The translations under genes and the position numbers were made by a program. Below, one piece after another: positions 1 through 64,000 of a DNA stretch of 64,000 nt. Each line of letters opens with the position of its first letter. Positions within the stretch are counted from its first letter, which is position 1. The notes under the pieces were generated by a model. It was not told where the DNA came from. It saw only the letters and a list, made by a program, of their open reading frames with translations, and made no database searches. The DNA is from Rhizobium tumorigenes (GTDB lineage Bacteria > Pseudomonadota > Alphaproteobacteria > Rhizobiales > Rhizobiaceae), in NCBI RefSeq assembly GCF_003240565.2, contig NZ_CP117255.1:558001-622000 (forward strand). The letters run 5' to 3'.

Positions 1-684
1 CGGTTGCCCGAAAGCGCCGACGATGGCACCGCCGCGCATGACCAGTGCCCGGTCGGCAATAGCCTGCAGATCCGCCGTGCGATGGGAAATGTAGAGGATC
101 GCGAGCCCCTTCAACCGGGTTCGCCGCAGGATATCGAACAACCGGCTGCTCTCGTTCGCCGACAGGCTGGCAGTGGGTTCATCCAGGATCAGCAAATCTG
201 CCCTATTTGCCAAGGCTCTCGCAATCGCCACAAGTTGACGTTCCGCGGCCGACAACTTTCCAAAATCTCGGTCAAGTGGCAGCTCGAAGCCGGCGATGTC
301 CAGGATTGCCTGCGCCTGTCTGCGAATGCTGGCTCGCGAGACGAAAAAGGGCAGGCTGCCATCGGCGAAGCTGTTGAGCAGAAGCGCATCAGCCACCGTT
401 TGCCCTGGTGCGCCGACAAGATCGGTCGATTGGTGCACCGTCACTATACCGGCCATGGCCGCCTCGGCCGGGCTGCCGGGCGCAAATTTCTGCCCCTTGA
501 GCCGCATTTCGCCGCCATCGGCCGGCAGCACACCAGCCAGTATCTTCACCAAAGTTGATTTTCCGGCACCGTTCACTCCCATCAAAGCGACGATCTCGCC
601 GGGCTCGATGGACAACGAGACGCCATCGAGCGCCTTCGTCTCGGCAAAGCTGCGGCGGAGGTTGAGGACATCGACTAGAGGCAC
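1..684 (-). CDS. Sugar-type ABC transporter ATP-binding protein (partial)
   Basis: Nucleotide-binding subunit of a ribose/xylose-family (RbsA-like) ABC importer. The gene reads leftward and runs off the window, so only about 228 N-terminal residues are visible. A Walker A motif GVNGAGKST lies at residues 36-44, an LSAAERQ signature near 143 and a Walker B LILDEP near 166. The start is a GTG at 684; no in-frame ATG fits better, so the exact start is uncertain. It is divergent from the periplasmic binding protein gene starting at 924, its likely partner. A permease gene is expected beyond the left edge. The family is clear; the substrate is not, and the neighbouring SfnB-like genes suggest it may not be an ordinary sugar. 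Confidence 0.88.
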   Translation of the reverse strand, partial: MPLVDVLNLRRSFAETKALDGVSLSIEPGEIVALMGVNGAGKSTLVKILAGVLPADGGEMRLKGQKFAPGSPAEAAMAGIVTVHQSTDLVGAPGQTVADALLLNSFADGSLPFFVSRASIRRQAQAILDIAGFELPLDRDFGKLSAAERQLVAIARALANRADLLILDEPTASLSANESSRLFDILRRTRLKGLAILYISHRTADLQAIADRALVMRGGAIVGAFGQP

Positions 685-923
685 GGGCGAACTTTCGTTG
701 TTTCGACAATTCTGCCAGCTGCGATGCCGATGAGACAGGCAAAGCCTTGCTGCCAAGAAGCTGCCCAGGAAACAAACAATCTCCTTCAGCCGGAAACAAC
801 GCATCAAACAGTCTACAAATTCAATAGGGAATTCGATCTACTGGAATCGCGTCACCTGGGCGGTCAAACGGTCTGTCGCACGACGCCCGATGGACCCGAC
901 GGACATGGAAAAGGAATGCGAAC

Positions 924-1970
924 ATGAGATCTTATCTACGGCTCGCCGCCGGCGCCGCCATCCTTCCACTTCTGATGAGCCAGGCGTCTATGGCCGGTGG
1001 CATCACCGGCGCTCCTGCGCCGTTCGACAAGGGTGGCGTCAAGCTGGCCCTGATCAGCTACATCTCCGCCGGTGACTTTTTCCAGGCCTACCAGGCCGGG
1101 GCAGTGGCCCAGGCCAAGGCGCTCGGCATCGACCTTCGTATCTTCCCGGGAAGACAGGACGCATCGGAGCAGCGCGAGCAGATCCTGCAGGCGATCAATC
1201 TTGGCGTCCAGGGCATCGTCGTCGACCACGGCCTGCCGGAATCGCTCACAGACGTGGTGCAGCAAGCACTCGACAAGGGCATCAAGGTGGTTGCCTTCGA
1301 CGTCAACCTCAACAATCCCAAGATCCCGCAGGTAGAGCAAAGCGACCATGCTCTCGCCAGGCAGGCGCTTGAACTGGCCGCAAAAGAAAATGGCACCGCG
1401 TTCAATGCCGCCTACGTCTATGTTGCCGGTTTTGCGCCTCTCGACCGCCGCAATGAGGTCTGGGAAAAATTCAAGGCCGACAATGCCGGCGTCGTCGAGA
1501 AGGCGCGTTTCGGCAATGTCAGCGACACGACGGCGACGACGACCGCTGATCAGGCAAAGGCGGCCCTGACGGCAAACCCGGACATCAAGGTGGTCTTTGC
1601 GCCCTACGATGAATTTGCCCGTGGCGTAAAGCTGGCGGCCGGCGATCTCGGCATCAAGGACAAGATCCGGATCTATTCCGCCGACGTGTCGACAGCCGAC
1701 ATCCAGGAGATCACCGAAGAGGGTAGCCCATGGGTTGCCACCGTCGCGACCAACCCGGCAGTCGTCGGAGCGGTCTCGGTCCGCGCGGCGGCCCTGGAGA
1801 TTGCCGGTCAGCCCGTGCCTCACCAGATCACGGTCGAGCCTACCCTTTTGACCCAGGCAGCTCTCCGCACCGCCGGCGTCAAAACAATCGAAGACCTGGC
1901 TGCCAAGCTGCCGGCCTTCAATACGAGCGGCGCGGCCACTGCCAGCTGGATCCCGCAGGCATTGTTCTGA
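924..1970 (+). CDS. Ribose-family ABC transporter substrate-binding protein
   Basis: Periplasmic binding protein of the Peripla_BP_4 / RbsB type, 348 residues. The first ~24 residues form a Sec signal peptide ending near SQASMA. The body has the family pattern ALISYISAGDFF, then repeated alpha/beta units such as GIVVDHG, and IKVVFAPYDEFARG. An AAAGGA-like ribosome site precedes the ATG at 924. It is divergent from the ABC ATPase gene and is followed 68 bases later by an SfnB/DszC-like monooxygenase gene on the same strand. That context suggests the ligand may be a sulfur-containing compound, which is inference; sequence alone cannot fix the ligand. Confidence 0.88.
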   Translation: MRSYLRLAAGAAILPLLMSQASMAGGITGAPAPFDKGGVKLALISYISAGDFFQAYQAGAVAQAKALGIDLRIFPGRQDASEQREQILQAINLGVQGIVVDHGLPESLTDVVQQALDKGIKVVAFDVNLNNPKIPQVEQSDHALARQALELAAKENGTAFNAAYVYVAGFAPLDRRNEVWEKFKADNAGVVEKARFGNVSDTTATTTADQAKAALTANPDIKVVFAPYDEFARGVKLAAGDLGIKDKIRIYSADVSTADIQEITEEGSPWVATVATNPAVVGAVSVRAAALEIAGQPVPHQITVEPTLLTQAALRTAGVKTIEDLAAKLPAFNTSGAATASWIPQALF

Positions 1971-2038
1971 TCATCGGCGGCGAGGGCAGGGCGTTTCCTA
2001 CGCCTTGCCCTCCGCATTTTTCAATTGGAGGATTTGAA

Positions 2039-3250
2039 ATGAGCCAGTCGAATGTCGTCTTCGCCGCAACCCACGGCATCGGGCGCGAAGCACTGTTTTC
2101 GAGGGCGGTCGAGCTTTCCGCAGATTTCGCCCGTCGCGGTGCGGAACTTGATCGTGATGGCCGGCCGCCTATCCCCGAAATTGTCCGGTTGAAGAACGCC
2201 GGTCTTCTCAATGCGCTGCACGCGGCCGAGATCGGCGGGGGCGGCCTAGACTGGATCGATGCGCTGAAGCTTGTGAGGATCATTGCCCGTGGCGAAAGCT
2301 CGCTTGGGCAGCTGCTTGGCTATCACTACGTCAACAGCCAGTCGATCTACTGGTCCTTCGCCGACCAGTCGCGCGCCAAGGCGCTTGGCATTGAGACGGT
2401 TGCGCGCAGCCTCTACTGGGGCGCTGCCGTCAATCCCCGAGATCCGGGACTGGTGTTAACGTGGCGCGGCAACGGCTATGTGCTGAACGGCCGGAAAACG
2501 TTTTCGACCGCTGCACGCGTCTCCGACTACATCAACGCCAATGCCCTGCTCGATGGCCAGATCGTCAATTTTGCCGTTCCGACCGACCGACCCGGCTATA
2601 TCGCCAATGACGACTGGGACAACATGGGCCAGCGACTGTCGGACAGCGGCAGCGTGGAGTTCCGCGATTTCCCGGTCTATGAGGGCGATTTCGTCGCGCC
2701 GCCTGCGGATGCCGATGCGCCGCCGCCCGTGCTCGCGACCTTCAATACGCCGCTCATTCAGCTGGTGTTCGTCAATTTCTACCTCGGCACCGCCGAAGGG
2801 GCACTGGCTGCGGCGCTGGATTATGTTCGCACGACCACGCGTCCCTGGATCACCTCCGGCGTTGCTCGCGCTGGCGACGATCCCTATATCCTGGAGCGGG
2901 TCGGCGAATTCACGGCATCCCTGAAAGCCTCGGTCGCACTTGCGGATCTCGCCGCAACGGCCGTTCAGGCAGCCCTGTCCCGCGGCCACGATGCAACCGC
3001 CCGTGAACGCGGTGAAGCGGCGGCAGAGGCCTACGCTGCCAAGGTTCACGCAACGCATGTTTCGCTCGACATCACTTCGAAAGTCTTCGAGATCATAGGC
3101 GCGCGCGCAACGGCCTCGAAATATCGTTTCGATCGCTACTGGCGCAATGTGCGGACCCACACCCTTCACGACCCGGTATTCTACAAGGCCAGGGAAGTCG
3201 GTGACTTCGTGCTCAACGGGACGATCCCGGAGGTCAGTCTCTACAGCTGA
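2039..3250 (+). CDS. SfnB/DszC-like acyl-CoA-dehydrogenase-fold monooxygenase
   Basis: A 403-residue protein of the acyl-CoA dehydrogenase superfamily, SfnB / DszC-like branch. These are FMNH2-dependent oxygenases implicated in sulfur acquisition from organosulfur compounds. Family marks include NGRKTFSTAA in the middle domain, the DDWDNMGQR segment and the C-terminal RYWRNVRTHTLHDP. The ATG at 2039 has a clear GGAGG at 2027-2031; longer in-frame readings overlap the upstream gene and are rejected. It follows the binding-protein gene directly and probably shares its transcript. A second member of the same family is convergent at 3373-4590. A reduced-flavin-supplying partner is not next to it in the window. 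Confidence 0.85.
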   Translation: MSQSNVVFAATHGIGREALFSRAVELSADFARRGAELDRDGRPPIPEIVRLKNAGLLNALHAAEIGGGGLDWIDALKLVRIIARGESSLGQLLGYHYVNSQSIYWSFADQSRAKALGIETVARSLYWGAAVNPRDPGLVLTWRGNGYVLNGRKTFSTAARVSDYINANALLDGQIVNFAVPTDRPGYIANDDWDNMGQRLSDSGSVEFRDFPVYEGDFVAPPADADAPPPVLATFNTPLIQLVFVNFYLGTAEGALAAALDYVRTTTRPWITSGVARAGDDPYILERVGEFTASLKASVALADLAATAVQAALSRGHDATARERGEAAAEAYAAKVHATHVSLDITSKVFEIIGARATASKYRFDRYWRNVRTHTLHDPVFYKAREVGDFVLNGTIPEVSLYS

Positions 3251-3270
3251 TCTACATTCGAGAAAAGTTG

Positions 3271-3304
3271 GAAGGCCTCGTTCGCGACAGCGAGCGGGGC
3301 CTTC
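3271..3304. terminator. Long hairpin after the first SfnB-like gene
   Basis: Fifteen-base arms (3271-3285 and 3290-3304) pair fully, with two G-U pairs, around a GACA loop. It lies between two convergent genes. It has no U-run, so it may act as an mRNA 3'-end stabiliser or an imperfect terminator. Confidence 0.55.
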
Positions 3305-3330
3305 TGAGATCGACGCTGTCCGACACATGG

Positions 3331-3361
3331 AGCTTCCCGCGATCTGCGGGGAGGCTTTTTT
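3331..3361 (+). terminator. Rho-independent terminator
   Basis: A GC-rich stem (CTTCCCGC / GCGGGGAG) around GATCT is followed by TTTTTT at 3356-3361. Orientation fits termination of the rightward transcript ending at 3250. Confidence 0.7.
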
Positions 3362-3372
3362 CTAGGCGTGCT

Positions 3373-4590
3373 CTATAGCGCGCCGCTCCTCGGCGGCTTG
3401 ACGCCGTTCAGATGATAATTGCCGATGACGTGATATTTCCAGCGGACGGGGTCGTGCAGCGTATGGGTGCGCGCGTTACGCCAGTGGCGATCCAGATTGA
3501 GACCTGCCCGGGTCGATGACGTACCGGCGAGCTCGAACAGCGTCGTCGACGCTTCCAGGGCAATTTCGGATGTCAACACCTTGGCTGTCGCGACTGCTAG
3601 GGTCGCGTCGATGGCATTTGCTTCCGTCGGGTCGATTTGGGCGATGTCGATCTTTCGCCCGGCCCGTTCGACAACGGCAGACGCAGCCTCGATGCGGATC
3701 GCGATCTGGCCCAGCTTGGCAATGGTCAAAGGGTCGTCCGATGCCTTGTCGACACCGCTGTTCGTCCATGGGCGTGACTGGGTATTGACGAACGTGATGG
3801 TGTCCTGAAAGGCAGCGCGGGCGATGCCGAGATCGATGCCGGCGTGAATGATCTGGCCGACAGAGCCGATCGTGGTCGCCCGTTCGAAACCTTTGTGGTG
3901 TGCGACGACGGCATCGGCCTGCACATAGACGTTGTTGAGGATCGTGGTGCCGCTGCCGGTGGTTCGCTGGCCAAAGCCATCCCAGTCATCGATAATCTCG
4001 ACGCCTTCCGTGCCCCGCGCCACGAATGACATGGTCAGCCTGTCGTCGGCATCGAGCGCGAAGATCGTAACCCAGTCGGCAAAAAGAACGCCCGTCGAAT
4101 AGAACTTGCGACCGTTGATACGATGGCCGATGCCGTCCCTGGTAATGCGGGTGTTGTAGTGGCCGACCGTCTTGGTGCCTTTTTCCGATAATGCATTGCC
4201 GAACCGGTCGCCTGCCAGCGCCCGACCGAAGAAAAAGCGTTTCTGCTCTTCGCTGCCGTCGACCCGCAGCGCTTCAAGAATATAAAAATGGTTCTGGGGA
4301 ATCTGCCCGATCGACGCATCCGCTTCGGCAAGGATGGCAGTGACCTCGGCCAAGACAGCATTTGAGACATCGAGACCGCCATATTCGGATGGCACAGTGA
4401 TCGCGAGCAGTCCGGAGCGCGACAAGGCATCCAGTTCGGCAAAGGGCATCGTCCGCTCCAGATCTCGAGCGGACGCCGTTTGGGCAAAGACCTTTGCCAG
4501 CGTTCTCGCGGTCGAAATCGCGTCTTCCTCGCTCTTCAGCGCGAGCACCGGTTCCGCACCGTCTCGGTTAAGCAGCCGCAGTTCACCCAT
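3373..4590 (-). CDS. SfnB-family acyl-CoA-dehydrogenase-like monooxygenase
   Basis: A 405-residue member of the SfnB / DszC-like group, convergent with and related to the protein at 2039-3250. Shared marks are HRINGRKFYSTG, the DDWDGFGQRTTGSG segment and the C-terminal DRHWRNARTHTLHDP. The start at 4590 is chosen because a GGGAGG (complement of 4598-4603) lies seven bases before that ATG; a longer reading to 4659 lacks such a site. Two related enzymes side by side suggest oxidation of different substrates or successive steps in desulfurisation. The function is inferred from family; the true substrate is unknown. Confidence 0.85.
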   Translation of the reverse strand: MGELRLLNRDGAEPVLALKSEEDAISTARTLAKVFAQTASARDLERTMPFAELDALSRSGLLAITVPSEYGGLDVSNAVLAEVTAILAEADASIGQIPQNHFYILEALRVDGSEEQKRFFFGRALAGDRFGNALSEKGTKTVGHYNTRITRDGIGHRINGRKFYSTGVLFADWVTIFALDADDRLTMSFVARGTEGVEIIDDWDGFGQRTTGSGTTILNNVYVQADAVVAHHKGFERATTIGSVGQIIHAGIDLGIARAAFQDTITFVNTQSRPWTNSGVDKASDDPLTIAKLGQIAIRIEAASAVVERAGRKIDIAQIDPTEANAIDATLAVATAKVLTSEIALEASTTLFELAGTSSTRAGLNLDRHWRNARTHTLHDPVRWKYHVIGNYHLNGVKPPRSGAL

Positions 4591-4979
4591 AGGCTTTCCT
4601 CCCGTCGCATCTTCCTGCAAAGGTACGGACGAGCCGTTCGGCTTAAAAGTTAAAACCACCTATTTTATAGACCTAGTGAAGAAATTCTGACTTCATTGTA
4701 CCGACTTTCCAGTCGGTGCACCGGGATGCGAACGTTCCCAGTCCGTCGCTTATCAACATGATTTTCGGCCAGACGTGCTTTGGCGACGAACTGCCTGCCC
4801 AAGCGATGGTGTTCAACCGAACCCGGCGGGCAGCCGAAAACCTCGACTGGTGATATTTGTACGTATTCAACATGCGTGGGATATCCGCGCACAAATGGAA
4901 TCCTCAACCAGGCTCCTTTGTTTCAATCATTCCACTATCAGCGCCGTTCAAGGCAAAGCCCCCGACGAAGGTACCCCCG
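4591..4979. promoter_or_regulatory. Divergent intergenic region with an inverted repeat
   Basis: This 389-base gap separates the leftward SfnB-like gene from the rightward MBL hydrolase gene and must hold both promoters. An AT-rich CTATTTTATAG element lies near 4660-4672. An inverted repeat ACCGAC-N6-GTCGGT occupies 4700-4717. No convincing gene is seen; short open frames here lack ribosome sites. Confidence 0.4.
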
Positions 4980-5873
4980 ATGTCTGATTTCACTGCGTCG
5001 CTCCGTGTTGTCGAACCCTATCCCGGCATTTTTGCCTATTACGACGGACGGATCGAGGGCAGGCGGCTTCATTCGACCAAGCCGAACTGGCTGGACGACG
5101 GGGCCTATTCGCTGGGGATTGCCTCCTATGCCATCCTCGATGGGACCGAGGCGCTGGTCTACGACACTCACATGTCGCTGGCCCACGCAGCTGTCATCCG
5201 CGATCATCTCGAGGCGCTGGGTGCAAGATCGATCCGCGTCGTGCTCAGTCACTGGCACACCGACCACATCGCCGGTAACGCCGTGTTTGCCGACTGCGAG
5301 ATTGTCGCGCTAAGGCTGACGGCAGATGCGATGGAGGCCAATCGCGAAAAGCTGGAGAGCGGCGATCCACCGATTGCGCCATTGGTCATGCCCACCCGGC
5401 TTTTCGAGACGAAACTCGAGCTGACGGTCGGCAGGCGTCGCATTGAACTTCATCATTTCGACATCCACAGTGCCGACGGCAATGTTCTCTGGTTGCCGGA
5501 TGAGGGCATATTGCTCGCCGGCGATACGCTGGAAGACACGGTCACCTACATTTCCGAGCCGCAGAATATCGCCACGCATATCCGCGAACTCGCGCGGATG
5601 TGCGAATGGCCGATCAAGCGCATTCTTCCCAATCACGGCGCCTTCGAGCGCATCGCCGACGGCGGCTACGCGCCCACGCTGATCGATGCCAACCGCCGAT
5701 ATCTCGTCGCAATCAGCGACGTTGCGGTCGGAAAAACGGTGGCGGATGATGATCTCGCAAGCTTCGTCGCCGATGACATCGCAACCGGCGCAATCCTGTA
5801 CTTCGCGCCCTACGAAGCCGTGCATGCCGAAAACAATGCAGCCGTCCTATCCGGGAACAAGTCGGCAAGTTAA
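4980..5873 (+). CDS. MBL-fold metallo-hydrolase
   Basis: A 297-residue metallo-beta-lactamase-fold hydrolase. The metal-binding motif HWHTDH is present near residue 85, followed by IAGN, then the LLAGDTLEDT segment and a later ILPNHG that supplies further metal ligands. The ATG at 4980 is chosen over one at 4857 because a GAAGG sits just upstream and the domain begins directly after it. No signal peptide is seen, so it is probably cytoplasmic. It is divergent from the SfnB-like gene and may act on a thioester, lactone or sulfonate intermediate of that cluster. The substrate cannot be deduced. Confidence 0.8.
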   Translation: MSDFTASLRVVEPYPGIFAYYDGRIEGRRLHSTKPNWLDDGAYSLGIASYAILDGTEALVYDTHMSLAHAAVIRDHLEALGARSIRVVLSHWHTDHIAGNAVFADCEIVALRLTADAMEANREKLESGDPPIAPLVMPTRLFETKLELTVGRRRIELHHFDIHSADGNVLWLPDEGILLAGDTLEDTVTYISEPQNIATHIRELARMCEWPIKRILPNHGAFERIADGGYAPTLIDANRRYLVAISDVAVGKTVADDDLASFVADDIATGAILYFAPYEAVHAENNAAVLSGNKSAS

Positions 5874-6002
5874 GAGCAGTTTTGCAATAGCCATCTGTCA
5901 GGCGACACTTGTCCCGCAATAGGCCGCTTCCATTGCCATCTTCGGCGACAAGCCATAGAGAATATAAGTGTTTTCGTAACTATTCACGGATAGTGTTTTC
6001 GC

Positions 6003-7493
6003 ATGAAAAATCATCGCGTTAAACCGAAAGAGGAAGGAAATCGGGACTCCGAGCAGCTCAGGCTTGAAACGCTGGAGATGCTGGGTTTGCTGGATCCCGT
6101 GGCCGAACGTGACTTCGATGTCCTGATCTCGATGGCGCGCCGGACACTCGGCTGCAGTATCGCCCTGCTTTCTCTCGTCGGCTCCGATCGCCTGTTGTTC
6201 AAGGCAAGGGCCGGCATAAAGTTTACCGATACCCCGCGTGAACATTCGTTCTGCTCGACGACCGTGGCGCTTGAAGAACCGCTGATTGTTCCGGATGCCA
6301 GTCTCGATCCGCGTTTCGCAGAAAGTCCGCTCGTGAAGGGCGAGCCTCATTTCCGTCTGTATGCCGGCGTGCCCATACGCGCTAAAATCTCCTACGGCAG
6401 CGATGTGTCCGTCGCGATCGGCACCGTGTGCGTCATCGATGACAAGCCGCGTGTTCTCAGTGCGGAAGAACTGGAGTCCATCTCGGACATTGCGCATCTC
6501 GTCGAGTCGATCATCAATGCACGCCTGACCGCGCTGTTTACCGCGCAGATTGCCGATGAAAGCGAAGGTCTCGTTCGCAGTCTCTATCGCGAGCAGATAC
6601 AGCTCAAGCAAGCCGAACGCATGGCCAATATGGGCTCATGGCGGTTGATGCTCGGCAACAATCGACCGGAGTGGTCCGATCAGGTTTTCGCCATTCACGA
6701 GTTGCCGGTGGGCCAGATGCCGCCGCTTGAAAAGGCATTGGACTTCTATCCGCCGCATGCTCGCGAGACGGTGTCCGCGGCTATAGAGCGAGCAATCAAG
6801 ACAGGCGAACCCTTCGAAGTCGAGACCGACTTCATCACTGCCAAGGCCAATGCACGCAGGGTCAGGTGCGTCGGGGAAGTCGAGCTTAGAGAAGGCAACC
6901 CGGTGGCAGTCATCGGCGTCTTTCAGGACGTTACGGCTCGATACGAAATGGAGCAGGCTCTCCGCCGCATCGCCGGCACCGACGACCTGACCCAGCTGGC
7001 AAATCGGGCGCAATGCAATCTGGTTCTCGACGCGCGGCTCGATCATGCGCGGGCGCATGATGAAACACTGGCGTTGCTGCTGATCGACCTCGATGGTTTC
7101 AAGGCAATCAACGATCAATGCGGACACCTTGCGGGCGACGATCTCCTGCGCCTCATCGGCGACCGGCTGAAAGCACCTTATCTCTCCCGTTGCTTTGTCG
7201 CGCGCCTTGGCGGCGACGAGTTCGTCGTCGTTGTTTCGGACCCGGCTGATGTCGCCGACTTCGAAAAGCTGCTCGAGCGTTTGCTATCCGATTTGAGACA
7301 CACCGTCATCAAGGGGAACGGACTGCTACAGATATCGGGCAGCATCGGCATATGCTGGCTGGATGACACGGTCACCAGCCGCAGCGACCTCGTGCAACGC
7401 GCCGACGTCGCCCTATATGCCGCAAAACAGACACAGCGAGGCACCGCCCAGACACACGCCCCAGAGAAGTGGCAACAGTCGCTGGGGCTGTAG
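6003..7493 (+). CDS. GAF-PAS-GGDEF diguanylate cyclase
   Basis: A 496-residue cytoplasmic signalling protein predicted to make cyclic di-GMP. Residues ~20-175 form a GAF domain (for example LLSLVGSDRLLFKARAG and a following HSFCS segment). Residues ~205-310 form a PAS domain ending in the typical GVFQDVTARYE linker. Residues ~320-485 are a GGDEF domain. GGDEF itself is intact at residues 403-407, so catalysis is plausible. No RxxD inhibitory site is seen five residues before it; the segment there reads SRCFVARL. There are no membrane segments, so the signal is probably sensed inside the cell. It appears monocistronic. Confidence 0.9.
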   Translation: MKNHRVKPKEEGNRDSEQLRLETLEMLGLLDPVAERDFDVLISMARRTLGCSIALLSLVGSDRLLFKARAGIKFTDTPREHSFCSTTVALEEPLIVPDASLDPRFAESPLVKGEPHFRLYAGVPIRAKISYGSDVSVAIGTVCVIDDKPRVLSAEELESISDIAHLVESIINARLTALFTAQIADESEGLVRSLYREQIQLKQAERMANMGSWRLMLGNNRPEWSDQVFAIHELPVGQMPPLEKALDFYPPHARETVSAAIERAIKTGEPFEVETDFITAKANARRVRCVGEVELREGNPVAVIGVFQDVTARYEMEQALRRIAGTDDLTQLANRAQCNLVLDARLDHARAHDETLALLLIDLDGFKAINDQCGHLAGDDLLRLIGDRLKAPYLSRCFVARLGGDEFVVVVSDPADVADFEKLLERLLSDLRHTVIKGNGLLQISGSIGICWLDDTVTSRSDLVQRADVALYAAKQTQRGTAQTHAPEKWQQSLGL

Positions 7494-7655
7494 AAACGGC
7501 TCGAAGCTTCATTGCGTATGAAGGAGAATGCTGGAGCGGCCAGTTGCCTCTGCGGGCCGACGCGAACAATCTCCATCGCCGGGACAGCCGGCTATTCGCC
7601 CAAAAGCAAATGTTTCTACACGCTAAGAGTGAGCAGGGCGGGCGTAGAGGTCGAC

Positions 7656-7688
7656 AAAAAAAACACTGCCGGCTGAGCCGGCAGTGTT
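7656..7688 (-). terminator. Rho-independent terminator of the proline-rich protein gene
   Basis: A perfect 12-base-pair stem (ACACTGCCGGCT / GCCGGCAGTGT region, 7663-7687) is followed on the minus strand by eight U residues. It lies about 40 bases past the stop of the leftward gene at 7730. Confidence 0.85.
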
Positions 7689-7729
7689 CCAGAGGTGCTG
7701 ACGCGTGAATGCGAGCCGAGCACTCTTGC

Positions 7730-8155
7730 TTAGTATTGATCGTCGTTTGATCGATCAGACGAGCCGCTCATCTTTTCGATGATCTGCATCAGCGTATCCG
7801 CGCAGACCTTGGTCGGTTCGTCGTCCGCGCACTTGACGTCTATCTTCGTTCGACCGTCCTCGATCCGGAAATGTGCGGCCTTCGACGGTGGCGGTGGCGG
7901 ACGGTGGTGCCCGCCCATACCCATCTCGCGAGGACCGGGCGGCGGCGGTGGCGGCGCATCGCGACCCGGCATTGGCGGAGGTGGAGCGTCGGTGGCGTCG
8001 CTCATGACTTCCGGCACTGCGGAATGCGGCGGTGGCGCCATCTTTTCCTGTGCTACCGGAGGAGCAGGCGGAGCCGGCTGCGGCGAAGCCGTCTGGGCAA
8101 AGGCCGATGTCGTCAATGCGGCGATGGCTAATCCGGTCACTAAAATGGACTTCAT
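7730..8155 (-). CDS. Proline-rich exported protein, unknown function
   Basis: A 141-residue protein not assigned to a known family. It begins with a clear Sec signal peptide (MKSILVTGLAIAALTTSAFA). A long low-complexity stretch with runs of four to six prolines, separated by Gly, His and Met, fills residues ~20-85. The C-terminal ~50 residues are more ordinary and contain two cysteines (VKCADDEP and KVCADT) that could form a disulfide. The ATG at 8155 has GAGGA upstream. A strong terminator follows the gene, so it is transcribed alone. Similar small proline-rich envelope proteins occur in rhizobia, but no role can be stated. Confidence 0.75.
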   Translation of the reverse strand: MKSILVTGLAIAALTTSAFAQTASPQPAPPAPPVAQEKMAPPPHSAVPEVMSDATDAPPPPMPGRDAPPPPPPGPREMGMGGHHRPPPPPSKAAHFRIEDGRTKIDVKCADDEPTKVCADTLMQIIEKMSGSSDRSNDDQY

Positions 8156-8401
8156 GGGGTTTTCCTCGTGCGTTGATAGCACCGGTTAACCCGGGGGACG
8201 CCGTTTCGTTCGAGCGGGATGGAGATTTAGTCGGGGAGGCCGGCTCATCTATGCGGCCGGCGTCAAGCAGGGCTATTCTTTGGGGCATAAATAAAGGTAG
8301 CCGAACTTGATTTAAGGACGTTGGAGCCTAATGATCGCTCGCCGTAAGTGCTACCACGGCTGTTACCAGGCATGTATCAGCTGCAACACCGAGGTAACGT
8401 C

Positions 8402-8752
8402 ATGCTCAGACCTTTTGTGCCTTCGCAAGATTACGAGCGGTCGAGGCAATTCTACGAAGCAATCGGATTTGAAGCCCATTATGCAGACGCAAGAATAGCC
8501 GTAATGTCCAACGGAACGGACAGCTTCATCCTGCAGAATTTCTACGTGAAAGAGATGGCGGAGAACTTTGTCTTGCAGTTAACTGTTCCGGACGCCAACG
8601 CATGGTGGGCCAAATACGATCCCACCCATGTTGCCAAGCGGTTCAGAACGAAACTGCCTACGTCACCGATCTTGCAACCTTGGGGCATGATTGTCGGATT
8701 TGTTCACGATCCGTCGAGTGTCCTTTGGCAAGTGACTGAAGCGAGGCTATGA
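8402..8752 (+). CDS. VOC (glyoxalase-like) family protein
   Basis: A 116-residue single-domain protein of the vicinal oxygen chelate fold. The pattern RPFVPSQDYERSRQFYEAIG at the start and WGMIVGFVHDPSSVLWQV at the end match glyoxalase/bleomycin-resistance-like proteins. Start at 8402 has GAGGT just upstream; an earlier ATG gives a tail not seen in the family. Classic metal-binding His/Glu positions are not all obvious, so the enzymatic role is uncertain. It stands alone between intergenic gaps. Confidence 0.72.
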   Translation: MLRPFVPSQDYERSRQFYEAIGFEAHYADARIAVMSNGTDSFILQNFYVKEMAENFVLQLTVPDANAWWAKYDPTHVAKRFRTKLPTSPILQPWGMIVGFVHDPSSVLWQVTEARL

Positions 8753-8929
8753 TCCGCAGACGGTACGCCGGATCACTGCGGAACCGTCCACCTCGCACTC
8801 GCAAGCACAATATTCCCATCAACGACGCTAAACCTCCCATCTTTATACCGCATCGCAACATTCCGCCGTATTTGTCGCCTTTCAATTCTTCTGGGATCGA
8901 TTACGATTGGCCTTCGAGGGGCATGCGCA

Positions 8930-11596
<2,667 letters not shown>

Positions 11597-11683
11597 CGAT
11601 GCGAGGCGTTTCGTTTACCAAAATCGTGCTCTAAACAGAGGCTCGATACTGTCCTTTCCGGCCGCCGATCCGATGAGCCCCCG

Positions 11684-12604
11684 ATGACCATTCGTTTCGA
11701 TCGACCTATCTCCGGTGCTGCAAAAGCGGCGCGACTGGTCGCGGCCTTCGCGCTGGTGCTGTGCATCCTGGCGTTGCTCGACCATCGCTTCGGGCCGTTG
11801 ACCACGCCCTATCTCGCTCTCTTCTTGCTGGTATCGGCAGCCCTTGCAGCCGTGGCGGTGCTTTTGGCCGTCATCGGCCTGGCGCAGCTCTGGAAAACCG
11901 GCGCGGTTGCCGGTGTCTCGTCGATGAAGGCGCTCGTCTATGCCGCCCTGCCGCTGGCTCTGCTTGGGCTTGCGACGCAGCGATACGTTACCCGCCCGCA
12001 GCTTTTCGATGTGACGACCGATCTTGCCAATCCGCCGGCCTGGCTTGCCCAGTCGCGCGTCGACGCACTCTGGCTGGCAAGGGACGCAAGGATCACGCCC
12101 GCTACCCGCGAGGCGCAGGGCATGGCCTATCCGGAGCTGACCGGCAGGCGCTACGAGGGGGCGATGGACCGCGTGCTGCTGGCGGTGAGGAAAGTCGCCC
12201 GCCAGCGCGGCATCGCCTTCGTCAAGGCCGAAGGCACGGAGATCCGCGACCCCACCATCGACGACCTGCCGGTCAAGCCGCAGCGCGGCGGGCCGATTGT
12301 CATGGCCCCTGATATCGGCCCCATCCCGATGAAGCGGCCGGAGGGCGTGCTGGAAGGTGAGGATCCGATCGCCACGCTGATCCAGCGCGTCACCGACGTG
12401 ACGCTGCAGGGCGAGACACGGACGAAAATCATCGGCGTGCCGCTTGACGTTGTCATCCGCCTGCATGAGGAGGCGGAGACGACGCTGGTCGATATCCGCG
12501 TTGCATCGCGCTACGGCGCCCATGATCTCGGCGTCAGCGCCGGCGTCGCCGAGGCCTATCTGAAGGCGCTGGATGCGGAGCTACTCGGCATCGCCGGTAA
12601 CTGA
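11684..12604 (+). CDS. DUF1499 domain membrane protein
   Basis: A 306-residue protein. The first ~100 residues hold three hydrophobic segments (near 17-33, 42-65 and 85-97). The remaining ~200 residues are the DUF1499 domain, with marks such as PEGVLEGEDPIATLIQRV and VDIRVASRYGAHDLG. The domain probably faces the periplasm. Function of the family is not established. The gene is convergent with the DCC-family gene, with only three bases between stops. Confidence 0.82.
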   Translation: MTIRFDRPISGAAKAARLVAAFALVLCILALLDHRFGPLTTPYLALFLLVSAALAAVAVLLAVIGLAQLWKTGAVAGVSSMKALVYAALPLALLGLATQRYVTRPQLFDVTTDLANPPAWLAQSRVDALWLARDARITPATREAQGMAYPELTGRRYEGAMDRVLLAVRKVARQRGIAFVKAEGTEIRDPTIDDLPVKPQRGGPIVMAPDIGPIPMKRPEGVLEGEDPIATLIQRVTDVTLQGETRTKIIGVPLDVVIRLHEEAETTLVDIRVASRYGAHDLGVSAGVAEAYLKALDAELLGIAGN

Positions 12605-12607
12605 GCG

Positions 12608-13063
12608 CTACGACAGGAACCGCGCCCGCTCCTGCGGCGTCGGCACGTAGCAGCTCTCGCGCCTTCCGGCGATATCGAGGCGGTGGCGGGCGATGAAGCC
12701 ATAAAGGTTATCGCGCCATCCGCGTGGAACGATGCGCGCCACGCCGGCCAGCGACCACGGCAGGCCGAGCCCGGCGAGGACGCGCAGCGTCGCATCGGAT
12801 TTCAGATAAGCCCGACCGTTCTCGAGCAGCATGTTCGTCTCGTAGTCGCGGGTCTCGAGGCCGTAGTGCCGGTAGAGCGCATCGCCGAGCGGCGTCTGCG
12901 CGGCGATGAACCGGTAGCGATCCCTGCGGTCCTGGTTAAGCACGAAGCGGACCCAGGCCGAACAAAAGACGCAATGGCCGTCGAAGACGATGATCGGCCG
13001 CCCGTCGTCGAAATCGGGAACGGCAGCATCGTCGCGATAGCTGAAGTCTCGTGTGCGCGACAT
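12608..13063 (-). CDS. DCC family thiol-disulfide oxidoreductase (DUF393)
   Basis: A 151-residue thioredoxin-like-fold protein of the DUF393 / YuxK group. The defining sequence is IIVFDGHCVFCSAWVRFVL with a CxxC (CVFC), preceded by DG. A FIAAQTPLG segment and a hydrophobic GLGLPWSLAGVARIVP follow as in the family. Start at 13063 is preferred to 13069 because AGAGGG lies at proper distance only from the second ATG. Role in the cell is unknown; redox activity is inferred from the CxxC. Confidence 0.85.
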   Translation of the reverse strand: MSRTRDFSYRDDAAVPDFDDGRPIIVFDGHCVFCSAWVRFVLNQDRRDRYRFIAAQTPLGDALYRHYGLETRDYETNMLLENGRAYLKSDATLRVLAGLGLPWSLAGVARIVPRGWRDNLYGFIARHRLDIAGRRESCYVPTPQERARFLS

Positions 13064-13098
13064 GGTCATCCCTCTTGTCCGGGCGTTTTATAGGGGCC

Positions 13099-14013
13099 TC
13101 AGGCGGCCGGGCGGTACGTGCCGAGCAGCGATGGCGGGCCGTCGGTTGCTACCATTCCCTTTTCCACCAGATCTTCCAGATGCGCCAGCACGGAAAGGGC
13201 GGCAGCGCCATGCAGGCGAACATCGGTATCGCGGTAGATGGCTCGCACCATGTCGAAAATCAGCCGGTCTCCGGCCTTGATGCGCTCATGGATCGCCCTT
13301 TCGCGCATCCGCCGATGCGTGCGCAGGCCGCGCATGAAAGAGGCCGGTTCTCGCACCGGGCCGCCATGGCCGGGAAAGAAGATCTTGTCGTCGCGCGACA
13401 GCAAGCGCTCGAGCGAAGCCATGTAATCGGCCATCGCCCCATCCGGCGGCGCCACCACGCTGGTGGCCCAGGCCATGACGTGGTCGGCGGAAAACACGAT
13501 GCCGGATCCTTCCAGCGCAAAGCAGGCATGGTTGGCACAGTGGCCCGGCGTCAAAAGCGCCGTCAGCGCAAAGCCGTCACCGAAAATCGTCTCGTCGTCG
13601 GCCACCGCGATATCGGGCACGAAATCCATGTCGGCGCTTTCCGCGAAGGGATTGATTTCACCCTCATGCAGCGGACGTGCGGCCCGGTGCGGTCCCTGTC
13701 CGACGGTAAGCGCACCCGTTTCCTGCCGCAGTCGCCGTGCCAGCGGCGAGTGGTCGCGGTGAGTATGGCTCACAAGGATGTGGCTGACGGTGCGGCCGGC
13801 AAGCACCGCCATCAGCGTTTCGAAATGGGCAGCACTGTCCGGTCCGGGGTCGATGACTGCGACCGATGAGCCGGCGCCGACGATATAGCTGTTGGTGCCA
13901 TGGAAGGTGAAGGCGCTGGGATTTTCGACCGTCAGCCGCTCGACGCCGGGAGCCACAGGCACGCCACGGCCATAGCCGGGATCGAAGGAGCGGTCGAAGT
14001 CGGGGCTTGCCAT
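13099..14013 (-). CDS. MBL-fold hydrolase (LACTB2/RNase-Z-like)
   Basis: A 304-residue metallo-beta-lactamase superfamily protein. It has the start pattern NPSAFTFHGTNSYIVG, the metal motif HTHRDHSPLA, then LLTPGHCANHACF, FSADHVMAW and FFPGHGGPV. The C-terminal ~70 residues form a helical winged-helix-like extension, as in LACTB2-type enzymes. No signal peptide is present. It lies 29 bases downstream of the DCC-family gene start on the same strand and may be cotranscribed with it. The substrate is unknown. Confidence 0.85.
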   Translation of the reverse strand: MASPDFDRSFDPGYGRGVPVAPGVERLTVENPSAFTFHGTNSYIVGAGSSVAVIDPGPDSAAHFETLMAVLAGRTVSHILVSHTHRDHSPLARRLRQETGALTVGQGPHRAARPLHEGEINPFAESADMDFVPDIAVADDETIFGDGFALTALLTPGHCANHACFALEGSGIVFSADHVMAWATSVVAPPDGAMADYMASLERLLSRDDKIFFPGHGGPVREPASFMRGLRTHRRMRERAIHERIKAGDRLIFDMVRAIYRDTDVRLHGAAALSVLAHLEDLVEKGMVATDGPPSLLGTYRPAA

Positions 14014-14196
14014 GTCACTCTGCCAGTTCTCGCCCGGCGCAGGCCGAACGATCCAAAGTACGTTTCCCCTCCCGCCGTAGCATAGCGCCCCCGGAACATC
14101 AGAAAAATATGCTGCCTTGCAAAACTTAGTGATTGTGACGGCGGCTCCGCTTTGCTAATCAGGCCTCGGTTCGGCGACACTGTTGCCGGACCATGC

Positions 14197-14271
14197 TGGG
14201 GCGTCGCCAAGCGGTAAGGCAACGGCCTTTGATGCCGTCATACCCTGGTTCGAATCCAGGCGCCCCAGCCA
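14197..14271 (+). tRNA. tRNA-Gln (anticodon TTG)
   Basis: A complete cloverleaf with encoded CCA. The acceptor stem TGGGGCG pairs with CGCCCCA. The anticodon stem ACGGC/GCCGT encloses the loop CTTTGAT, giving anticodon TTG. The T arm is CCTGG-TTCGAAT-CCAGG. An AT-richer stretch of unknown genes starts right after it. Confidence 0.96.
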
Positions 14272-14385
14272 GAAACTTATTATTAAATAAGACCAATAAC
14301 TTGCCGGAATTCAATTTTGTGATGTGGTCTGTTCTAGGGGACCTAATTAGGTGTTGAGCAAAAAGATCGTGCCTATCTCAGCTTG

Positions 14386-15102
14386 TTAGAACCATGTTGA
14401 AAATTTGCCAAGCAAAGCGGTCAGTATCGAACCAAGCGCTGTGCCGATTAGGCCGATTGCGATTGTTTCAACGTTTCGGCGGAAAAACCCTTGTGATGGC
14501 CGGTAATACACTGGTTGCCTGAAAAAATCACCATAGCCGCCCCATCCGTGGCCGATTGCGAACGCCGCGGTGATAATAATCGTCACCAAGTTCACTGCAA
14601 GTTGAACTGGATCCGACATCGCAGGCATGTATCCAGTCCAAGTCAGTAAGCCAAGTAAAATTATAATTATAAAAAAATAAAAACTAAATTTGTGAATAAA
14701 CTCAGAGAAACGATCCAATAAAGATTTCCTTTTGGCGAGCTCCTGTGAGAATGATTTGGCCAAAATTGTGTGATGATCACCTCCTACTAGAGGGTAAATG
14801 CTATTATAAGAGGAAAAGTTAACAGTAATTTCTTTGGAGTTGATCTGAGGTTTGCCGCTAAATAGACTTTTATGATTTTTGATATCACCAATACTATCAA
14901 ATCCCGTGTTGAGGTTCTTCGCCGTCACATCAGTTAATTGAAGAACCTCAACCAGTGACACTAGATCATCGACTGATATTGAAACGCGGCCTATTGGAAA
15001 ATTCGTGTTTTGACGCGAAATATCTCTAACCATTTGGATTGTCTTTTCTGCGAAATTAGAAGCTATTTGTAACAGGAGTGCCTCTGGACGTTGTGCCGTC
15101 AT
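14386..15102 (-). CDS. Hypothetical membrane protein next to tRNA-Gln
   Basis: A 238-residue protein I do not recognise. The N-terminal ~135 residues are soluble and mixed in composition. Residues ~140-165 form a strongly hydrophobic segment (FYFFIIIILLGLLTWTG), a second covers ~175-192 and a third lies near the C-terminus (IAIGLIGTALGSILTALLG). Base composition is visibly richer in A and T than the neighbours, and codon use differs (many ATT, AAT, TTT). This and its place just after tRNA-Gln suggest horizontal acquisition. No integrase or matching repeat was found. The layout, a soluble domain ahead of membrane segments, is compatible with a sensor or effector, but this is only a guess. Confidence 0.6.
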   Translation of the reverse strand: MTAQRPEALLLQIASNFAEKTIQMVRDISRQNTNFPIGRVSISVDDLVSLVEVLQLTDVTAKNLNTGFDSIGDIKNHKSLFSGKPQINSKEITVNFSSYNSIYPLVGGDHHTILAKSFSQELAKRKSLLDRFSEFIHKFSFYFFIIIILLGLLTWTGYMPAMSDPVQLAVNLVTIIITAAFAIGHGWGGYGDFFRQPVYYRPSQGFFRRNVETIAIGLIGTALGSILTALLGKFSTWF

Positions 15103-15123
15103 GGCTGCGTATAAGCAAGAGAG

Positions 15124-15147
15124 GCCCGCTGATCTTCACCGGCGGGC
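15124..15147 (-). terminator. Hairpin downstream of the exported small protein gene
   Basis: GCCCGC (15124-15129) pairs with GCGGGC (15142-15147). It follows the leftward gene ending at 15157; on the minus strand a pyrimidine-rich tract comes after it. Confidence 0.5.
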
Positions 15148-15156
15148 TTATGTAAA

Positions 15157-15510
15157 TCAAAGTGATGTCTTTGGTTTCACCTTCGGCGCAATCACCGGCG
15201 TCAGCTCCTGTCCGTGAATTCCTGCCCCAAAAGTGCCACCCGGCGTTTCCAATATCGAGAACGTGTCGTTACCGGCATCAGACGACCGATTGTTGAATAC
15301 CCAGTTGACGGGCTGCTCAGTGCCCGTAGTTAGAGCTACACGAAGCTCAGCTAAATTATGAATTGCATCAATTCGAATCTGGTCAACGTCATCGAACTGA
15401 TTGATGCAGTCGGAGCCGCCAATAAATCGGCAAGCCATTAGTCGCTCAGCTGCTGATGCAGACGCTACCTGAATCAGGATCAAGGTAGCGGCTACCGCGC
15501 CGAGTTTCAT
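15157..15510 (-). CDS. Hypothetical exported protein
   Basis: A 117-residue protein of no family known to me. A signal peptide covers about the first 20 residues (LILIQVASASAAERL). The mature part has two cysteines (ACRF and SDCIN) close together that may pair. The start codon overlaps the stop of a short upstream frame (ATGA at 15507-15510), which suggests translational coupling. It lies in the AT-richer patch after tRNA-Gln. Confidence 0.55.
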   Translation of the reverse strand: MKLGAVAATLILIQVASASAAERLMACRFIGGSDCINQFDDVDQIRIDAIHNLAELRVALTTGTEQPVNWVFNNRSSDAGNDTFSILETPGGTFGAGIHGQELTPVIAPKVKPKTSL

Positions 15511-15761
15511 GGCCAGCTCCGGAGGAGTGTTGAGAGGTTCGGCTTAAGTTCCCGGTCGCTTTCAGGGAGCAACGGTTCCATGCTTGCCAGCGAAACCATT
15601 TTGCCGCCTTCTCTGCCGATAAATAAATGATGTTTATCAAAGCTGTAGCAGGCAATGTGCGCAATCGTTTTGCCGATGTTATTGCCGCATCGAATTTCCG
15701 GCTTTCGCCGCTTCGGTAAATGCAACCGGCCAGTCCAGACTTCGTCCGGCGCCATCGCCAT
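15507..15761 (-). CDS. Small hypothetical protein
   Basis: An 84-residue frame ending in an ATGA overlap with the next gene. The overlap is the main reason to think it real. Sequence is ordinary and shows no signal peptide, membrane segment or known motif. The upstream part (15679-15761) is less protein-like, so the true start may be further in. Moderate to low confidence. Confidence 0.35.
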   Translation of the reverse strand: MAMAPDEVWTGRLHLPKRRKPEIRCGNNIGKTIAHIACYSFDKHHLFIGREGGKMVSLASMEPLLPESDRELKPNLSTLLRSWP

Positions 15762-15840
15762 GCCCGTGCCCCGTCACCAAACTCTTGTGTCCGCATCGCT
15801 CATCGTGGCATGAGGAGATCTTTGTGCAGGAGGCGGGGTT

Positions 15841-16890
15841 ATGATCGGAGCGCTGTTGGCGGCAAGGCGGTGGACGGCCTGGGTGTTGGTTGCTTGTCTT
15901 TTCGCAAGTGCGCCGGCCAGTGCCACGCCGGTGCTGGTTGTCGATACGGCAACACGGCAGGTCCTGTACCAGGAGGACGCAGGCGCGCCGTGGTATCCGG
16001 CCTCGACGACCAAGCTGATGACGGCGCTCGTTGTTTTCGAAGCCCTGCGCGCCGGTGAGGTGAGCCTGACGACACCGGTGGTCATGACGCGCAATGCCAC
16101 GAAGCAGGCGTTTCTCGAATCCGGCCTGACCCTTGGGCGAACGATGACGCTCGAGGACGCGCTGTTTGCGGCGCTCACGGCATCGGCCAACGATGTCGCC
16201 GTCGCCCTTTCCGAAGCGGTGGCGCCCGATGAGGCGTCGTTCGTCCAGCGCATGAACGCGGAGGCCGTGCGCCTCAAAATGACCGGCACCCACTTTTCCA
16301 GTCCCAACGGCCTGTTCGACCGGAAAAACTATACGACCGCGCGCGATCTCGCGATCCTCGGAATGGAGATCGACCAGATGTTCCCCGAGTATCGGCGCTT
16401 CTTTGCGGCGACGGCTGTGACGATCGACGGCAAGGAGATCAAGTCCAACAATGCCTTGCTCACCAGCTTCAATGGCACGATCGGCATGAAAACCGGCTTC
16501 CTCTGTGCTTCCGGCCGAAACTATGTTGGGCTGGCCATGCGGAACGGGCGGCGTGTGATGGTGGTCCTTCTCGGCGCCACGACGGAGCGGGAGCGCAACG
16601 AACGGGCAGCCCTCTATCTGACGCAGGCCTTCGACGGCCGGCTGTCCCCGTCGGGTCCCGTCGACGATGTCCAGAATCGCACCGATATCGCACCGGAGGA
16701 CATGCGTATCCGGCTCTGCACGGCCAAGGCAGCAGCCTATGAGGCCAGTCGCGATACGCTCTATCCGATGGGCTTGCCGGGCCAGGAGACCTATCTGCGG
16801 GACCAGATCCCCGGCCAGATCCACGAGATCAGAACGTGGCCGACGGAAATCGTACCCGACGTACCGGCCCCTCCGCGCCGTCCCTCGTGA
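15841..16890 (+). CDS. D-alanyl-D-alanine carboxypeptidase family protein (S11)
   Basis: A 349-residue penicillin-binding-protein-like serine peptidase that would trim peptidoglycan stem peptides in the periplasm. A signal peptide covers about 28 residues (LVACLFASAPASA). All three active-site motifs are present: S55-T-T-K58 (SxxK), S115-A-N117 (SxN) and K217-T-G219. AGGAGG precedes the ATG at 15841. The C-terminal ~100 residues replace the usual anchoring region and are rich in proline at the very end. Attachment to the membrane is therefore uncertain. Confidence 0.9.
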   Translation: MIGALLAARRWTAWVLVACLFASAPASATPVLVVDTATRQVLYQEDAGAPWYPASTTKLMTALVVFEALRAGEVSLTTPVVMTRNATKQAFLESGLTLGRTMTLEDALFAALTASANDVAVALSEAVAPDEASFVQRMNAEAVRLKMTGTHFSSPNGLFDRKNYTTARDLAILGMEIDQMFPEYRRFFAATAVTIDGKEIKSNNALLTSFNGTIGMKTGFLCASGRNYVGLAMRNGRRVMVVLLGATTERERNERAALYLTQAFDGRLSPSGPVDDVQNRTDIAPEDMRIRLCTAKAAAYEASRDTLYPMGLPGQETYLRDQIPGQIHEIRTWPTEIVPDVPAPPRRPS

Positions 16891-16971
16891 TCCGGAGGAC
16901 GGGCCGCTTCTGAGGGGTCGCTTTGCAGTGATATCAGCAGTGCAAGGTCACGGGCTGGAGACCAGCCGTCC

Positions 16972-17673
16972 TCACCGCGGCCGTTTCACCGCATAGCGCA
17001 GATGCAGTGCGCCGTGGCCGAGGGGTTCGCAGGAGATCAGCGAGAGCTCGGCTTTCCCCGTCAGGCCTTCCTCGCCGTGGGCGATGATGCGGTCGCTGCC
17101 GTCGCGTGCCTCAAGCGCAGGTGCCACGACGAAACTGAGTTCGTCCACCAGTCCGGCGGCCATCAGCGAGCCGTTCACGGCGGCACCGCCTTCCAGCAGA
17201 ATGCGGGTAATACCGAGTTCGCGGCCGATGAGGTCGAGCATCGCGCCGATGTCCATCTCAGGTGTTTCCGACACCACATAGGAGACGCCGTCGGCAGTCA
17301 GTTCTGCCAGATGGCTGTCGGGCACATCGCGTCCCAGCAGCACGACGACATGGTCGCCGTAGAGCGCATCGCTGGAAAAATGCAGCTTGCCGGAGCGGTC
17401 GAGTGCAATCGCGAAACTCGTGGCGGCGATGTTGGCAAAATGATGCGGCCGCCTGACATCGACCGGTGCCGCCGGCGGATGGGCGCCGGCCTTGGAAATC
17501 TCGGCCATCGTCACGCGCCCGACCATCCAGGCATTGGCATCGTGTGCCTTGTGGACTTTCTCATACAGCGCCGACCAGTCTGCGCGGCTCCCATCCGGGC
17601 TTGTCGTCCAGCGGCTCGGATGCAGACTGCCATCCGGCGATGTGAGCATGAGGCAAATAACGCGAGGTCTCAT
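16972..17673 (-). CDS. RibD C-terminal domain (dihydrofolate-reductase-like) protein
   Basis: A 233-residue single-domain reductase of the RibD-C family, which has the dihydrofolate reductase fold and uses NADPH. The start RPRVICLMLTSPDG and the region ITRILLEGGAAVNGSLMAAG (nucleotide-binding loop) are typical. GAGG precedes the ATG. There is no deaminase domain, so it is not the bifunctional riboflavin enzyme itself; its substrate is unknown. It is divergent from the hypothetical gene at 17888. Confidence 0.85.
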   Translation of the reverse strand: MRPRVICLMLTSPDGSLHPSRWTTSPDGSRADWSALYEKVHKAHDANAWMVGRVTMAEISKAGAHPPAAPVDVRRPHHFANIAATSFAIALDRSGKLHFSSDALYGDHVVVLLGRDVPDSHLAELTADGVSYVVSETPEMDIGAMLDLIGRELGITRILLEGGAAVNGSLMAAGLVDELSFVVAPALEARDGSDRIIAHGEEGLTGKAELSLISCEPLGHGALHLRYAVKRPR

Positions 17674-17887
17674 CTGGCCAATCCTCTGTATTTAAAGCGT
17701 GTGAAGAGGACATATAGGCAGCGGCCCGTGATCGAAAAGATCGCCAGCCTTGACTGATTTCGGCCGCCATTAAAAATCTGTTGCGAACATACTTACATAA
17801 ACTGCCCGCGAAAGGACTCTTTCCGACAAAACCCCTGCCGCAATTCAGGGTCTTTATAGGGCAACTGAAACAGCTAGGGAGAGAATC

Positions 17888-18493
17888 ATGACTTCGCAGC
17901 AGCAGACCTGGTACAGGGCCGGCAGCGACATCGTCGCGCGGGCAGGATTTTCGCTTGTCATGTGCGGCGCCCTGGCGGCCGTGATCTATGTGACGCACCG
18001 CAACGGCTCGGACGAACTGGCCGCCGCACCGATGAACAATGCGCCGCGGGTTGCGATGGTGCTTCCCGGCGTCGCGGCAAACCCCGGTGTCTCCGTGGCG
18101 CAGGCGGCGATCGATGCCAGTCCGGCAGCAGCGCCCGTGGTCGCCAATATCCCGATCCCCACCTGGCGCGTCGTAGCAGCGGCTGATCCGGCTCCCCGGC
18201 ATGCGCCCGTGCCCACCAAGCGGGCAGTGAGGGAGACGGTCGTCGCTAGTGCCGATGCCCACAGCTTCGAGAGCTGCCTGCCAGGCTGCGAAACGAAGGA
18301 TCCGCTGATCGTCGGCCACGCCGCTGCACCGAAGGTACCCGTCGCATTCCCGCAAGAGGGGGATACGCTGGTGGAAAAGGTCAGCTTGCAGGATAGGGAG
18401 CCGGGTCTCCTCGGCAGGGCGATGGATGCCCCGGGCCTCGTCTACCGCACCGGCCGCAAGGCTTTGACGAGCCTGGTCGCGGCAGCGCTTTAA
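17888..18493 (+). CDS. Hypothetical protein with N-terminal membrane anchor
   Basis: A 201-residue protein not recognised. A single hydrophobic segment (residues ~18-37, AGFSLVMCGALAAVIYVTH) anchors it. The rest is alanine-, proline- and valine-rich without clear fold, apart from two cysteines in ESCLPGCETKDP. AGGGAGAG precedes the ATG. The long periplasmic tail resembles low-complexity envelope proteins of rhizobia. Confidence 0.65.
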   Translation: MTSQQQTWYRAGSDIVARAGFSLVMCGALAAVIYVTHRNGSDELAAAPMNNAPRVAMVLPGVAANPGVSVAQAAIDASPAAAPVVANIPIPTWRVVAAADPAPRHAPVPTKRAVRETVVASADAHSFESCLPGCETKDPLIVGHAAAPKVPVAFPQEGDTLVEKVSLQDREPGLLGRAMDAPGLVYRTGRKALTSLVAAAL

Positions 18494-18504
18494 GCCGAGA
18501 CGCA

Positions 18505-18528
18505 AGGCAGTGCAAATCGCTGCACTGC
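18505..18528. terminator. Bidirectional hairpin between convergent genes
   Basis: Perfect nine-base arms GGCAGTGCA and TGCACTGCC around a six-base loop, between stops at 18493 and 18547. No U-run. Confidence 0.55.
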
Positions 18529-18546
18529 CGCCCGGTCAGAGCACCG

Positions 18547-19575
18547 TCAGGCGAGCAGATCGCGGACCATCGGTGCAACCTTGGTCCCGTAGAGCTCGAT
18601 GCAGTGCATCAGCTTTTCGTGGGGAAGCGGGCCTGCGCTGTATTTGAGGTCGAAGCGGCCGACATCGAGCGCCTTGATCGTTGCGGCGATCTTGCGCGCC
18701 ACCGTCTCCGGCGAGCCGACATAGAGCGAGCCGTGGTCGATTTCCTGGCGAAACTCCGATGCCTCCATCGGCGGCCAGCCCCGTTCCGCGCCGATCTGGT
18801 CGCGCATGCGCTTGTAGTCCGGCCAGAATTCGGCCCGCGCCTGCTCGTCCGTGTCGGCGACATAGCCCGGCGAGTGCACGCCGATAGCCTGCATCGGCAG
18901 TTTCAGCTGGTCATAGGCCCGCTTCGACAGGTCGACATAAGGCACGAAACGTTTCGGATCGCCGCCGATGATCGCCAGCATCAGCGGAAGATTATGCCGC
19001 GCCGCGCGCACGACAGACTCAGGGCTTCCCCCGACACCGATCCACGTCCGCAGAGACCCCGTCTCGATCGGCGGAAAGACCTGCTGGTTGGTCAGCGGCG
19101 GGCGGATAGTACCCTTCCAGTTGACGGACTTCTGCGAGACCAGCGCTGCAAAAATCTCCAGCTTTTCCTCGAAAAGCGTTTCGTAGTCGCGCAGCGCAAA
19201 TCCGAAGAGCGGAAACGACTCGGTAAATGAGCCACGCCCGAGGATGACCTCCGCACGCCCGTTCGAGAGTGCGTTGATAGACGAGAAGCGCTGGAAAACC
19301 CGGATCGGATCGTCGGAGGAAAGCACGGTCACAGCCGAGCCGAGCCGGATACGCGTCGTGCGCACGGCGGCAGCAGCGAGCAGGATTTCGGGAGCGGACA
19401 CGGCAAAGTCGGCGCGGTGATGCTCGCCGATGCCGATGAAGTCGATGCCCAAGGTGTCGGCCAGCACGGCCTCCTCAACGACATTGCGCAAAACCTGCGC
19501 ATGCGTCAGCGGCACGCCGTCAGCAGACGATGTGACATCGCCAAATGTATCAAGGCCAAGTTCGATCGATGTCAT
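18547..19575 (-). CDS. LLM class flavin-dependent oxidoreductase
   Basis: A 342-residue luciferase-like monooxygenase-family enzyme that would use reduced flavin. Family marks are IDFIGIGEHHRADFAVSAPE, RIRLGSAVTVLSSDDPIRV, a GRAEVILGRGSF stretch and IGVGGSPESVVRAA. Length and order are normal for the family. It is not beside a flavin reductase here. LLM enzymes are often involved in oxidising alkanesulfonates or other poorly used nutrients; the substrate of this one is unknown. Confidence 0.88.
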   Translation of the reverse strand: MTSIELGLDTFGDVTSSADGVPLTHAQVLRNVVEEAVLADTLGIDFIGIGEHHRADFAVSAPEILLAAAAVRTTRIRLGSAVTVLSSDDPIRVFQRFSSINALSNGRAEVILGRGSFTESFPLFGFALRDYETLFEEKLEIFAALVSQKSVNWKGTIRPPLTNQQVFPPIETGSLRTWIGVGGSPESVVRAARHNLPLMLAIIGGDPKRFVPYVDLSKRAYDQLKLPMQAIGVHSPGYVADTDEQARAEFWPDYKRMRDQIGAERGWPPMEASEFRQEIDHGSLYVGSPETVARKIAATIKALDVGRFDLKYSAGPLPHEKLMHCIELYGTKVAPMVRDLLA

Positions 19576-19704
19576 GGGCGTACTCTGCTGGTTCTTGGGC
19601 GGGACGGTGCACTGCCGGATGGCGTTCGATCACGAAGGTGGGCATCGCGCCAGGCTTGTTCAAGCGGGCACACTTGCTGCGCCCCGCGCAGGCCAAAATG
19701 CGAA

Positions 19705-19725
19705 CAGGCGGCCGGGGGCCGCCTG
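19705..19725 (-). terminator. GC-rich hairpin after lipoprotein gene
   Basis: Nine-base arms CAGGCGGCC and GGCCGCCTG around GGG, about 25 bases past the stop at 19752 on the minus strand, with a short TTTT further on. Confidence 0.5.
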
Positions 19726-19751
19726 CGCGATATCATCCGGTCGGCAGCGTC

Positions 19752-20174
19752 CTAGCTGGCGGCGGCAGGAGGTGTCGGGATGAGCAGTTCGGCGCAATAG
19801 GATGGGCCGTTCACGCCGGGCATGTCGCCAAGGATGCGGATCGAGCGGATAACGTAGTCCGACGAGGTGGTAATGTCTGCCTTGCAGCTGAGATTGACCG
19901 TGCGGGCTGGCTTGCCCGGCGTTCCATCGGCCGTCTTGGCCTCCACGCGGACCTTCTTGTAGCCGCCGCGCCAGTTGTAGACCCGGCCGCCGCCGTCGTC
20001 ATGGTCGGAGATCGGTGGGCCATAGGCGGCAAAGAACTTGCCGGCAGACCTGCCAGACCAATAGTCCTGAACCGGATTGGCCTTCATCATAGGAATGGTG
20101 GCAACGTTCGAAACGGTCGTGCATCCGGCGAGGGCCATCATCAGCCCCGCCGCAGAAAACATGCGGATGTTCAT
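19752..20174 (-). CDS. Small lipoprotein
   Basis: A 140-residue predicted lipoprotein. The signal peptide ends in the lipobox LAGC, with Cys near residue 18. The mature domain contains GPPISDHDDGGGRVYNWRGG and ends in a C-rich stretch (SCKAD, SYCAELL). The ATG at 20174 has AAGGA seven bases upstream; a longer reading to 20255 is not supported. It would sit in the inner or outer membrane facing the periplasm. Function is unknown. Confidence 0.75.
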   Translation of the reverse strand: MNIRMFSAAGLMMALAGCTTVSNVATIPMMKANPVQDYWSGRSAGKFFAAYGPPISDHDDGGGRVYNWRGGYKKVRVEAKTADGTPGKPARTVNLSCKADITTSSDYVIRSIRILGDMPGVNGPSYCAELLIPTPPAAAS

Positions 20175-20452
20175 CGTATCGTCCTTGAGCTCGTTCTCGC
20201 GCATTGACTGTCGGAAAAGCCGCTGTCCCGCGCCGTTCCCGTCTGTCCCACCCACGGCTTTACCGCCAAAGTCGATAAAAGCAAATTGTCATTAGCGGCC
20301 TTGTCGCGAATTTGATGGGAGTGTTGCGCCAGATGCACGTCTGGCCGCTCGCAACCGGCGTCCGCGCCGATTCGGGCGAGGGGTATCCCGGTCGCAAACC
20401 CCGAGGCAACGCCATTGCGCTGTCCCGGGGAGCAAGGTCTGTCGGCTTGGTG

Positions 20453-20950
20453 CTATTTGACGGCGACCAGCGACGAAAGGATCGATGTCAGTTCCTTGTC
20501 GTGCTTGCTGCCGGAATCCTTCGATCCCCAATAGGTCACGACAAGCAGCTTGCCGGGCACTGGCGAAAGGAAGGCGAGTTCCACATCGACGGCGCCGTCA
20601 TTGTCGGTTCCCTGCCAACCAAGCGTCGACATCTTCATGCCGTTGATGGTGTTGTCGCCCTCGTCCTTCTGGGTAGCGGGATCGATCTTGACGCCGCTCT
20701 TCGTCAGGAAGTCGATCGCATCGCTGACGACCTTGTCGGAGGATTTCTCGTCGGCGACGTCAATCGAGAAATAGACCGCAGAATCGTCCGATGTCGCATC
20801 GATGCCGGTCTCGGTCTCTTTCGGGGCCCAGCTATGGGGAATGGTCACGGACGCAATCGGCGCGTCGCTCGGAAATTTCAGCGTTTCCGCCTGGGCAAGA
20901 AGCGGGAAAGCGAAAGCCATGGCGGAGGCGACGAGAAGCATTTTTTTCAT
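20453..20950 (-). CDS. Exported hypothetical protein
   Basis: A 165-residue secreted protein starting with MKKMLLVASAMAFAFPLLAQAE, a textbook Sec signal peptide cleaved after AQA. The mature part contains LKFPSDAPIASVTIPHSWAP, resembling small histidine-kinase-associated or stress-related periplasmic proteins, and a conserved-looking GWQGTDNDGAVDVEL segment. AAGGA precedes the ATG at 20950. No enzymatic motif is recognised. Confidence 0.72.
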   Translation of the reverse strand: MKKMLLVASAMAFAFPLLAQAETLKFPSDAPIASVTIPHSWAPKETETGIDATSDDSAVYFSIDVADEKSSDKVVSDAIDFLTKSGVKIDPATQKDEGDNTINGMKMSTLGWQGTDNDGAVDVELAFLSPVPGKLLVVTYWGSKDSGSKHDKELTSILSSLVAVK

Positions 20951-21165
20951 GGGAAAATCCTTGGGGCGGGGTCGGCGGGTTATTATCGAGGCAAAGCTGC
21001 GACCATGGCTTTGCTCGCTACCAGCTTGGGGTAAATGCGGCAAAAAATCGACACAATGTTGATTGGCGGCAGCGACCAAATTTGGGTTGTTTTCCAAACC
21101 AGCAAGCTCAAGTGACCTGAAGCCAAGATAGCGGCGCGTAATCGCTGCTCATTGATGTGAATGAG

Positions 21166-21190
21166 GGAACGATAGGTGGCCGAGCCCGTT
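21166..21190 (+). promoter_or_regulatory. EcfG-type general stress promoter
   Basis: GGAAC at 21166-21170 and CGTT at 21187-21190 are separated by exactly 16 bases, the known -35/-10 pattern for EcfG in Alphaproteobacteria. It lies 30 bases before the ATG at 21221. Confidence 0.65.
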
Positions 21191-21220
21191 ACGAGCCGAA
21201 AGCAATTCTCGGAGCACATC

Positions 21221-21433
21221 ATGTCCAACGCCCACACTGAGACAGGCGCACCGCACAATTCTGACCGGAATTTCGTCTCCGGCAGGCAGTCCGCGCAGAC
21301 TCAATACGCCGAAGGCGGAAACGCCAGCTACGGCTCCATCAGCCAGGAACAAGACGGCGACGCGCTGCACACCCACAGCAATGACACCCTCGTCATGCTG
21401 CAACTGGCTTCCTTCGAAGGTCGGGCTATGTGA
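21221..21433 (+). CDS. Small hypothetical protein with stress promoter
   Basis: A 70-residue hydrophilic protein rich in Ser, Asn, His and Gly (SNAHTETGAPHNSDRNFVSG at the start). No known family. GGAG precedes the ATG at 21221, and an EcfG-type promoter lies just upstream, which supports its being a real, stress-induced gene. A longer in-frame reading from 21176 would begin inside the promoter and is rejected. Confidence 0.5.
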   Translation: MSNAHTETGAPHNSDRNFVSGRQSAQTQYAEGGNASYGSISQEQDGDALHTHSNDTLVMLQLASFEGRAM

Positions 21434-21539
21434 GGGCGGCCAGATCGCATCTCCAACGAAGTGCGTTCCACGCCTGAATTCTCGAATGATGGCGAACTGA
21501 TTCCAAGGTCTGACCCTACGCCAGACCTGGTCTTGCATT

Positions 21540-21563
21540 CCGATATATCGAGATCTATATCGG
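21540..21563. promoter_or_regulatory. Probable PadR operator
   Basis: CCGATATA (21540-21547) and TATATCGG (21556-21563) form perfect eight-base inverted arms around eight bases. The site ends five bases before the PadR start and overlaps its ribosome site, fitting autorepression. It resembles the AT-rich palindromes bound by YqjI/NfeR-type PadR proteins. Confidence 0.6.
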
Positions 21564-21567
21564 GAAA

Positions 21568-22104
21568 ATGAAAAACAAATCTCACGACGACGGTCACGAC
21601 CACGGGCACGATGGCAAGCATCATCGACATCACAGGGCAAGGGAGGGCAAACGTCCCTTCGATTACGGGGAACTGCGGCTTCTCCTCCTCACGATGATTG
21701 CCGGCAATCCGTCGCATGGCTATGACCTCATGAAAGCTATAGAGGAGCGTATGGGCGGCAGCTACTCGCCGAGCCCCGGCGTGATCTATCCGACCCTCGC
21801 ATGGCTTGAGGACATGGGTTACGCCACCATCGACATCGACCAGCCTGGCCGGAAGCGATACCGCATAACGTCCGAGGGTGAGGCATTCCTCATCGCTAAC
21901 AAAGCGTCGGCAGACGAGCTTGTCGCACGCGTCAGCACTGCGCGTGGCGACGGCGTTGCGCCTGTTCCTGCATCGATCATTCGAGCCATGGAAAACGTCA
22001 AGCTGGCCCTGCGACTTCGGCTTCGCGGTCCTTTGGAAGACCAGTCGGCTGAAACTATTGCCAGCGCGCTGGATGCTGCGGCAAAAACGATCGAACGCTC
22101 TTGA
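21568..22104 (+). CDS. PadR family regulator with His-rich N-terminus (YqjI/NfeR-like)
   Basis: A 178-residue transcriptional regulator. The first ~24 residues are rich in His and Asp (HDDGHDHGHDGKHHRHH), a likely metal-binding tail. Residues ~32-100 are the PadR winged helix with GELRLLLLTMIAGNPSHGYD and SPSPGVIYPTLAWLEDMGY, closely matching the E. coli nickel/iron-responsive YqjI layout. It probably represses its own operon and releases DNA when metal binds. Its stop overlaps the start of the ABC exporter (TTGA), so the pair is translationally linked. Metal response is inferred from the N-terminal tail and known family behaviour. Confidence 0.85.
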   Translation: MKNKSHDDGHDHGHDGKHHRHHRAREGKRPFDYGELRLLLLTMIAGNPSHGYDLMKAIEERMGGSYSPSPGVIYPTLAWLEDMGYATIDIDQPGRKRYRITSEGEAFLIANKASADELVARVSTARGDGVAPVPASIIRAMENVKLALRLRLRGPLEDQSAETIASALDAAAKTIERS

Positions 22105-24029
22105 GGGCGCCTTCAAAGGTGACGTCTCGTCCTGGCGAAGCTGCCGGTTTGAAAGCGTCTGAACCCGCCGGCCCAGTCGACGGACCGCGATCATCCGGCA
22201 GCCGCCTCCGCGACAAGCTGGGCAATCTGCGGCTTCTTGCGCGACTTGTCGCCCAAATCTGGAGAACGAGCCGATGGCTGACGCTTGCCAGCATGTGCCT
22301 GAGGCTCGTGCGCGCCATTCAGCCGGTTCTGGCCCTCTATGTCGGCAAGCTCATCATTGACGAAGTGGTGCGCCTGGCCGCAACCCATTCCGCCTCATCA
22401 AGTCTCTCTGAGTGGTGGGCCAGCGGGCGACTGAACGTCATTCTTCCGTTGCTGGCGCTGGAATTCGCACTTGTGTTTGCTCTCGACCTGCTGACGCGGG
22501 CAACCACGCTCGTGGATTCAGTCCTCGGCGAGCTTCATTCCAATACGGTGAGCGTCGAGCTGATGCAGCACGCTGCAAAGCTGGACCTGCGTCACTTCGA
22601 AAGCCCGGAATATCAGGATAGGCTGGAGCGCGCGCGAAGGCAGGCGGCCGGTCGCAATGGGTTGTTGCCGCAGATGTTCGGGCAGGCCCAGGACATGATT
22701 ACCGTCGCCACGCTGGCCGCCGGGCTGGTGGCTTATGCCCCGTGGCTCATTCTGCTGCTGGCGCTATCCTTCGTTCCGGCGGTCTGGGGCGAAGCGCGCT
22801 TCAACACCAGGTCTTACGACCTCACGCGCGGCCGGACACCGGAGCGTCGGCAGCTCGAATACATTCGTTTCATAGGTGCCAGTGCCGACACCGCGAAGGA
22901 GATGAAACTCTTTGGCCTCGGAAGGTATCTTGTCGACCGCTTTAAATCGCTTTCCGAGACGATATTCGCGGAAACGCGAAAGCTCTCTATTCACCGGGCG
23001 ATCTGGGGATCGCTGCTCGCCGCTATCAGCACCCTGACCTACTACGGCGCCTACGCCTATATCGTCTGGCAGACCATCGTCGGTGTATTTTCCATCGGTG
23101 ACCTCGCATTCCTTGCCGGAGCATTCCTGCGCCTCAACGGGCTCTTCCAGAAGATACTGCTCGGGTTCACGCAGATCGCCGGGCAGTCGCTGTATCTCGA
23201 CGATCTCTTCTCGTTTTTCGAAATCAAGCCGACTATTGGCTCGCCCGTTGATCCAAAGCCATTTCCGCAGCCGATACGCGATGGCATCGTGTTCGAGGAG
23301 GTCGGGTTTCGATATCCGGATACCGACATATGGGCCGTCCGGGGCCTCAGCTTCACCTTACGTGCCGGCGAGACCCTCGCGCTGGTGGGCGAGAACGGAG
23401 CTGGCAAGACGACGATCGTCAAGCTTCTGACGCGCCTCTACGATCCCGACGAAGGTCGGATCACCGTCGATGGCATAGATCTCCGGGAAATGGACATTGC
23501 CGAAATTCATGCGCATGTCGGGGTCATCTTCCAGGATTTCACGCGCTACAGCTTCACTGCCGCAGACAACATCGGTGTCGGACGCATCGAGGAGCGGACC
23601 GACATGGCGAGGATCGAGGGCGCCGCCGAACGGAGCCTTGCCGACGCTGTCATTGGCAAGTTGCCGCTCAAATACGAACAGCCGCTCGGCCGTCTGTTCA
23701 ACAAGGGGCGCGATCTCTCCGGCGGGGAATGGCAGAAGCTGGCTATCGCGCGGGCCTATATGCGGGATGCCGAACTGGTGATCCTCGATGAGCCGACAGC
23801 GGCTTTGGATGCCAAATCGGAGGCGGAGGTCTTTTCCCGGTTCAAGAGCCTGGCCGAAAATACGACGGCGGTCCTCATTTCGCATCGCTTCTCGACTGTC
23901 CGGATGGCGGATCGCATCCTCGTCCTCGAAAACGGCAGCATTCTGGAGAGCGGAACCCACACCGAACTACTTCAGCAAGGCGGCCGGTATGCGCAACTCT
24001 TCGAACTTCAGGCGGCTGGATACCGCTAA
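22101..24029 (+). CDS. ABC transporter, fused permease and ATPase (exporter)
   Basis: A 642-residue half-transporter. Residues ~40-370 form the membrane domain with five to six hydrophobic segments. The nucleotide-binding domain follows, with Walker A GENGAGKTT (~residue 431), signature LSGGEWQKLAIARA (~540) and Walker B LVILDEPTAALD (~562). The start is uncertain: a TTG at 22101 overlaps the stop of the PadR gene, and a GTG at 22119 is possible; the first ATG lies too far inside. Under control of the His-rich PadR protein it may export a metal complex, siderophore or toxic compound. The cargo is not deducible from sequence. Confidence 0.88.
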   Translation: MRAPSKVTSRPGEAAGLKASEPAGPVDGPRSSGSRLRDKLGNLRLLARLVAQIWRTSRWLTLASMCLRLVRAIQPVLALYVGKLIIDEVVRLAATHSASSSLSEWWASGRLNVILPLLALEFALVFALDLLTRATTLVDSVLGELHSNTVSVELMQHAAKLDLRHFESPEYQDRLERARRQAAGRNGLLPQMFGQAQDMITVATLAAGLVAYAPWLILLLALSFVPAVWGEARFNTRSYDLTRGRTPERRQLEYIRFIGASADTAKEMKLFGLGRYLVDRFKSLSETIFAETRKLSIHRAIWGSLLAAISTLTYYGAYAYIVWQTIVGVFSIGDLAFLAGAFLRLNGLFQKILLGFTQIAGQSLYLDDLFSFFEIKPTIGSPVDPKPFPQPIRDGIVFEEVGFRYPDTDIWAVRGLSFTLRAGETLALVGENGAGKTTIVKLLTRLYDPDEGRITVDGIDLREMDIAEIHAHVGVIFQDFTRYSFTAADNIGVGRIEERTDMARIEGAAERSLADAVIGKLPLKYEQPLGRLFNKGRDLSGGEWQKLAIARAYMRDAELVILDEPTAALDAKSEAEVFSRFKSLAENTTAVLISHRFSTVRMADRILVLENGSILESGTHTELLQQGGRYAQLFELQAAGYR

Positions 24030-24170
24030 ACCGGTGAGCGCAGGATTGCGCCGGTTTTGATCCAAGCCCTGCGTCCAGCTGGCTGTCGGCGCGATAACCG
24101 CCGCCCGGACTGTCTTTCGCATCGCCTTGCGCTATGTTGCCCTCTTGCGCATCGCGGGAGGAGCTACACC

Positions 24171-25160
24171 ATGGAATACCGCCGTCTCGGAAAATCAGGG
24201 TTGAAGGTCAGCGAGTTCTCGTTTGGATCTTGGGTCACGTTCGGCAAGCAGGTCGATGGTAGCGATGCCGTTAGCCTGATGGCGCATGCCTACGACAATG
24301 GGGTCAATTTCTTCGACAATGCCGAAGGTTACGAGAGCGGAAAGTCCGAACTCGTCATGGGCGAGGCCCTGAAAACACTCGGCTGGAGCCGCGACAGCTT
24401 CATCGTTTCCAGCAAGGTGTTCTGGGGCGGCCAGAAGCCAACGCAGCGGGGTCTTTCGCGAAAGCATGTGACCGATGCTGCCCATGCCGCACTGAAGCGC
24501 CTGCAGGTGGAGTATCTCGATTTGTATTTCTGCCACCGCCCGGACATCGATACACCGATCGAGGAAACGGTTCGCGCCATGCACGATCTCGTCACCCAGG
24601 GGAAAATCCTGTATTGGGGGACATCCGAATGGTCGGCTCAACAGTTGACGGAAGCCTACGCTGTGGCCCGCGACTTGCGCATCACGCCGCCGACGATGGA
24701 GCAGCCGCAGTATAATCTGTTCGAACGTCAGAAGGTCGAAGCCGATTATCTGCCCCTCTACGATCTGATGGGCCTGGGTACGACGATCTGGTCGCCGCTG
24801 GCTTCGGGCGTTTTGACCGGGAAATACAACAAGGGCATTCCCAACGACGGGCGCATGAACCTGCCGGGCTATGAATGGCTGAAGGAAAAATGGTCGAGCG
24901 AAGCCGGTCGCGCCGAGCTCTCGAAAGTCTCCGAGTTGGCCGATCTTGCAGACGAAATCGGAATCTCCATCACCCATCTGTCGCTCTTGTGGTGCCTGTC
25001 GAACCGCAATGTTTCGACCGTGATCCTGGGCGCATCCCGCCTGAGCCAGCTCGAGGACAATCTTGCCGCGCTCAGCCATAAGGACAAGCTCACCACTGAT
25101 GTCCTGGCGCGCATTGAGGCCATCTTCGAAAACAAACCTGCCGCTCCGCAGCGGTTCTGA
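24171..25160 (+). CDS. Aldo/keto reductase (potassium channel beta-subunit type)
   Basis: A 329-residue NADPH-dependent reductase of the AKR6-like group. It opens with MEYRRLGKSGLKVSEFSFGS. Catalytic residues are visible: Asp in NFFDNAEGY, Tyr in the same segment, Lys in VSSKVFWGG and His in YFCHRPD. The end has the cofactor-binding TVILGASRLSQLEDNLAAL. GGGAGGAG precedes the ATG at 24171; a longer reading from 24057 is rejected. The natural substrate is unknown. Confidence 0.92.
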   Translation: MEYRRLGKSGLKVSEFSFGSWVTFGKQVDGSDAVSLMAHAYDNGVNFFDNAEGYESGKSELVMGEALKTLGWSRDSFIVSSKVFWGGQKPTQRGLSRKHVTDAAHAALKRLQVEYLDLYFCHRPDIDTPIEETVRAMHDLVTQGKILYWGTSEWSAQQLTEAYAVARDLRITPPTMEQPQYNLFERQKVEADYLPLYDLMGLGTTIWSPLASGVLTGKYNKGIPNDGRMNLPGYEWLKEKWSSEAGRAELSKVSELADLADEIGISITHLSLLWCLSNRNVSTVILGASRLSQLEDNLAALSHKDKLTTDVLARIEAIFENKPAAPQRF

Positions 25161-25328
25161 GTGGAAGAAGCCGGACAGGCGCCCGTGGTGGGAAAATCAG
25201 CAATGATTTTATCGCCCGGGTGTCGGACGGTTCCCGAACCGCATTTAAAAATAGATTTCCATCGCTTGGTTGCTTAGTTAAAGGCGGCCTGCGGATCCCG
25301 ATCTATTTCACTGGAAAACCTCTCATCC

Positions 25329-26444
25329 ATGTTCAACATCATTCTCGGACTGCCATGGCTTCTGGTCGTGGTGCGCTTTATCGAACCGTTGCCCTGGCCT
25401 TGGTCGATAAAACTGCTTCTCGCCGCGGTCCTGCTGATTGCTTCGCAATTCCTCCTGTTCTGCCGCCTTTCGTCGGGATCGGTTTTCTCGCCGGAGTTTC
25501 CAAGGCCGATCATCATTGTCTTCAACGTGATCTTCGGTGCGACAGTCCTGCTGGCAGTATTCCAGATCGGCCTCGACCTCGTCTCGATTGTCCTCTGGCC
25601 GATAAAGGGTGCGTTTCCAGTCGTTCGCCCTGAGTTGCGGTACGGAATGGGGATTGTTGCGCTTTGCCTCGCTACGTTTGGCGTGAGCCAAGCCATCCGC
25701 GTTCCAGCGCTCAGGGATATCGAAATTCCCATATCCGGTCTTCCCGCCGCCTTTGATGGATATCGCCTCCTGCAGTTGACCGATCTGCATATCAGCAGGC
25801 TGTTTCCCGGGCGCTGGGCAGAAGCGGTGGTGTCGAAGGCGAACGCTCTCGATGTGGACGTGATCGTGATGACAGGTGACCTGATCGACGGCGATGTCCA
25901 GCACCGACGTCTCGATGTCCAGCCGATCGCGAAACTGCGAGCGCGGGACGGCGTCTGGGCCATTCCCGGCAACCACGAGTACTTCTTCGACTACAATGAA
26001 TGGATGCGCGAATACCGGTTGCTGGGACTTCAGCCGCTTTTGAACCAGCATGTCGTTATCGAGCGTGACGGAGCGAAGATCGTCATCGCAGGCGTAACCG
26101 ACCGCTCCGGCAAACACTCGGGCAATGCTGCGCCCGACCTGCTGGCGGCCATTCTTGGCGCACCCGAAGGGGCGCCGATTGTCCTGCTCGATCACCAGCC
26201 GATGGGAGCCGCAAGCGCCGCCAGGGCAGGGGTCTCGCTTCAGCTTTCCGGCCACACCCACGGAGGAATGGTCGTCGGGCTCTCCAGCCTCGTGGCGAGG
26301 GGCAATAACGGGTTTGTCTCGGGCCTTTACAAGGTCGAGGGCATGTATCTCTACGTGAACAACGGCACGGGGCTCTGGCCGGGTTTTGCCTTGCGTTTGG
26401 GAAAGCCAGCAGAACTCACCCGCCTGACTCTCCGGTCCGCGTAG
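25329..26444 (+). CDS. Membrane-anchored metallophosphoesterase
   Basis: A 371-residue calcineurin-like phosphoesterase. The first ~125 residues contain four hydrophobic segments. The catalytic domain has all metal-binding motifs: LTDLHIS, MTGDLIDG, IPGNHEYFFD, and near the end SGHTHGG, as in YkuE/YaeI-type enzymes. The catalytic domain probably faces the periplasm. No good ribosome site is seen before the ATG at 25329, so the start is less certain. Substrate could be a phospholipid or another phosphodiester. Confidence 0.85.
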   Translation: MFNIILGLPWLLVVVRFIEPLPWPWSIKLLLAAVLLIASQFLLFCRLSSGSVFSPEFPRPIIIVFNVIFGATVLLAVFQIGLDLVSIVLWPIKGAFPVVRPELRYGMGIVALCLATFGVSQAIRVPALRDIEIPISGLPAAFDGYRLLQLTDLHISRLFPGRWAEAVVSKANALDVDVIVMTGDLIDGDVQHRRLDVQPIAKLRARDGVWAIPGNHEYFFDYNEWMREYRLLGLQPLLNQHVVIERDGAKIVIAGVTDRSGKHSGNAAPDLLAAILGAPEGAPIVLLDHQPMGAASAARAGVSLQLSGHTHGGMVVGLSSLVARGNNGFVSGLYKVEGMYLYVNNGTGLWPGFALRLGKPAELTRLTLRSA

Positions 26445-26587
26445 AAAACCGGCAGTTCAGCACTACCAAGTCTGTTGTTGGCGATTACGCTGCTGCCGGC
26501 CGCAGTATCTGGTCGGTAGTCCTGGGGCCGGCCCGTTTCAATCGCCAGCGTCAAAGCATCGCCGGCTCATTGCGATTTGAGGATGCC

Positions 26588-27937
26588 TCAAGCTGCGAGG
26601 TCTTGATGGTCCTGCAGGCTGTCAGAATGCGAAGCCACGAGCTGGCGCGCGACAATATCGTGGTTGAGCCAGAGAACGGGGCCTGACGGCTGCGAGGTCT
26701 CTCCGAATATCAGTTTCCCTGTGGCTTCCACAACCAGACTGCTCAGGCGGTCGCTGATCAGCGCCTTCCCGTCGCGGTGCATCTGGGTGATTTCGCTCGA
26801 CGCGCCGATGACAAGATCGGTCTGCTTCTGGCTGTTTGCCATGGGCCACGCCGAAAAGTCGTAGAAGGGGCGCATCACGTCGTTCGCCTGCATTTCGGCG
26901 ATCTTGCGGAAGACATCTTCCATCGTAAACCCGTCCGCAAGAAGCTGCCCGCAGGCTTGCCACTGGTCGTCGACCCACTGACCGCCGCCCTCCTGCTTGA
27001 GCGCAAGCAGCAACGGAATAAGCGGCAGTTCGATGCCCGTGAAGACATCCGAAGAATTCGTGCGGATTTCGGGGCAGTTGTAGACTGTCGCCTTGATCCC
27101 GGCTTCCCACGCGCGCGTAGCGATGCCTTCAAGCCGCATCTTGGCGTAGCCCTGGGTGTAGTTGGTGTAGGTCTGCCAGCGATACGCGCCATCGATCAGC
27201 ACTGCGGAGCCATGATAGCCGTAGGCGGTGTACCTGACCGTGCCGCCCGAGTTTTCGATTCTGTCGCGTATGGCAGAGCTGAACTCGATGAGATGTCCGA
27301 AAGTGTCTGCGGACACTTCGTCGAAATTCTGCAGGATGAGCTTGCCCATGTCGCTGTCGAGCAGGGTCTGCGACGACATGTGGCGCGCTCCGCGCCCTTT
27401 GTAGATGCGGTTGGCCAGCACGAGGAAGACCTTGGCCTTCGGAATGCCTCCGGCCATCGTATGGGCGAAAAACACGTTCTTTCCGTCGGCGATCATGCCA
27501 TCCAGCACGTCCATCACCTGGGCAAGCGCATTGGTAAACCGCGCTGTCCCCGTCGCGCGACAGCGCGCCAGGTAGTCCCAGTCGAGTTTCTCGTCCTGCC
27601 AGTTCTCCAGCGTCATCTCGCCAAGCAGATCGGTTGGTGTCGGACCGCCCGCGGGAGCGTCCATATCGAAGCCTGCCATCAGCGGGATATTGATGATCCT
27701 GCCGCACAGTCGAGCTTCGGCAGCGGAGAGTTCTTCGGCATCGAGCGGGCGCAGGCTTCCGCTTTCATCGCGGCGTCCAACCGTGACGCCGACAATCTCC
27801 ATTCCAGCAGCGCGTGCCTCGTCAAGCAGGCCAGTTGCATAGCCGCGACCGAACAATTCGCCGAAAAGCACGAAAACGTCGCCTTTGCCGAAGACCGTAT
27901 TCTTGGCCATGCGACTGACAGCTATTGGCTTTTCCAT
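26588..27937 (-). CDS. Conserved cytoplasmic protein, possibly FabMG-like enoyl reductase family
   Basis: A 449-residue protein with a nucleotide-binding-like start (GDVFVLFGELFGRGYATGLL) and a later TMAGGIPKAKVFLVLANRIYKG. I recall similar proteins being labelled enoyl-ACP reductase FabMG family, but this identification is tentative. No signal peptide or membrane segment is present. The ATG at 27937 is preferred; a GTG lies three codons earlier. The gene stands alone, convergent with the phosphoesterase gene. If the label is right it would reduce an enoyl thioester in lipid metabolism; otherwise it is a conserved protein of unknown role. Confidence 0.6.
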   Translation of the reverse strand: MEKPIAVSRMAKNTVFGKGDVFVLFGELFGRGYATGLLDEARAAGMEIVGVTVGRRDESGSLRPLDAEELSAAEARLCGRIINIPLMAGFDMDAPAGGPTPTDLLGEMTLENWQDEKLDWDYLARCRATGTARFTNALAQVMDVLDGMIADGKNVFFAHTMAGGIPKAKVFLVLANRIYKGRGARHMSSQTLLDSDMGKLILQNFDEVSADTFGHLIEFSSAIRDRIENSGGTVRYTAYGYHGSAVLIDGAYRWQTYTNYTQGYAKMRLEGIATRAWEAGIKATVYNCPEIRTNSSDVFTGIELPLIPLLLALKQEGGGQWVDDQWQACGQLLADGFTMEDVFRKIAEMQANDVMRPFYDFSAWPMANSQKQTDLVIGASSEITQMHRDGKALISDRLSSLVVEATGKLIFGETSQPSGPVLWLNHDIVARQLVASHSDSLQDHQDLAA

Positions 27938-28180
27938 GAATTTCACTCTTGATCATGCGTCATAGTGCGACGCGTCTCGATGACTTCACCCTCAGATGCC
28001 CTGATAAAGCGAAAAACAAAACTCATTTAAAGTGACCAAACATTTCACCGCGTGAACTGCCGGCCGAATTTGCGTGCGAAGGCAGGAGCTGAAATGTTGA
28101 CCCAAGCTCGGATCGTCACCAGATACCGAGCTATCGGAGGCCTATTTGACCGATCGACAGCACGTTTGAAGGAATTCAAG

Positions 28181-28480
28181 ATGAGCACGCCCGAAGCCGT
28201 CATCACCGCGATCGAAACCTTGAGCGTTCACGAGCGCGAGGATTTACTGGTCGGGCTGGCCATTGCCCTCGAGGGTGTTGCCAAAGAGGCACTGGTGGAA
28301 GGGAACAAGCACTTCGCTGCGGTGTCGCAGGGAATGGCCGATGCGATTCGCGTCAACGCCGATGACTGGGCCCGTGAAGACGTCGAGAATGCCGGCTTTG
28401 CAGCCCAACAGGCTTCGGAAATGCTGTCGAGGTTCCGCGTCGAGCATCCGCACCGCGTCGTGACCTACGCACTGAATTAG
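28181..28480 (+). CDS. Hypothetical protein
   Basis: A 99-residue soluble protein of no family known to me. It is helical in character (AVITAIETLSVHEREDLLVG) and acidic, without cysteines. AAGGA precedes the ATG at 28181, which is chosen over a much earlier ATG at 28052. The following gene starts 84 bases later on the same strand. Confidence 0.6.
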   Translation: MSTPEAVITAIETLSVHEREDLLVGLAIALEGVAKEALVEGNKHFAAVSQGMADAIRVNADDWAREDVENAGFAAQQASEMLSRFRVEHPHRVVTYALN

Positions 28481-28563
28481 GCCGCCAGCGCTTTTCCGAC
28501 ATACCAGCAACGCAGACGGCAACCGGTGTTGACTTCGACTATGGCGACGCCCATTTCGTCGGG

Positions 28564-29193
28564 ATGCCAAGGACCGAAAAGACCGATGCCCCGGAACTGC
28601 TCAAGGAGTGGGCGCTGTCGCCAGCAACGACACTCGGCTCATCCGTGCGCGCCAAGGGAATTCTTCTTGAAGTGAGGGCGCGGCTGCCGTTAGCGATCCG
28701 GAAATCTCTGGATATCGACGGCTCGACACTGAGACTGGTATTGCCGGAAACCTCGAAAACCATTTTTCGCTCAGTATCGGCTGTTGTCACCGAGGCGCTT
28801 GCAGATATCGAAAGCCTTCCGGTCATCCCGCGCGAGATCCAGGATATCCTGACGATCACGACGACGGAAAGGCACCGGTGGCTGAAGGACGGGCGACTGC
28901 AGAGTGCCGGAATTCGCACCGTCAGACTGCGCGGGCGGGCGAAACAGATCACGTTCCACGTCTTCGACCCAAGGTTTGTCGAGGATCTGCTCAACCGCAG
29001 CGTGGTGGACGAGTGGCGCGAAGACGATGTTATCGCTGCCGCCGAGAAAAGGCAGCAGGCTTCCTGGAAGAGAAAGCTCACCCGTTCGTTGAAGACTGGA
29101 AAAACGGCACCTGATCCTGCAAACGGCGGTGACGATGCCCGTTCGCCACTGAGCGGCTGGGAAGAGTTCGGGCGCGATGGCCTTCTGCGCTAG
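28564..29193 (+). CDS. Hypothetical protein
   Basis: A 209-residue basic protein of unknown function. The C-terminal ~50 residues are rich in Lys, Arg and Ser. A central stretch (TTERHRWLKDGRLQSAGIRT) hints at a small DNA- or RNA-binding element, but no named domain is recognised. The reading frame stays open upstream of the ATG and gives protein-like sequence (DFDYGDAHFVG just before it), without another start codon. This may mean an unusual start or an older, longer gene that lost its beginning. Confidence 0.5.
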   Translation: MPRTEKTDAPELLKEWALSPATTLGSSVRAKGILLEVRARLPLAIRKSLDIDGSTLRLVLPETSKTIFRSVSAVVTEALADIESLPVIPREIQDILTITTTERHRWLKDGRLQSAGIRTVRLRGRAKQITFHVFDPRFVEDLLNRSVVDEWREDDVIAAAEKRQQASWKRKLTRSLKTGKTAPDPANGGDDARSPLSGWEEFGRDGLLR

Positions 29194-29369
29194 GTGGCTT
29201 CACTGAAATTTCGAGATTGCTCGAGACGCTTCTATCCGTCGGCGCTATCCTGCCGCTGCCGGCTGATCTGACGAAACCTGCCAGCGGCCAATTCAACCGA
29301 CTTGCTATCGACTTGCAATGGCGGGCATCGGCGGCAATTCTAAACACGTCAAAAGGGGAGAGAGAAAGA

Positions 29370-30158
29370 ATGGAACTGGGTCTCAAAGGGAAGAATGCCG
29401 TCATTACCGGAGGCAGTGTCGGAATTGGCCTGGCGATTGCGGAAGGACTTGCCGCGGAGGGCGCCAGCGTCATTCTGGCTGCAAGAGGAAAGGAAAGAGT
29501 TGAGGCAGAGGCCGCCCGTATCGCCTCGAAATACGGGGTGTCTGCGACAGGCATCGCCGCCGACGTTGCGACTGCCGATGGAACGAGCAGCGTTATCCGC
29601 GCTGCTGCTGAAGCCGGGGGAGCGGATATTCTCATCAACAATGCAGGCACCGGCTCGAACGAGACTGTCATGGAGGCCGATGACGAAAAGTGGCAATTCT
29701 ACTTCGACCTGCATGTCATGGCTGCCGTTCGGCTTGCCAGAGGTCTTGCGCCTCAAATGCGGGAAAAGGGCGGCGGCGTGATCCTGCACAATGCGTCCAT
29801 ATGCGCCGTGCAGCCGCTTTGGTACGAGCCCATCTACAATGTCACCAAGGCGGCATTGATGATGTTTTCGAAGACACTTTCCACCGAATTGATCCCGCAG
29901 AACATCCGCGTGAACTGCGTTAATCCCGGCCTCGTCCTGACGCCGGATTGGATCAAGACCGCCAAGCAGCTCACTGCCGATAAGGGTGGCGACTGGCAGG
30001 CTTACCTCGACTCCGTGGCCAACGAACATGCTCCCATCAAAAGGTTCGCCACTCCACAGGAAGCCGCCGACTTTTTCGTTTTCCTGTGCTCGGAACGGGC
30101 GAGCTATTCGGTCGGCTCGACCTATTTCGTCGATGGCGGAATGCTGAAGTCTATGTGA
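29370..30158 (+). CDS. Short-chain dehydrogenase/reductase (SDR)
   Basis: A 262-residue NAD(P)-dependent oxidoreductase. The cofactor loop TGGSVGIG lies at residues 13-20, NNAGTG follows, and the catalytic Tyr156-x3-Lys160 is in YNVTK with Ser in NASIC upstream. The end GSTYFVDGGMLKSM is typical of classical SDRs. GGGGAGAG precedes the ATG at 29370. The substrate cannot be told from sequence. Confidence 0.92.
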   Translation: MELGLKGKNAVITGGSVGIGLAIAEGLAAEGASVILAARGKERVEAEAARIASKYGVSATGIAADVATADGTSSVIRAAAEAGGADILINNAGTGSNETVMEADDEKWQFYFDLHVMAAVRLARGLAPQMREKGGGVILHNASICAVQPLWYEPIYNVTKAALMMFSKTLSTELIPQNIRVNCVNPGLVLTPDWIKTAKQLTADKGGDWQAYLDSVANEHAPIKRFATPQEAADFFVFLCSERASYSVGSTYFVDGGMLKSM

Positions 30159-30172
30159 GTTTCGGCCTATCT

Positions 30173-30201
30173 CGGCCGCACGATCAGCCTATGTGCGGCC
30201 G
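30173..30201. terminator. Hairpin between convergent genes
   Basis: Perfect nine-base arms CGGCCGCAC (30173-30181) and GTGCGGCCG (30193-30201), just after the SDR stop. No U-run. Confidence 0.5.
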
Positions 30202-30329
30202 GGCATTGTCGGCGCTCGCGGAAGGTGGCGGGTGTGCAGAGCCCTCCGACTGTCATTGATCGCAGCGCAACTGCCCGAGGCAACGACAAGGGGTATCATG
30301 CGGATCGCCGAAGCTCCCCAACACACCGA

Positions 30330-31457
30330 TCATCCAGCCGGCGCTTCCTCCTTCTCGGAATGGCGCTCGGAAAGAAAGTCGCCCAGCCCTTTCAGTCCAT
30401 CGATGTGCTCGCAAAACGTATTCACCGCAACGAGCAACGGCACAGCGACAAGCATGCCCACGGCCGACCACAGCCACGCCCAAAAGGACACGGCAATGAA
30501 GACGACCACGGTGTTCAGGCGGAGGCTTCGTCCGATGAAATAGGGTGTGATCAACTGGCCCTCGATGCTCGTCAAGCCCAGATAGAGGACGCCGACAGCA
30601 AGCGCCCAGCCAGGCACGTCGAACGAAACCAGTGCGACGCTCATGGCGACAAGAATGCCCGCGAATGCACCGAGATAGGGAACGTAGTTGAGAAGGAACG
30701 CAAGCACCCCGAAAATGATGGGGCTGGGCATGCCGACAGCCCAAAGCAGCAGCGCAACGGCAACTCCAAGCCCGCCATTGATGATCGTGATCGTCAACAG
30801 ATAGCGCGAGAGCTTGCGCTCGATATCGTGGGCGATGCGCATCGCCCGCTTCTTGTCCTTGAACGTCGGCATGACATGGACGAGCTTTTCATAGAACATG
30901 TCTCCTGACGCCAGAAGGAACAGGAGCAGGATCAGCGTGAAGATGAACTGTGCCATCGCTGCGGGAGCAAAGAGAGCAGCGTTTGCGATCATGCTGCTGT
31001 CGCGGACCTCGACCTGCTGAACGTCGGCCGAGTGGCTGCGGGTCAATTCCCCGAGGCGGGTCGCGGCATCCATGATCCCTGAAAAGGTGCTGGAAAGACC
31101 GCTGAGCTTGCTTTGCACATCCCTCTGGATCTGGGGCGCGCGCTCCATCCATCCGCTGACGGGAATGGCCAGAGCGCCTATGAGGGCGAGAAACCCGAAA
31201 AACAGAAAGGCGACGATCACAAGCGATGTCAGTGTCGAAGACACACCACGCCGGTCAAAGAATCTTCTGATCGGCCCGAAGACCATCGCGAGCAAAAATG
31301 CCAACACGATGGGCACCAGGAACTCTTTCGCGCTGCTCAACGTAAAGACTGAGCCGTACAGGAAGAGGCCAATGATTGCCCATCTCGGGGCGGCGCGAAC
31401 GGCGGAGGCTTTCGAGCCATCTCCGCGGTCCTCTGGCAACATGTTCACGTCTGACAA
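30330..31457 (-). CDS. AI-2E family transporter
   Basis: A 375-residue inner-membrane protein of the PerM / AI-2 exporter family. It shows seven to eight hydrophobic segments in the usual arrangement: a cluster at ~25-110, a soluble region ~115-165, then a second cluster from ~165. The family mark LNYVPYLGAFAGILVA is present, and the end carries SVGMLVAVPLLVAVNTFCEH. The start is a TTG at 31457 with GGGGGA upstream; an ATG at 31442 is also possible. Despite the family name, the transported molecule is usually unproven. Confidence 0.88.
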   Translation of the reverse strand: MSDVNMLPEDRGDGSKASAVRAAPRWAIIGLFLYGSVFTLSSAKEFLVPIVLAFLLAMVFGPIRRFFDRRGVSSTLTSLVIVAFLFFGFLALIGALAIPVSGWMERAPQIQRDVQSKLSGLSSTFSGIMDAATRLGELTRSHSADVQQVEVRDSSMIANAALFAPAAMAQFIFTLILLLFLLASGDMFYEKLVHVMPTFKDKKRAMRIAHDIERKLSRYLLTITIINGGLGVAVALLLWAVGMPSPIIFGVLAFLLNYVPYLGAFAGILVAMSVALVSFDVPGWALAVGVLYLGLTSIEGQLITPYFIGRSLRLNTVVVFIAVSFWAWLWSAVGMLVAVPLLVAVNTFCEHIDGLKGLGDFLSERHSEKEEAPAG

Positions 31458-31812
31458 ATCATTCCCCCAATGCCGGTGGACTACAGCGTAGCCGACGAGG
31501 GTGAAGTGGCGCGGCTGTCACAAAAGGCAATCGAACCAGAAAGGCATTTGGGGCCAGTCGCGGCGAGAGCTTGCGAACGCCCGATACGGCAAAGGTCTTC
31601 CTCGGCTATCTCGGAAGGACGGGCACAACTGCAACGCGACCACGGACATCATGACCGCGTGCTGCTCGTATGGCCAATCGCCAGCCCCAAGCGTCCTGGT
31701 CGTTCCGTATCGGTCAGTTAGCCCCCAAATAGATTGTAACTTCTCTGCCCTCCATCCAATCGGGAACGCATAAGCCCGAGGGACGTTAGCAAGCGCAAAT
31801 GGAGGACTACAA
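31458..31812. promoter_or_regulatory. Divergent intergenic region
   Basis: This 355-base gap separates the leftward transporter from the rightward DUF4142 gene. The right part holds an EcfG-type promoter (separate entry). The left ~290 bases show no convincing gene; overlapping short open frames have no ribosome sites. Confidence 0.45.
31763..31787 (+). promoter_or_regulatory. EcfG-type general stress promoter
   Basis: GGAAC at 31763-31767 and CGTT at 31784-31787 with a 16-base spacer, the EcfG pattern, ending 25 bases before the ATG at 31813. Confidence 0.72.
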
Positions 31813-32340
31813 ATGAACAAGATAATTCTGACAGCAGCACTTCTGATGGTTTCAACTTCGGCCTTTGCCCAGTCGGCCGCCGAAAGCACAGGCGTCAATT
31901 CGCTCATGGGCAACGCTCCGAAGACGGAAGACTTTGTCACCGAAGCGGCCACCAGTGATATGTTCGAGATCGCTTCGAGCAAATTGGCCGTTGAAAAGGC
32001 CGATCCCGCCACGAAGGCATTCGCCCAGCAGATGATTGCCGACCACACCAAGACCTCGGCCGAGATGAAGGCGATGGTCGATTCCGGCAAAGTGAAAGCC
32101 GCAATCCCGGCCGCGATGACGTCCTCGCAGCAAGGCATGCTGGACAAGCTCAACGGCCTGCAGGGTGACGAATTTACCAAGCAGTACCATTCCGACCAGG
32201 TCTCGGCCCACAAGGATGCAGTTGACCTGTTCAAGCGCTACGGCGACGGCGGCGACAATGCCGACCTGAAGACATGGGCGGCGACCACACGCCCTGCGTT
32301 GGAGCATCATCTCATGATGGCGCAGGACTTGAACAAGTAG
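31813..32340 (+). CDS. DUF4142 exported protein
   Basis: A 175-residue periplasmic protein. A signal peptide (MNKIILTAALLMVSTSAFA) is followed by the DUF4142 helical-bundle domain, with FVTEAATSDMFEIASSKLA and AFAQQMIADHTKTSAEMK. GGAGG precedes the ATG. The EcfG-type promoter suggests it belongs to the general stress regulon, where many DUF4142 proteins of rhizobia lie. Molecular function is unknown. A strong hairpin ends the transcript. Confidence 0.88.
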   Translation: MNKIILTAALLMVSTSAFAQSAAESTGVNSLMGNAPKTEDFVTEAATSDMFEIASSKLAVEKADPATKAFAQQMIADHTKTSAEMKAMVDSGKVKAAIPAAMTSSQQGMLDKLNGLQGDEFTKQYHSDQVSAHKDAVDLFKRYGDGGDNADLKTWAATTRPALEHHLMMAQDLNK

Positions 32341-32397
32341 TCACGGACTGGGCGGCGGACTTACCGTCGCCCGGCCACAATTCGGGCAAACCACAAA

Positions 32398-32430
32398 GAA
32401 AATGCCGCAAGTCATTATTGCGGCATTTTC
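32398..32430. terminator. Bidirectional rho-independent terminator
   Basis: A perfect 13-base-pair stem GAAAATGCCGCAA / TTGCGGCATTTTC around a seven-base loop, with the A/T-run built into the stem, between convergent genes ending at 32340 and 32437. Confidence 0.85.
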
Positions 32431-32436
32431 GAATCC

Positions 32437-32619
32437 CTACAGTGCGCCGCCAGTGACCGGGTTCACGATCGGCCTCTCGCTTTCGTCTTTTGCCCCTGCA
32501 GGCTGAACCAAGGGCGGAGCCATCGATTCCTCGTCGCCGAACTTCTCGGAGTCCGCGATCGGCGAGACGTCTTTTGGACGTCTTTGTTCGGGAGTGGCGT
32601 TCTGGTCGTTGGTGGACAT
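32437..32619 (-). CDS. Small hydrophilic hypothetical protein
   Basis: A 60-residue acidic, probably disordered protein beginning MSTNDQNATPEQRRPKDVSP. AAGGAG lies six bases before the ATG at 32619, which supports the start. It has no cysteines or membrane segment. Small proteins of this kind are common in rhizobial stress loci, but no function can be stated. It shares the bidirectional terminator with the DUF4142 gene. Confidence 0.6.
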   Translation of the reverse strand: MSTNDQNATPEQRRPKDVSPIADSEKFGDEESMAPPLVQPAGAKDESERPIVNPVTGGAL

Positions 32620-32896
32620 GGCGATCTCCTTTTCGAGATAAAGCTTTGCCGCCAACAAGGTTCCAGTGGCCGCCTATGGCGCAACCCTGCACCGCTGACC
32701 ACACCACTCGGAAAAGCTTGCCGTCCTCCTCAGCGCGGAATGCAAGGCGAAGCGCGCAGCAAGTCGAGCGCTATCCTTCGTTGCAGACACCACCAAGCGT
32801 CGACGTTGTCGAAGCGTCTTCTCGATGTATCGACACTGTCGATTTCTGATAAAGGCTTTAAAGTTTCAGAATTTCGGGAATTTTTCAACGCTACAA

Positions 32897-32944
32897 ACTG
32901 GTCGGAGTGGAGTGATTCGAACACTCGACCCCCACGTCCCGAAC
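32897..32944. repeat. Left attachment-type repeat (tRNA-Pro 3' fragment)
   Basis: A 48-base perfect copy of the tRNA-Pro(CGG) 3' part found at 36321-36368, same orientation. It contains the anticodon loop, T arm and CCA end but lacks the 5' half, so it cannot make a tRNA. It is the signature of site-specific integration into a tRNA gene and marks the left end of the island. Confidence 0.9.
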
Positions 32945-32964
32945 TTTGCTGACCTGTCCACATA

Positions 32965-32982
32965 TGCGGGTAAAACCCCGCA
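32965..32982 (+). terminator. Possible terminator inside island left end
   Basis: TGCGGG and CCCGCA arms around a six-base loop, followed ten bases later by TTTTT on the plus strand. No rightward gene clearly ends here. Confidence 0.3.
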
Positions 32983-33034
32983 GCTCTGGGCTTTTTGGTG
33001 CGGGTTAAGCCGCTTTGGTCTGGGTTGATCTTGC

Positions 33035-33184
33035 CTATTTCGGGCTGTTTCTCATGGTATCTCCGGGTGCGACTTTCTGGACGTCCTTCATGACATCCTC
33101 GACCTCGCCGACGTAGATCGGCTGGCCCCGGCCTTTCTGAAGGTCACTCCGCGTCGGTGCTTCATGTTCCCTTTTTGTTCTCAT
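33035..33184 (-). CDS. Possible 49-residue small protein in island
   Basis: A short frame beginning MRTKREHEAPTRSDLQKG and ending DTMRNSPK. It is charged and hydrophilic and reads protein-like, but no ribosome site is seen. It lies just inside the left attachment repeat, a usual place for excisionase or integrase genes, yet no such motif is recognised. It could be the tail of a decayed gene. Confidence 0.28.
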   Translation of the reverse strand: MRTKREHEAPTRSDLQKGRGQPIYVGEVEDVMKDVQKVAPGDTMRNSPK

Positions 33185-33231
33185 CGAATAGAAAAGTCAA
33201 GTCTGGCGCGCGCCCTCCCAACCTTCACGCA

Positions 33232-33270
33232 GCACTTTACTAGCGTCGTTCACTAAAGGTAGTAAAGTGC
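33232..33270. promoter_or_regulatory. Inverted repeat before the HEPN-like gene
   Basis: GCACTTTACTA (33232-33242) and TAGTAAAGTGC (33260-33270) are perfect 11-base inverted arms with 17 bases between. A third, imperfect copy TTAGTAAAC follows at 33272-33280. The site lies about 30 bases before the start codon and is a likely operator. Confidence 0.5.
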
Positions 33271-33298
33271 GTTAGTAAACTCGCGCGATTACGGACCC

Positions 33299-34240
33299 AT
33301 GGAAAAGCTGCTCGGCAATGCCATCGACTCAATAGAAGTCGGGATGCAGGATTTCTGGAACGGCTCTGACCGCCGACTGGTGTCGGCCGTGCGGAATGTC
33401 TACGCGGGCCTATTGCTGCTTGCTAAGGCTGTTCTTTGGAATGAGTCGCCGGGCAATGACGGCTCGCTCGTGTTCATCACGAAAGTCAAAAAGGACGGCA
33501 CTATCATCAGGACCGGAAAGACGGTCGATGTGAAGGGGATACAGGATCGCTTCGTCGAGATTGGCTTGTCGCCCGATTGGGGACCTCTCGATGCGTTGCA
33601 GAGCTACCGAAACGATATCGAACACCTGTTCTCGTCGGCCGACCCAAACGTCGTGAAGGAACAGCTCGGCAGGACACTGCCGTTGATACAGAAATTGATG
33701 GGCGAGTACCTGGGCATCGATCCCCGGCGCCAGTTCTCCGATGACTGCTGGCAAGCCCTTTTGGAAACCGAACACTTCTTCAACGAATTGCAAGCGGCCT
33801 GCGCCGCGACCTTCGACAACATCGACTGGGAGTCCACGGAAGTTCCGTTTCCGAAGACAGATATGAGCTGCCCCAACTGTGGATCGCACCTCATTTGGCA
33901 AGAGCACCCGGACCAGCGCAATGCACAGCACATGCATTTGATATGCAGGAACTGTGGCACGGAGCCGGACCTCGAAGACTGCATTGAGCAGGCGCTGGCA
34001 GATAGCACGGCCGCCGCGCGCTATCTCGTGATGACGGATGGCGACCGTGCTCCGATCGAGACTTGTCTTTCGTGCGGCCGTGAGGCGTTCATCGTGGATA
34101 TCGGCAAGTGCATTCTTTGCGACTTCGAGATCGGTGGAGAGTGCGCCATCTGCGGCGAGCACCTCAGTGTCCAAGACTATAGTCCCGAGTATCCAGACTT
34201 CTGCGAGTACCACGCACACGTCATCTCAAAGGACGACTGA
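33299..34240 (+). CDS. HEPN-like protein with C-terminal zinc ribbons
   Basis: A 313-residue protein without a named family known to me. The N-terminal ~130 residues are helical and hold R104-N-D-I-E-H109, which fits the RNxxxH motif of HEPN ribonucleases, preceded by AVRNVYAGLLLLAKAVLW, a typical HEPN helix. The C-terminal half has CxxC pairs at 191/194, 216/219, 256/259, 271/274 and 282/285, enough for two four-cysteine ribbons plus a third site with CEYHAH at the end. HEPN domains often cut RNA in defence or toxin systems. Here the role is inference from the motif and the island setting. An inverted repeat upstream suggests tight regulation. Confidence 0.62.
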   Translation: MEKLLGNAIDSIEVGMQDFWNGSDRRLVSAVRNVYAGLLLLAKAVLWNESPGNDGSLVFITKVKKDGTIIRTGKTVDVKGIQDRFVEIGLSPDWGPLDALQSYRNDIEHLFSSADPNVVKEQLGRTLPLIQKLMGEYLGIDPRRQFSDDCWQALLETEHFFNELQAACAATFDNIDWESTEVPFPKTDMSCPNCGSHLIWQEHPDQRNAQHMHLICRNCGTEPDLEDCIEQALADSTAAARYLVMTDGDRAPIETCLSCGREAFIVDIGKCILCDFEIGGECAICGEHLSVQDYSPEYPDFCEYHAHVISKDD

Positions 34241-34243
34241 CCG

Positions 34244-34888
34244 CTACTTGAACTGGTCGCCGAGGATGCCGATGCATTTCGAATAATTATCGAGCGCCGC
34301 GGTGCTGTGTGTTCGCTTTCCGGCGTCATCGGTGCTTGCTACTGTCAAATCTATCGGTAGCTGTATGTCCGTGTTCCCGCCGTTCTGGTTAAATCCAATT
34401 GTCAACGTCGTGGACGACATCGCCTCCACCAAGATCGTAAAAGACGGCTGGAAGTTGTAGATCGCGAACCACGCGCCCGGAGACGTCGAGGCCGCGTTCA
34501 CGAGGCTTCCCAGGTTGTTCGTGTAGTTCTTGCCGATGAGATAAGCCCGTGAGGGTGCCGACGGGATAAGCTTGGCGTCGGTCGACGTCGGATCGAGGAC
34601 CTCGGCGACGACCTTCACCGTCGCGCCCATTTTTCCGCCGGATGACATGATCGACGCCGACCCCGAGATTTTCAGGAACGCCCCGTCGTTGTAGGTGTAA
34701 TCCTGCGCGATAGCATCGAAAACGAGTTGGCAGCCCTGGAGCTTGCCATTCGATATCGATGGCAAGCTCTGGACGTCCATGGTGCCCAAAAGAGGACCTA
34801 GCGTTTGAACCTGTTCCGGCAAAGGCCGCGCCCCCACGGACGACACCATCGTCAACGCGATCCCCACCGACGCCCACAAGCTCTTCAT
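34244..34888 (-). CDS. Hypothetical exported protein in island
   Basis: A 214-residue secreted protein of unknown family. A signal peptide covers ~20 residues (SLWASVGIALTMVSSVGA). The mature part looks beta-rich (LKISGSASIMSSGGKMGATV, TDIQLPIDLTVAS) and has two cysteines, QGCQLV and SKCIG, that could form a disulfide. It is convergent with the HEPN-like gene, with stops three bases apart. An exported protein is unusual beside a putative intracellular nuclease, so the two may be unrelated cargo. Confidence 0.6.
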   Translation of the reverse strand: MKSLWASVGIALTMVSSVGARPLPEQVQTLGPLLGTMDVQSLPSISNGKLQGCQLVFDAIAQDYTYNDGAFLKISGSASIMSSGGKMGATVKVVAEVLDPTSTDAKLIPSAPSRAYLIGKNYTNNLGSLVNAASTSPGAWFAIYNFQPSFTILVEAMSSTTLTIGFNQNGGNTDIQLPIDLTVASTDDAGKRTHSTAALDNYSKCIGILGDQFK

Positions 34889-34918
34889 GATATTCCCACC
34901 GTTTGGTCGCTAGAGATC

Positions 34919-35170
34919 ATGCCCGAGTTTTCGCGTCAAGCGAGTGATCTGATCGTCTTCGAAATCTGGGCTGACGATCAAGTTCCCGCAGTCCGCCCTC
35001 AGTTCTTCGAGGTTACAAGAGGCAAGCGCAACCAGTCAGGGTCACTCGTAACTTGGCTGTCCGAGTGCAAGCGTCGGCCTGACGGCACCTTGATCGCCCG
35101 CCGTGTCATCCTTGACCGCAAGCGATGGTGCGAACTACAAAGCGGGCAGTGGATACCGATAGAGGTCTAG
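34919..35170 (+). CDS. Small hypothetical protein in island
   Basis: An 83-residue protein beginning MPEFSRQASDLIVFEIWADD. It contains a basic stretch (SECKRRPDGTLIARRVILDR). No known family and no obvious ribosome site. It is divergent from the exported protein gene, 30 bases away. Confidence 0.4.
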   Translation: MPEFSRQASDLIVFEIWADDQVPAVRPQFFEVTRGKRNQSGSLVTWLSECKRRPDGTLIARRVILDRKRWCELQSGQWIPIEV

Positions 35171-35249
35171 CTCTCAGAAGCCCACGAACTTCGACGGCTC
35201 CCGCGCTTCGGCACCGGGAGGTCGTCTAAGTCAACCAAAGCAAGCACGA

Positions 35250-36002
35250 TTATTGCTGTTTAGTATTTGCCTTCTTCGCAGCCTTCTCAAACCAGTCTGG
35301 AACTTCAAAGCTCCCGTCCCAGAAAATGTTTTCGGGAATCTCCTGCCAGAATTGCGTAAACGCTGCATGGAATTCTCCGAGCTGATCGGCCGTGACCGAC
35401 AAGCTGGTATGATCCGCGTATTTAGACCAAATCTCGTCATCGTCCGATTCCCTCAGGTATTCCGGGAAGCCCGACTGGAGAGCATCGAGTGCTTTGCCCT
35501 TACCATGTTTGTAGACGTTGACCACCAGACGGCAAGCTTCGATCTTGTTATGCTGGGGAAGTGCCCGAGCGTCCCACCCCCAGTTGCCAAGTAGGTCGAG
35601 AATCTCGCTCATGAGAGCTGACCATATTTTTGGCTCCAGATACTCCATCTCAAAACTGCGCGCGAGTTCCCTCGACAGCCAGTCTCGCAACTCTTTTTCC
35701 CATTGATGATACAGTCCGGCGGCGACGGACAAATGGACATCTCTCCTCATGTCCGAAAGCATTTCGTACCGTTCTATGCTTTGGTCTTGTGCCATATCGG
35801 CAGCGTCGGCTTGATCGTAGTGTTCCGGGTCAAGGGTCGTCTCGAGCCGACGGTATGTTTCTTCACCGTGCGTTTCCGCTTCACCTTCGATATCGCCGAA
35901 CTGCGCTATCAACCGTTCATTCGCCTGTTCGAAATAGAAATCGAGCTGGGAGATAAGTTGATTTCTCCAAGGGGTCCAGACCTGCAGTAAAGCTTTGGCC
36001 AT
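35250..36002 (-). CDS. Hypothetical helical protein in island (HEPN-like motif possible)
   Basis: A 250-residue soluble, largely helical, acidic protein not assigned to a family. Residues ~25-115 are rich in Glu, Gln and Arg and may form long helices. At R158...N162...K165-H166 the segment CRLVVNVYKHGKG resembles the R/N/KH motif seen in some HEPN-related and Abi-type proteins, but the Arg-His spacing (seven residues) is longer than the classical one. If real, the island would carry two HEPN-like proteins. This is inference of low strength. Confidence 0.5.
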   Translation of the reverse strand: MAKALLQVWTPWRNQLISQLDFYFEQANERLIAQFGDIEGEAETHGEETYRRLETTLDPEHYDQADAADMAQDQSIERYEMLSDMRRDVHLSVAAGLYHQWEKELRDWLSRELARSFEMEYLEPKIWSALMSEILDLLGNWGWDARALPQHNKIEACRLVVNVYKHGKGKALDALQSGFPEYLRESDDDEIWSKYADHTSLSVTADQLGEFHAAFTQFWQEIPENIFWDGSFEVPDWFEKAAKKANTKQQ

Positions 36003-36322
36003 TCCGTGAATCTCCCGCTGTCTAACGCGTGGTCTTTGATATGGCCCGACTCAAACCAGCCTCCGTTCTTGTAGGCGAGCACATGAGCCGCTGACATTCA
36101 GGGGTTGTCAACATTAAGAGACTAGCCGCCGCCGGCTATTTCGCCCGGCGTGGCCGAACGTTACCCTGAGCGCGTTTAGGGCGGCTCCAAGGCCGCCTGG
36201 CTTCATGCTTGGCCGTCTTTTTGTTGCATTTTACAGGCGTTTCTCATGGTGAAAACCATGGTGGGAATCTGAACGGCATATCAGGAGAAACGAAAAAACC
36301 CCGCCGTAGCGGGGGTTCTGAC
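36003..36322. other. Non-coding right end of the island
   Basis: A 320-base stretch without a convincing gene. It holds the tRNA-Pro terminator (36293-36314) and a CATGGT-GAAA-ACCATG inverted repeat near 36245-36260. This is where the island joins the tRNA gene. Confidence 0.5.
36293..36314 (-). terminator. Terminator of tRNA-Pro
   Basis: On the minus strand, CCCCGC-TACG-GCGGGG followed by TTTTTT, nine bases past the tRNA 3' end. It belongs to the island side of the junction, so the element brought its own terminator. Confidence 0.8.
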
Positions 36323-36368
36323 TGGTCGGAGTGGAGTGATTCGAACACTCGACCCCCACGTCCCGAAC
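36321..36368. repeat. Right attachment-type repeat within tRNA-Pro
   Basis: The 48-base copy that overlaps the 3' 46 bases of intact tRNA-Pro plus two bases beyond; identical to 32897-32944. Confidence 0.9.
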
Positions 36369-36399
36369 GTGGTGCGCTACCAGACTGCGCTACACTCCG
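36323..36399 (-). tRNA. tRNA-Pro (anticodon CGG)
   Basis: A 77-base cloverleaf with encoded CCA. Acceptor CGGAGTG pairs with CACTCCG. The anticodon stem CCACG/CGTGG encloses TTCGGGA, giving CGG. The T arm is GAGTG-TTCGAAT-CACTC. It is the integration target of the adjacent island. Confidence 0.96.
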
Positions 36400-36564
36400 T
36401 GACCAGTTGCGTGTATTTAAACCAGCCGTTTTGGTTAGACAAGGCCGAATCTGCGGGGTGCTGTTTTTTGGATCGTGAGGCCGATTTGGCGGTTGGCAAC
36501 ACGCACGACATCGCTTGGTCCGAGGAGCGGGGTGAGCGCGATACCGGCTCACCCCGGCAAGTGG

Positions 36565-38049
36565 CTACTTCTTTGCGAGGCCTGGAATGGTGACCTGGAA
36601 GACCTGGAACATGGTATCGACGTCAGCGCCGCCTTCTCCCTTGTAGGCGGCGCCGACCTGGTAGCCGTCCTGGGTCAGGAAGTCGTTGTCGTTGGCGACA
36701 AGCAGGAAGTAATCGTCGGGGAGTTTCGGGTCGAGGACGCTTACGAGCGACATGGCTTCCCATTTTTCGGACAAGTTGTTGCGGTCGTTCGGCGCGCCGT
36801 TGTGGAGGCCGAAGCGGGCAAGCTGCGCATCGTCGTTGAGGTCGATAAACGGCGTGCGCTTGGCGGGCGTAACGGAGGGGTCGAGCACGCCTTTCGGTGC
36901 CACCGGCTTGTCGGCGTCGAAGGCGGTGCCGGCGATATCGGTGGCGGCGGAGACATCCACGAGATCGATAGCGCGGTGCAGCGACTTGTCGCCCTTGACG
37001 CCATAGCCGTTGTTGCTGTCGCGGGCGAGCATCAGGAATGTCGTCGGCGAGAGCGCGACGATCTCGCTCTGGGCGGCCACTACCGTCTTGCCCTTGGCAT
37101 CGGTGAAGACGGGCAGCGGCACGACATATTCGTGCACCAGCTTCAGATGATCGACATCGCTGGCGTCATAGACGAGGGCGCGCGTGTTCTGGCGCGTGGT
37201 GCCGCTGTCGCCGCCATCCTGTCGCGTGGCGGATTGCAGCACAGCGATGACGGTCTTGCCATCCGGCGCCATAGCCATGCCTTCGAGGCCCTGGTTGTTC
37301 TGCCGTCCGGTCTGCGGATCCTTGGGCTCGGGCGCCTTCTCGCCCGGGCCGGGATTGTTGGAGGCGAAATTCGGCTTGCCGTCGCGCATCGGGATCAGCG
37401 CTGCCGGCGGCTGCGTTGCCGAGACGAGCCGGCCGTCTGCCGAGAAATGATAGATGTTCGGGCCGTATTCGTCGCTGATCAGCATCGAGCCGTCGGCAAG
37501 GCGGGCGATCGCCTCATTGTCGAGGGAGATCTTGCCATTGGACGCCTGCGGCAGCATCGGCAGCGTCGCGCTCGCCGGCCGCACACCGGCTGACGGATCG
37601 AGGCCGGTCATGTCGGCACCCTTGTCGTCCTTCAGAAGCATGGTGCTGGCGAGTGTGGCGGTGACGCCGGATTGCTCCTTGCCCGAGGGAGGTGCGGTAC
37701 CCGGCGCGGTCGGCGTCATCTGGATGTCGATGGTATTGAGACGGGGACGGTAATCCGTCGTGCCGCTGACATTGTATCCCCGGTCCGGCAGCAGCCAGAG
37801 CTTGCCCTTGTACCCCTCGGCGGTGCGCGTCCAGGTGCGGGGATCTATCGCCATGCCCGAGCCGGAGCCGAATGTCTCGCCGAACGAATCCCGCTGGCTG
37901 GCCGGGATGCGGCCGATGCCGACGAGACCCTTGTTGACGAGTGTCTGGCCAGCGGCCGGAGCGGTATCGTCGGCACGGCCCGGAGCCACCGCAAAAGCCG
38001 TCAGGAGGACTGTCGAAAGCAGGATCGTCTTCAATACCGGGGTCTTCAT
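36565..38049 (-). CDS. Esterase-like activity of phytase family protein
   Basis: A 494-residue exported protein. A signal peptide (LKTILLSTVLLTAFAVAPGRA) is followed by a beta-propeller-like domain of the phytase-like esterase family (DUF...phytase-like). Marks are GSGSGMAIDPRTW, LWLLPDRGYNVSG, ISDEYGPNIYHF and NNQGLEGMAMAPDG. The start at 38049 has GGAGGATATTGCG before it; longer readings to 38205 are rejected. It probably acts in the periplasm on a phosphate ester or related compound, but the family is poorly characterised. Confidence 0.88.
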   Translation of the reverse strand: MKTPVLKTILLSTVLLTAFAVAPGRADDTAPAAGQTLVNKGLVGIGRIPASQRDSFGETFGSGSGMAIDPRTWTRTAEGYKGKLWLLPDRGYNVSGTTDYRPRLNTIDIQMTPTAPGTAPPSGKEQSGVTATLASTMLLKDDKGADMTGLDPSAGVRPASATLPMLPQASNGKISLDNEAIARLADGSMLISDEYGPNIYHFSADGRLVSATQPPAALIPMRDGKPNFASNNPGPGEKAPEPKDPQTGRQNNQGLEGMAMAPDGKTVIAVLQSATRQDGGDSGTTRQNTRALVYDASDVDHLKLVHEYVVPLPVFTDAKGKTVVAAQSEIVALSPTTFLMLARDSNNGYGVKGDKSLHRAIDLVDVSAATDIAGTAFDADKPVAPKGVLDPSVTPAKRTPFIDLNDDAQLARFGLHNGAPNDRNNLSEKWEAMSLVSVLDPKLPDDYFLLVANDNDFLTQDGYQVGAAYKGEGGADVDTMFQVFQVTIPGLAKK

Positions 38050-38259
38050 CGCAATATCCTCCATCAATGATCGGCACCGCATCGGCTGCGGCTTCGGAGA
38101 TGGAGCTGTCTTTTTCAAGAGATCGACAAAGCCCCGCCACCGTTCAGCACGGTTTATGGCGGCAACATGATAGCTGGATGACAGGTTTTGAAATGTTGAT
38201 ACCACAACCCTGGCGGATCACACTGCAAGCAGGATGGCACAGTCGCGGATAGCGGTATC

Positions 38260-38628
38260 TCAGTCGGTGGCGCCGCGGCGGAAGGCCGAGGGGAGGCGCG
38301 TCCTGTCGATAACAGCGCCGAGGGCGACGCCCCACATGCCGCTCGCCATATTGACGATGATATCGAACGGGCGACCGTCATTGCCGATGGTTAGCACATG
38401 GGCCAGCCCCAGAGCGCTGACGGTGGCAATCATCATCAGGAAGGCGAAAGACGGTGAGTCAGGGTAGGCCAGTCGGGCCAGGCAGCCTGCGATGCAAAGT
38501 GCGACGATATGGTAGATGTTGAACGGATTGCCAATCTCGGCCTGCCAATTCACATGCGCAAGCGTCAGCACGACGAGGGCTGCGATATAAATCCAGACGC
38601 TGAATTTCAAAACGCGATTGGTGTCCAT
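38260..38628 (-). CDS. Small membrane protein, VanZ-like
   Basis: A 122-residue protein with three to four hydrophobic segments (WIYIAALVVLTLAHV, FNIYHIVALCIAGCLARLAY, FLMMIATVSALGLAHV, MASGMWGVALGAVI). The combination of a central hydrophobic core and DIIVNMASGMWG resembles the VanZ-like fold, though not strongly. Function is unknown. It faces a 270-base gap and the divergent LacI gene. Confidence 0.6.
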   Translation of the reverse strand: MDTNRVLKFSVWIYIAALVVLTLAHVNWQAEIGNPFNIYHIVALCIAGCLARLAYPDSPSFAFLMMIATVSALGLAHVLTIGNDGRPFDIIVNMASGMWGVALGAVIDRTRLPSAFRRGATD

Positions 38629-38898
38629 AGGATGAGGATATATCAGCGACTAAAGGCAAGACTAGCGTCTGCACCGCTATATCAGCACTTTCGGGGCACA
38701 CAAATTGTGTACGGTCGATATAAATGTCGAAACAAATAGAGGATGTTGAGCCATTCTGCGGGCGGAATTCCGCCATGTTTCGCATCTTCCCCGCCTGGCG
38801 GTGATCCAGCCGTATCCGGCTTCGTAAAGAAACACGCGAGACGGATGTGAGTGCCAGGCCTGGCCGCACCGTCGGGCTTCACAAGGACAGGAGCTTAG

Positions 38899-39942
38899 TT
38901 GCAGGACAGCGTTGGAACGGAGCCAGGCACCAGGCGGAACAAACGGACCCGGGTCAGGCTCAGGGACGTGGCGCAGAAGGTGGGCGTGAGCGCCATCACA
39001 GTGTCCCGTGTCCTGCGCGCACCCGACAAGGTTTCCGCGCAATTGCGCGAAAACATCCTGCGTGCAATCGAGGACATGGGCTATGTGCCCGATCTGGCCG
39101 CGCGGGCTCTGGCTGGTCGTCATAGCGGTATCATCGCGGTTCTTGCCCCGGCGCTCAACAGCCAGATACTTTCAGATGTCATGGGCGGTATCGAGGCCCG
39201 CATGCGCAACACCGGTCTGCACACGCAATATGCCTGTACGATGTACAGCGGCGGCGAGGAGACGGGTCAGATCCGCAACCTGCTGGCGCAGAACCCGGCA
39301 GGCATCCTTCTCGTCGGCACCGAATGCTGCGAGCGGATTGCCCCGACCGTTATTTCGGCGACCTGCCCCGTGTCCTACATCCTCGATCATAGCCAGAAGC
39401 CCGAAGAGCCCATGGCTGCGGCCATCGACCACGAGGCTGTCGGCGAGGCGGCCACACGTCATCTTGTATCCGGCGGATATCGCCGCATCGGCCTGCTCGG
39501 CGGCTACCTCGATGTCCGGTCAAGCCGGCGCCGCCAGGGTTACGAAAACGTGTTGCAGGCTGCAGGCATGCACGATCCGCGCCTGACGGTCATGGAGGAT
39601 GAGCCGACCAGTGTGGCACTCGGTTGCCGGTTGTTCTCCGATCTTCTGGCGCGGGCGCCCGATGTCGATGCGGTACTCTGCCAGAACGACGATCTGGCGC
39701 TCGGCGTGCTGTTCGAATGCCAGCGTCGCGGCATCGGCGTGCCCGGCGATCTCGGCATCTGCGGCATCAACAATCTCGAATTCGCAGCCTCCGCCCATCC
39801 GGCCATCACGACCGTCGATATCCCGCGCTTCGAACTCGGTTTCGAGGCTGCCGATATGCTGATCCAAGCGATCGGCGGAAGGGAAATCGCCGGCCGGCGC
39901 AAGCTTGGCTTCAAGCTGATCGTGCGTGGAACGACGCTTTAA
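38899..39942 (+). CDS. LacI family transcriptional regulator (gluconate GntR type)
   Basis: A 347-residue regulator. The N-terminal helix-turn-helix is VRLRDVAQKVGVSAITVSRV near residues 19-40, followed by the hinge. The sugar-binding domain spans the rest, with GIIAVLAPALNSQILSDVMGG and GDLGICGINNLEFAAS. It resembles GntR-type gluconate repressors. The likely start is a TTG at 38899 with AGGAG upstream; no ATG fits. Its targets are not adjacent, since the next gene is convergent cysN. A bidirectional hairpin ends it. Confidence 0.85.
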   Translation: MQDSVGTEPGTRRNKRTRVRLRDVAQKVGVSAITVSRVLRAPDKVSAQLRENILRAIEDMGYVPDLAARALAGRHSGIIAVLAPALNSQILSDVMGGIEARMRNTGLHTQYACTMYSGGEETGQIRNLLAQNPAGILLVGTECCERIAPTVISATCPVSYILDHSQKPEEPMAAAIDHEAVGEAATRHLVSGGYRRIGLLGGYLDVRSSRRRQGYENVLQAAGMHDPRLTVMEDEPTSVALGCRLFSDLLARAPDVDAVLCQNDDLALGVLFECQRRGIGVPGDLGICGINNLEFAASAHPAITTVDIPRFELGFEAADMLIQAIGGREIAGRRKLGFKLIVRGTTL

Positions 39943-39949
39943 GGGTTAG

Positions 39950-39973
39950 GTCAGGGGGATGTGGCCCCCTGAC
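39950..39973. terminator. Hairpin between convergent LacI and cysN genes
   Basis: Perfect nine-base arms GTCAGGGGG and CCCCCTGAC around a six-base loop. No U-run. Confidence 0.55.
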
Positions 39974-39985
39974 TGATCGGTTCGC

Positions 39986-41470
39986 TCAGATGTCGCTTGC
40001 CGCGTCCGACCAGAGATCGGCTGCTTCTGCGGAGGTCATCCGTCGGACTTTTGCCTCGTCCCGACGGCTGGCGAAGAGGTCGCTTGCCATGATCTGTTCG
40101 GCAAGGTCTGCCGGCAGGGAGAGTAGCACGCGCGTCTGGTCAGGATCGTACGCGCCTAAGTCGGCACGCTTTCCCGAGATCATGCCGCCGGCTACCGTGT
40201 TGTTGGTGTCTGCATCGATCAGGATGAAAGCCCCCGTCGAGCGGCTCTGCTCGTAGGGGTCGAAAATCGCCAGCTGGTCGAAGATCAGTTGCACCTTCCC
40301 GATGGAGTTCATCGGCAGGGCCTTGGCAGGGTTCCATGCGCCGCTGATCAATTCCAGCTGGCTGATCGGAAGCACCTGCACCCGCTGGCGGCGGCTGCCG
40401 CTCTTCAGCCAGTAGCGCTTGCCAGAGTGGACCCCTTCCGGCTGCAGCGCGACGATCTGCGCATCGAAGGAAAGGCCGACCTGCGGCTGGTGGTCGATGG
40501 CAACGATCATGTCTCCGCGCGACACGTCCACCTGCCGGTCGAGAACGAGCGTGATCGCATCTCCCGCTACCGCTGCGTTGCGCACCAGGTCGAAGGTGAC
40601 GATCTTGGCGACGTTTGCGACCATGCCCGATGGCAGGATCAACACGCTGTCGCCAGGCTTCACCGAGCCGCCGGCCACGGTGCCCTGATAGCCGCGAAAG
40701 CTTTCGCCGGGCCGCGACACGCGCTGGACGGACATCCGGAAACCGACAGCCTGCGACGAACGAACAGTTGCCAGTTCCAGCGCCTCGACCAGCGTCGGGC
40801 CGGTGTACCACGGCATGGATGCAGCGCCGGAATAGACGACGTTTTCGCCCTTCAGCGCCGACATCGGGATCGTGGTAATCTGCCTGACGCCGAGCGTCGC
40901 GGCAAATTCCTTGAAATCATGGGCGATCTTGTCGAAGCCGGCGCGATCGTAGTTGGTAAGATCGATCTTGTTGATCGCCAGCACGAACTGCTTGATGCCG
41001 AGCAGCGACGCGATCGTCGCATGACGGCGCGTCTGCTCGAGAATGCCGACGCGGGCATCGATCAGCAGGATGGCAAGATCCGCCGTCGAGGCCCCCGTCG
41101 CCATGTTGCGGGTATACTGTTCATGGCCGGGCGTGTCGGCAACGATAAAGGAGCGGTTGTCGGTGGCAAAGTAGCGATAGGCGACATCGATGGTGATACC
41201 CTGTTCGCGCTCGGCCTGCAATCCGTCCAGCAAGAGCGCAAAATCGGGCAGCCCGAGGTCGTTCTGCTTGCCGGTGGAGTCCCGGCGCAACGTTGCGGCC
41301 TGGTCTTCCTTGATGGCCTTGGTGTCCCAGAGCAGGCGGCCGATCAGCGTGGACTTGCCGTCATCGACGCTGCCGCAGGTGATGAGGCGCAGCGGGCGGG
41401 TATCGCGCACGGCTTTCAAAGGCTCGGCCGGGGCGAGATGGACGACGTTTGCGGCACTGGCGACAGTCAT
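39986..41470 (-). CDS. cysN: Sulfate adenylyltransferase subunit 1
   Basis: A 494-residue GTPase subunit of ATP sulfurylase, which makes adenosine 5'-phosphosulfate (APS) from sulfate. The G1 motif GSVDDGKST is at residues 33-41, DTPGHEQYTRNM is the G3 region and NKIDL is G4. Domains II and III follow as in elongation-factor-like proteins. There is no C-terminal APS kinase (CysC) domain. The ATG at 41470 lies one base past the cysD stop (TGAGATG), so the two are cotranscribed. Confidence 0.95.
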   Translation of the reverse strand: MTVASAANVVHLAPAEPLKAVRDTRPLRLITCGSVDDGKSTLIGRLLWDTKAIKEDQAATLRRDSTGKQNDLGLPDFALLLDGLQAEREQGITIDVAYRYFATDNRSFIVADTPGHEQYTRNMATGASTADLAILLIDARVGILEQTRRHATIASLLGIKQFVLAINKIDLTNYDRAGFDKIAHDFKEFAATLGVRQITTIPMSALKGENVVYSGAASMPWYTGPTLVEALELATVRSSQAVGFRMSVQRVSRPGESFRGYQGTVAGGSVKPGDSVLILPSGMVANVAKIVTFDLVRNAAVAGDAITLVLDRQVDVSRGDMIVAIDHQPQVGLSFDAQIVALQPEGVHSGKRYWLKSGSRRQRVQVLPISQLELISGAWNPAKALPMNSIGKVQLIFDQLAIFDPYEQSRSTGAFILIDADTNNTVAGGMISGKRADLGAYDPDQTRVLLSLPADLAEQIMASDLFASRRDEAKVRRMTSAEAADLWSDAASDI

Positions 41471-41471
41471 C

Positions 41472-42425
41472 TCAGAAATATCCTTCACGCTTCTTCTTTT
41501 CCATGGAGCCGGACTGGTCGCGATCGATCGCGCGTCCCTGCCGTTCGGAAACCGTTGCAATTTCGAGTTCGCCGATCACCTCGTCAAGAGTGGTGGCCTC
41601 CGACCGGATGGCGCCGGTGAGCGGGAAATCGCCAAGCGTGCGGAAGCGGATCATGCCTTCCTGGCGGACTTCGCCGGGCAGAAGCTCCAGCCGCGGATCT
41701 TCTGCGAGGATCATCATCCCGTCGCGCTCCACGTAAGACCGCTTCTTGGCGTAATAAAGCGGTACCAGCGGAATGTCCTCGGCCTGGATATACCGCCAGA
41801 TGTCGACCTCGGTCCAGTTCGACAGCGGAAAGGCGCGCACGCTCTCACCCTGTCGGATCATGCCGTTGTAGATATTCCAGAGCTCGGGCCGCTGGTTGCG
41901 CGGGTCCCAGCGATGTTCGGGAGTGCGGAAGGAATAGATACGCTCCTTGGCGCGGCTTGCCTCCTCGTCGCGGCGCGCACCGCCAAAGGCCGCATCGAAC
42001 TTGCCGGCGTCGAGCGCCTGGCGCAGCCCTTGCGTCTTCATGATGTCGGTAAAGTCGGACGAGCCATGGGTAAAGGGGGTAATGCCCTCGGCAGCACCGC
42101 GCGGATTGATATGCTCGATGAGGTCGAGATCGTAGGTCTTCGCGATATTGTCGCGAAAGGCGATCATCTCGGAAAACTTCCAGCCGGTGTTGACGTGCAG
42201 CAGCGGGAAGGGGACGCGGCCGGGATAGAAGGCCTTTCGCGCCAGATGCAGAAGCACCGACGAATCCTTGCCGACCGAATAGAGCATGACCGGCCGTTCG
42301 AATTCAGCCGCCACTTCCCGGAAAATATGAATGGATTCGTTTTCCAGCGCTTTCAGGTGCGGATCGAGCGGCGGCTTTACGCTCTGCGGATTGTGCAGTT
42401 CCGTATCCGGACGGCTGTCGGCCAT
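41472..42425 (-). CDS. cysD: Sulfate adenylyltransferase subunit 2
   Basis: A 317-residue catalytic subunit of ATP sulfurylase. The PP-loop-type motif [20 protein letters not shown] and [13 protein letters not shown] are typical, and [15 protein letters not shown] follows. It works with CysN. GGAG precedes the ATG. Upstream on the same strand, 103 bases away, is cysH, so cysH-cysD-cysN form one transcription unit. The combination feeds APS straight to CysH. Confidence 0.96.
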
Positions 42426-42528
42426 TGTCTACTCCAACTCTGTCGTCTCCGGCCGCAGGTAGGGCCGGTATAAAGGGAATTGCGTCTCGCAAGTCGAGAT
42501 TGGAATTTGCAGAGACGCGGGGGAAGGT

Positions 42529-43260
42529 TCAAGCGGTAACGACAGGATCCTCGGCAACATGCAGGCCGCATTCGCGCGTTTCGTCGTTTTCCCACCACCA
42601 GCGGCCGGCGCGCTCCGGCTCGCCGGGCTTGATGGCGCGGGTACAGGGCTCGCAACCGATCGAAGGATAACCGCGCGCATGCAGCGGATTGATCGGCACG
42701 GCATTGTCGGAGACATAGGCGCGGATGCGATCAATATCCCAGTCGGCCAGCGGATTGATTTTCAACAGGTGCCGCTCCGCATCGTATTCGGCAAAAGGCG
42801 TATCCGAGCGGTTGGCCGATTGGCCGCGTCGAAGGCCCGTAACCCAGATCGTCGCGCCGGCAAGTGCGCGGGCAAGCGGCAACACCTTGCGTACGCCGCA
42901 GCAGGCATGCCTTGCCTCAACGCTCTCATAGAAGCCGTTGATCCCGTAGCGCGCCGCAAAGGCGTCGATGTCGGCCTGTTCTGGCTCGAAGCGGTGGATC
43001 GAAATGTCGTAGCGGTTTTCCGTCTCGTCGATCAGCGCCAGCGTTTCGGCAAACAGCCGGCCCGTCTGCAACGTCGAGACGTCGATTGGAAACCGGTGCG
43101 TGCCGATCTCGGCAGTGATCACCTGATCCTCGATGCCGAGACTGGTGGTGAACACCGCGCGACCGAGGCTGGCCGCCAGCGACAATCGGCCGGCGAGGTC
43201 GAGGCCTGCCAGCGCTGCGTTCAATGTTTGCGTATCTTCGATGGAGTTGATGGCAGTCAT
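42529..43260 (-). CDS. cysH: APS reductase (phosphoadenylyl-sulfate reductase family)
   Basis: A 243-residue assimilatory reductase. The cysteine pairs C120-C121 and C203/C206 bind a [4Fe-4S] cluster, and the C-terminal C231 in RECGLH is the catalytic thiol. This four-cysteine pattern marks the APS-using type rather than the PAPS type of enteric bacteria. It fits the lack of APS kinase in the cluster. AAGG precedes the ATG. It is divergent from the Rrf2 regulator gene. Confidence 0.94.
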   Translation of the reverse strand: MTAINSIEDTQTLNAALAGLDLAGRLSLAASLGRAVFTTSLGIEDQVITAEIGTHRFPIDVSTLQTGRLFAETLALIDETENRYDISIHRFEPEQADIDAFAARYGINGFYESVEARHACCGVRKVLPLARALAGATIWVTGLRRGQSANRSDTPFAEYDAERHLLKINPLADWDIDRIRAYVSDNAVPINPLHARGYPSIGCEPCTRAIKPGEPERAGRWWWENDETRECGLHVAEDPVVTA

Positions 43261-43607
43261 CGGAAAACCTTGTCTGAAAGTGCGAACAGCATCGCAGAAG
43301 GTCGCCGAAAAAGACAGGAATGGGATTTCTTAAACGCCTCGGTGTGAGCAAATATCTCTCACAACCGCCGAGGCAGCGCAAAAGCAAACGCTTTTGCCGC
43401 AACCGTCGCCGCTCGGGCCAGCGCTGTCAGAGATGCCAACGCTTATATCTACCAATCTAGTAGAGTTAACCGCCGGATGTCAAACTGATTTCTGCTGCAA
43501 TCTTCAATTTTATAGGCATCACGGCCGCACGCGTTCAATTCCGGTTCAGGCGGCATCCGCCAAAAGGGGTGTTCACCAAGCAAAAGGCGCCCCTGCGCCG
43601 TGGATGA
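43261..43607. promoter_or_regulatory. Divergent cysH / Rrf2 promoter region
   Basis: A 347-base gap that must drive both cysHDN and the Rrf2 gene. CTAC-N7-GTAG at 43449-43463 is an imperfect palindrome in an AT-richer part and a candidate site for the Rrf2 protein. No gene is convincing here. Confidence 0.45.
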
Positions 43608-44066
43608 ATGGCATTGCAGATGATCACCCAGAAGGCAAAATATGCATTGAGGGCGCTGACCATCCTGGCGCGCGCCGATCAAGGCGAGCCGATGCTCATC
43701 TCCGAGATCGCCGCGCAGCAGAAGATCCCCAAGAAATTTCTCGAACAGATCCTGCTGGAACTGAAGCACCGCGACATCGTCGAAAGCCGCCGCGGCAAGC
43801 AGGGCGGTTACCTTTTGCTGAAATCCGCCGAAGAGATCACTTTCGGGGAAATCCTGCGCATCATCGACGGCCCGATCGCGCCGCTTCCCTGTCTGTCGCT
43901 GACCGCCTATCGCCGCTGCAGCGATTGCGACGGCGAGCAAGGCTGCGAAATCCATCATGTCTTCGCCAAGGTTGCGGATGCCATGCGCAAGGTCCTGTTC
44001 AACACCACCATCGCCGATGCCATCCGCCGGCCCGAAAGCGCCACGGTCACAAGGCTGCTTGCCTGA
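43608..44066 (+). CDS. Rrf2 family transcriptional regulator
   Basis: A 152-residue regulator with the family start MITQKAKYALRALTIL and the winged-helix ISEIAAQQKIPKKFLEQILL. Near the C-terminus it has four cysteines (PCLSL, RRCSDCDGEQGC), a possible Fe-S or thiol sensor, close to the IscR/CymR arrangement. The start may be 43608 or the later ATG at 43620. Divergence from cysHDN makes it a candidate regulator of sulfate assimilation, as CymR is in Firmicutes; this is inference. Its stop abuts the stop of the ClC gene (TGATCA). Confidence 0.85.
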   Translation: MALQMITQKAKYALRALTILARADQGEPMLISEIAAQQKIPKKFLEQILLELKHRDIVESRRGKQGGYLLLKSAEEITFGEILRIIDGPIAPLPCLSLTAYRRCSDCDGEQGCEIHHVFAKVADAMRKVLFNTTIADAIRRPESATVTRLLA

Positions 44067-45434
44067 TCAGGCCGAGCCCGCGTCGGTCCGCGCGGCATCC
44101 TTGTCATGCGTTCGTCGTGCGCGGATAGCTGCAGCGATGTAGACACGCGAAAGCCCGTGATACAGCGGCTCCGGCGATAGCATCCGTGATGTGACATAAC
44201 CGAGCATCGACACTGCCATGATCGGGATGACCGCTTGATGATCGCCGGTCATTTCCAGGATGATGACGAAGGCCGTCATCGGCGCCTGCACGACACCGGC
44301 GAAATAGCCGGCCATGCCGAGGATGGCGGCAAGCGCGATGCTGGTGCCCATGAGGTGCCCGACCGTGCTGCCGAAACCGGCGCCGACTGCGAGCGACGGC
44401 GCAAAGATCCCGCCCGGAATACCTGAAATCATCGACAAAAAGCTTGCCAGCAGTTTTTCCACGAAGAACAGCAGCGGCAACGAATGCCCCTCGACGGCGC
44501 CGCGCGCCTGCTCGTATCCGGTGCCAAACGTGTTGCCCTTGGAGATGACGCCGATGACAGCCACCGCCAGCCCGCAGCCACCTGCCATCATCAGCATGCG
44601 CAGGAGAGGTTGCGGCTGGGCCCAGCGGCGGATACGCAGGCCAAAATGCAGGGCAAGTCCGCTGAAACCGGCACCGAGCGCGCCGCCGCCAATACCGCAG
44701 ACCAGCACCAGGCCCCAATCGGCAAGGAAAGTCGGCGACGTCACCGCCGTGCCGAAATAATTGTAACTGCCGGAGAGCCCGAGAGCCGCAAGGCCGGCAA
44801 GGATCACCGCCGTCAGCACCAGCCCGTTGGCACGGGCCTCGTACGTTCGGCTCATCTCCTCGATGGCAAAGACGATGCCGGCCAGCGGCGTGTTGAAGGC
44901 CGCAGCGATCCCGGCCGCAGAGCCAGCAAGGATCAGCCCGCGTGCCTGTGCCATGCCTCCGAACCGGGCCGCTGCCAGCATGATGGCGGCGCCGACCTGG
45001 ACAGTCGGTCCCTCGCGACCGATCGAGGCGCCGGAAAGCAGGCCGAGGATCGTCAACAGGATTTTCCCCGCCGCTACCCGCAGCGACAGCAGCCGCACCC
45101 GGTCGTCCTCCTGATGCAGGTGCCGCGCTGCGATCGCCTGCGGAATACCGCTTCCCTGCGAATTCGGAAACAGCGTGATGGCAAGCCACGCCGACAGCAC
45201 GAACCCGACCGGGGTGATGGCGAGAGGCAACAGAAATCCCCAGTCGCCGGAGGTCGTCACCGCACCGAAAAGCCGCTGCGCCATGTCTGCCGCCTTGGCA
45301 AAGCCGACGCTGATCAACCCGATGGCGACCGCCCCCGCCCAGAACACGAGCCGTGTTCGCCAGGTCCCATGCGACCCCCAGACCGCGCGGGAGCGGCGTA
45401 GGAACTTCGATTTTCGATAGGAGGAGGAAGGCAT
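44067..45434 (-). CDS. ClC family chloride channel/antiporter
   Basis: A 455-residue membrane protein of the ClC family, with about twelve hydrophobic segments. Selectivity-filter sequences are present: GSGIPQ (near residue 93), GREGPTVQ (near 138) with the gating glutamate, and GGIFAPSLAVGAG (near 345). It would move chloride, with or without proton exchange, across the inner membrane. It has no CBS domains. Neighbours do not define its role. Confidence 0.93.
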   Translation of the reverse strand: MPSSSYRKSKFLRRSRAVWGSHGTWRTRLVFWAGAVAIGLISVGFAKAADMAQRLFGAVTTSGDWGFLLPLAITPVGFVLSAWLAITLFPNSQGSGIPQAIAARHLHQEDDRVRLLSLRVAAGKILLTILGLLSGASIGREGPTVQVGAAIMLAAARFGGMAQARGLILAGSAAGIAAAFNTPLAGIVFAIEEMSRTYEARANGLVLTAVILAGLAALGLSGSYNYFGTAVTSPTFLADWGLVLVCGIGGGALGAGFSGLALHFGLRIRRWAQPQPLLRMLMMAGGCGLAVAVIGVISKGNTFGTGYEQARGAVEGHSLPLLFFVEKLLASFLSMISGIPGGIFAPSLAVGAGFGSTVGHLMGTSIALAAILGMAGYFAGVVQAPMTAFVIILEMTGDHQAVIPIMAVSMLGYVTSRMLSPEPLYHGLSRVYIAAAIRARRTHDKDAARTDAGSA

Positions 45435-45649
45435 GGGAGCTCTGGACTGCTGAAAAAATGGCTGAGTTCGGGCAAATTGAGCCTCTGGGCGAAGACCCCC
45501 TTATCGACTCCGCTGGCGCGTGTTGCAAGTTGGAATCGGTCGGGGGTACCACTGAGCCCCGGCCGGTCGCCGCCTTTCCGGCTTTGGCGATCTAGCGCTC
45601 GCGGCCCGGCATGGCGCGCCTCTGCCGGCCCGGGATTTAGGCCGATCTC

Positions 45650-45856
45650 TCACCGAAAGCGCCGGTCGATGGGCAGGGTAAAAGACCATGCTGTCGTCCT
45701 TTTGCACGTGCCGCGCCTGAAAAATCTCCTGAGCAGGCGACCGGCAAAACCCGCAGGCGCTGTAGGCGGCGGATTTGGGGTTTCAGGTTCGGGATCGGTC
45801 GGGTCGCCGAAGCGCTCGATGTAGAGATCCGCATACAGACTCGAAATCGGTGGCAT
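45650..45856 (-). CDS. Small hypothetical protein
   Basis: A 68-residue frame beginning MPPISSLYADLYIERFGDP, then a proline-rich stretch and a basic C-terminus. It lies next to the operators at 45897-45958 on the opposite side from the LacI gene, so it could be controlled by that regulator. No ribosome site is obvious. The reading is protein-like but not certain. Confidence 0.4.
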   Translation of the reverse strand: MPPISSLYADLYIERFGDPTDPEPETPNPPPTAPAGFAGRLLRRFFRRGTCKRTTAWSFTLPIDRRFR

Positions 45857-45896
45857 GACGACAGCTTTCCCGGTTTGGCAAGAGAGCTGACTGGTT

Positions 45897-45910
45897 TTGA
45901 ATCGATTCAA
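45897..45910. promoter_or_regulatory. LacI-type operator 1
   Basis: TTGAATCGATTCAA is a perfect 14-base palindrome, typical of LacI-family sites, between the small protein gene and the LacI gene. Confidence 0.75.
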
Positions 45911-45944
45911 TATTGCTGACGGGGGGTTGCCTGTCAAGCAAAAG

Positions 45945-45958
45945 TTGAATCGATACAA
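45945..45958. promoter_or_regulatory. LacI-type operator 2
   Basis: TTGAATCGATACAA differs from the first operator by one base. The two centres are 48 bases apart, compatible with looping by a tetramer or two dimers. Confidence 0.7.
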
Positions 45959-46000
45959 AGGACGCGGTATGCTTCGCTTTCGGTGCAGTCGGGGTAGGGC

Positions 46001-47059
46001 ATGAAGGAAAAGAGCGCAAAACTTGCCGACGTCGCGCGGGTGGCGGAGGTCTCGCAGGGGACGGCCTCCAATGTCTTCAACCGGCCGGAGGTAGTGCGCG
46101 AACAGGTTCGCGAGCATGTCCTGAAGGTCGCTGCCGCGTTGGGCTACAGGGGGCCCGACGTAAAGGGCCGGTTGCTGCGAGCAGGGCGCGTCAATGCGAT
46201 CGGCGTGGCAACGGTCGAGCCGCTGTCATATTTTTTTGAAGATCCTTGGGCACGCGCGATCATGACGGCGATTGGCGACGTCTGCGATGAGAGTGGAACC
46301 GGGATCGCGCTGGTGTCCGCGAAAAACCAGGAAAAGCTGGCCTGGAATGTCAACAGTGCCTTGGTCGACGGGTTTATCCTGCTCTGTGTCGAAGGTGGAG
46401 AAAGGCTGGTCGACCTGACACGCCGGCGGCAGTTGCCCTTCATCGCGCTGGCGCTTGGCGAGGACGACGCCTCGGTCCCGAAGATCGGCATCGACAACAG
46501 GGCCGGTGCGGCGGCGGCGGCGCGGCATCTGGGCGAACTCGGCCACAGGAACGTTGCCATACTGGCCATCGGAAACCACGATGTTCCGCATGGGCTGTTG
46601 CCGCTTTCGCGGATCGACGAGGTTTTGGGCGGCAGCATGCGGGAGCGGATGCGTGGCTACTGGCAAGGGATGGAGACGTTCGGTATCGGGCCCGACGATA
46701 TGCCTCTCTTCGGAACGCTGAACGACCAGCCGACGGTCGAGGCTGCAATGACGGAGCTGTTCTCAAAGCCTGCGCCGCCAACTGCCGTTTTGGCCATGTC
46801 CGACCACATCGCCATTCTGGCGCTGCAGTGGCTCGCGGCTCGTGGCATCGCCGTGCCCGGCGAAGTGTCCGTGGTCGGCTTCGACGGCGTGCCGGAAGCG
46901 GCTTTGTCACAGCCCGCCTTGACGACCGTCGTCCAGCCGCTGCCGGAAATCGCGCGACGCGCGGTCGCGTCCATACTTGACGCCACCATGCCGGCGGATG
47001 GGGATGTCATGGCGGTCGATCTGGTGGTCCGCAGAAGCACAGCCGCGCCCCGGCGATAG
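46001..47059 (+). CDS. LacI family transcriptional regulator
   Basis: A 352-residue regulator. The helix-turn-helix KLADVARVAEVSQGTASNVF covers residues ~7-27. The ligand-binding domain has VPKIGIDNRAGAAAAARHLG, and GEVSVVGFDGVPEAAL. Two palindromes (45897-45910 and 45945-45958) lie 40-105 bases upstream and suggest autoregulation and control of the divergent small gene. Sugar ligand unknown. A hairpin overlaps its stop codon. Confidence 0.9.
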   Translation: MKEKSAKLADVARVAEVSQGTASNVFNRPEVVREQVREHVLKVAAALGYRGPDVKGRLLRAGRVNAIGVATVEPLSYFFEDPWARAIMTAIGDVCDESGTGIALVSAKNQEKLAWNVNSALVDGFILLCVEGGERLVDLTRRRQLPFIALALGEDDASVPKIGIDNRAGAAAAARHLGELGHRNVAILAIGNHDVPHGLLPLSRIDEVLGGSMRERMRGYWQGMETFGIGPDDMPLFGTLNDQPTVEAAMTELFSKPAPPTAVLAMSDHIAILALQWLAARGIAVPGEVSVVGFDGVPEAALSQPALTTVVQPLPEIARRAVASILDATMPADGDVMAVDLVVRRSTAAPRR

Positions 47060-47075
47060 GCGGCGGGCGCGGCTG
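47040..47075. terminator. Hairpin overlapping LacI stop
   Basis: Perfect 11-base arms CAGCCGCGCCC and GGGCGCGGCTG around a 14-base loop that contains the stop codon; lies between convergent LacI and betA genes. Confidence 0.5.
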
Positions 47076-47086
47076 TCGAAATAGGA

Positions 47087-48739
47087 TTACCGGTCGCTGA
47101 TATCAGCGCGCGGGTTGGTCCAGGGTTGCTGGTTGGAGCGGGCGAGCGGTTGGCGGCCGAGGATGTGGTCGGCGGCTTTTTCGCCGGCCATGATCGATGG
47201 GCCGTTGAGGTTGCCGTAGGTCAGCGACGGGAAGATTGACGAGTCCGCGACGCGCAGGCCGTCGAGGCCGATGACCCGGGTTTCGGGGTCGACGACGGCC
47301 ATCGGGTCGTCCTTCGATCCCATCTTGCAGGTGCCGCATGGGTGATAGGCGCTTTCCAGGTGTTCGCGCAGGAATGCGTCGATCTGCTCGTCTGAGGTCA
47401 CCTCGGCGCCCGGCTGGATTTCAGGGCCCCGGTAGTGGTCGAAAGCCTTCTGGCCGAAAATCTCACGCGTCAGCCGCACGCAGTGGCGGAATTTCTCCCA
47501 GTCTTCCGGATGGCTCATATAGTTGAAGCGGATCACCGGATCGGCCTTCGGGTCGGAGGAGCGCAGCGTCACGGCACCGCGCGATTTCGACAGGTTGTAG
47601 CCGACGTGGACCTGGAACCCGTGGCTCTTGGCGGCCGCCTTGCCGTCATAGCTGATGGCCACGGGCAGGAAATGATACTGGATGTCGGGCTGCTTGACGG
47701 CGGGCGCCGAGCGCAGGAAGGCGCAGGCCTCGAACTGGTTGGAGGTACCAAGCCCCGAGCGGGTAAAAAGCCACTGCGCCCCCGCCACGCCCTGCCAGAA
47801 CCATGGCAGCCAGGAATAGAGCGACACCGGCTTGGTCGAGACCTGCTGGAAATAGAACTCCATGTGGTCTTGCAGGTTGGCGCCGACGCCCGGCCTGTCG
47901 ACCTTCACCTCGATGCCCATCTCTTTCAGATGCGCCGCCGGCCCGATGCCCGACAGCATCAGCAGTTTTGGCGAATTGAACGAGGATGCAGCCACGATCA
48001 CTTCGCGGTTGGCCTTGACGACCTCGACCTTGCCGCCGCGCTCGATCTCGACGCCGGTGGCACGGCCGTTCTCGACGACGATCTTCCGGGCAAGGCAGCG
48101 GATCAGCGTAACGTTCGGGCGTTTCAGGGCGGGGCGTAGATAGGCATTGGCGGCAGACCAGCGTCGACCCTTGTAGATGGTCTGCTCCATCAGCCCAAAG
48201 CCTTCCTGCTTCGAGCCGTTATAGTCGTCGGTGGTCCCGAAGCCCGCCTGCTTGCCGGCCTCCACGAAGGCGTGGAACAAGGGATTGGTGAAGCCGCCGC
48301 GCTGCACATGCAGCGGCCCGTCGGTGCCGCGCCAGCCCTCTTCGCCGCCATGGCTGTTTTCCATGCGCTTGAAGTAGGGCAGCACGTCGGCATAGGCCCA
48401 GCCCCGCGCGCCAAGCTCCTCCCAGCGGTTGAAGTCCTCGGAATGGCCGCGCACATACACCATGCCGTTGATCGACGAGGAGCCGCCGAGCACCTTTCCG
48501 CGCGGCGCGGTGATCCGCCGGTTGTTGAGGTGAGGCTCCGGCTCGGAGTGATATCCCCAGTTGTAGCGATCCATGCTCATCGGCCAGGCGAGCGCCGCCG
48601 GCATCTGGATGAACGGCCCGAAGTCCGTGCCCCCATATTCCAGCACGATTACCGAATGCCTGCCGTCTTCCGACAGCCGATAAGCCATGGCCGACCCTGC
48701 CGAACCGGACCCGATGATGACGAAATCTGCTTGCTGCAT
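47087..48739 (-). CDS. betA: Choline dehydrogenase
   Basis: A 550-residue GMC oxidoreductase that oxidises choline to betaine aldehyde. The FAD-binding [13 protein letters not shown] is at residues ~10-22, the GMC signature [20 protein letters not shown] at ~78-97, and the C-terminal catalytic region contains [12 protein letters not shown]. It belongs functionally with betI-betC-betB upstream on the same strand. Here a 720-base gap containing an opposite-strand toxin-antitoxin pair separates it from betB. GGAG precedes the ATG. Confidence 0.95.
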
Positions 48740-48832
48740 GGCGGCTCCAGACGTCTATTGAAAAGGGCGACAGATGTATCGCGATGCGCTATCATTGTTA
48801 CAGGCGGTATAGCTCAGGGCGATGGTGTCGGA

Positions 48833-49078
48833 ATGAGGGACGTTGTCGTATCCAGGCTTGCCGACAAAGCGCTTATGCGCATGCAGCCAAAACGGCGGCT
48901 GGCGATCATTGAAAAAGTCAAAGCCTATGCGCGCGGAGAGATTGTCGACATCAAGAAGATGAAGGGCGGAAATCTCTACCGTATCAGGGTCGGACAGGAT
49001 CGCGTCATCATCGACGACAAGGGTAGGATTGTCGTGGTCATCGATGCCGGTCCGCGGGGCAGTATCTACAAGGAGTGA
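48833..49078 (+). CDS. RelE/ParE-like toxin (type II TA)
   Basis: An 81-residue basic protein with the RelE-like pattern RRLAIIEKVKAYARGEIVDI, then KKMKGGNLYRIRVGQDRVII and VVVIDAGPRGSIYKE. It would cut mRNA at the ribosome or inhibit gyrase. The start at 48833 gives normal length. The antitoxin gene begins seven bases after its stop. The pair lies opposite to the bet genes. Confidence 0.82.
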   Translation: MRDVVVSRLADKALMRMQPKRRLAIIEKVKAYARGEIVDIKKMKGGNLYRIRVGQDRVIIDDKGRIVVVIDAGPRGSIYKE

Positions 49079-49084
49079 TCCACA

Positions 49085-49447
49085 ATGGGCGATATCAAGA
49101 GGTTCGAGATCGACGGCAAACCCTACGTGCTGTTGAGTGAAGAGGACTACGAGGATCTGGTCGATGGACTGAGAGCAAATGCTGTCCTGGCCGGGATTTC
49201 TGCAGGAGAAGAAACCTGGCCCTTGGAGATCGTTGAGGCGCGTGCCAATGGCGGAAATGCCGTTCGTATCTTCCGAAACTACCGTCGCATGACTGTAACC
49301 GAACTTGCCACGGCCGCCGGAATTTCGCAGCCTTATCTCTCTGAGATCGAGGCAGGCAAGAAAACCGGCAGTGTCGATGTGCTGAAGCGTATCGCTACAG
49401 CCCTCAAGGTCGATCTCGACGATCTCGTCGTCGACGTGGCGGACTGA
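49085..49447 (+). CDS. Antitoxin with C-terminal XRE helix-turn-helix
   Basis: A 120-residue antitoxin. The N-terminal ~60 residues (KPYVLLSEEDYEDLVDGLRA) resemble the toxin-binding part of RelB/Phd-like proteins. The C-terminal ~50 residues are an XRE helix-turn-helix (MTVTELATAAGISQPYLSEI). AAGGAG lies inside the toxin's 3' end, so the two are translated together. It should neutralise the toxin and repress the operon. The toxin-first order is like HigBA. Confidence 0.85.
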   Translation: MGDIKRFEIDGKPYVLLSEEDYEDLVDGLRANAVLAGISAGEETWPLEIVEARANGGNAVRIFRNYRRMTVTELATAAGISQPYLSEIEAGKKTGSVDVLKRIATALKVDLDDLVVDVAD

Positions 49448-49458
49448 TCCATCCATGG

Positions 49459-50922
49459 TCAATACGGCGCCTCGACCTTGCCCATTGCCACGTAGACCGT
49501 CTTCAGCTCGGAATAGTGCTCGAGCGCTGCCAGCGAATTCTCGCGGCCGAAGCCGGATTGCTTGGAGCCGCCGAAGGGGATTTCGACGGGGCAGAGATTG
49601 TAGGTGTTAATCCACAACGTGCCGGCTTCAAGCCGGTCGACGATGCGGTGGGCGCGGGTGATATCGGCGGTGAAGACGCCGCCGGAGAGGCCGAACTCTG
49701 TGCCGTTGGCCCGCGCGATCACCGTCTCTTCGTCATCGAAATCGAGGACGCACATGACTGGCCCGAAGATCTCTTCGCGGGCGATGGTCATGGTGTCGGT
49801 GACGTCGGCAAACACGGTCGGCTGGATGTAATAGCCTTCACTGCCAACGTTGTTCGGAATGCCGCCGCCGGCAACCAGCGTTGCGCCCTCGGCCTTGCCT
49901 GCCGCGATATAGGCGAGCACTTTGTCGCGCTGGGCGAGCGACACCATCGGCCCGACCTGCGTCGCCTCGTCCATGGGATTGCCGATCACCATCGCCTCGG
50001 TGCGTGCCTTCAGGCGCCTCAGGAACTCGCCCTTGATTGCGGTATGGACGAAGACGCGGGTGCCGTTCGAGCATACCTGGCCGGTCGAATAGAAGTTTCC
50101 GAGCATCGCGCCGCCGATTGCGCTGTCGATGTCGGCATCGTCGAAAACGATCAGCGGCGATTTCCCGCCGAGTTCCATCGTCACCTGCTTCAGGCTGCCG
50201 GCGGCAGCGGCGGCCACCTTGCGGCCGGTCGGCACCGAGCCGGTCAGCGACACCTTGGCGACATCGGGATGGTTGACCAGCAGCGGCCCGGTATCGCGGT
50301 CCCCCTGGATGACGTTGTAGAGGCCCTTGGGAAGCCCGGCTTCATGCAGGATTTCGGCGATCTTCAGCGCGCCCAGCGGCGTATTTTCGGATGGCTTGAA
50401 GACCATCGCATTGCCGCAGGCAAGCGCTGGCGCACCCTTCCAGCAGGCGATCTGCTGCGGGTAGTTCCACGCGCCAATGCCGACGCAGACGCCGAGCGGC
50501 ACGCGCTTGGTGTAGGCGAAGTCGCCGCCGAGCGGGATGTAGCTGCCGTTCAGGCCGGCTGCGATGACGCCGCCGAAAAACTCGAAACTGTCGGCCCCCG
50601 AGGTCGGGTCGGCGACGATCGTCTCCTGGATCGGCTTGCCGGTGTCCAGCGTCTCCAGTTCCGACAGTTCGCGATTGCGTTCCCGCATGATATCGGCGGC
50701 GCGCTTCAGGATGCGACCGCGCGCCGTCGGGCTCATAGCCGCCCATTCCGGCTGGGCACGCTTGGCAGACGCGATCGCCTTCTCGATGATGGCCGGCGTT
50801 GCCGCATGCAGCCGCGCGATGACTTCGCCGGTGGCCGGATAGAGGCTTTCGAACACCGCTCCCGCCGTATCCTCCACATATTCGCCGTCGATGAAGTGCG
50901 AGGCTTTCGGTTGGGCTTTCAT
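49459..50922 (-). CDS. betB: Betaine-aldehyde dehydrogenase
   Basis: A 487-residue NAD(P)-dependent aldehyde dehydrogenase that makes glycine betaine. The cofactor loop [13 protein letters not shown], the catalytic glutamate in [16 protein letters not shown] and the catalytic cysteine in [13 protein letters not shown] are all present. It starts one base after the betC stop, with a ribosome site (GGAGAA) inside betC, so the genes are cotranscribed. Confidence 0.95.
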
Positions 50923-50923
50923 C

Positions 50924-52453
50924 TTATTCTCCGCGCGGATAGCGTTTGGATTCTTCGAGGGTATCGAGGTTCATGTGGTTGCGCATGTAGCGCTCCGAGG
51001 CCTTCTGCAGCGGCTGGTAGTCCCAAGGATAGTAGGAGCCGTTGCGCAGCGCCTCGTAGACGACCCAGCGCCGCGCCTGGCTTTCGCGCACGGCGGCGTC
51101 GAAGGCGCCCATGTCCCAACGTTCCTCGCGCTTGCGCCGGAACAGGGCGACGACTTCGACAAAGTCCGGATCGTCGGCGAGATTGGTGAGTTCCAGCGGG
51201 TCGGTGTCGAGGTCGTAGAGAAGGTCAGGGTCGAGCATGCAGTGGATGTATTTCCACTTGCCCTCGCGAATGCAGACGAGCGGCGCGTAGGAGCCTTCCG
51301 CCGCATATTCCATCAGCACCGGCTCGGTGCGCTCGGCGCCATTGATGACGGGCCTCAGGCTCATGCCGTCTGTCCAGGGCATGATGTCCTCCATGGATAT
51401 GCCGGCAAGGTCGGCCATGGTCGGTGTCACGTCGAGGTTGGAGGTCGGCGCCAGATGCAGGCCGGGAGTAACGCCGGGGCCGGCCATCATCAGTGGCACC
51501 CGTGCGGAGCCCTCGAAGAAGTTCATCTTGAACCAAAGCCCGCGCTCGCCGAGCATGTCGCCATGGTCGGAGCAGAACAGGATGAGCGTGTTGTCAAGCA
51601 TCCGGGTGCGCGTCAACGTGTCCATGAGCTCGCCGACCTTGTCGTCGAGATAGGAAATATTGGCGAAATAGGCCTGGCGGGAGCGGCGGATGTGCTCTTC
51701 GGTGACCTCGAAATTCTTGTAGTCGCAGGAGTGGATGATGCGTTTCGAATGCGGATCCTGCTGCTCGTCGGGCAGCATGCCGACTTCGGGCATCAGCTGA
51801 TCGCAGCCTTCATAGAGATCCCAGTATTTCCGGCGGGCGACATAGGGGTCGTGCGGATGGGTGAAGGACACCGTCAGGCACCATGGTCGGCGGCTCTGGT
51901 CGTCGTTCTCGCGGCTGAGATGATAGAGTTTCTGGTTGGCCAGAAACGCCACCTCGTCGTCATATTCCATCTGGTTGGTGATCTCGGCAATGCCGGCGCC
52001 GGTCACCGAGCCGAGATTGTGATACCACCAGTCGATGCGCTCGCCGGGCTTGCGGTAATCCGGCGTCCAGCCGAAATCGGCCGGATAGATATCCGTCGTC
52101 AGCCGTTCCTCGAAGCCGTGCAACTGGTCGGGCCCGACGAAATGCATCTTGCCGGACAGCGCCGTATAGTAGCCGGCGCGGCGAAGGTGGTGGGCGTAGG
52201 TCGGGATCGACGAGACATATTCGGCGGCATTGTCGTAGACACGGGTGCGGCTCGGCAGTTGGCCGGCCATGAACGAGGCGCGGGAAGGGGCGCAGAGCGG
52301 CGACGAAGTGTAGTTGTTGGCAAAGCGTGCCGAGCGTGCTGCCAGTGCCTTCAGGTGCGGCGCATGCAGGAACTCCGCCGGACCATCCGGAAAGAACTTT
52401 CCGTTGAGCTGGTCGACCATGATGATCAGGATATTCGGCTTGGTCTCGGTCAC
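50924..52453 (-). CDS. betC: Choline-sulfatase
   Basis: A 509-residue sulfatase that splits choline-O-sulfate to choline and sulfate. The formylglycine motif is C54-A-P-S-R58 ([15 protein letters not shown]), and metal-binding residues lie in IIMVDQLNG near the start and in SDHGDMLGE. It gives the cell both osmoprotectant precursor and sulfur. Its start overlaps the betI stop by four bases (ATGA). The bet operon with this gene is characteristic of rhizobia. Confidence 0.95.
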
Positions 52454-53049
52454 GGCGTCGATCCTTTGCCAAGGGCGGTCAGATGAGTGTTTATGTAATC
52501 TTCGGTCAACGCAATGGAGGCTTCGATACCCGTCGGCACCGAGCGCAGACTTTGCCGGATATAAAGCCCGTCGATCATCGCAGCCGCGCCTTCGGCCATG
52601 CGTTCCGCGTCATCAGCAGTGCAAAGCGGCCGGAGGTTAGCGAGCAGGTTGGAGCGCAGGCGGCGCGCATAGATCACCAGGAAGCGCCGCGTTTCCTCGG
52701 AGCGCTGCGCCTCGGCATAGAAGGCCAGCCAGGCGGCAATTGTCTCCGGGGCGAACTGGTTTGCCTGGAAGCTGACGCGGATCAGGGCCGACAGCTTTTC
52801 ACGCGGGCCTGCCGCCGCCTTGAGCGCCGTCACGGTGTCGTTGCGCAACTGGCCTAGAAGAGAGCGGATGGTTGCCTGCAGCAGCCGCTCCTTGCTGCCG
52901 AAATAATGATGGGCCAGCGCTGCCGAGACACCGGCTTCCCGGGCGATCTCGGACATGGTGACGCTCAGCGATCCGTGATCGCCGATCACCCTGAGGGCAG
53001 CGTTGACGAGCGCCTCGCGCCGCACTGGCTCCATTCCGACTTTCGGCAT
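52450..53049 (-). CDS. betI: TetR-type repressor of the bet genes
   Basis: A 199-residue TetR-family regulator. The helix-turn-helix is MSEIAREAGVSAALAHHYFG (residues ~27-46), followed by the ligand domain, which in BetI binds choline. It begins the betI-C-B unit and has AGGAG before the ATG. A palindrome typical of BetI sites lies 30 bases upstream (53080-53099). Confidence 0.93.
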   Translation of the reverse strand: MPKVGMEPVRREALVNAALRVIGDHGSLSVTMSEIAREAGVSAALAHHYFGSKERLLQATIRSLLGQLRNDTVTALKAAAGPREKLSALIRVSFQANQFAPETIAAWLAFYAEAQRSEETRRFLVIYARRLRSNLLANLRPLCTADDAERMAEGAAAMIDGLYIRQSLRSVPTGIEASIALTEDYINTHLTALGKGSTP

Positions 53050-53079
53050 CGTCGTCTCCTGATGACGATCATCGTATTT

Positions 53080-53099
53080 TTGATTGAGCCGTCAATCAA
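53080..53099. promoter_or_regulatory. Probable BetI operator
   Basis: TTGATTGA and TCAATCAA form perfect eight-base inverted arms around GCCG, in an AT-rich setting just upstream of betI. The pattern agrees with known BetI sites. Confidence 0.7.
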
Positions 53100-53219
53100 T
53101 AAAAATCGGAAAGCCTGCGAATTGATTTCGATCAGTGTGCGGGGAAGGCTTTTTGCGGTAGAATGCGTTTCAGGACGTGGATGTCGCGAGACGCAGAAGC
53201 AACAGGAACGGGTGTCGCC

Positions 53220-53768
53220 ATGGTCATGGGTTTGAACGAACTGCCGCACGCTTCCGCTCATGCCAAATGGGGCTGGTTCGTGGCGCTGGGCGTCCTGCTG
53301 TTGCTGCTCAGCGGCATTGCCTTCGGCAATCTGTTCGTCGCCACCGTCGTCTCGGTCTACTACGTCGGCATGCTGATGCTGCTGGGCGGTATCGTTTATC
53401 TGATCCATGCCTTCCAGGTGCGGGGTTGGGAACATAGCATGCCATGGATCCTCAGCGGTCTGCTCTACACGCTGGCCGGAATCTTCGCCTTCATGAACCC
53501 GTTGCCGGCCTCGGCGGTCTTTACCCTGATGCTCGCCATCGCGCTGGTGATTGCCGGCGTCCTGCGCATCTGGGTCGGCCGCAGGATGAAGCCGGCGAAG
53601 GGCTGGGGGTTCATTCTCCTTAGCGGTATCGTGACGATGGTGGCCGGCTTCGTGGTCGCGCTCGGCTGGCCTGTCAACAGCCTGTGGATACTCGGCCTGT
53701 TCCTCGCCGTCGACCTGATGTTCCAGGGCTGGACGCTGATTGCATTCGGACTTGGCCTCAGGCGCTGA
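53220..53768 (+). CDS. HdeD family / DUF308 membrane protein
   Basis: A protein of about 182 residues with six hydrophobic segments in three pairs, as in HdeD-type acid-resistance proteins. Typical features are WFVALGVLLLLLSGIAFGN, VYYVGMLMLLGGIVYLIHAF and WILSGLLYTLAGIFAFMNP. The start is uncertain among 53163, 53220 and 53226; 53220 is preferred because the domain begins soon after it. It is divergent from betI. Role in stress is suggested by family only. Confidence 0.8.
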   Translation: MVMGLNELPHASAHAKWGWFVALGVLLLLLSGIAFGNLFVATVVSVYYVGMLMLLGGIVYLIHAFQVRGWEHSMPWILSGLLYTLAGIFAFMNPLPASAVFTLMLAIALVIAGVLRIWVGRRMKPAKGWGFILLSGIVTMVAGFVVALGWPVNSLWILGLFLAVDLMFQGWTLIAFGLGLRR

Positions 53769-53894
53769 TTAGAAGAAATCGCCCGTTGGTTCCGCCTTTT
53801 GACAAGCTTGGCGCGCAGGCATAACGTGAAAACGTGGCAGCACAGCGTGAGGCCCGTACCTCCTGCCGTAAGCCGCCCTTGAGTGAACCTTGAA

Positions 53895-53913
53895 CGCAGG
53901 CATGATGCCTGCG
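53895..53913. promoter_or_regulatory. Palindrome upstream of the ParD-like gene
   Basis: CGCAGGCAT and ATGCCTGCG form nine-base perfect arms around one base, 45 bases before the ATG at 53958. A likely operator for the antitoxin, though it could also be a hairpin. Confidence 0.45.
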
Positions 53914-53957
53914 CTGATCTGGCAGTTCGGCCAGACACGGCAAAGAGAGGCGATATC

Positions 53958-54212
53958 ATGCCTATGGTCACTGTTTCCATCTCTCCAGTGCAGGTCGCCG
54001 GCATCCGCGCCGCCGTCGACAACGGCAATTACGCATCCGGCAGTGAAGTCGTGCGCGAGGCGCTGCGCATGTGGGAGGCGGCACGCAAGCGCGGCGACCT
54101 TTGCGACGCACACCACCTTGCGAAGGTTTTGCCCGACGCGGCCGGCAGTGCCGACAGGCGCGTCGCCGATATGTTTGCCGACTTCGACGCTTCAGCTGCG
54201 GCCCACAATTGA
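53958..54212 (+). CDS. ParD-like antitoxin (orphan)
   Basis: An 84-residue protein of the ParD / CC2985-type ribbon-helix-helix family, beginning MPMVTVSISPVQVAGIRAAV and continuing GNYASGSEVVREALRMWEAA. AGAGAGG precedes the ATG. No ParE-like toxin follows; the next gene is the cyclic-di-GMP protein and a terminator intervenes. It may be an orphan or have its toxin elsewhere. Confidence 0.75.
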   Translation: MPMVTVSISPVQVAGIRAAVDNGNYASGSEVVREALRMWEAARKRGDLCDAHHLAKVLPDAAGSADRRVADMFADFDASAAAHN

Positions 54213-54273
54213 AGCTGCCGCGTGAAGGCCGAAAAGCTAAACTATTCCTGCAGGTTGGTGCACGCCGGCGTGA

Positions 54274-54294
54274 AAGCCGGGATAGGGCTTTTTG
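54274..54294 (+). terminator. Terminator after the ParD-like gene
   Basis: AAAGCC pairs with GGCTTT around a seven-base loop, ending in TTTTT. A 12-base palindrome CACGCCGGCGTG precedes it at 54262-54273. Confidence 0.6.
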
Positions 54295-54385
54295 TCATCA
54301 AAACTTCACGAACCGGAAAGCTTTTGTTGACGCCTGACAACCATCTTCAACTCGAGCGACATCGCGTGAGGTAGTGGAGACGAGC

Positions 54386-56182
54386 ATGTCTGGGAGTATG
54401 GTCAAAGAGATGGCAGTGCGGCGCCATCCCTTCGATGCCGCCAGATGGACGCTCATCGAAACCGCGTTCCAGCCGATCGTCGATATCCAGACCGGGGCCA
54501 TCTTTGGCTATGAGGCGCTGATGCGCGGCCATGACCGCATCGGCTTTGCAGACCCCGTCGCGGCTCTCGACGAGGCTGAGCGCACCGGCCAGTTGTTCGG
54601 GCTCGAACAGATGATGGAGCGGCTGGCGCTCGGCGCCTTCTCCAGTCTTCCGAACCGCGCCGAGGCGACGCTTTTCCTCAATCTCGACGCTCGGCTTATT
54701 CCGCAAGGCCTGCTGCTGGTTGAGGGTTTGCTGGGGCTTTTGAAGACGCGGTCCATTCCGCCGTCTTCCGTCTGCTTCGAGTTTTCCGAGCGCTTCGACA
54801 ACAGTGCCTTTCCGGAGATCGCCGGCCTGATCGCCTACATGCGCAAGTCCGGTTTCAAGCTGGCTATCGACGATTTCGGCGTAGGTCACTCGGAAATGCG
54901 GCTGCTCTGCGACCAGGTGGTGGACTATATCAAGATCGACCGTCATTTTGTCACCGGTGCCGATACCGCGATGCGCAAACGACATTTCCTGAAAAGCGCC
55001 GTCTCCATGGCTCATATGCTCGGTGCCCGCGTCATCGCCGAAGGCATCGAGACTGAAGGCGAGCTAGCGGTTTGCCGGGATCTCGGCGTCGATATGGCCC
55101 AGGGCTGGCTCATTGCCCGGCCGATGCCCGATGTCAGCCAGTGGCATCCGCGCCTGTCGCATTTTCCGGATCACAAATCGACCGCCACGCCCCTGCAGTC
55201 GCTCGACGACATCCTCATCCGCAAGCAGATCGAGGTGCTGCCGACCGTGTTCGAAAACGAGCCGATCGACACGGTGTTCGAACTCTTCAGGCGCAATCCG
55301 CGACAGGCTTATTTCCCGGTCCTCAATGCCAACAACGAGCCGCGCGGCATTATCCACGAATACAGCCTGAAAGCCTATATCTACCAGCCTTTCGGCCGCG
55401 AGCTGCTGAAGAACAAGGCCTATGAGCGGACGATCTCGCATTTCATGGAGCCGGCGCCCGTCGTCAGCATCAACTCGACCGTCGATGACCTGATGGGAAT
55501 CTTCGCCGATGTCGACGATGCCACCTGCCTCGTCGTCATCGAGGACCTGCGCTATGCCGGCGTCGTCTCCGCGGCGTCGCTGGTCAAGGCGATGACCGAA
55601 AAGCAGCTGAAGACGGCGCAGGACCAGAACCCGCTGACCGGCCTGCCGGGGAACCATGCCATCCGCGATTTCATGCGCATGACGGCCGGCGGCACGGTCG
55701 ATGCCATCCGCTATTTCTGCTATTGCGACTTCGATGCCTTCAAGCCGTTCAACGATGCATACGGTTTCCACATCGGCGATCACGCCATCTCGCTGTTTGC
55801 AGCCCTGATGCGCCGCCATTTCCTGCTGGGCACACATTTCCTCGGCCATGTCGGCGGCGATGACTTTTTCATTGGCGTCATCGGAGGCAGCCGCGAGGAA
55901 CTGACCGAGACGCTCGACCGGCTGCGCGCCGACTTCAGCAACGATGTCGCCGCACTTTATCCGTCCGACGACAGGGAGCGTGGCTTTATTACCGGCCATG
56001 ACCGCAGCGGCGCGGAAACCATATTCTCGCTGATGCGCTGCTCTATCGGCGTCGTCGAATTGCCGGAAGGCACGGTGATCGACGACATCGGCAATGTCAG
56101 CAAGCGGATCGCCGGCCTGAAGACCAAGGCCAAGGAAAGCGCCAGCGGTCTGGTTTTCGAACAACTCTGCGAGACCAATTGA
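54386..56182 (+). CDS. EAL-CBS-GGDEF cyclic di-GMP phosphodiesterase
   Basis: A 598-residue cytoplasmic protein with three parts. Residues ~20-255 are an EAL domain with E43-A-L, D162-D163 (IDDFGVGHS), K183-I-D185 and E219/E222, so phosphodiesterase activity is likely. Residues ~270-405 look like a pair of CBS domains, possible nucleotide sensors. Residues ~410-598 are a GGDEF domain whose motif reads GGDDF (490-494), so cyclase activity is doubtful and the domain may bind GTP for regulation. The ATG at 54386 has GGAGA upstream; a GTG at 54374 is less likely. Confidence 0.88.
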
Positions 56183-56259
56183 CGCCCCGCGACGTCGCGC
56201 CTTTTATTTCCGCTCCTGCTGACCTATGTGCGTCTCTCCCTGATGTCATGGAGAGCCAG

Positions 56260-57258
56260 ATGCCTTTGCCAACTGATATGCGCTGCGTCGACCTGCCGTC
56301 CTTCGGCGCCCCCGAGGTGATGACCATTGTCCGCAAGCCGCTGCCGGTGCTGAAGCCCGGCGAGGTTCTCGTGCGGGTCGAGGCAATAGGCGTCAACCGC
56401 CCCGATGTTGCCCAGCGTCAGGGAAACTATCCGGCCCCGAAGGATGCAAGCCCCATCCTCGGTCTTGAAGTGTCCGGCGAGGTCGTCGATGTCGCACCCG
56501 GTGTCACCGAATTTGCCATCGGCAACAAGATCTGCGGCCTTGCCAATGGCGGCGCCTATGCCGAATACTGTGCCGTTCCCGCCTCCCAGGCGCTGCGCTT
56601 CCCGAACGGGTACGACGCGGTTCGCGCTGCAGCGCTACCGGAAAATTATTTCACCGTCTGGGCCAATCTCTTCCAGATGGCGGGGCTGACCGAGGGCGAG
56701 AGCGTCCTGATCCATGGAGGCTCCAGCGGCATCGGCACGACGGCGATCCAGCTTGCCCGTGCTTTCGGCGCCGAGGTCTTCACCACGGCCGGCTCCAAGG
56801 ATAAATGCGACGCTTGCGTCCGGATCGGCGCCAAGCGGGCGATCAACTACCGCGACGAGGATTTCGTCGAGGTCATCAAGGCGGAGACAGAAAGCGGCGT
56901 CGACATCATTCTCGACATGGTCGGTGCTGCCTATCTGGAAAAGAACCTAGCGGCCCTCGCCAAGGACGGTTGCCTGTCGATCATCGCTTTCCTCAGCGGC
57001 TCGGTGGCTGAGAAGGTCAATCTGGCGCCGATCATGGTCAAGCGGTTGACGGTCACTGGCTCGACGATGCGGCCGCGCACGGCGGAGGAAAAGCGCGCTA
57101 TCCGCGACGATCTCCTGTCGCAGGTCTGGCCGCTGCTGGATGCCGGCACCATCGCCCCGCTGATCCACCATACATTTGCCTTCGAGGATGTCGTCGAAGC
57201 CCACAAGATGATGGAAACCAGCAGCCACATTGGCAAGATCATGCTCCGCGTGGAATGA
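56260..57258 (+). CDS. NAD(P)H-quinone oxidoreductase
   Basis: A 332-residue enzyme of the zeta-crystallin-like medium-chain dehydrogenase family. Marks are [37 protein letters not shown] (the cofactor loop) and [15 protein letters not shown]. It lacks the catalytic-zinc cysteine pattern of alcohol dehydrogenases. The ATG at 56260 has GGAGAG upstream; earlier in-frame starts overlap the preceding gene. It would reduce quinones with NADPH. Confidence 0.9.
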
Positions 57259-57375
57259 GCGGACGAATCTGCTCCTTGTGAACCGGGAGCAGCGCGAACC
57301 GATGGTGCGATGACAGTTGGCAAGCGTCGCCCCAGACGCTATCACCGCTCGACCCCACCAGCATCGGATGCCATC

Positions 57376-58371
57376 ATGACCAATCCCGTCACCGTCGAAG
57401 TTACCCGTGGTTTGCTTGTCGAGAGCCGCCATCGCGGCACGATCGTTGTCGTCGACGGCGACGGCGGCGTGGTGTTTTCACGCGGCGATATCGATGCGGG
57501 CGTGTTTCCGCGCTCTGCCTGCAAGGCGATGCAGGCCTTGCCGCTGGTCGAAAGCGGCGCTGCCGATGCCTATGGTTTCGGCCACAAGGAACTGGCGCTG
57601 GCCTGCTCCTCCCACAATGGCGAAGACGAGCATGTGGCGCTGGCAGCCTCGATGCTGGCGCGCGCTGGCCGCGATGTCGAGGCGCTGGAATGCGGCGCCC
57701 ACTGGTCTTCCAACCAGAAGACCCTGATCCATCAGGCCCGCACGCTGGAGAAGCCGACAGCGCTGCACAACAATTGCTCCGGGAAGCATTCCGGTTTCGT
57801 CTGCGCCTGCTGCCACCAGGGCATCGATAGCAAGGGCTACGTCGGCTACGAGCATCCGCTGCAGCAGCAGATCCGCGACACGATGCAGGACCTCACCGGT
57901 GCCACGCTCGGCGCCGACGTCTGCGGCACGGACGGCTGCTCGATCCCGACCTATGCCGTGCCGCTGCGCGCTCTCGCGCACGGCTTTGCGAAGATGGCGA
58001 CCGGCCAGGGTCTCGCCCCGTTGCGTGCCCAGGCCTCGCGCCGGCTGATCGAGGCCTGCATGGCAGAACCCTTCTATGTCGCCGGCAGCGGCCGCGCCTG
58101 CACGGAACTGATGCAGATCGCACCCGGCAAGATCTTCTGCAAGACCGGCGCCGAGGGCGTGTTCTGCGCCGCCATCCCGGAGCAGGGCATCGCCATCGCC
58201 GTCAAGTGCGACGACGGCACCGGCCGCGCAGCCGAGGCGATGATCGCCGCCACGCTCGCCCGCTTCTTCGAGACCGATGGCGAGATCCATGCCGGCCTGA
58301 CGGCCATGGCGACAAAGTCGATGCACAACTGGAACGGCATTCACGTCGGCGACGTCAGGGCGACGATCTAA
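57376..58371 (+). CDS. Rhizobium etli-type L-asparaginase
   Basis: A 331-residue asparaginase of the R. etli type (class 3), which splits asparagine to aspartate and ammonia. The fold is serine-beta-lactamase-like: S47-A-C-K50 is the double Ser-Lys pair, S79 is in SSHNGED, and the zinc-binding cysteines are C134 (NNCSGKHSG) and C188 (GTDGCSI). Only about one residue separates these numbers from those of the known R. etli enzyme, as I recall them. No signal peptide, so cytoplasmic. It is followed by a convergent DeoR-type gene. Confidence 0.92.
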   Translation: MTNPVTVEVTRGLLVESRHRGTIVVVDGDGGVVFSRGDIDAGVFPRSACKAMQALPLVESGAADAYGFGHKELALACSSHNGEDEHVALAASMLARAGRDVEALECGAHWSSNQKTLIHQARTLEKPTALHNNCSGKHSGFVCACCHQGIDSKGYVGYEHPLQQQIRDTMQDLTGATLGADVCGTDGCSIPTYAVPLRALAHGFAKMATGQGLAPLRAQASRRLIEACMAEPFYVAGSGRACTELMQIAPGKIFCKTGAEGVFCAAIPEQGIAIAVKCDDGTGRAAEAMIAATLARFFETDGEIHAGLTAMATKSMHNWNGIHVGDVRATI

Positions 58372-58399
58372 GCCCCAGCGAATTCGCCGAGGCAGGCGC

Positions 58400-59155
58400 T
58401 CACGCCAGTTGGATCGCCAGTCCGGCATCGCGGTAAGGCTGGAGGTCGGCCTCCGCCAGCGGTCCGGGCAGGATCATGCCGGCCACGGATGCAAGCGGCA
58501 GGATATGGCACGGCGACGATGCGTCGAGCTTGTCCGGCGTCGCCAACACGAATGTTTCGGCGGAACATGCTGAGATATGCCGCTTGATGGCCGCCTCCTC
58601 GAAGTCGCCCGTCGAAAACCCGCGGGCCGGGTGGACGGCGGTAACCCCGAGAAAGAAGATATCCGGCCGCACCAGCGAAATCGCCGCCATCGCACTCGCT
58701 CCGGTTGAAACCATCGAGTGCTTGTAGATCCGTCCGCCGATCAGGATGACCTCGGCCGTCGGATGGTGTTCCAGTTCGCCGGCAATCGTCGGGCTGTGTG
58801 TCACCAAGGTGAAGGCAAAGTCTCGTGGCAGGTGTCGCGCGATCTCAGCGTTCGTTGTGCCGCCGTCAAGGAACACCGTCTGGCCCGGGCGGACCATCCC
58901 GGCGGCATAGGCGCCGAGCCGCTGTTTTTCGCCCGACGACAGGCTGCGGCGGGCAGACAGGTCCGGCAAGTCCGGCGACAGCGGCATCGCCCCGCCGTGC
59001 ACTCTCAGCAATAGCCCCTCGGCTGCCATCTCGCGCAGATCGCGCCGGATGGTGTCTTCCGACACCCCGAGCATTTCCGCCATCTGCTTGGCAATCACCT
59101 GTCCGTCGCTGCGCAAGGCCGCCTGGATTGTCGATTTGCGTTGGTTCGTCAGCAT
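58400..59155 (-). CDS. DeoR/GlpR family transcriptional regulator
   Basis: A 251-residue regulator. The helix-turn-helix VIAKQMAEMLGVSEDTIRRD lies at ~24-43, and the sugar-phosphate-binding domain has FLDGGTTNAEIARHL and SAMAAISLVRPDIFFLGVTA. The start at 59155 has AGGAAG before it; a GTG-like start further up is less likely. It is divergent from the gene at 59273, 117 bases away, which may be its target. Confidence 0.9.
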   Translation of the reverse strand: MLTNQRKSTIQAALRSDGQVIAKQMAEMLGVSEDTIRRDLREMAAEGLLLRVHGGAMPLSPDLPDLSARRSLSSGEKQRLGAYAAGMVRPGQTVFLDGGTTNAEIARHLPRDFAFTLVTHSPTIAGELEHHPTAEVILIGGRIYKHSMVSTGASAMAAISLVRPDIFFLGVTAVHPARGFSTGDFEEAAIKRHISACSAETFVLATPDKLDASSPCHILPLASVAGMILPGPLAEADLQPYRDAGLAIQLA

Positions 59156-59272
59156 GTTTTCTTCCTGCACGAAAATACACGATATTGCGCATAATAAGAA
59201 ATATGACTCGACATACCAGCAATATTATCTCTATTCATGCAAATTGTCGCATCAGGCGACGGGAGACGAACC

Positions 59273-59629
59273 ATGTTGATATTGATTGCCGGCCCCTATC
59301 GCTCCGGCACGAACGACGACCCGGTGAAAATGGCGGAAAACCTGAAGCGGCTGGAAGCGCCGTCGCATCGCTTGTTCGAGGCCGGCCACGTGCCGATGAT
59401 CGGCGAGTGGGTTGCCTTGCCCATCTGGAACGCCGCCGGTGGAAAAACCGTAGGCGATGACCTCTACGAGGCTATTTTTCATCCTGTGGCCGGCCGGCTT
59501 CTGGCGCTTTGCGACGGCGTGCTGCGCCTGGAGGGCGCATCCAAGGGCGCCGACAACGATGTGCGCATCGCCAGGCAAAGGGGCATTCCCGTCTGGACCC
59601 GCCTGGAGGATGTTCCCGGCTGCGCCTGA
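59273..59629 (+). CDS. Nucleoside 2-deoxyribosyltransferase-like small protein
   Basis: A 118-residue single-domain protein with the start MLILIAGPYRSGT and a WVALPIWNAAGG middle, resembling the nucleoside 2-deoxyribosyltransferase-like fold (DUF4406-like). The catalytic Glu is not clear in this sequence, so activity is uncertain. GGGAGA precedes the ATG. Divergence from a DeoR regulator supports a role in nucleoside or sugar metabolism, as inference. Confidence 0.7.
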   Translation: MLILIAGPYRSGTNDDPVKMAENLKRLEAPSHRLFEAGHVPMIGEWVALPIWNAAGGKTVGDDLYEAIFHPVAGRLLALCDGVLRLEGASKGADNDVRIARQRGIPVWTRLEDVPGCA

Positions 59630-59637
59630 AGTCGGCA

Positions 59638-59659
59638 GGGGGCGATCTATCGCCCTCTT
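59638..59659 (+). terminator. Terminator after the deoxyribosyltransferase-like gene
   Basis: GGGCGAT pairs with ATCGCCC around CT, then CTCTT; about ten bases past the stop at 59629. Confidence 0.55.
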
Positions 59660-59740
59660 ATCCTCCGATTTTCCGGCGCATGGCCTTTCACTTCGGTGGG
59701 AAACGCGCTTATTCTACTCTCCCAAGGGAGAGGAATCATC

Positions 59741-60361
59741 ATGACATTTTTGTATTATTCACCGGGAAGTTGTGCGCTTGCGAGCCTCATCGCCATGGAG
59801 GAAGCGGGCATCGCCTACGAGCCGCGCCGCATGGATCTCTCGAAGGGTGATCAGAAGACGCCGGAGTATCTCAAACTCAATCCGAAGGGTAGGGTGCCTA
59901 CGCTGGTGACCGAGCGTGGCGTCATAACGGAGACGCCGGCGATCCTCGCCTATATCTCCCAGGTCTCGCGCAACGTGCGACTGGCGCCGCTCGATGACTC
60001 CTTCGCCTTTGCCGTCATGCAGGCATTCAACAACTACCTGTCATCGACCGTCCACGTAAACCACTCCCATGGGCGCCGGGGCAGTCGCTGGTCGGACGAT
60101 GCAGCCGCCATCGAGACGATGAAGGCCAAGGTGGCCGAAACCATGACCGAGAGCGTCCTGCTGATCGAGAACCAGTTACTGGCCGGCCCCTGGGTGCTCG
60201 GCGCCAACTACTCCGTGGCCGACGGTTATCTCTTTACCGTCGCCAACTGGCTGCCCGGCGACGGTGTCGATATGGACCGGTTTCCCAAGGTCAAGGCGCA
60301 TGGCGAGCGTATGCGCGACCGGGCGGCGGTGCAGCAGGCGCTCGCCATCGAAAAGGGCTGA
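59741..60361 (+). CDS. Glutathione S-transferase
   Basis: A 206-residue GST. The thioredoxin-like N-terminal domain has YYSPGSCALASLIAMEE (the Ser/Cys near residue 9-11 activates glutathione) and PKGRVPTLV with the cis-proline, then ETPAILAYI. The helical C-terminal domain has YSVADGYLFTV. GAGAGGA precedes the ATG. It is convergent with a second GST gene, with only three bases between stops and a shared hairpin. Confidence 0.9.
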   Translation: MTFLYYSPGSCALASLIAMEEAGIAYEPRRMDLSKGDQKTPEYLKLNPKGRVPTLVTERGVITETPAILAYISQVSRNVRLAPLDDSFAFAVMQAFNNYLSSTVHVNHSHGRRGSRWSDDAAAIETMKAKVAETMTESVLLIENQLLAGPWVLGANYSVADGYLFTVANWLPGDGVDMDRFPKVKAHGERMRDRAAVQQALAIEKG

Positions 60362-60376
60362 GCCTCAGCCTTTTTC
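60350..60376. terminator. Bidirectional terminator between two GST genes
   Basis: GAAAAGGGCTGA and TCAGCCTTTTTC form a 12-base stem around GCC, with A- and T-runs on either side. It overlaps the stop codons of both genes. Confidence 0.75.
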
Positions 60377-61024
60377 CTGCCCGCGCGTCGCCTGCATGGC
60401 AAGGTAGGCGGCGCGCGCCTGGCAGCGCTTGATCCATGCGTCGAGGGCCGGACGCGCGTCGAACAATGCTGCTTCGCTCTGGGCATAGCGAAGCACTTCT
60501 GCAACGTTGAGGTCGGCGACAGTGAAGCCGTTTCCGACAAAATGGCCGTTCGCCGAGAGATGCTTCTCCAGCACGTCCAGTGGCCGCTTCAGGAGACGGC
60601 AGGCCACCGCGATCGTGGCCTTGCCGGCGTCTGTGCCCTGTTCCCCACGGTCGTAGGTCTGGACAAGCCGGATGCTGTGCGGCTCCAGTTCCGTCGCGGC
60701 GAAGATCGTCCACATCGACAGCAGGCCGTCCTCTTCCGTCGTCTGGCCAGCGAGCGGCCCACCATGCTTGCGCGCAAGGTAGAGGTTGATGGCGAGCGAC
60801 TCGTGCATGACGAAGTCGCCGTCGGTAATGCTCGGGATCAGCCCCATCGGGTTGATGGCGAGGAACTCCGGCGACATGGTGTTGATCGGTGCGCCCGGCG
60901 CCAGCGGCTCGTCCAGACGGTGGGCCTGCATGACGGGTATGGATTTGAACGGAATCCCCAGTTCGTTTGCCATCCAGTAGTTGCGCGATGCGCGCGAGCG
61001 GTAGACACCATAGATCGTCAGCAT
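60365..61024 (-). CDS. Glutathione S-transferase family protein
   Basis: A 219-residue GST. The N-terminal domain has IYGVYRSRASRNYWMANELG and the cis-proline region GLIPSITDGDFVMHESLAIN; the C-terminal domain has GNGFTVADLNVAEVL. The pair of GST genes are of different subtypes rather than a recent duplication. AGAGGGG precedes the ATG. The substrate is unknown. Confidence 0.88.
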   Translation of the reverse strand: MLTIYGVYRSRASRNYWMANELGIPFKSIPVMQAHRLDEPLAPGAPINTMSPEFLAINPMGLIPSITDGDFVMHESLAINLYLARKHGGPLAGQTTEEDGLLSMWTIFAATELEPHSIRLVQTYDRGEQGTDAGKATIAVACRLLKRPLDVLEKHLSANGHFVGNGFTVADLNVAEVLRYAQSEAALFDARPALDAWIKRCQARAAYLAMQATRGQEKG

Positions 61025-61126
61025 GAAAGTCCCCTCTATTGCTTATGCCGACAAACCTATCTGGCAGCGCAGGCGAACGGAAGCAGCTGGCGTTGATGCA
61101 GCGATGAAAGCTTTTGATCGGTCGCG

Positions 61127-62485
61127 CTACGCCAAGCGGTTGCCGAGGATCGTCAGTTGCGGATAGGCCGTGCTGCCGGTTACGAGGTCGGCCGATGCAG
61201 GCTTGTCCCAGAGGAAGGCGACGATTGCCCCCTGGCTCGCGGCCTCGAACAGGTTGTTCGAAATCACCGCCGATCCCGCCCCGTTCGCGACCGAGACCGC
61301 GCAACCGACAGGCGCATTACGGACGATGTTGCCGGAGGCGACGAGGTTGCGCATATAAGGCCCCCAGCCGAGCTTGATGCCCCAGAGCGGCGCGTTTTCG
61401 ATGACGTTGCCCGAAATCAGCGTGTCTGCCTCAGCCGAGATGCCGATACCGAAACCGCCGTCCTGCGCATAGGGCGCCGACAGCGACAGGTTGCGCACCA
61501 CGTTGCCGGTGACACTGGCGAGCCGGCCGCCCTTGTCGAAATTGGCAATGGCGATGCCATTGGCGGCGCCGTCGATCAGGTTGCCCGACACGACAGCGCC
61601 CTCGAATTCGAATTCGCAGAAAATCGCCGTCTCGCCGGAGCGCAGGCACTGGTTGTCGCTGATCTGCACGTCCGAAGCAGAGTTGGCTCGCACCGCCGTA
61701 AAGGCGCAGTCGGCGATGTGGTTGTCGGTCACCATGACATTGCCGGCGTAATAGACGTTGATGCCGTTGCCGTTCTCCCCCGTGCCGCCGTCGCGGGCGC
61801 CGATGCGGGCGATGCGGTTGCCGGAGATGACGCTGCCATCCTCGCCCTTCTGCCAGCGATGCACCAGAATGCCGCCATTGCCGCAATCCTCGACGCGGTT
61901 GCCGGTGATGGTCAGCGCGTTCGACTGGACCGCATAGACGCCGGCATTCGCCGCGCCCGCAATACGGTTGCGCTCGATCCTGCCGCCGCAGCGCTCCAGA
62001 TGCAGCCCATTCCCGGCGCTGCCGGTAATCTCGCAATTGCTGACCAGCAAATCGCCGACGCCATTGAACCGCAGCAGCCCGCCGGCATCCGCGGCCAGCC
62101 CGAGGTTCCCCCCGTCGATGACGACGCCGGAGATCTCGATCCGCCCGGCATCGGCCGCATTCATCAGAAACCCGCCACCGCCATAGACGATGCGCGTCGC
62201 CCCGGGGACGCCGATCAGCCGCGTATTGTCGGGGAGGGTGAGGTTCGAGGCCGTGTAGTTGCCGGCCGGCAACATCACCGGCCCCTTGTCCCGCGCCGCC
62301 GCATCGATCATCGATTGCAGCCCATCCGCCGCCACCCGCTTCCGAAACGCCACGCCATCGATGGCCCCGCGCATCTCCGAGACCCCGGTTTTTGCCAGCG
62401 GCGCCGCAAAGGCATGCGGCGAAACCGCTCCCGCACTCGCAGCTGCCGCAAAAGCGCCAACCATCAACTCACGTCGGGAAATCAT
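61127..62485 (-). CDS. TIGR03808-like Tat-exported beta-helix repeat protein
   Basis: A 452-residue secreted protein. A twin-arginine signal (MISRRELMVGAFAAAASAGA) is at the start. The rest is a right-handed parallel beta-helix of repeated units such as ISGNRIARIGA and VTDNHIADCAF, typical of TIGR03808. GAGGAG lies six bases before the ATG at 62485; a longer reading to 62578 is rejected. Related beta-helix proteins act on polysaccharides, but catalytic residues are not clear, so the role is open. Confidence 0.88.
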   Translation of the reverse strand: MISRRELMVGAFAAAASAGAVSPHAFAAPLAKTGVSEMRGAIDGVAFRKRVAADGLQSMIDAAARDKGPVMLPAGNYTASNLTLPDNTRLIGVPGATRIVYGGGGFLMNAADAGRIEISGVVIDGGNLGLAADAGGLLRFNGVGDLLVSNCEITGSAGNGLHLERCGGRIERNRIAGAANAGVYAVQSNALTITGNRVEDCGNGGILVHRWQKGEDGSVISGNRIARIGARDGGTGENGNGINVYYAGNVMVTDNHIADCAFTAVRANSASDVQISDNQCLRSGETAIFCEFEFEGAVVSGNLIDGAANGIAIANFDKGGRLASVTGNVVRNLSLSAPYAQDGGFGIGISAEADTLISGNVIENAPLWGIKLGWGPYMRNLVASGNIVRNAPVGCAVSVANGAGSAVISNNLFEAASQGAIVAFLWDKPASADLVTGSTAYPQLTILGNRLA

Positions 62486-62567
62486 GCTCGGCTCCTCGAA
62501 TGGAAGGGAGTTCACCTTATGCATCTCCTCATGATGCCGATAAAATCGCACGAGACGCGATCCCGGT

Positions 62568-63356
62568 CTATCGCACACGCCGGAACCACTCTTTTTGCTG
62601 CGTCGCCCTGATCATTTCCAGATCGAAGTCCGCAAAGGCGATCTCTGTTTGCTCTCCTGCCATGCAAACAATCCGTCCAAGGGGATCGACGGCGAGAGAC
62701 CGGCCGTCGTTCTTCGGTGCCGGATAGTTGGCCACGGCGACACCAACAACCGATTGGAACGCCATGGCGCGGATGCCTGCCACGCGGACATCGCCCACCT
62801 CGCGGTCATCGACAAGAGGGCTGCTGTTAGGCACGAAAATGACCTCGGCGCCCAAGTGGACGAGGTCGGACGCCACGTCGGGAAATTCGCGGTCCATGCA
62901 GATCATGATGCCAACGGTAACATCGCCGTTCCGGGTCGAAAGGCGAGCGACACTGGAGCGGTCGCCCGGTGCGCAGGCATCTTCCGGTATGTCGAAATGG
63001 CAGATGTGTCGCTTTCTCTGCTGCAGCACGATTTCGCCGTCACTGTCGATCAGGACTGCAGCGTTGAAGGGCTTGGGTTCGGCCCGTTCGAGAAAGGTTG
63101 CCACGACGGCAATACCATGTTTGCGCGCTGCGTCGCGAAACCGCTTCACGTACTCCCCATCCGGGACCACTGCTCCATCGATCCAGGACGCTCTAGAGCT
63201 CGCATCCGTGCCGTCGTAGCGGCTGTAACCGTTGGAAAACATCTCGAGAAACACCACGACATCGGCGGCTGCCTTGGCTGCCGAGGCAATCGCGGCACCA
63301 ATGTCCGCATCCGGCATGATTTGCGCCAGCCCGACGCGCATCGAATGGGTTGCCAA
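62568..63356 (-). CDS. Carbon-nitrogen hydrolase (nitrilase superfamily)
   Basis: A 262-residue amidohydrolase of the nitrilase superfamily. The catalytic triad is visible: E38 in FLEMFSNGY, K115 in QRKRHICHFD, and C153 in GIMICMDREFP. It would cleave an amide or nitrile; the substrate is unknown. The start is probably a TTG at 63356, because a strong AAGGAGG lies five bases before it; the ATG at 63341 and a longer reading to 63884 fit less well. The longer frame would overlap the exonuclease gene. Confidence 0.85.
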   Translation of the reverse strand: MATHSMRVGLAQIMPDADIGAAIASAAKAAADVVVFLEMFSNGYSRYDGTDASSRASWIDGAVVPDGEYVKRFRDAARKHGIAVVATFLERAEPKPFNAAVLIDSDGEIVLQQRKRHICHFDIPEDACAPGDRSSVARLSTRNGDVTVGIMICMDREFPDVASDLVHLGAEVIFVPNSSPLVDDREVGDVRVAGIRAMAFQSVVGVAVANYPAPKNDGRSLAVDPLGRIVCMAGEQTEIAFADFDLEMIRATQQKEWFRRVR

Positions 63357-63602
63357 GACATCCTCCTTGTCTGCATCGCAATCGCACATGGCCGTCTTGT
63401 TCAAGACAGCAGTCTGTCGATGCGCCCTCGCAAGCACGAAGGTATCACCGTTTTGCGCCCCATCGACAAGCAGAAACCGCCCCAGCACATGCCGGCCGCT
63501 GCGACAGCGCAGCCCATCGCGCTCCGCCGTTGACCCATCTAAATTTGCGCGAAAGCACACCCCCCTCTGGCCGTCCGGGAAACTGTCGCTATCTTGTCCT
63601 CC

Positions 63603-64000
63603 ATGAGGCCAGATGCATTGCTTTACCCCGCCCCGGAAGGGCTTTTCTGCCCGGTCGGCGGGTTCTATGTCGACCCGGTGCGTCCGGTCGACAGGGCGTT
63701 GATCACCCATGGGCACTCTGACCATGCGCGGCCCGGCCATGGCCATGTGCTTGCCACCCGCCAGACGCTCGACATCATGCGTATTCGCTACGGCGAGGGC
63801 TTTGCCGGCAGCGAGCAGGCGGCCGGTTTTGGCGAGGAGATCGTCGTCAACGGCGTCACCGTCAGCTTTCATGCCGCCGGCCATGTGCTCGGCTCGGCGC
63901 AGATCGCCATCGAGAAGGATGGCCTGCGCATCGTCGTATCCGGCGACTACAAGCGTCGCCCGGACCCCACCTGCGCCGCCTATGTGCCCGTGCCCTGCGA
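63603..64000 (+). CDS. Ligase-associated DNA exonuclease (partial)
   Basis: The first 132 residues of an MBL-fold exonuclease of the type found beside ATP-dependent DNA ligase genes. It opens MRPDALLYPAPEGLFCPVGG and has the metal motif HGHSDH (near residue 36), then FHAAGHVLGSAQI and IVVSGDYKRRPDPT. The gene runs off the right edge; a DNA ligase and a helicase gene are expected beyond. It is divergent from the nitrilase-family gene, with a 246-base gap between. Confidence 0.88.
   Translation, partial: MRPDALLYPAPEGLFCPVGGFYVDPVRPVDRALITHGHSDHARPGHGHVLATRQTLDIMRIRYGEGFAGSEQAAGFGEEIVVNGVTVSFHAAGHVLGSAQIAIEKDGLRIVVSGDYKRRPDPTCAAYVPVPC

Follow-up and report, generated by a model that had tools for sequence, protein, structure and literature searches.

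CIMEs have attachment sites on both sides and lack recombinase and transfer genes, and the classical ones of Streptococcus salivarius, which measure 1.2–13 kb, are reported in tandem with larger elements (PMC7563491). Islands at ssrA in Dehalococcoides include 15 without an integration module (PMC3146451). In Sinorhizobium meliloti, tRNA hot spots are reported to hold phage-related sequences as well as islands that measure 3.24 to 88.98 kb, with more than half of the foreign information located in tRNA genes (PMC11476347). Here we examine a 3.4-kb islet in Rhizobium tumorigenes, within a 64-kb stretch of NZ_CP117255.1 (positions 558,001–622,000, or C1:558001-622000; hereafter the window) in a genome of 5.98 Mb. 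Because CIMEs, ssrA islands, and tRNA hot spots have already been described, the islet is of a known kind, and it belongs to the class of integrase-less, attachment-flanked elements.

As presented in those accounts, CIMEs and ssrA islands resemble the islet in their flanking repeats, their content of cargo only, and their lack of recombinase or transfer genes, and the 3.4 kb falls within the range given for classical CIMEs (PMC7563491). The streptococcal and Dehalococcoides elements belong to other phyla than the islet's host, and classical CIMEs are described beside related complete elements in tandem, whereas we found no integrase in the 64-kb window and identified no parent element. The S. 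meliloti hot spots concern a different genus, and the available part of that account describes no integrase-less HEPN islet at tRNA-Pro(CGG) (PMC11476347). At the level of the gene, phages offer a further comparison: phi3LM21 and 16-3 share the islet's target tRNA, though their genomes, at 41 and 60 kb, include an integrase and the islet has none in 3.4 kb. Rhizobium phage 16-3 also uses tRNA-Pro(CGG). For phi3LM21, insertion in this gene is described with 57 repeated nucleotides (PMC5537653).

Insertion at tRNA-Pro(CGG)

An intact tRNA-Pro(CGG) and an identical copy of its 3' part, claimed as a perfect repeat in the initial annotation, do bound the segment, with 48/48 bp identical and 3,424 bp from start to start (Table 1). 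From the position of the tRNA on the minus strand, the right copy belongs to the intact gene, the left copy is the 3' part alone, and the island lies at the 3' end. Read along the tRNA, the repeat runs from the anticodon loop (GTTCGGGAC...) to two bases past CCA, and the tRNA itself is identical at 77/77 positions in most aligned relatives. With up to three mismatches allowed, the 48-mer occurs at only two places in the R. tumorigenes genome, so chance is no candidate for the repeat. An ordinary tRNA cluster at the left copy, which would have explained that copy differently, is absent, since the only other tRNA that ARAGORN gives in these 64 kb lies at 14.2 kb. Island GC is 55.5%, below the 60.6% mean of equally sized windows; only 1 of 243 overlapping windows is lower.

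Table 1. Positions of features at and around the islet, numbered from the first base of the window.
Feature	Position	Strand	Basis or comparison
TTCCCGAA, beyond the left copy, about 19 nt downstream of CCA; native- or element-flank signature	32873..32880	-	same at +20 in G110
Left repeat copy, attR-like, partial copy of tRNA-Pro 3' part	32897..32944	-	100% identical to 36321-36368
Remains of a small gene; start (MKHRRG) and GQPIYVGE stretch out of frame with each other, 3' part gone	33035..33184	-	79% over 82 nt to L152, 79% over 48 nt to L122
ACCATGAGAAAC, candidate integrase arm site, left end	33047..33058	-	12-mer common to right end
HEPN domain and zinc-ribbon protein, 313 aa, PDC-S64	33299..34240	+	profile, motif, fold
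Probable exported protein, 214 aa, no family; signal-like N-terminus (by eye)	34244..34888	-	
Open reading frame, 83 aa, no family, coding status uncertain	34919..35170	+	
Protein of 250 aa, phage family phrog_19541	35250..36002	-	E 2.6e-47, residues 5-247
ACCATGAGAAAC, candidate integrase arm site, right end	36239..36250	-	12-mer common to left end
Terminator-like hairpin adjoining intact tRNA, inside island end	36293..36317	-	sequence pattern
Right repeat copy, attL-like, inside and just past intact tRNA	36321..36368	-	ARAGORN and repeat identity
Intact tRNA-Pro (CGG), target gene	36323..36399	-	ARAGORN

Comparison of the tRNA-Pro(CGG) loci of relatives, as the initial annotation had proposed, revealed uninterrupted sites. 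Judged by the left flank, the nearest relatives are G110 and G111, with 93% identity across 6.3 kb; they have one copy of the 46-bp core and no island, and they match the window from the right up to 36321 at 93% with nothing island-like beyond. Island DNA was matched in 18 of 148 genus genomes, own included, and beyond about 95 bp only in its own; the other 17 matches comprise 13 that cover 32–74 bp of the tRNA terminator side and four short ones elsewhere. Relatives all carrying this DNA without the repeat, which would have told against integration, were not seen; the full-length island was found in 1 of the 148. The repeat and the empty sites of G110 and G111 bear out the view that tyrosine-recombinase-type integration at the tRNA 3' part brought in foreign cargo, and the 3.4 kb looks like a real site-specific insertion.

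The sequences that follow the two copies point to which one was displaced. In G110 and G111, the tRNA is followed by GTTTG and then by TTCCCGAA at +20; outside the left copy in the window, GTTTG comes first as well, with TTCCCGAA one base nearer. The comparison set comprised 59 distinct flanks that follow an exact core, 43 of them after full tRNAs and 16 after partial copies; repeated flanks and mismatched cores such as those of G003, G015, G016, G022, G028, and G032 were dropped. GTTTG opens the flank only in G110 and at the left copy of the window. TCCCGA, which is present in 1.1% of random 35-nt stretches, occurs within 10–40 nt in 25 of these flanks, a terminator (by the pattern we applied) in 27, and neither in seven. 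Given the shared signature and the terminator at the intact tRNA, the left copy appears to be the old tRNA end, now displaced, and the terminator would have arrived with the island. Over 100 nt, the left flank of the window resembles G110 no better than shuffles do (76/500 as good), and TCCCGA also occurs at element ends, which weakens the native-flank reading of the left copy. TCCCGA is complementary to the anticodon loop TTCGGGA, and the stretch after the tRNA has either it or a terminator, never both (0/59).

The surroundings of the tRNA have been rearranged as well. A comparison of window 19752–39942 with loci L219–L221 and those of 36 relatives indicates that the tRNA-Pro is inverted with respect to its neighbours: the gene at 39986–41560 lies on the tRNA 3' side in 17 of the 36 and on the 5' side in the window. 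G110 and G111 have this turned order too, so the rearrangement predates the island. In G110 (L219 1087–17985), and likewise in G111, the DUF4142 gene is separated from the tRNA by 16.9 kb of ordinary metabolic genes, and this segment is missing at the corresponding place in the window's genome.

The tRNA-Pro(CGG) gene is an integration hot spot in the genus. The 46-bp core, with up to three mismatches, was found in 129 of 148 genomes and in two copies in 16 of them, own included. Copies on one contig are spaced by 3.4 kb here, 3.8 kb in G105, and 16–18 kb in G067, G091, G097, and G113, with wider spacings of 27–55 kb and up to 228 kb (G135). Of the 15 two-copy relatives, 11 (G002, G018, G024, G067, G097, G113, G108, G156, G077, G090, and G011) have, beside a copy, an open frame of 370 codons or more that resembles an integrase; G091 has a shorter such frame, G105 and G135 have integrase fragments, and G101 showed none over the 12 kb read out of about 42 kb. 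Among phage integrases, that of Sinorhizobium phage phi3LM21 has 80% identity to the G002 enzyme, that of Rhizobium phage vB_RleM_PPF1 82%, and that of phage 16-3 34.5%. G105 also carries an islet of 3.8 kb, from an intact tRNA-Pro to a second core (L192 2034–5904), with integrase fragments only, and its hot spot is layered, with pieces of two integrases around two core copies. With 16 of 148 genomes doubly marked, this gene is a place for finding more such cargo.

Cargo genes and the decayed left edge

The cargo that the initial annotation listed is present between the repeats. Its HEPN/zinc-ribbon protein matches PDC-S64, a phage defence candidate family of PADLOC, over residues 2–279 of 313 (E 8.3e-43), and the same profile matches 17 of 17 members of A1. 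R104, N105, E108, and H109 are invariant in the 17 sequences, giving a catalytic motif of the R-x4-H type, and the predicted fold is the helical one of HEPN proteins, with fold matches that include the HEPN-MNT type. Motif, fold, and family together suggest that the protein probably cuts RNA on sensing infection, and a candidate defence role for the islet's cargo is probable. The titles and abstract openings returned by a literature search included no paper on PDC-S64 or on this protein, and a sequence search of solved structures with two of the cargo proteins gave no match at E < 0.01.

Relatives of the HEPN gene begin three bases after the end of a large upstream frame in 10 of 23 loci examined (L123–L129, L132, L134, and L184), and at the three loci checked with Pfam they sit behind confirmed type I restriction genes. 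The gene in the window, in contrast to these several PDC-S64 relatives, stands without restriction genes. PrrC and RloC are HEPN ribonucleases linked to restriction systems; they have a HEPN-type motif in common with the 313-aa protein and, as regards its relatives, a position next to restriction genes, but the 313-aa protein has zinc ribbons and no ATPase part. If this family is a ribonuclease that also serves alphaproteobacterial type I restriction, RNxxEH gives a two-residue test, and the HEPN family is the part of the islet worth an experiment. On two viral contigs (L183 and L187), relatives lie amid genes that appear phage-like by eye.

Among the remaining genes, one that had been listed as unknown is a member of phrog_19541 (Table 1); it had no tblastn match in 50,697 phage records and matched at 23 viral-contig loci. 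Its fold is at most a tentative candidate for the HEPN/AbiU2-like type. The probable exported protein is rare, with three relatives found besides its own copy. Neither integrase nor replication nor packaging-interference genes were recognised among the four larger frames by Pfam, PHROGs, NCBIfam, or PADLOC, and a 49-aa frame scanned with Pfam and PHROGs showed no satellite-type gene. A 178-residue part of the exported protein was also found, 100% identical, in P0140 on a contig whose length of 3,436 bp is near the spacing of the repeats (3,424 bp); this contig may be a circle, or the agreement may be mere chance.

The left edge of the islet holds the decayed remains of a small gene (Table 1), whose counterparts have 124 codons in Sinorhizobium kostiense (L152) and 96 in Shinella (L122). 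At both of these loci, the small gene precedes a HEPN relative on the opposite strand. By alignment to them, the left edge of the islet is shown to have lost most of this apparent gene after integration. The HEPN genes of L152 and L122 lie 2.4–2.5 kb from a tRNA-Pro (CGG and TGG, respectively), with no integrase within the stretch examined around them. In S. kostiense, whose locus may be a larger version of the island, a search with up to three mismatches found no second repeat copy except in a probable other tRNA 115 kb away, so the L152 and L122 loci cannot be taken as established flanked islands.

Integrase source and rival readings

The absence of an integrase, noted in the initial annotation, holds for the whole window: PF00589 gave 25 matches in the genome and none in C1:558001-622000, and a further profile for integrases, derived from just 19 sequences, matched nothing in the same 64 kb. 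The 12-mer ACCATGAGAAAC is found on the same strand at both ends, 114 bp ahead of the left core and 70 bp beyond the right one, and 7 of 2000 shuffled pairs of ends likewise share a 12-mer. The pairing suggests putative arm sites for some integrase. Of 394 family genomes, themselves a sample of a larger group, only the own genome gave the core-plus-arm pattern, and near the tRNA cores of the genus ACCATGAGAAAC had a single match, with a mismatch and 278 bp off (G026).

We sought a helper by end sequence and among the integrases of the host. Two viral contigs matched the core-plus-arm pattern and were rejected as chance; in one the match lies inside an 898-aa frame, and the other is the same sequence reversed. 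The 16 distinct proteins behind the 25 PF00589 matches were compared with integrases of the G002 and G024 types, and none was close, the best and sole match under E 1e-5 being 36% over 90 residues. The islet was also rejected as a direct deletion remnant of the prophages known at this site (G002, G018, G024, G026, and G003), to which island DNA matches only at the tRNA/core and terminator side, plus a chance 20-mer outside the island.

We think it likely that the 3.4 kb is a small, reduced integrated element that has kept both attachment sites, has no integrase of its own, and carries cargo including probable defence. A tyrosine integrase, from a longer ancestor of the element or from a phage using tRNA-Pro(CGG), would have crossed over in the anticodon loop, and the element would have brought a replacement tRNA 3' end and terminator. 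The old flank would have been displaced by 3.4 kb, as the short signature in the sequence comparison suggests, and the small left-edge gene would then have been mostly lost while the cargo was retained. Excision or movement would now probably need a matching integrase from elsewhere, acting in trans or through tandem joining of an incoming element. One small locus may illustrate how defence-candidate genes could persist at phage landing sites after mobility genes are lost.

The initial annotation offered a satellite or a stable defence island; the defence part is plausible from the PDC-S64 match, and the satellite part gained no positive result. A working mini-satellite would never have needed an integrase, being regularly excised and carried by phages or elements through tRNA-Pro(CGG) integrases while the HEPN protein guards the cell. 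The perfection of both repeats, the paired 12-mers resembling intact arm sites, the phage-type integrases at this gene in many relatives, and the 3,436-bp contig would all suit it. We nevertheless hold it to be quite improbable, for the full-length island and the core-plus-arm pattern are confined to one genome in their respective samples, the host integrases compared include no close G002-type relative, no replication, packaging, or integrase gene was recognised, and the left-edge gene has decayed; a reduced CIME-type element is the best reading and fits this sequence evidence better than a satellite. A still longer shot is that the islet is a minimal phage-borne hitchhiker, made up of two attachment sites and an infection-triggered HEPN RNase and free of integrase, replication, and packaging genes; it would borrow the integrases of the tRNA-Pro(CGG) phages in whose landing site it sits and use the RNase to defend the cell against those same phages. 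If that were true, HEPN/zinc-ribbon proteins would form a mobile arm for RNA cleavage, one that in other bacteria operates behind type I restriction enzymes.

Two unrelated events could also have produced the locus, with the left tRNA piece as what an old prophage left behind and the cargo arriving later by another route, so that they were never one unit. The layering in G105 and the 16.9-kb difference from the flanks of G110 and G111 agree with such a history, which we regard as unlikely because the space from one repeat to the other is filled by the cargo, the left copy is free of mismatches, a 12-mer is shared near both ends, and island GC is low. The islet may instead be real and its cargo not defence, with the HEPN protein acting as an element-stabilising toxin or in cellular RNA processing. 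HEPN proteins are also toxins in HEPN-MNT pairs, a type seen among the fold matches, and PDC-S64 is only a candidate family for which a search by name returned no paper. We rate this alternative as less likely than not, as the island genes include no recognised antitoxin of the MNT type and relatives of the HEPN gene closely follow an upstream frame, at three loci behind type I restriction. Elsewhere in the genome (C1, C2, and C3), a 303-aa tyrosine recombinase is present in four equal-scoring copies, and C3 carries repeated sets of recombinases.
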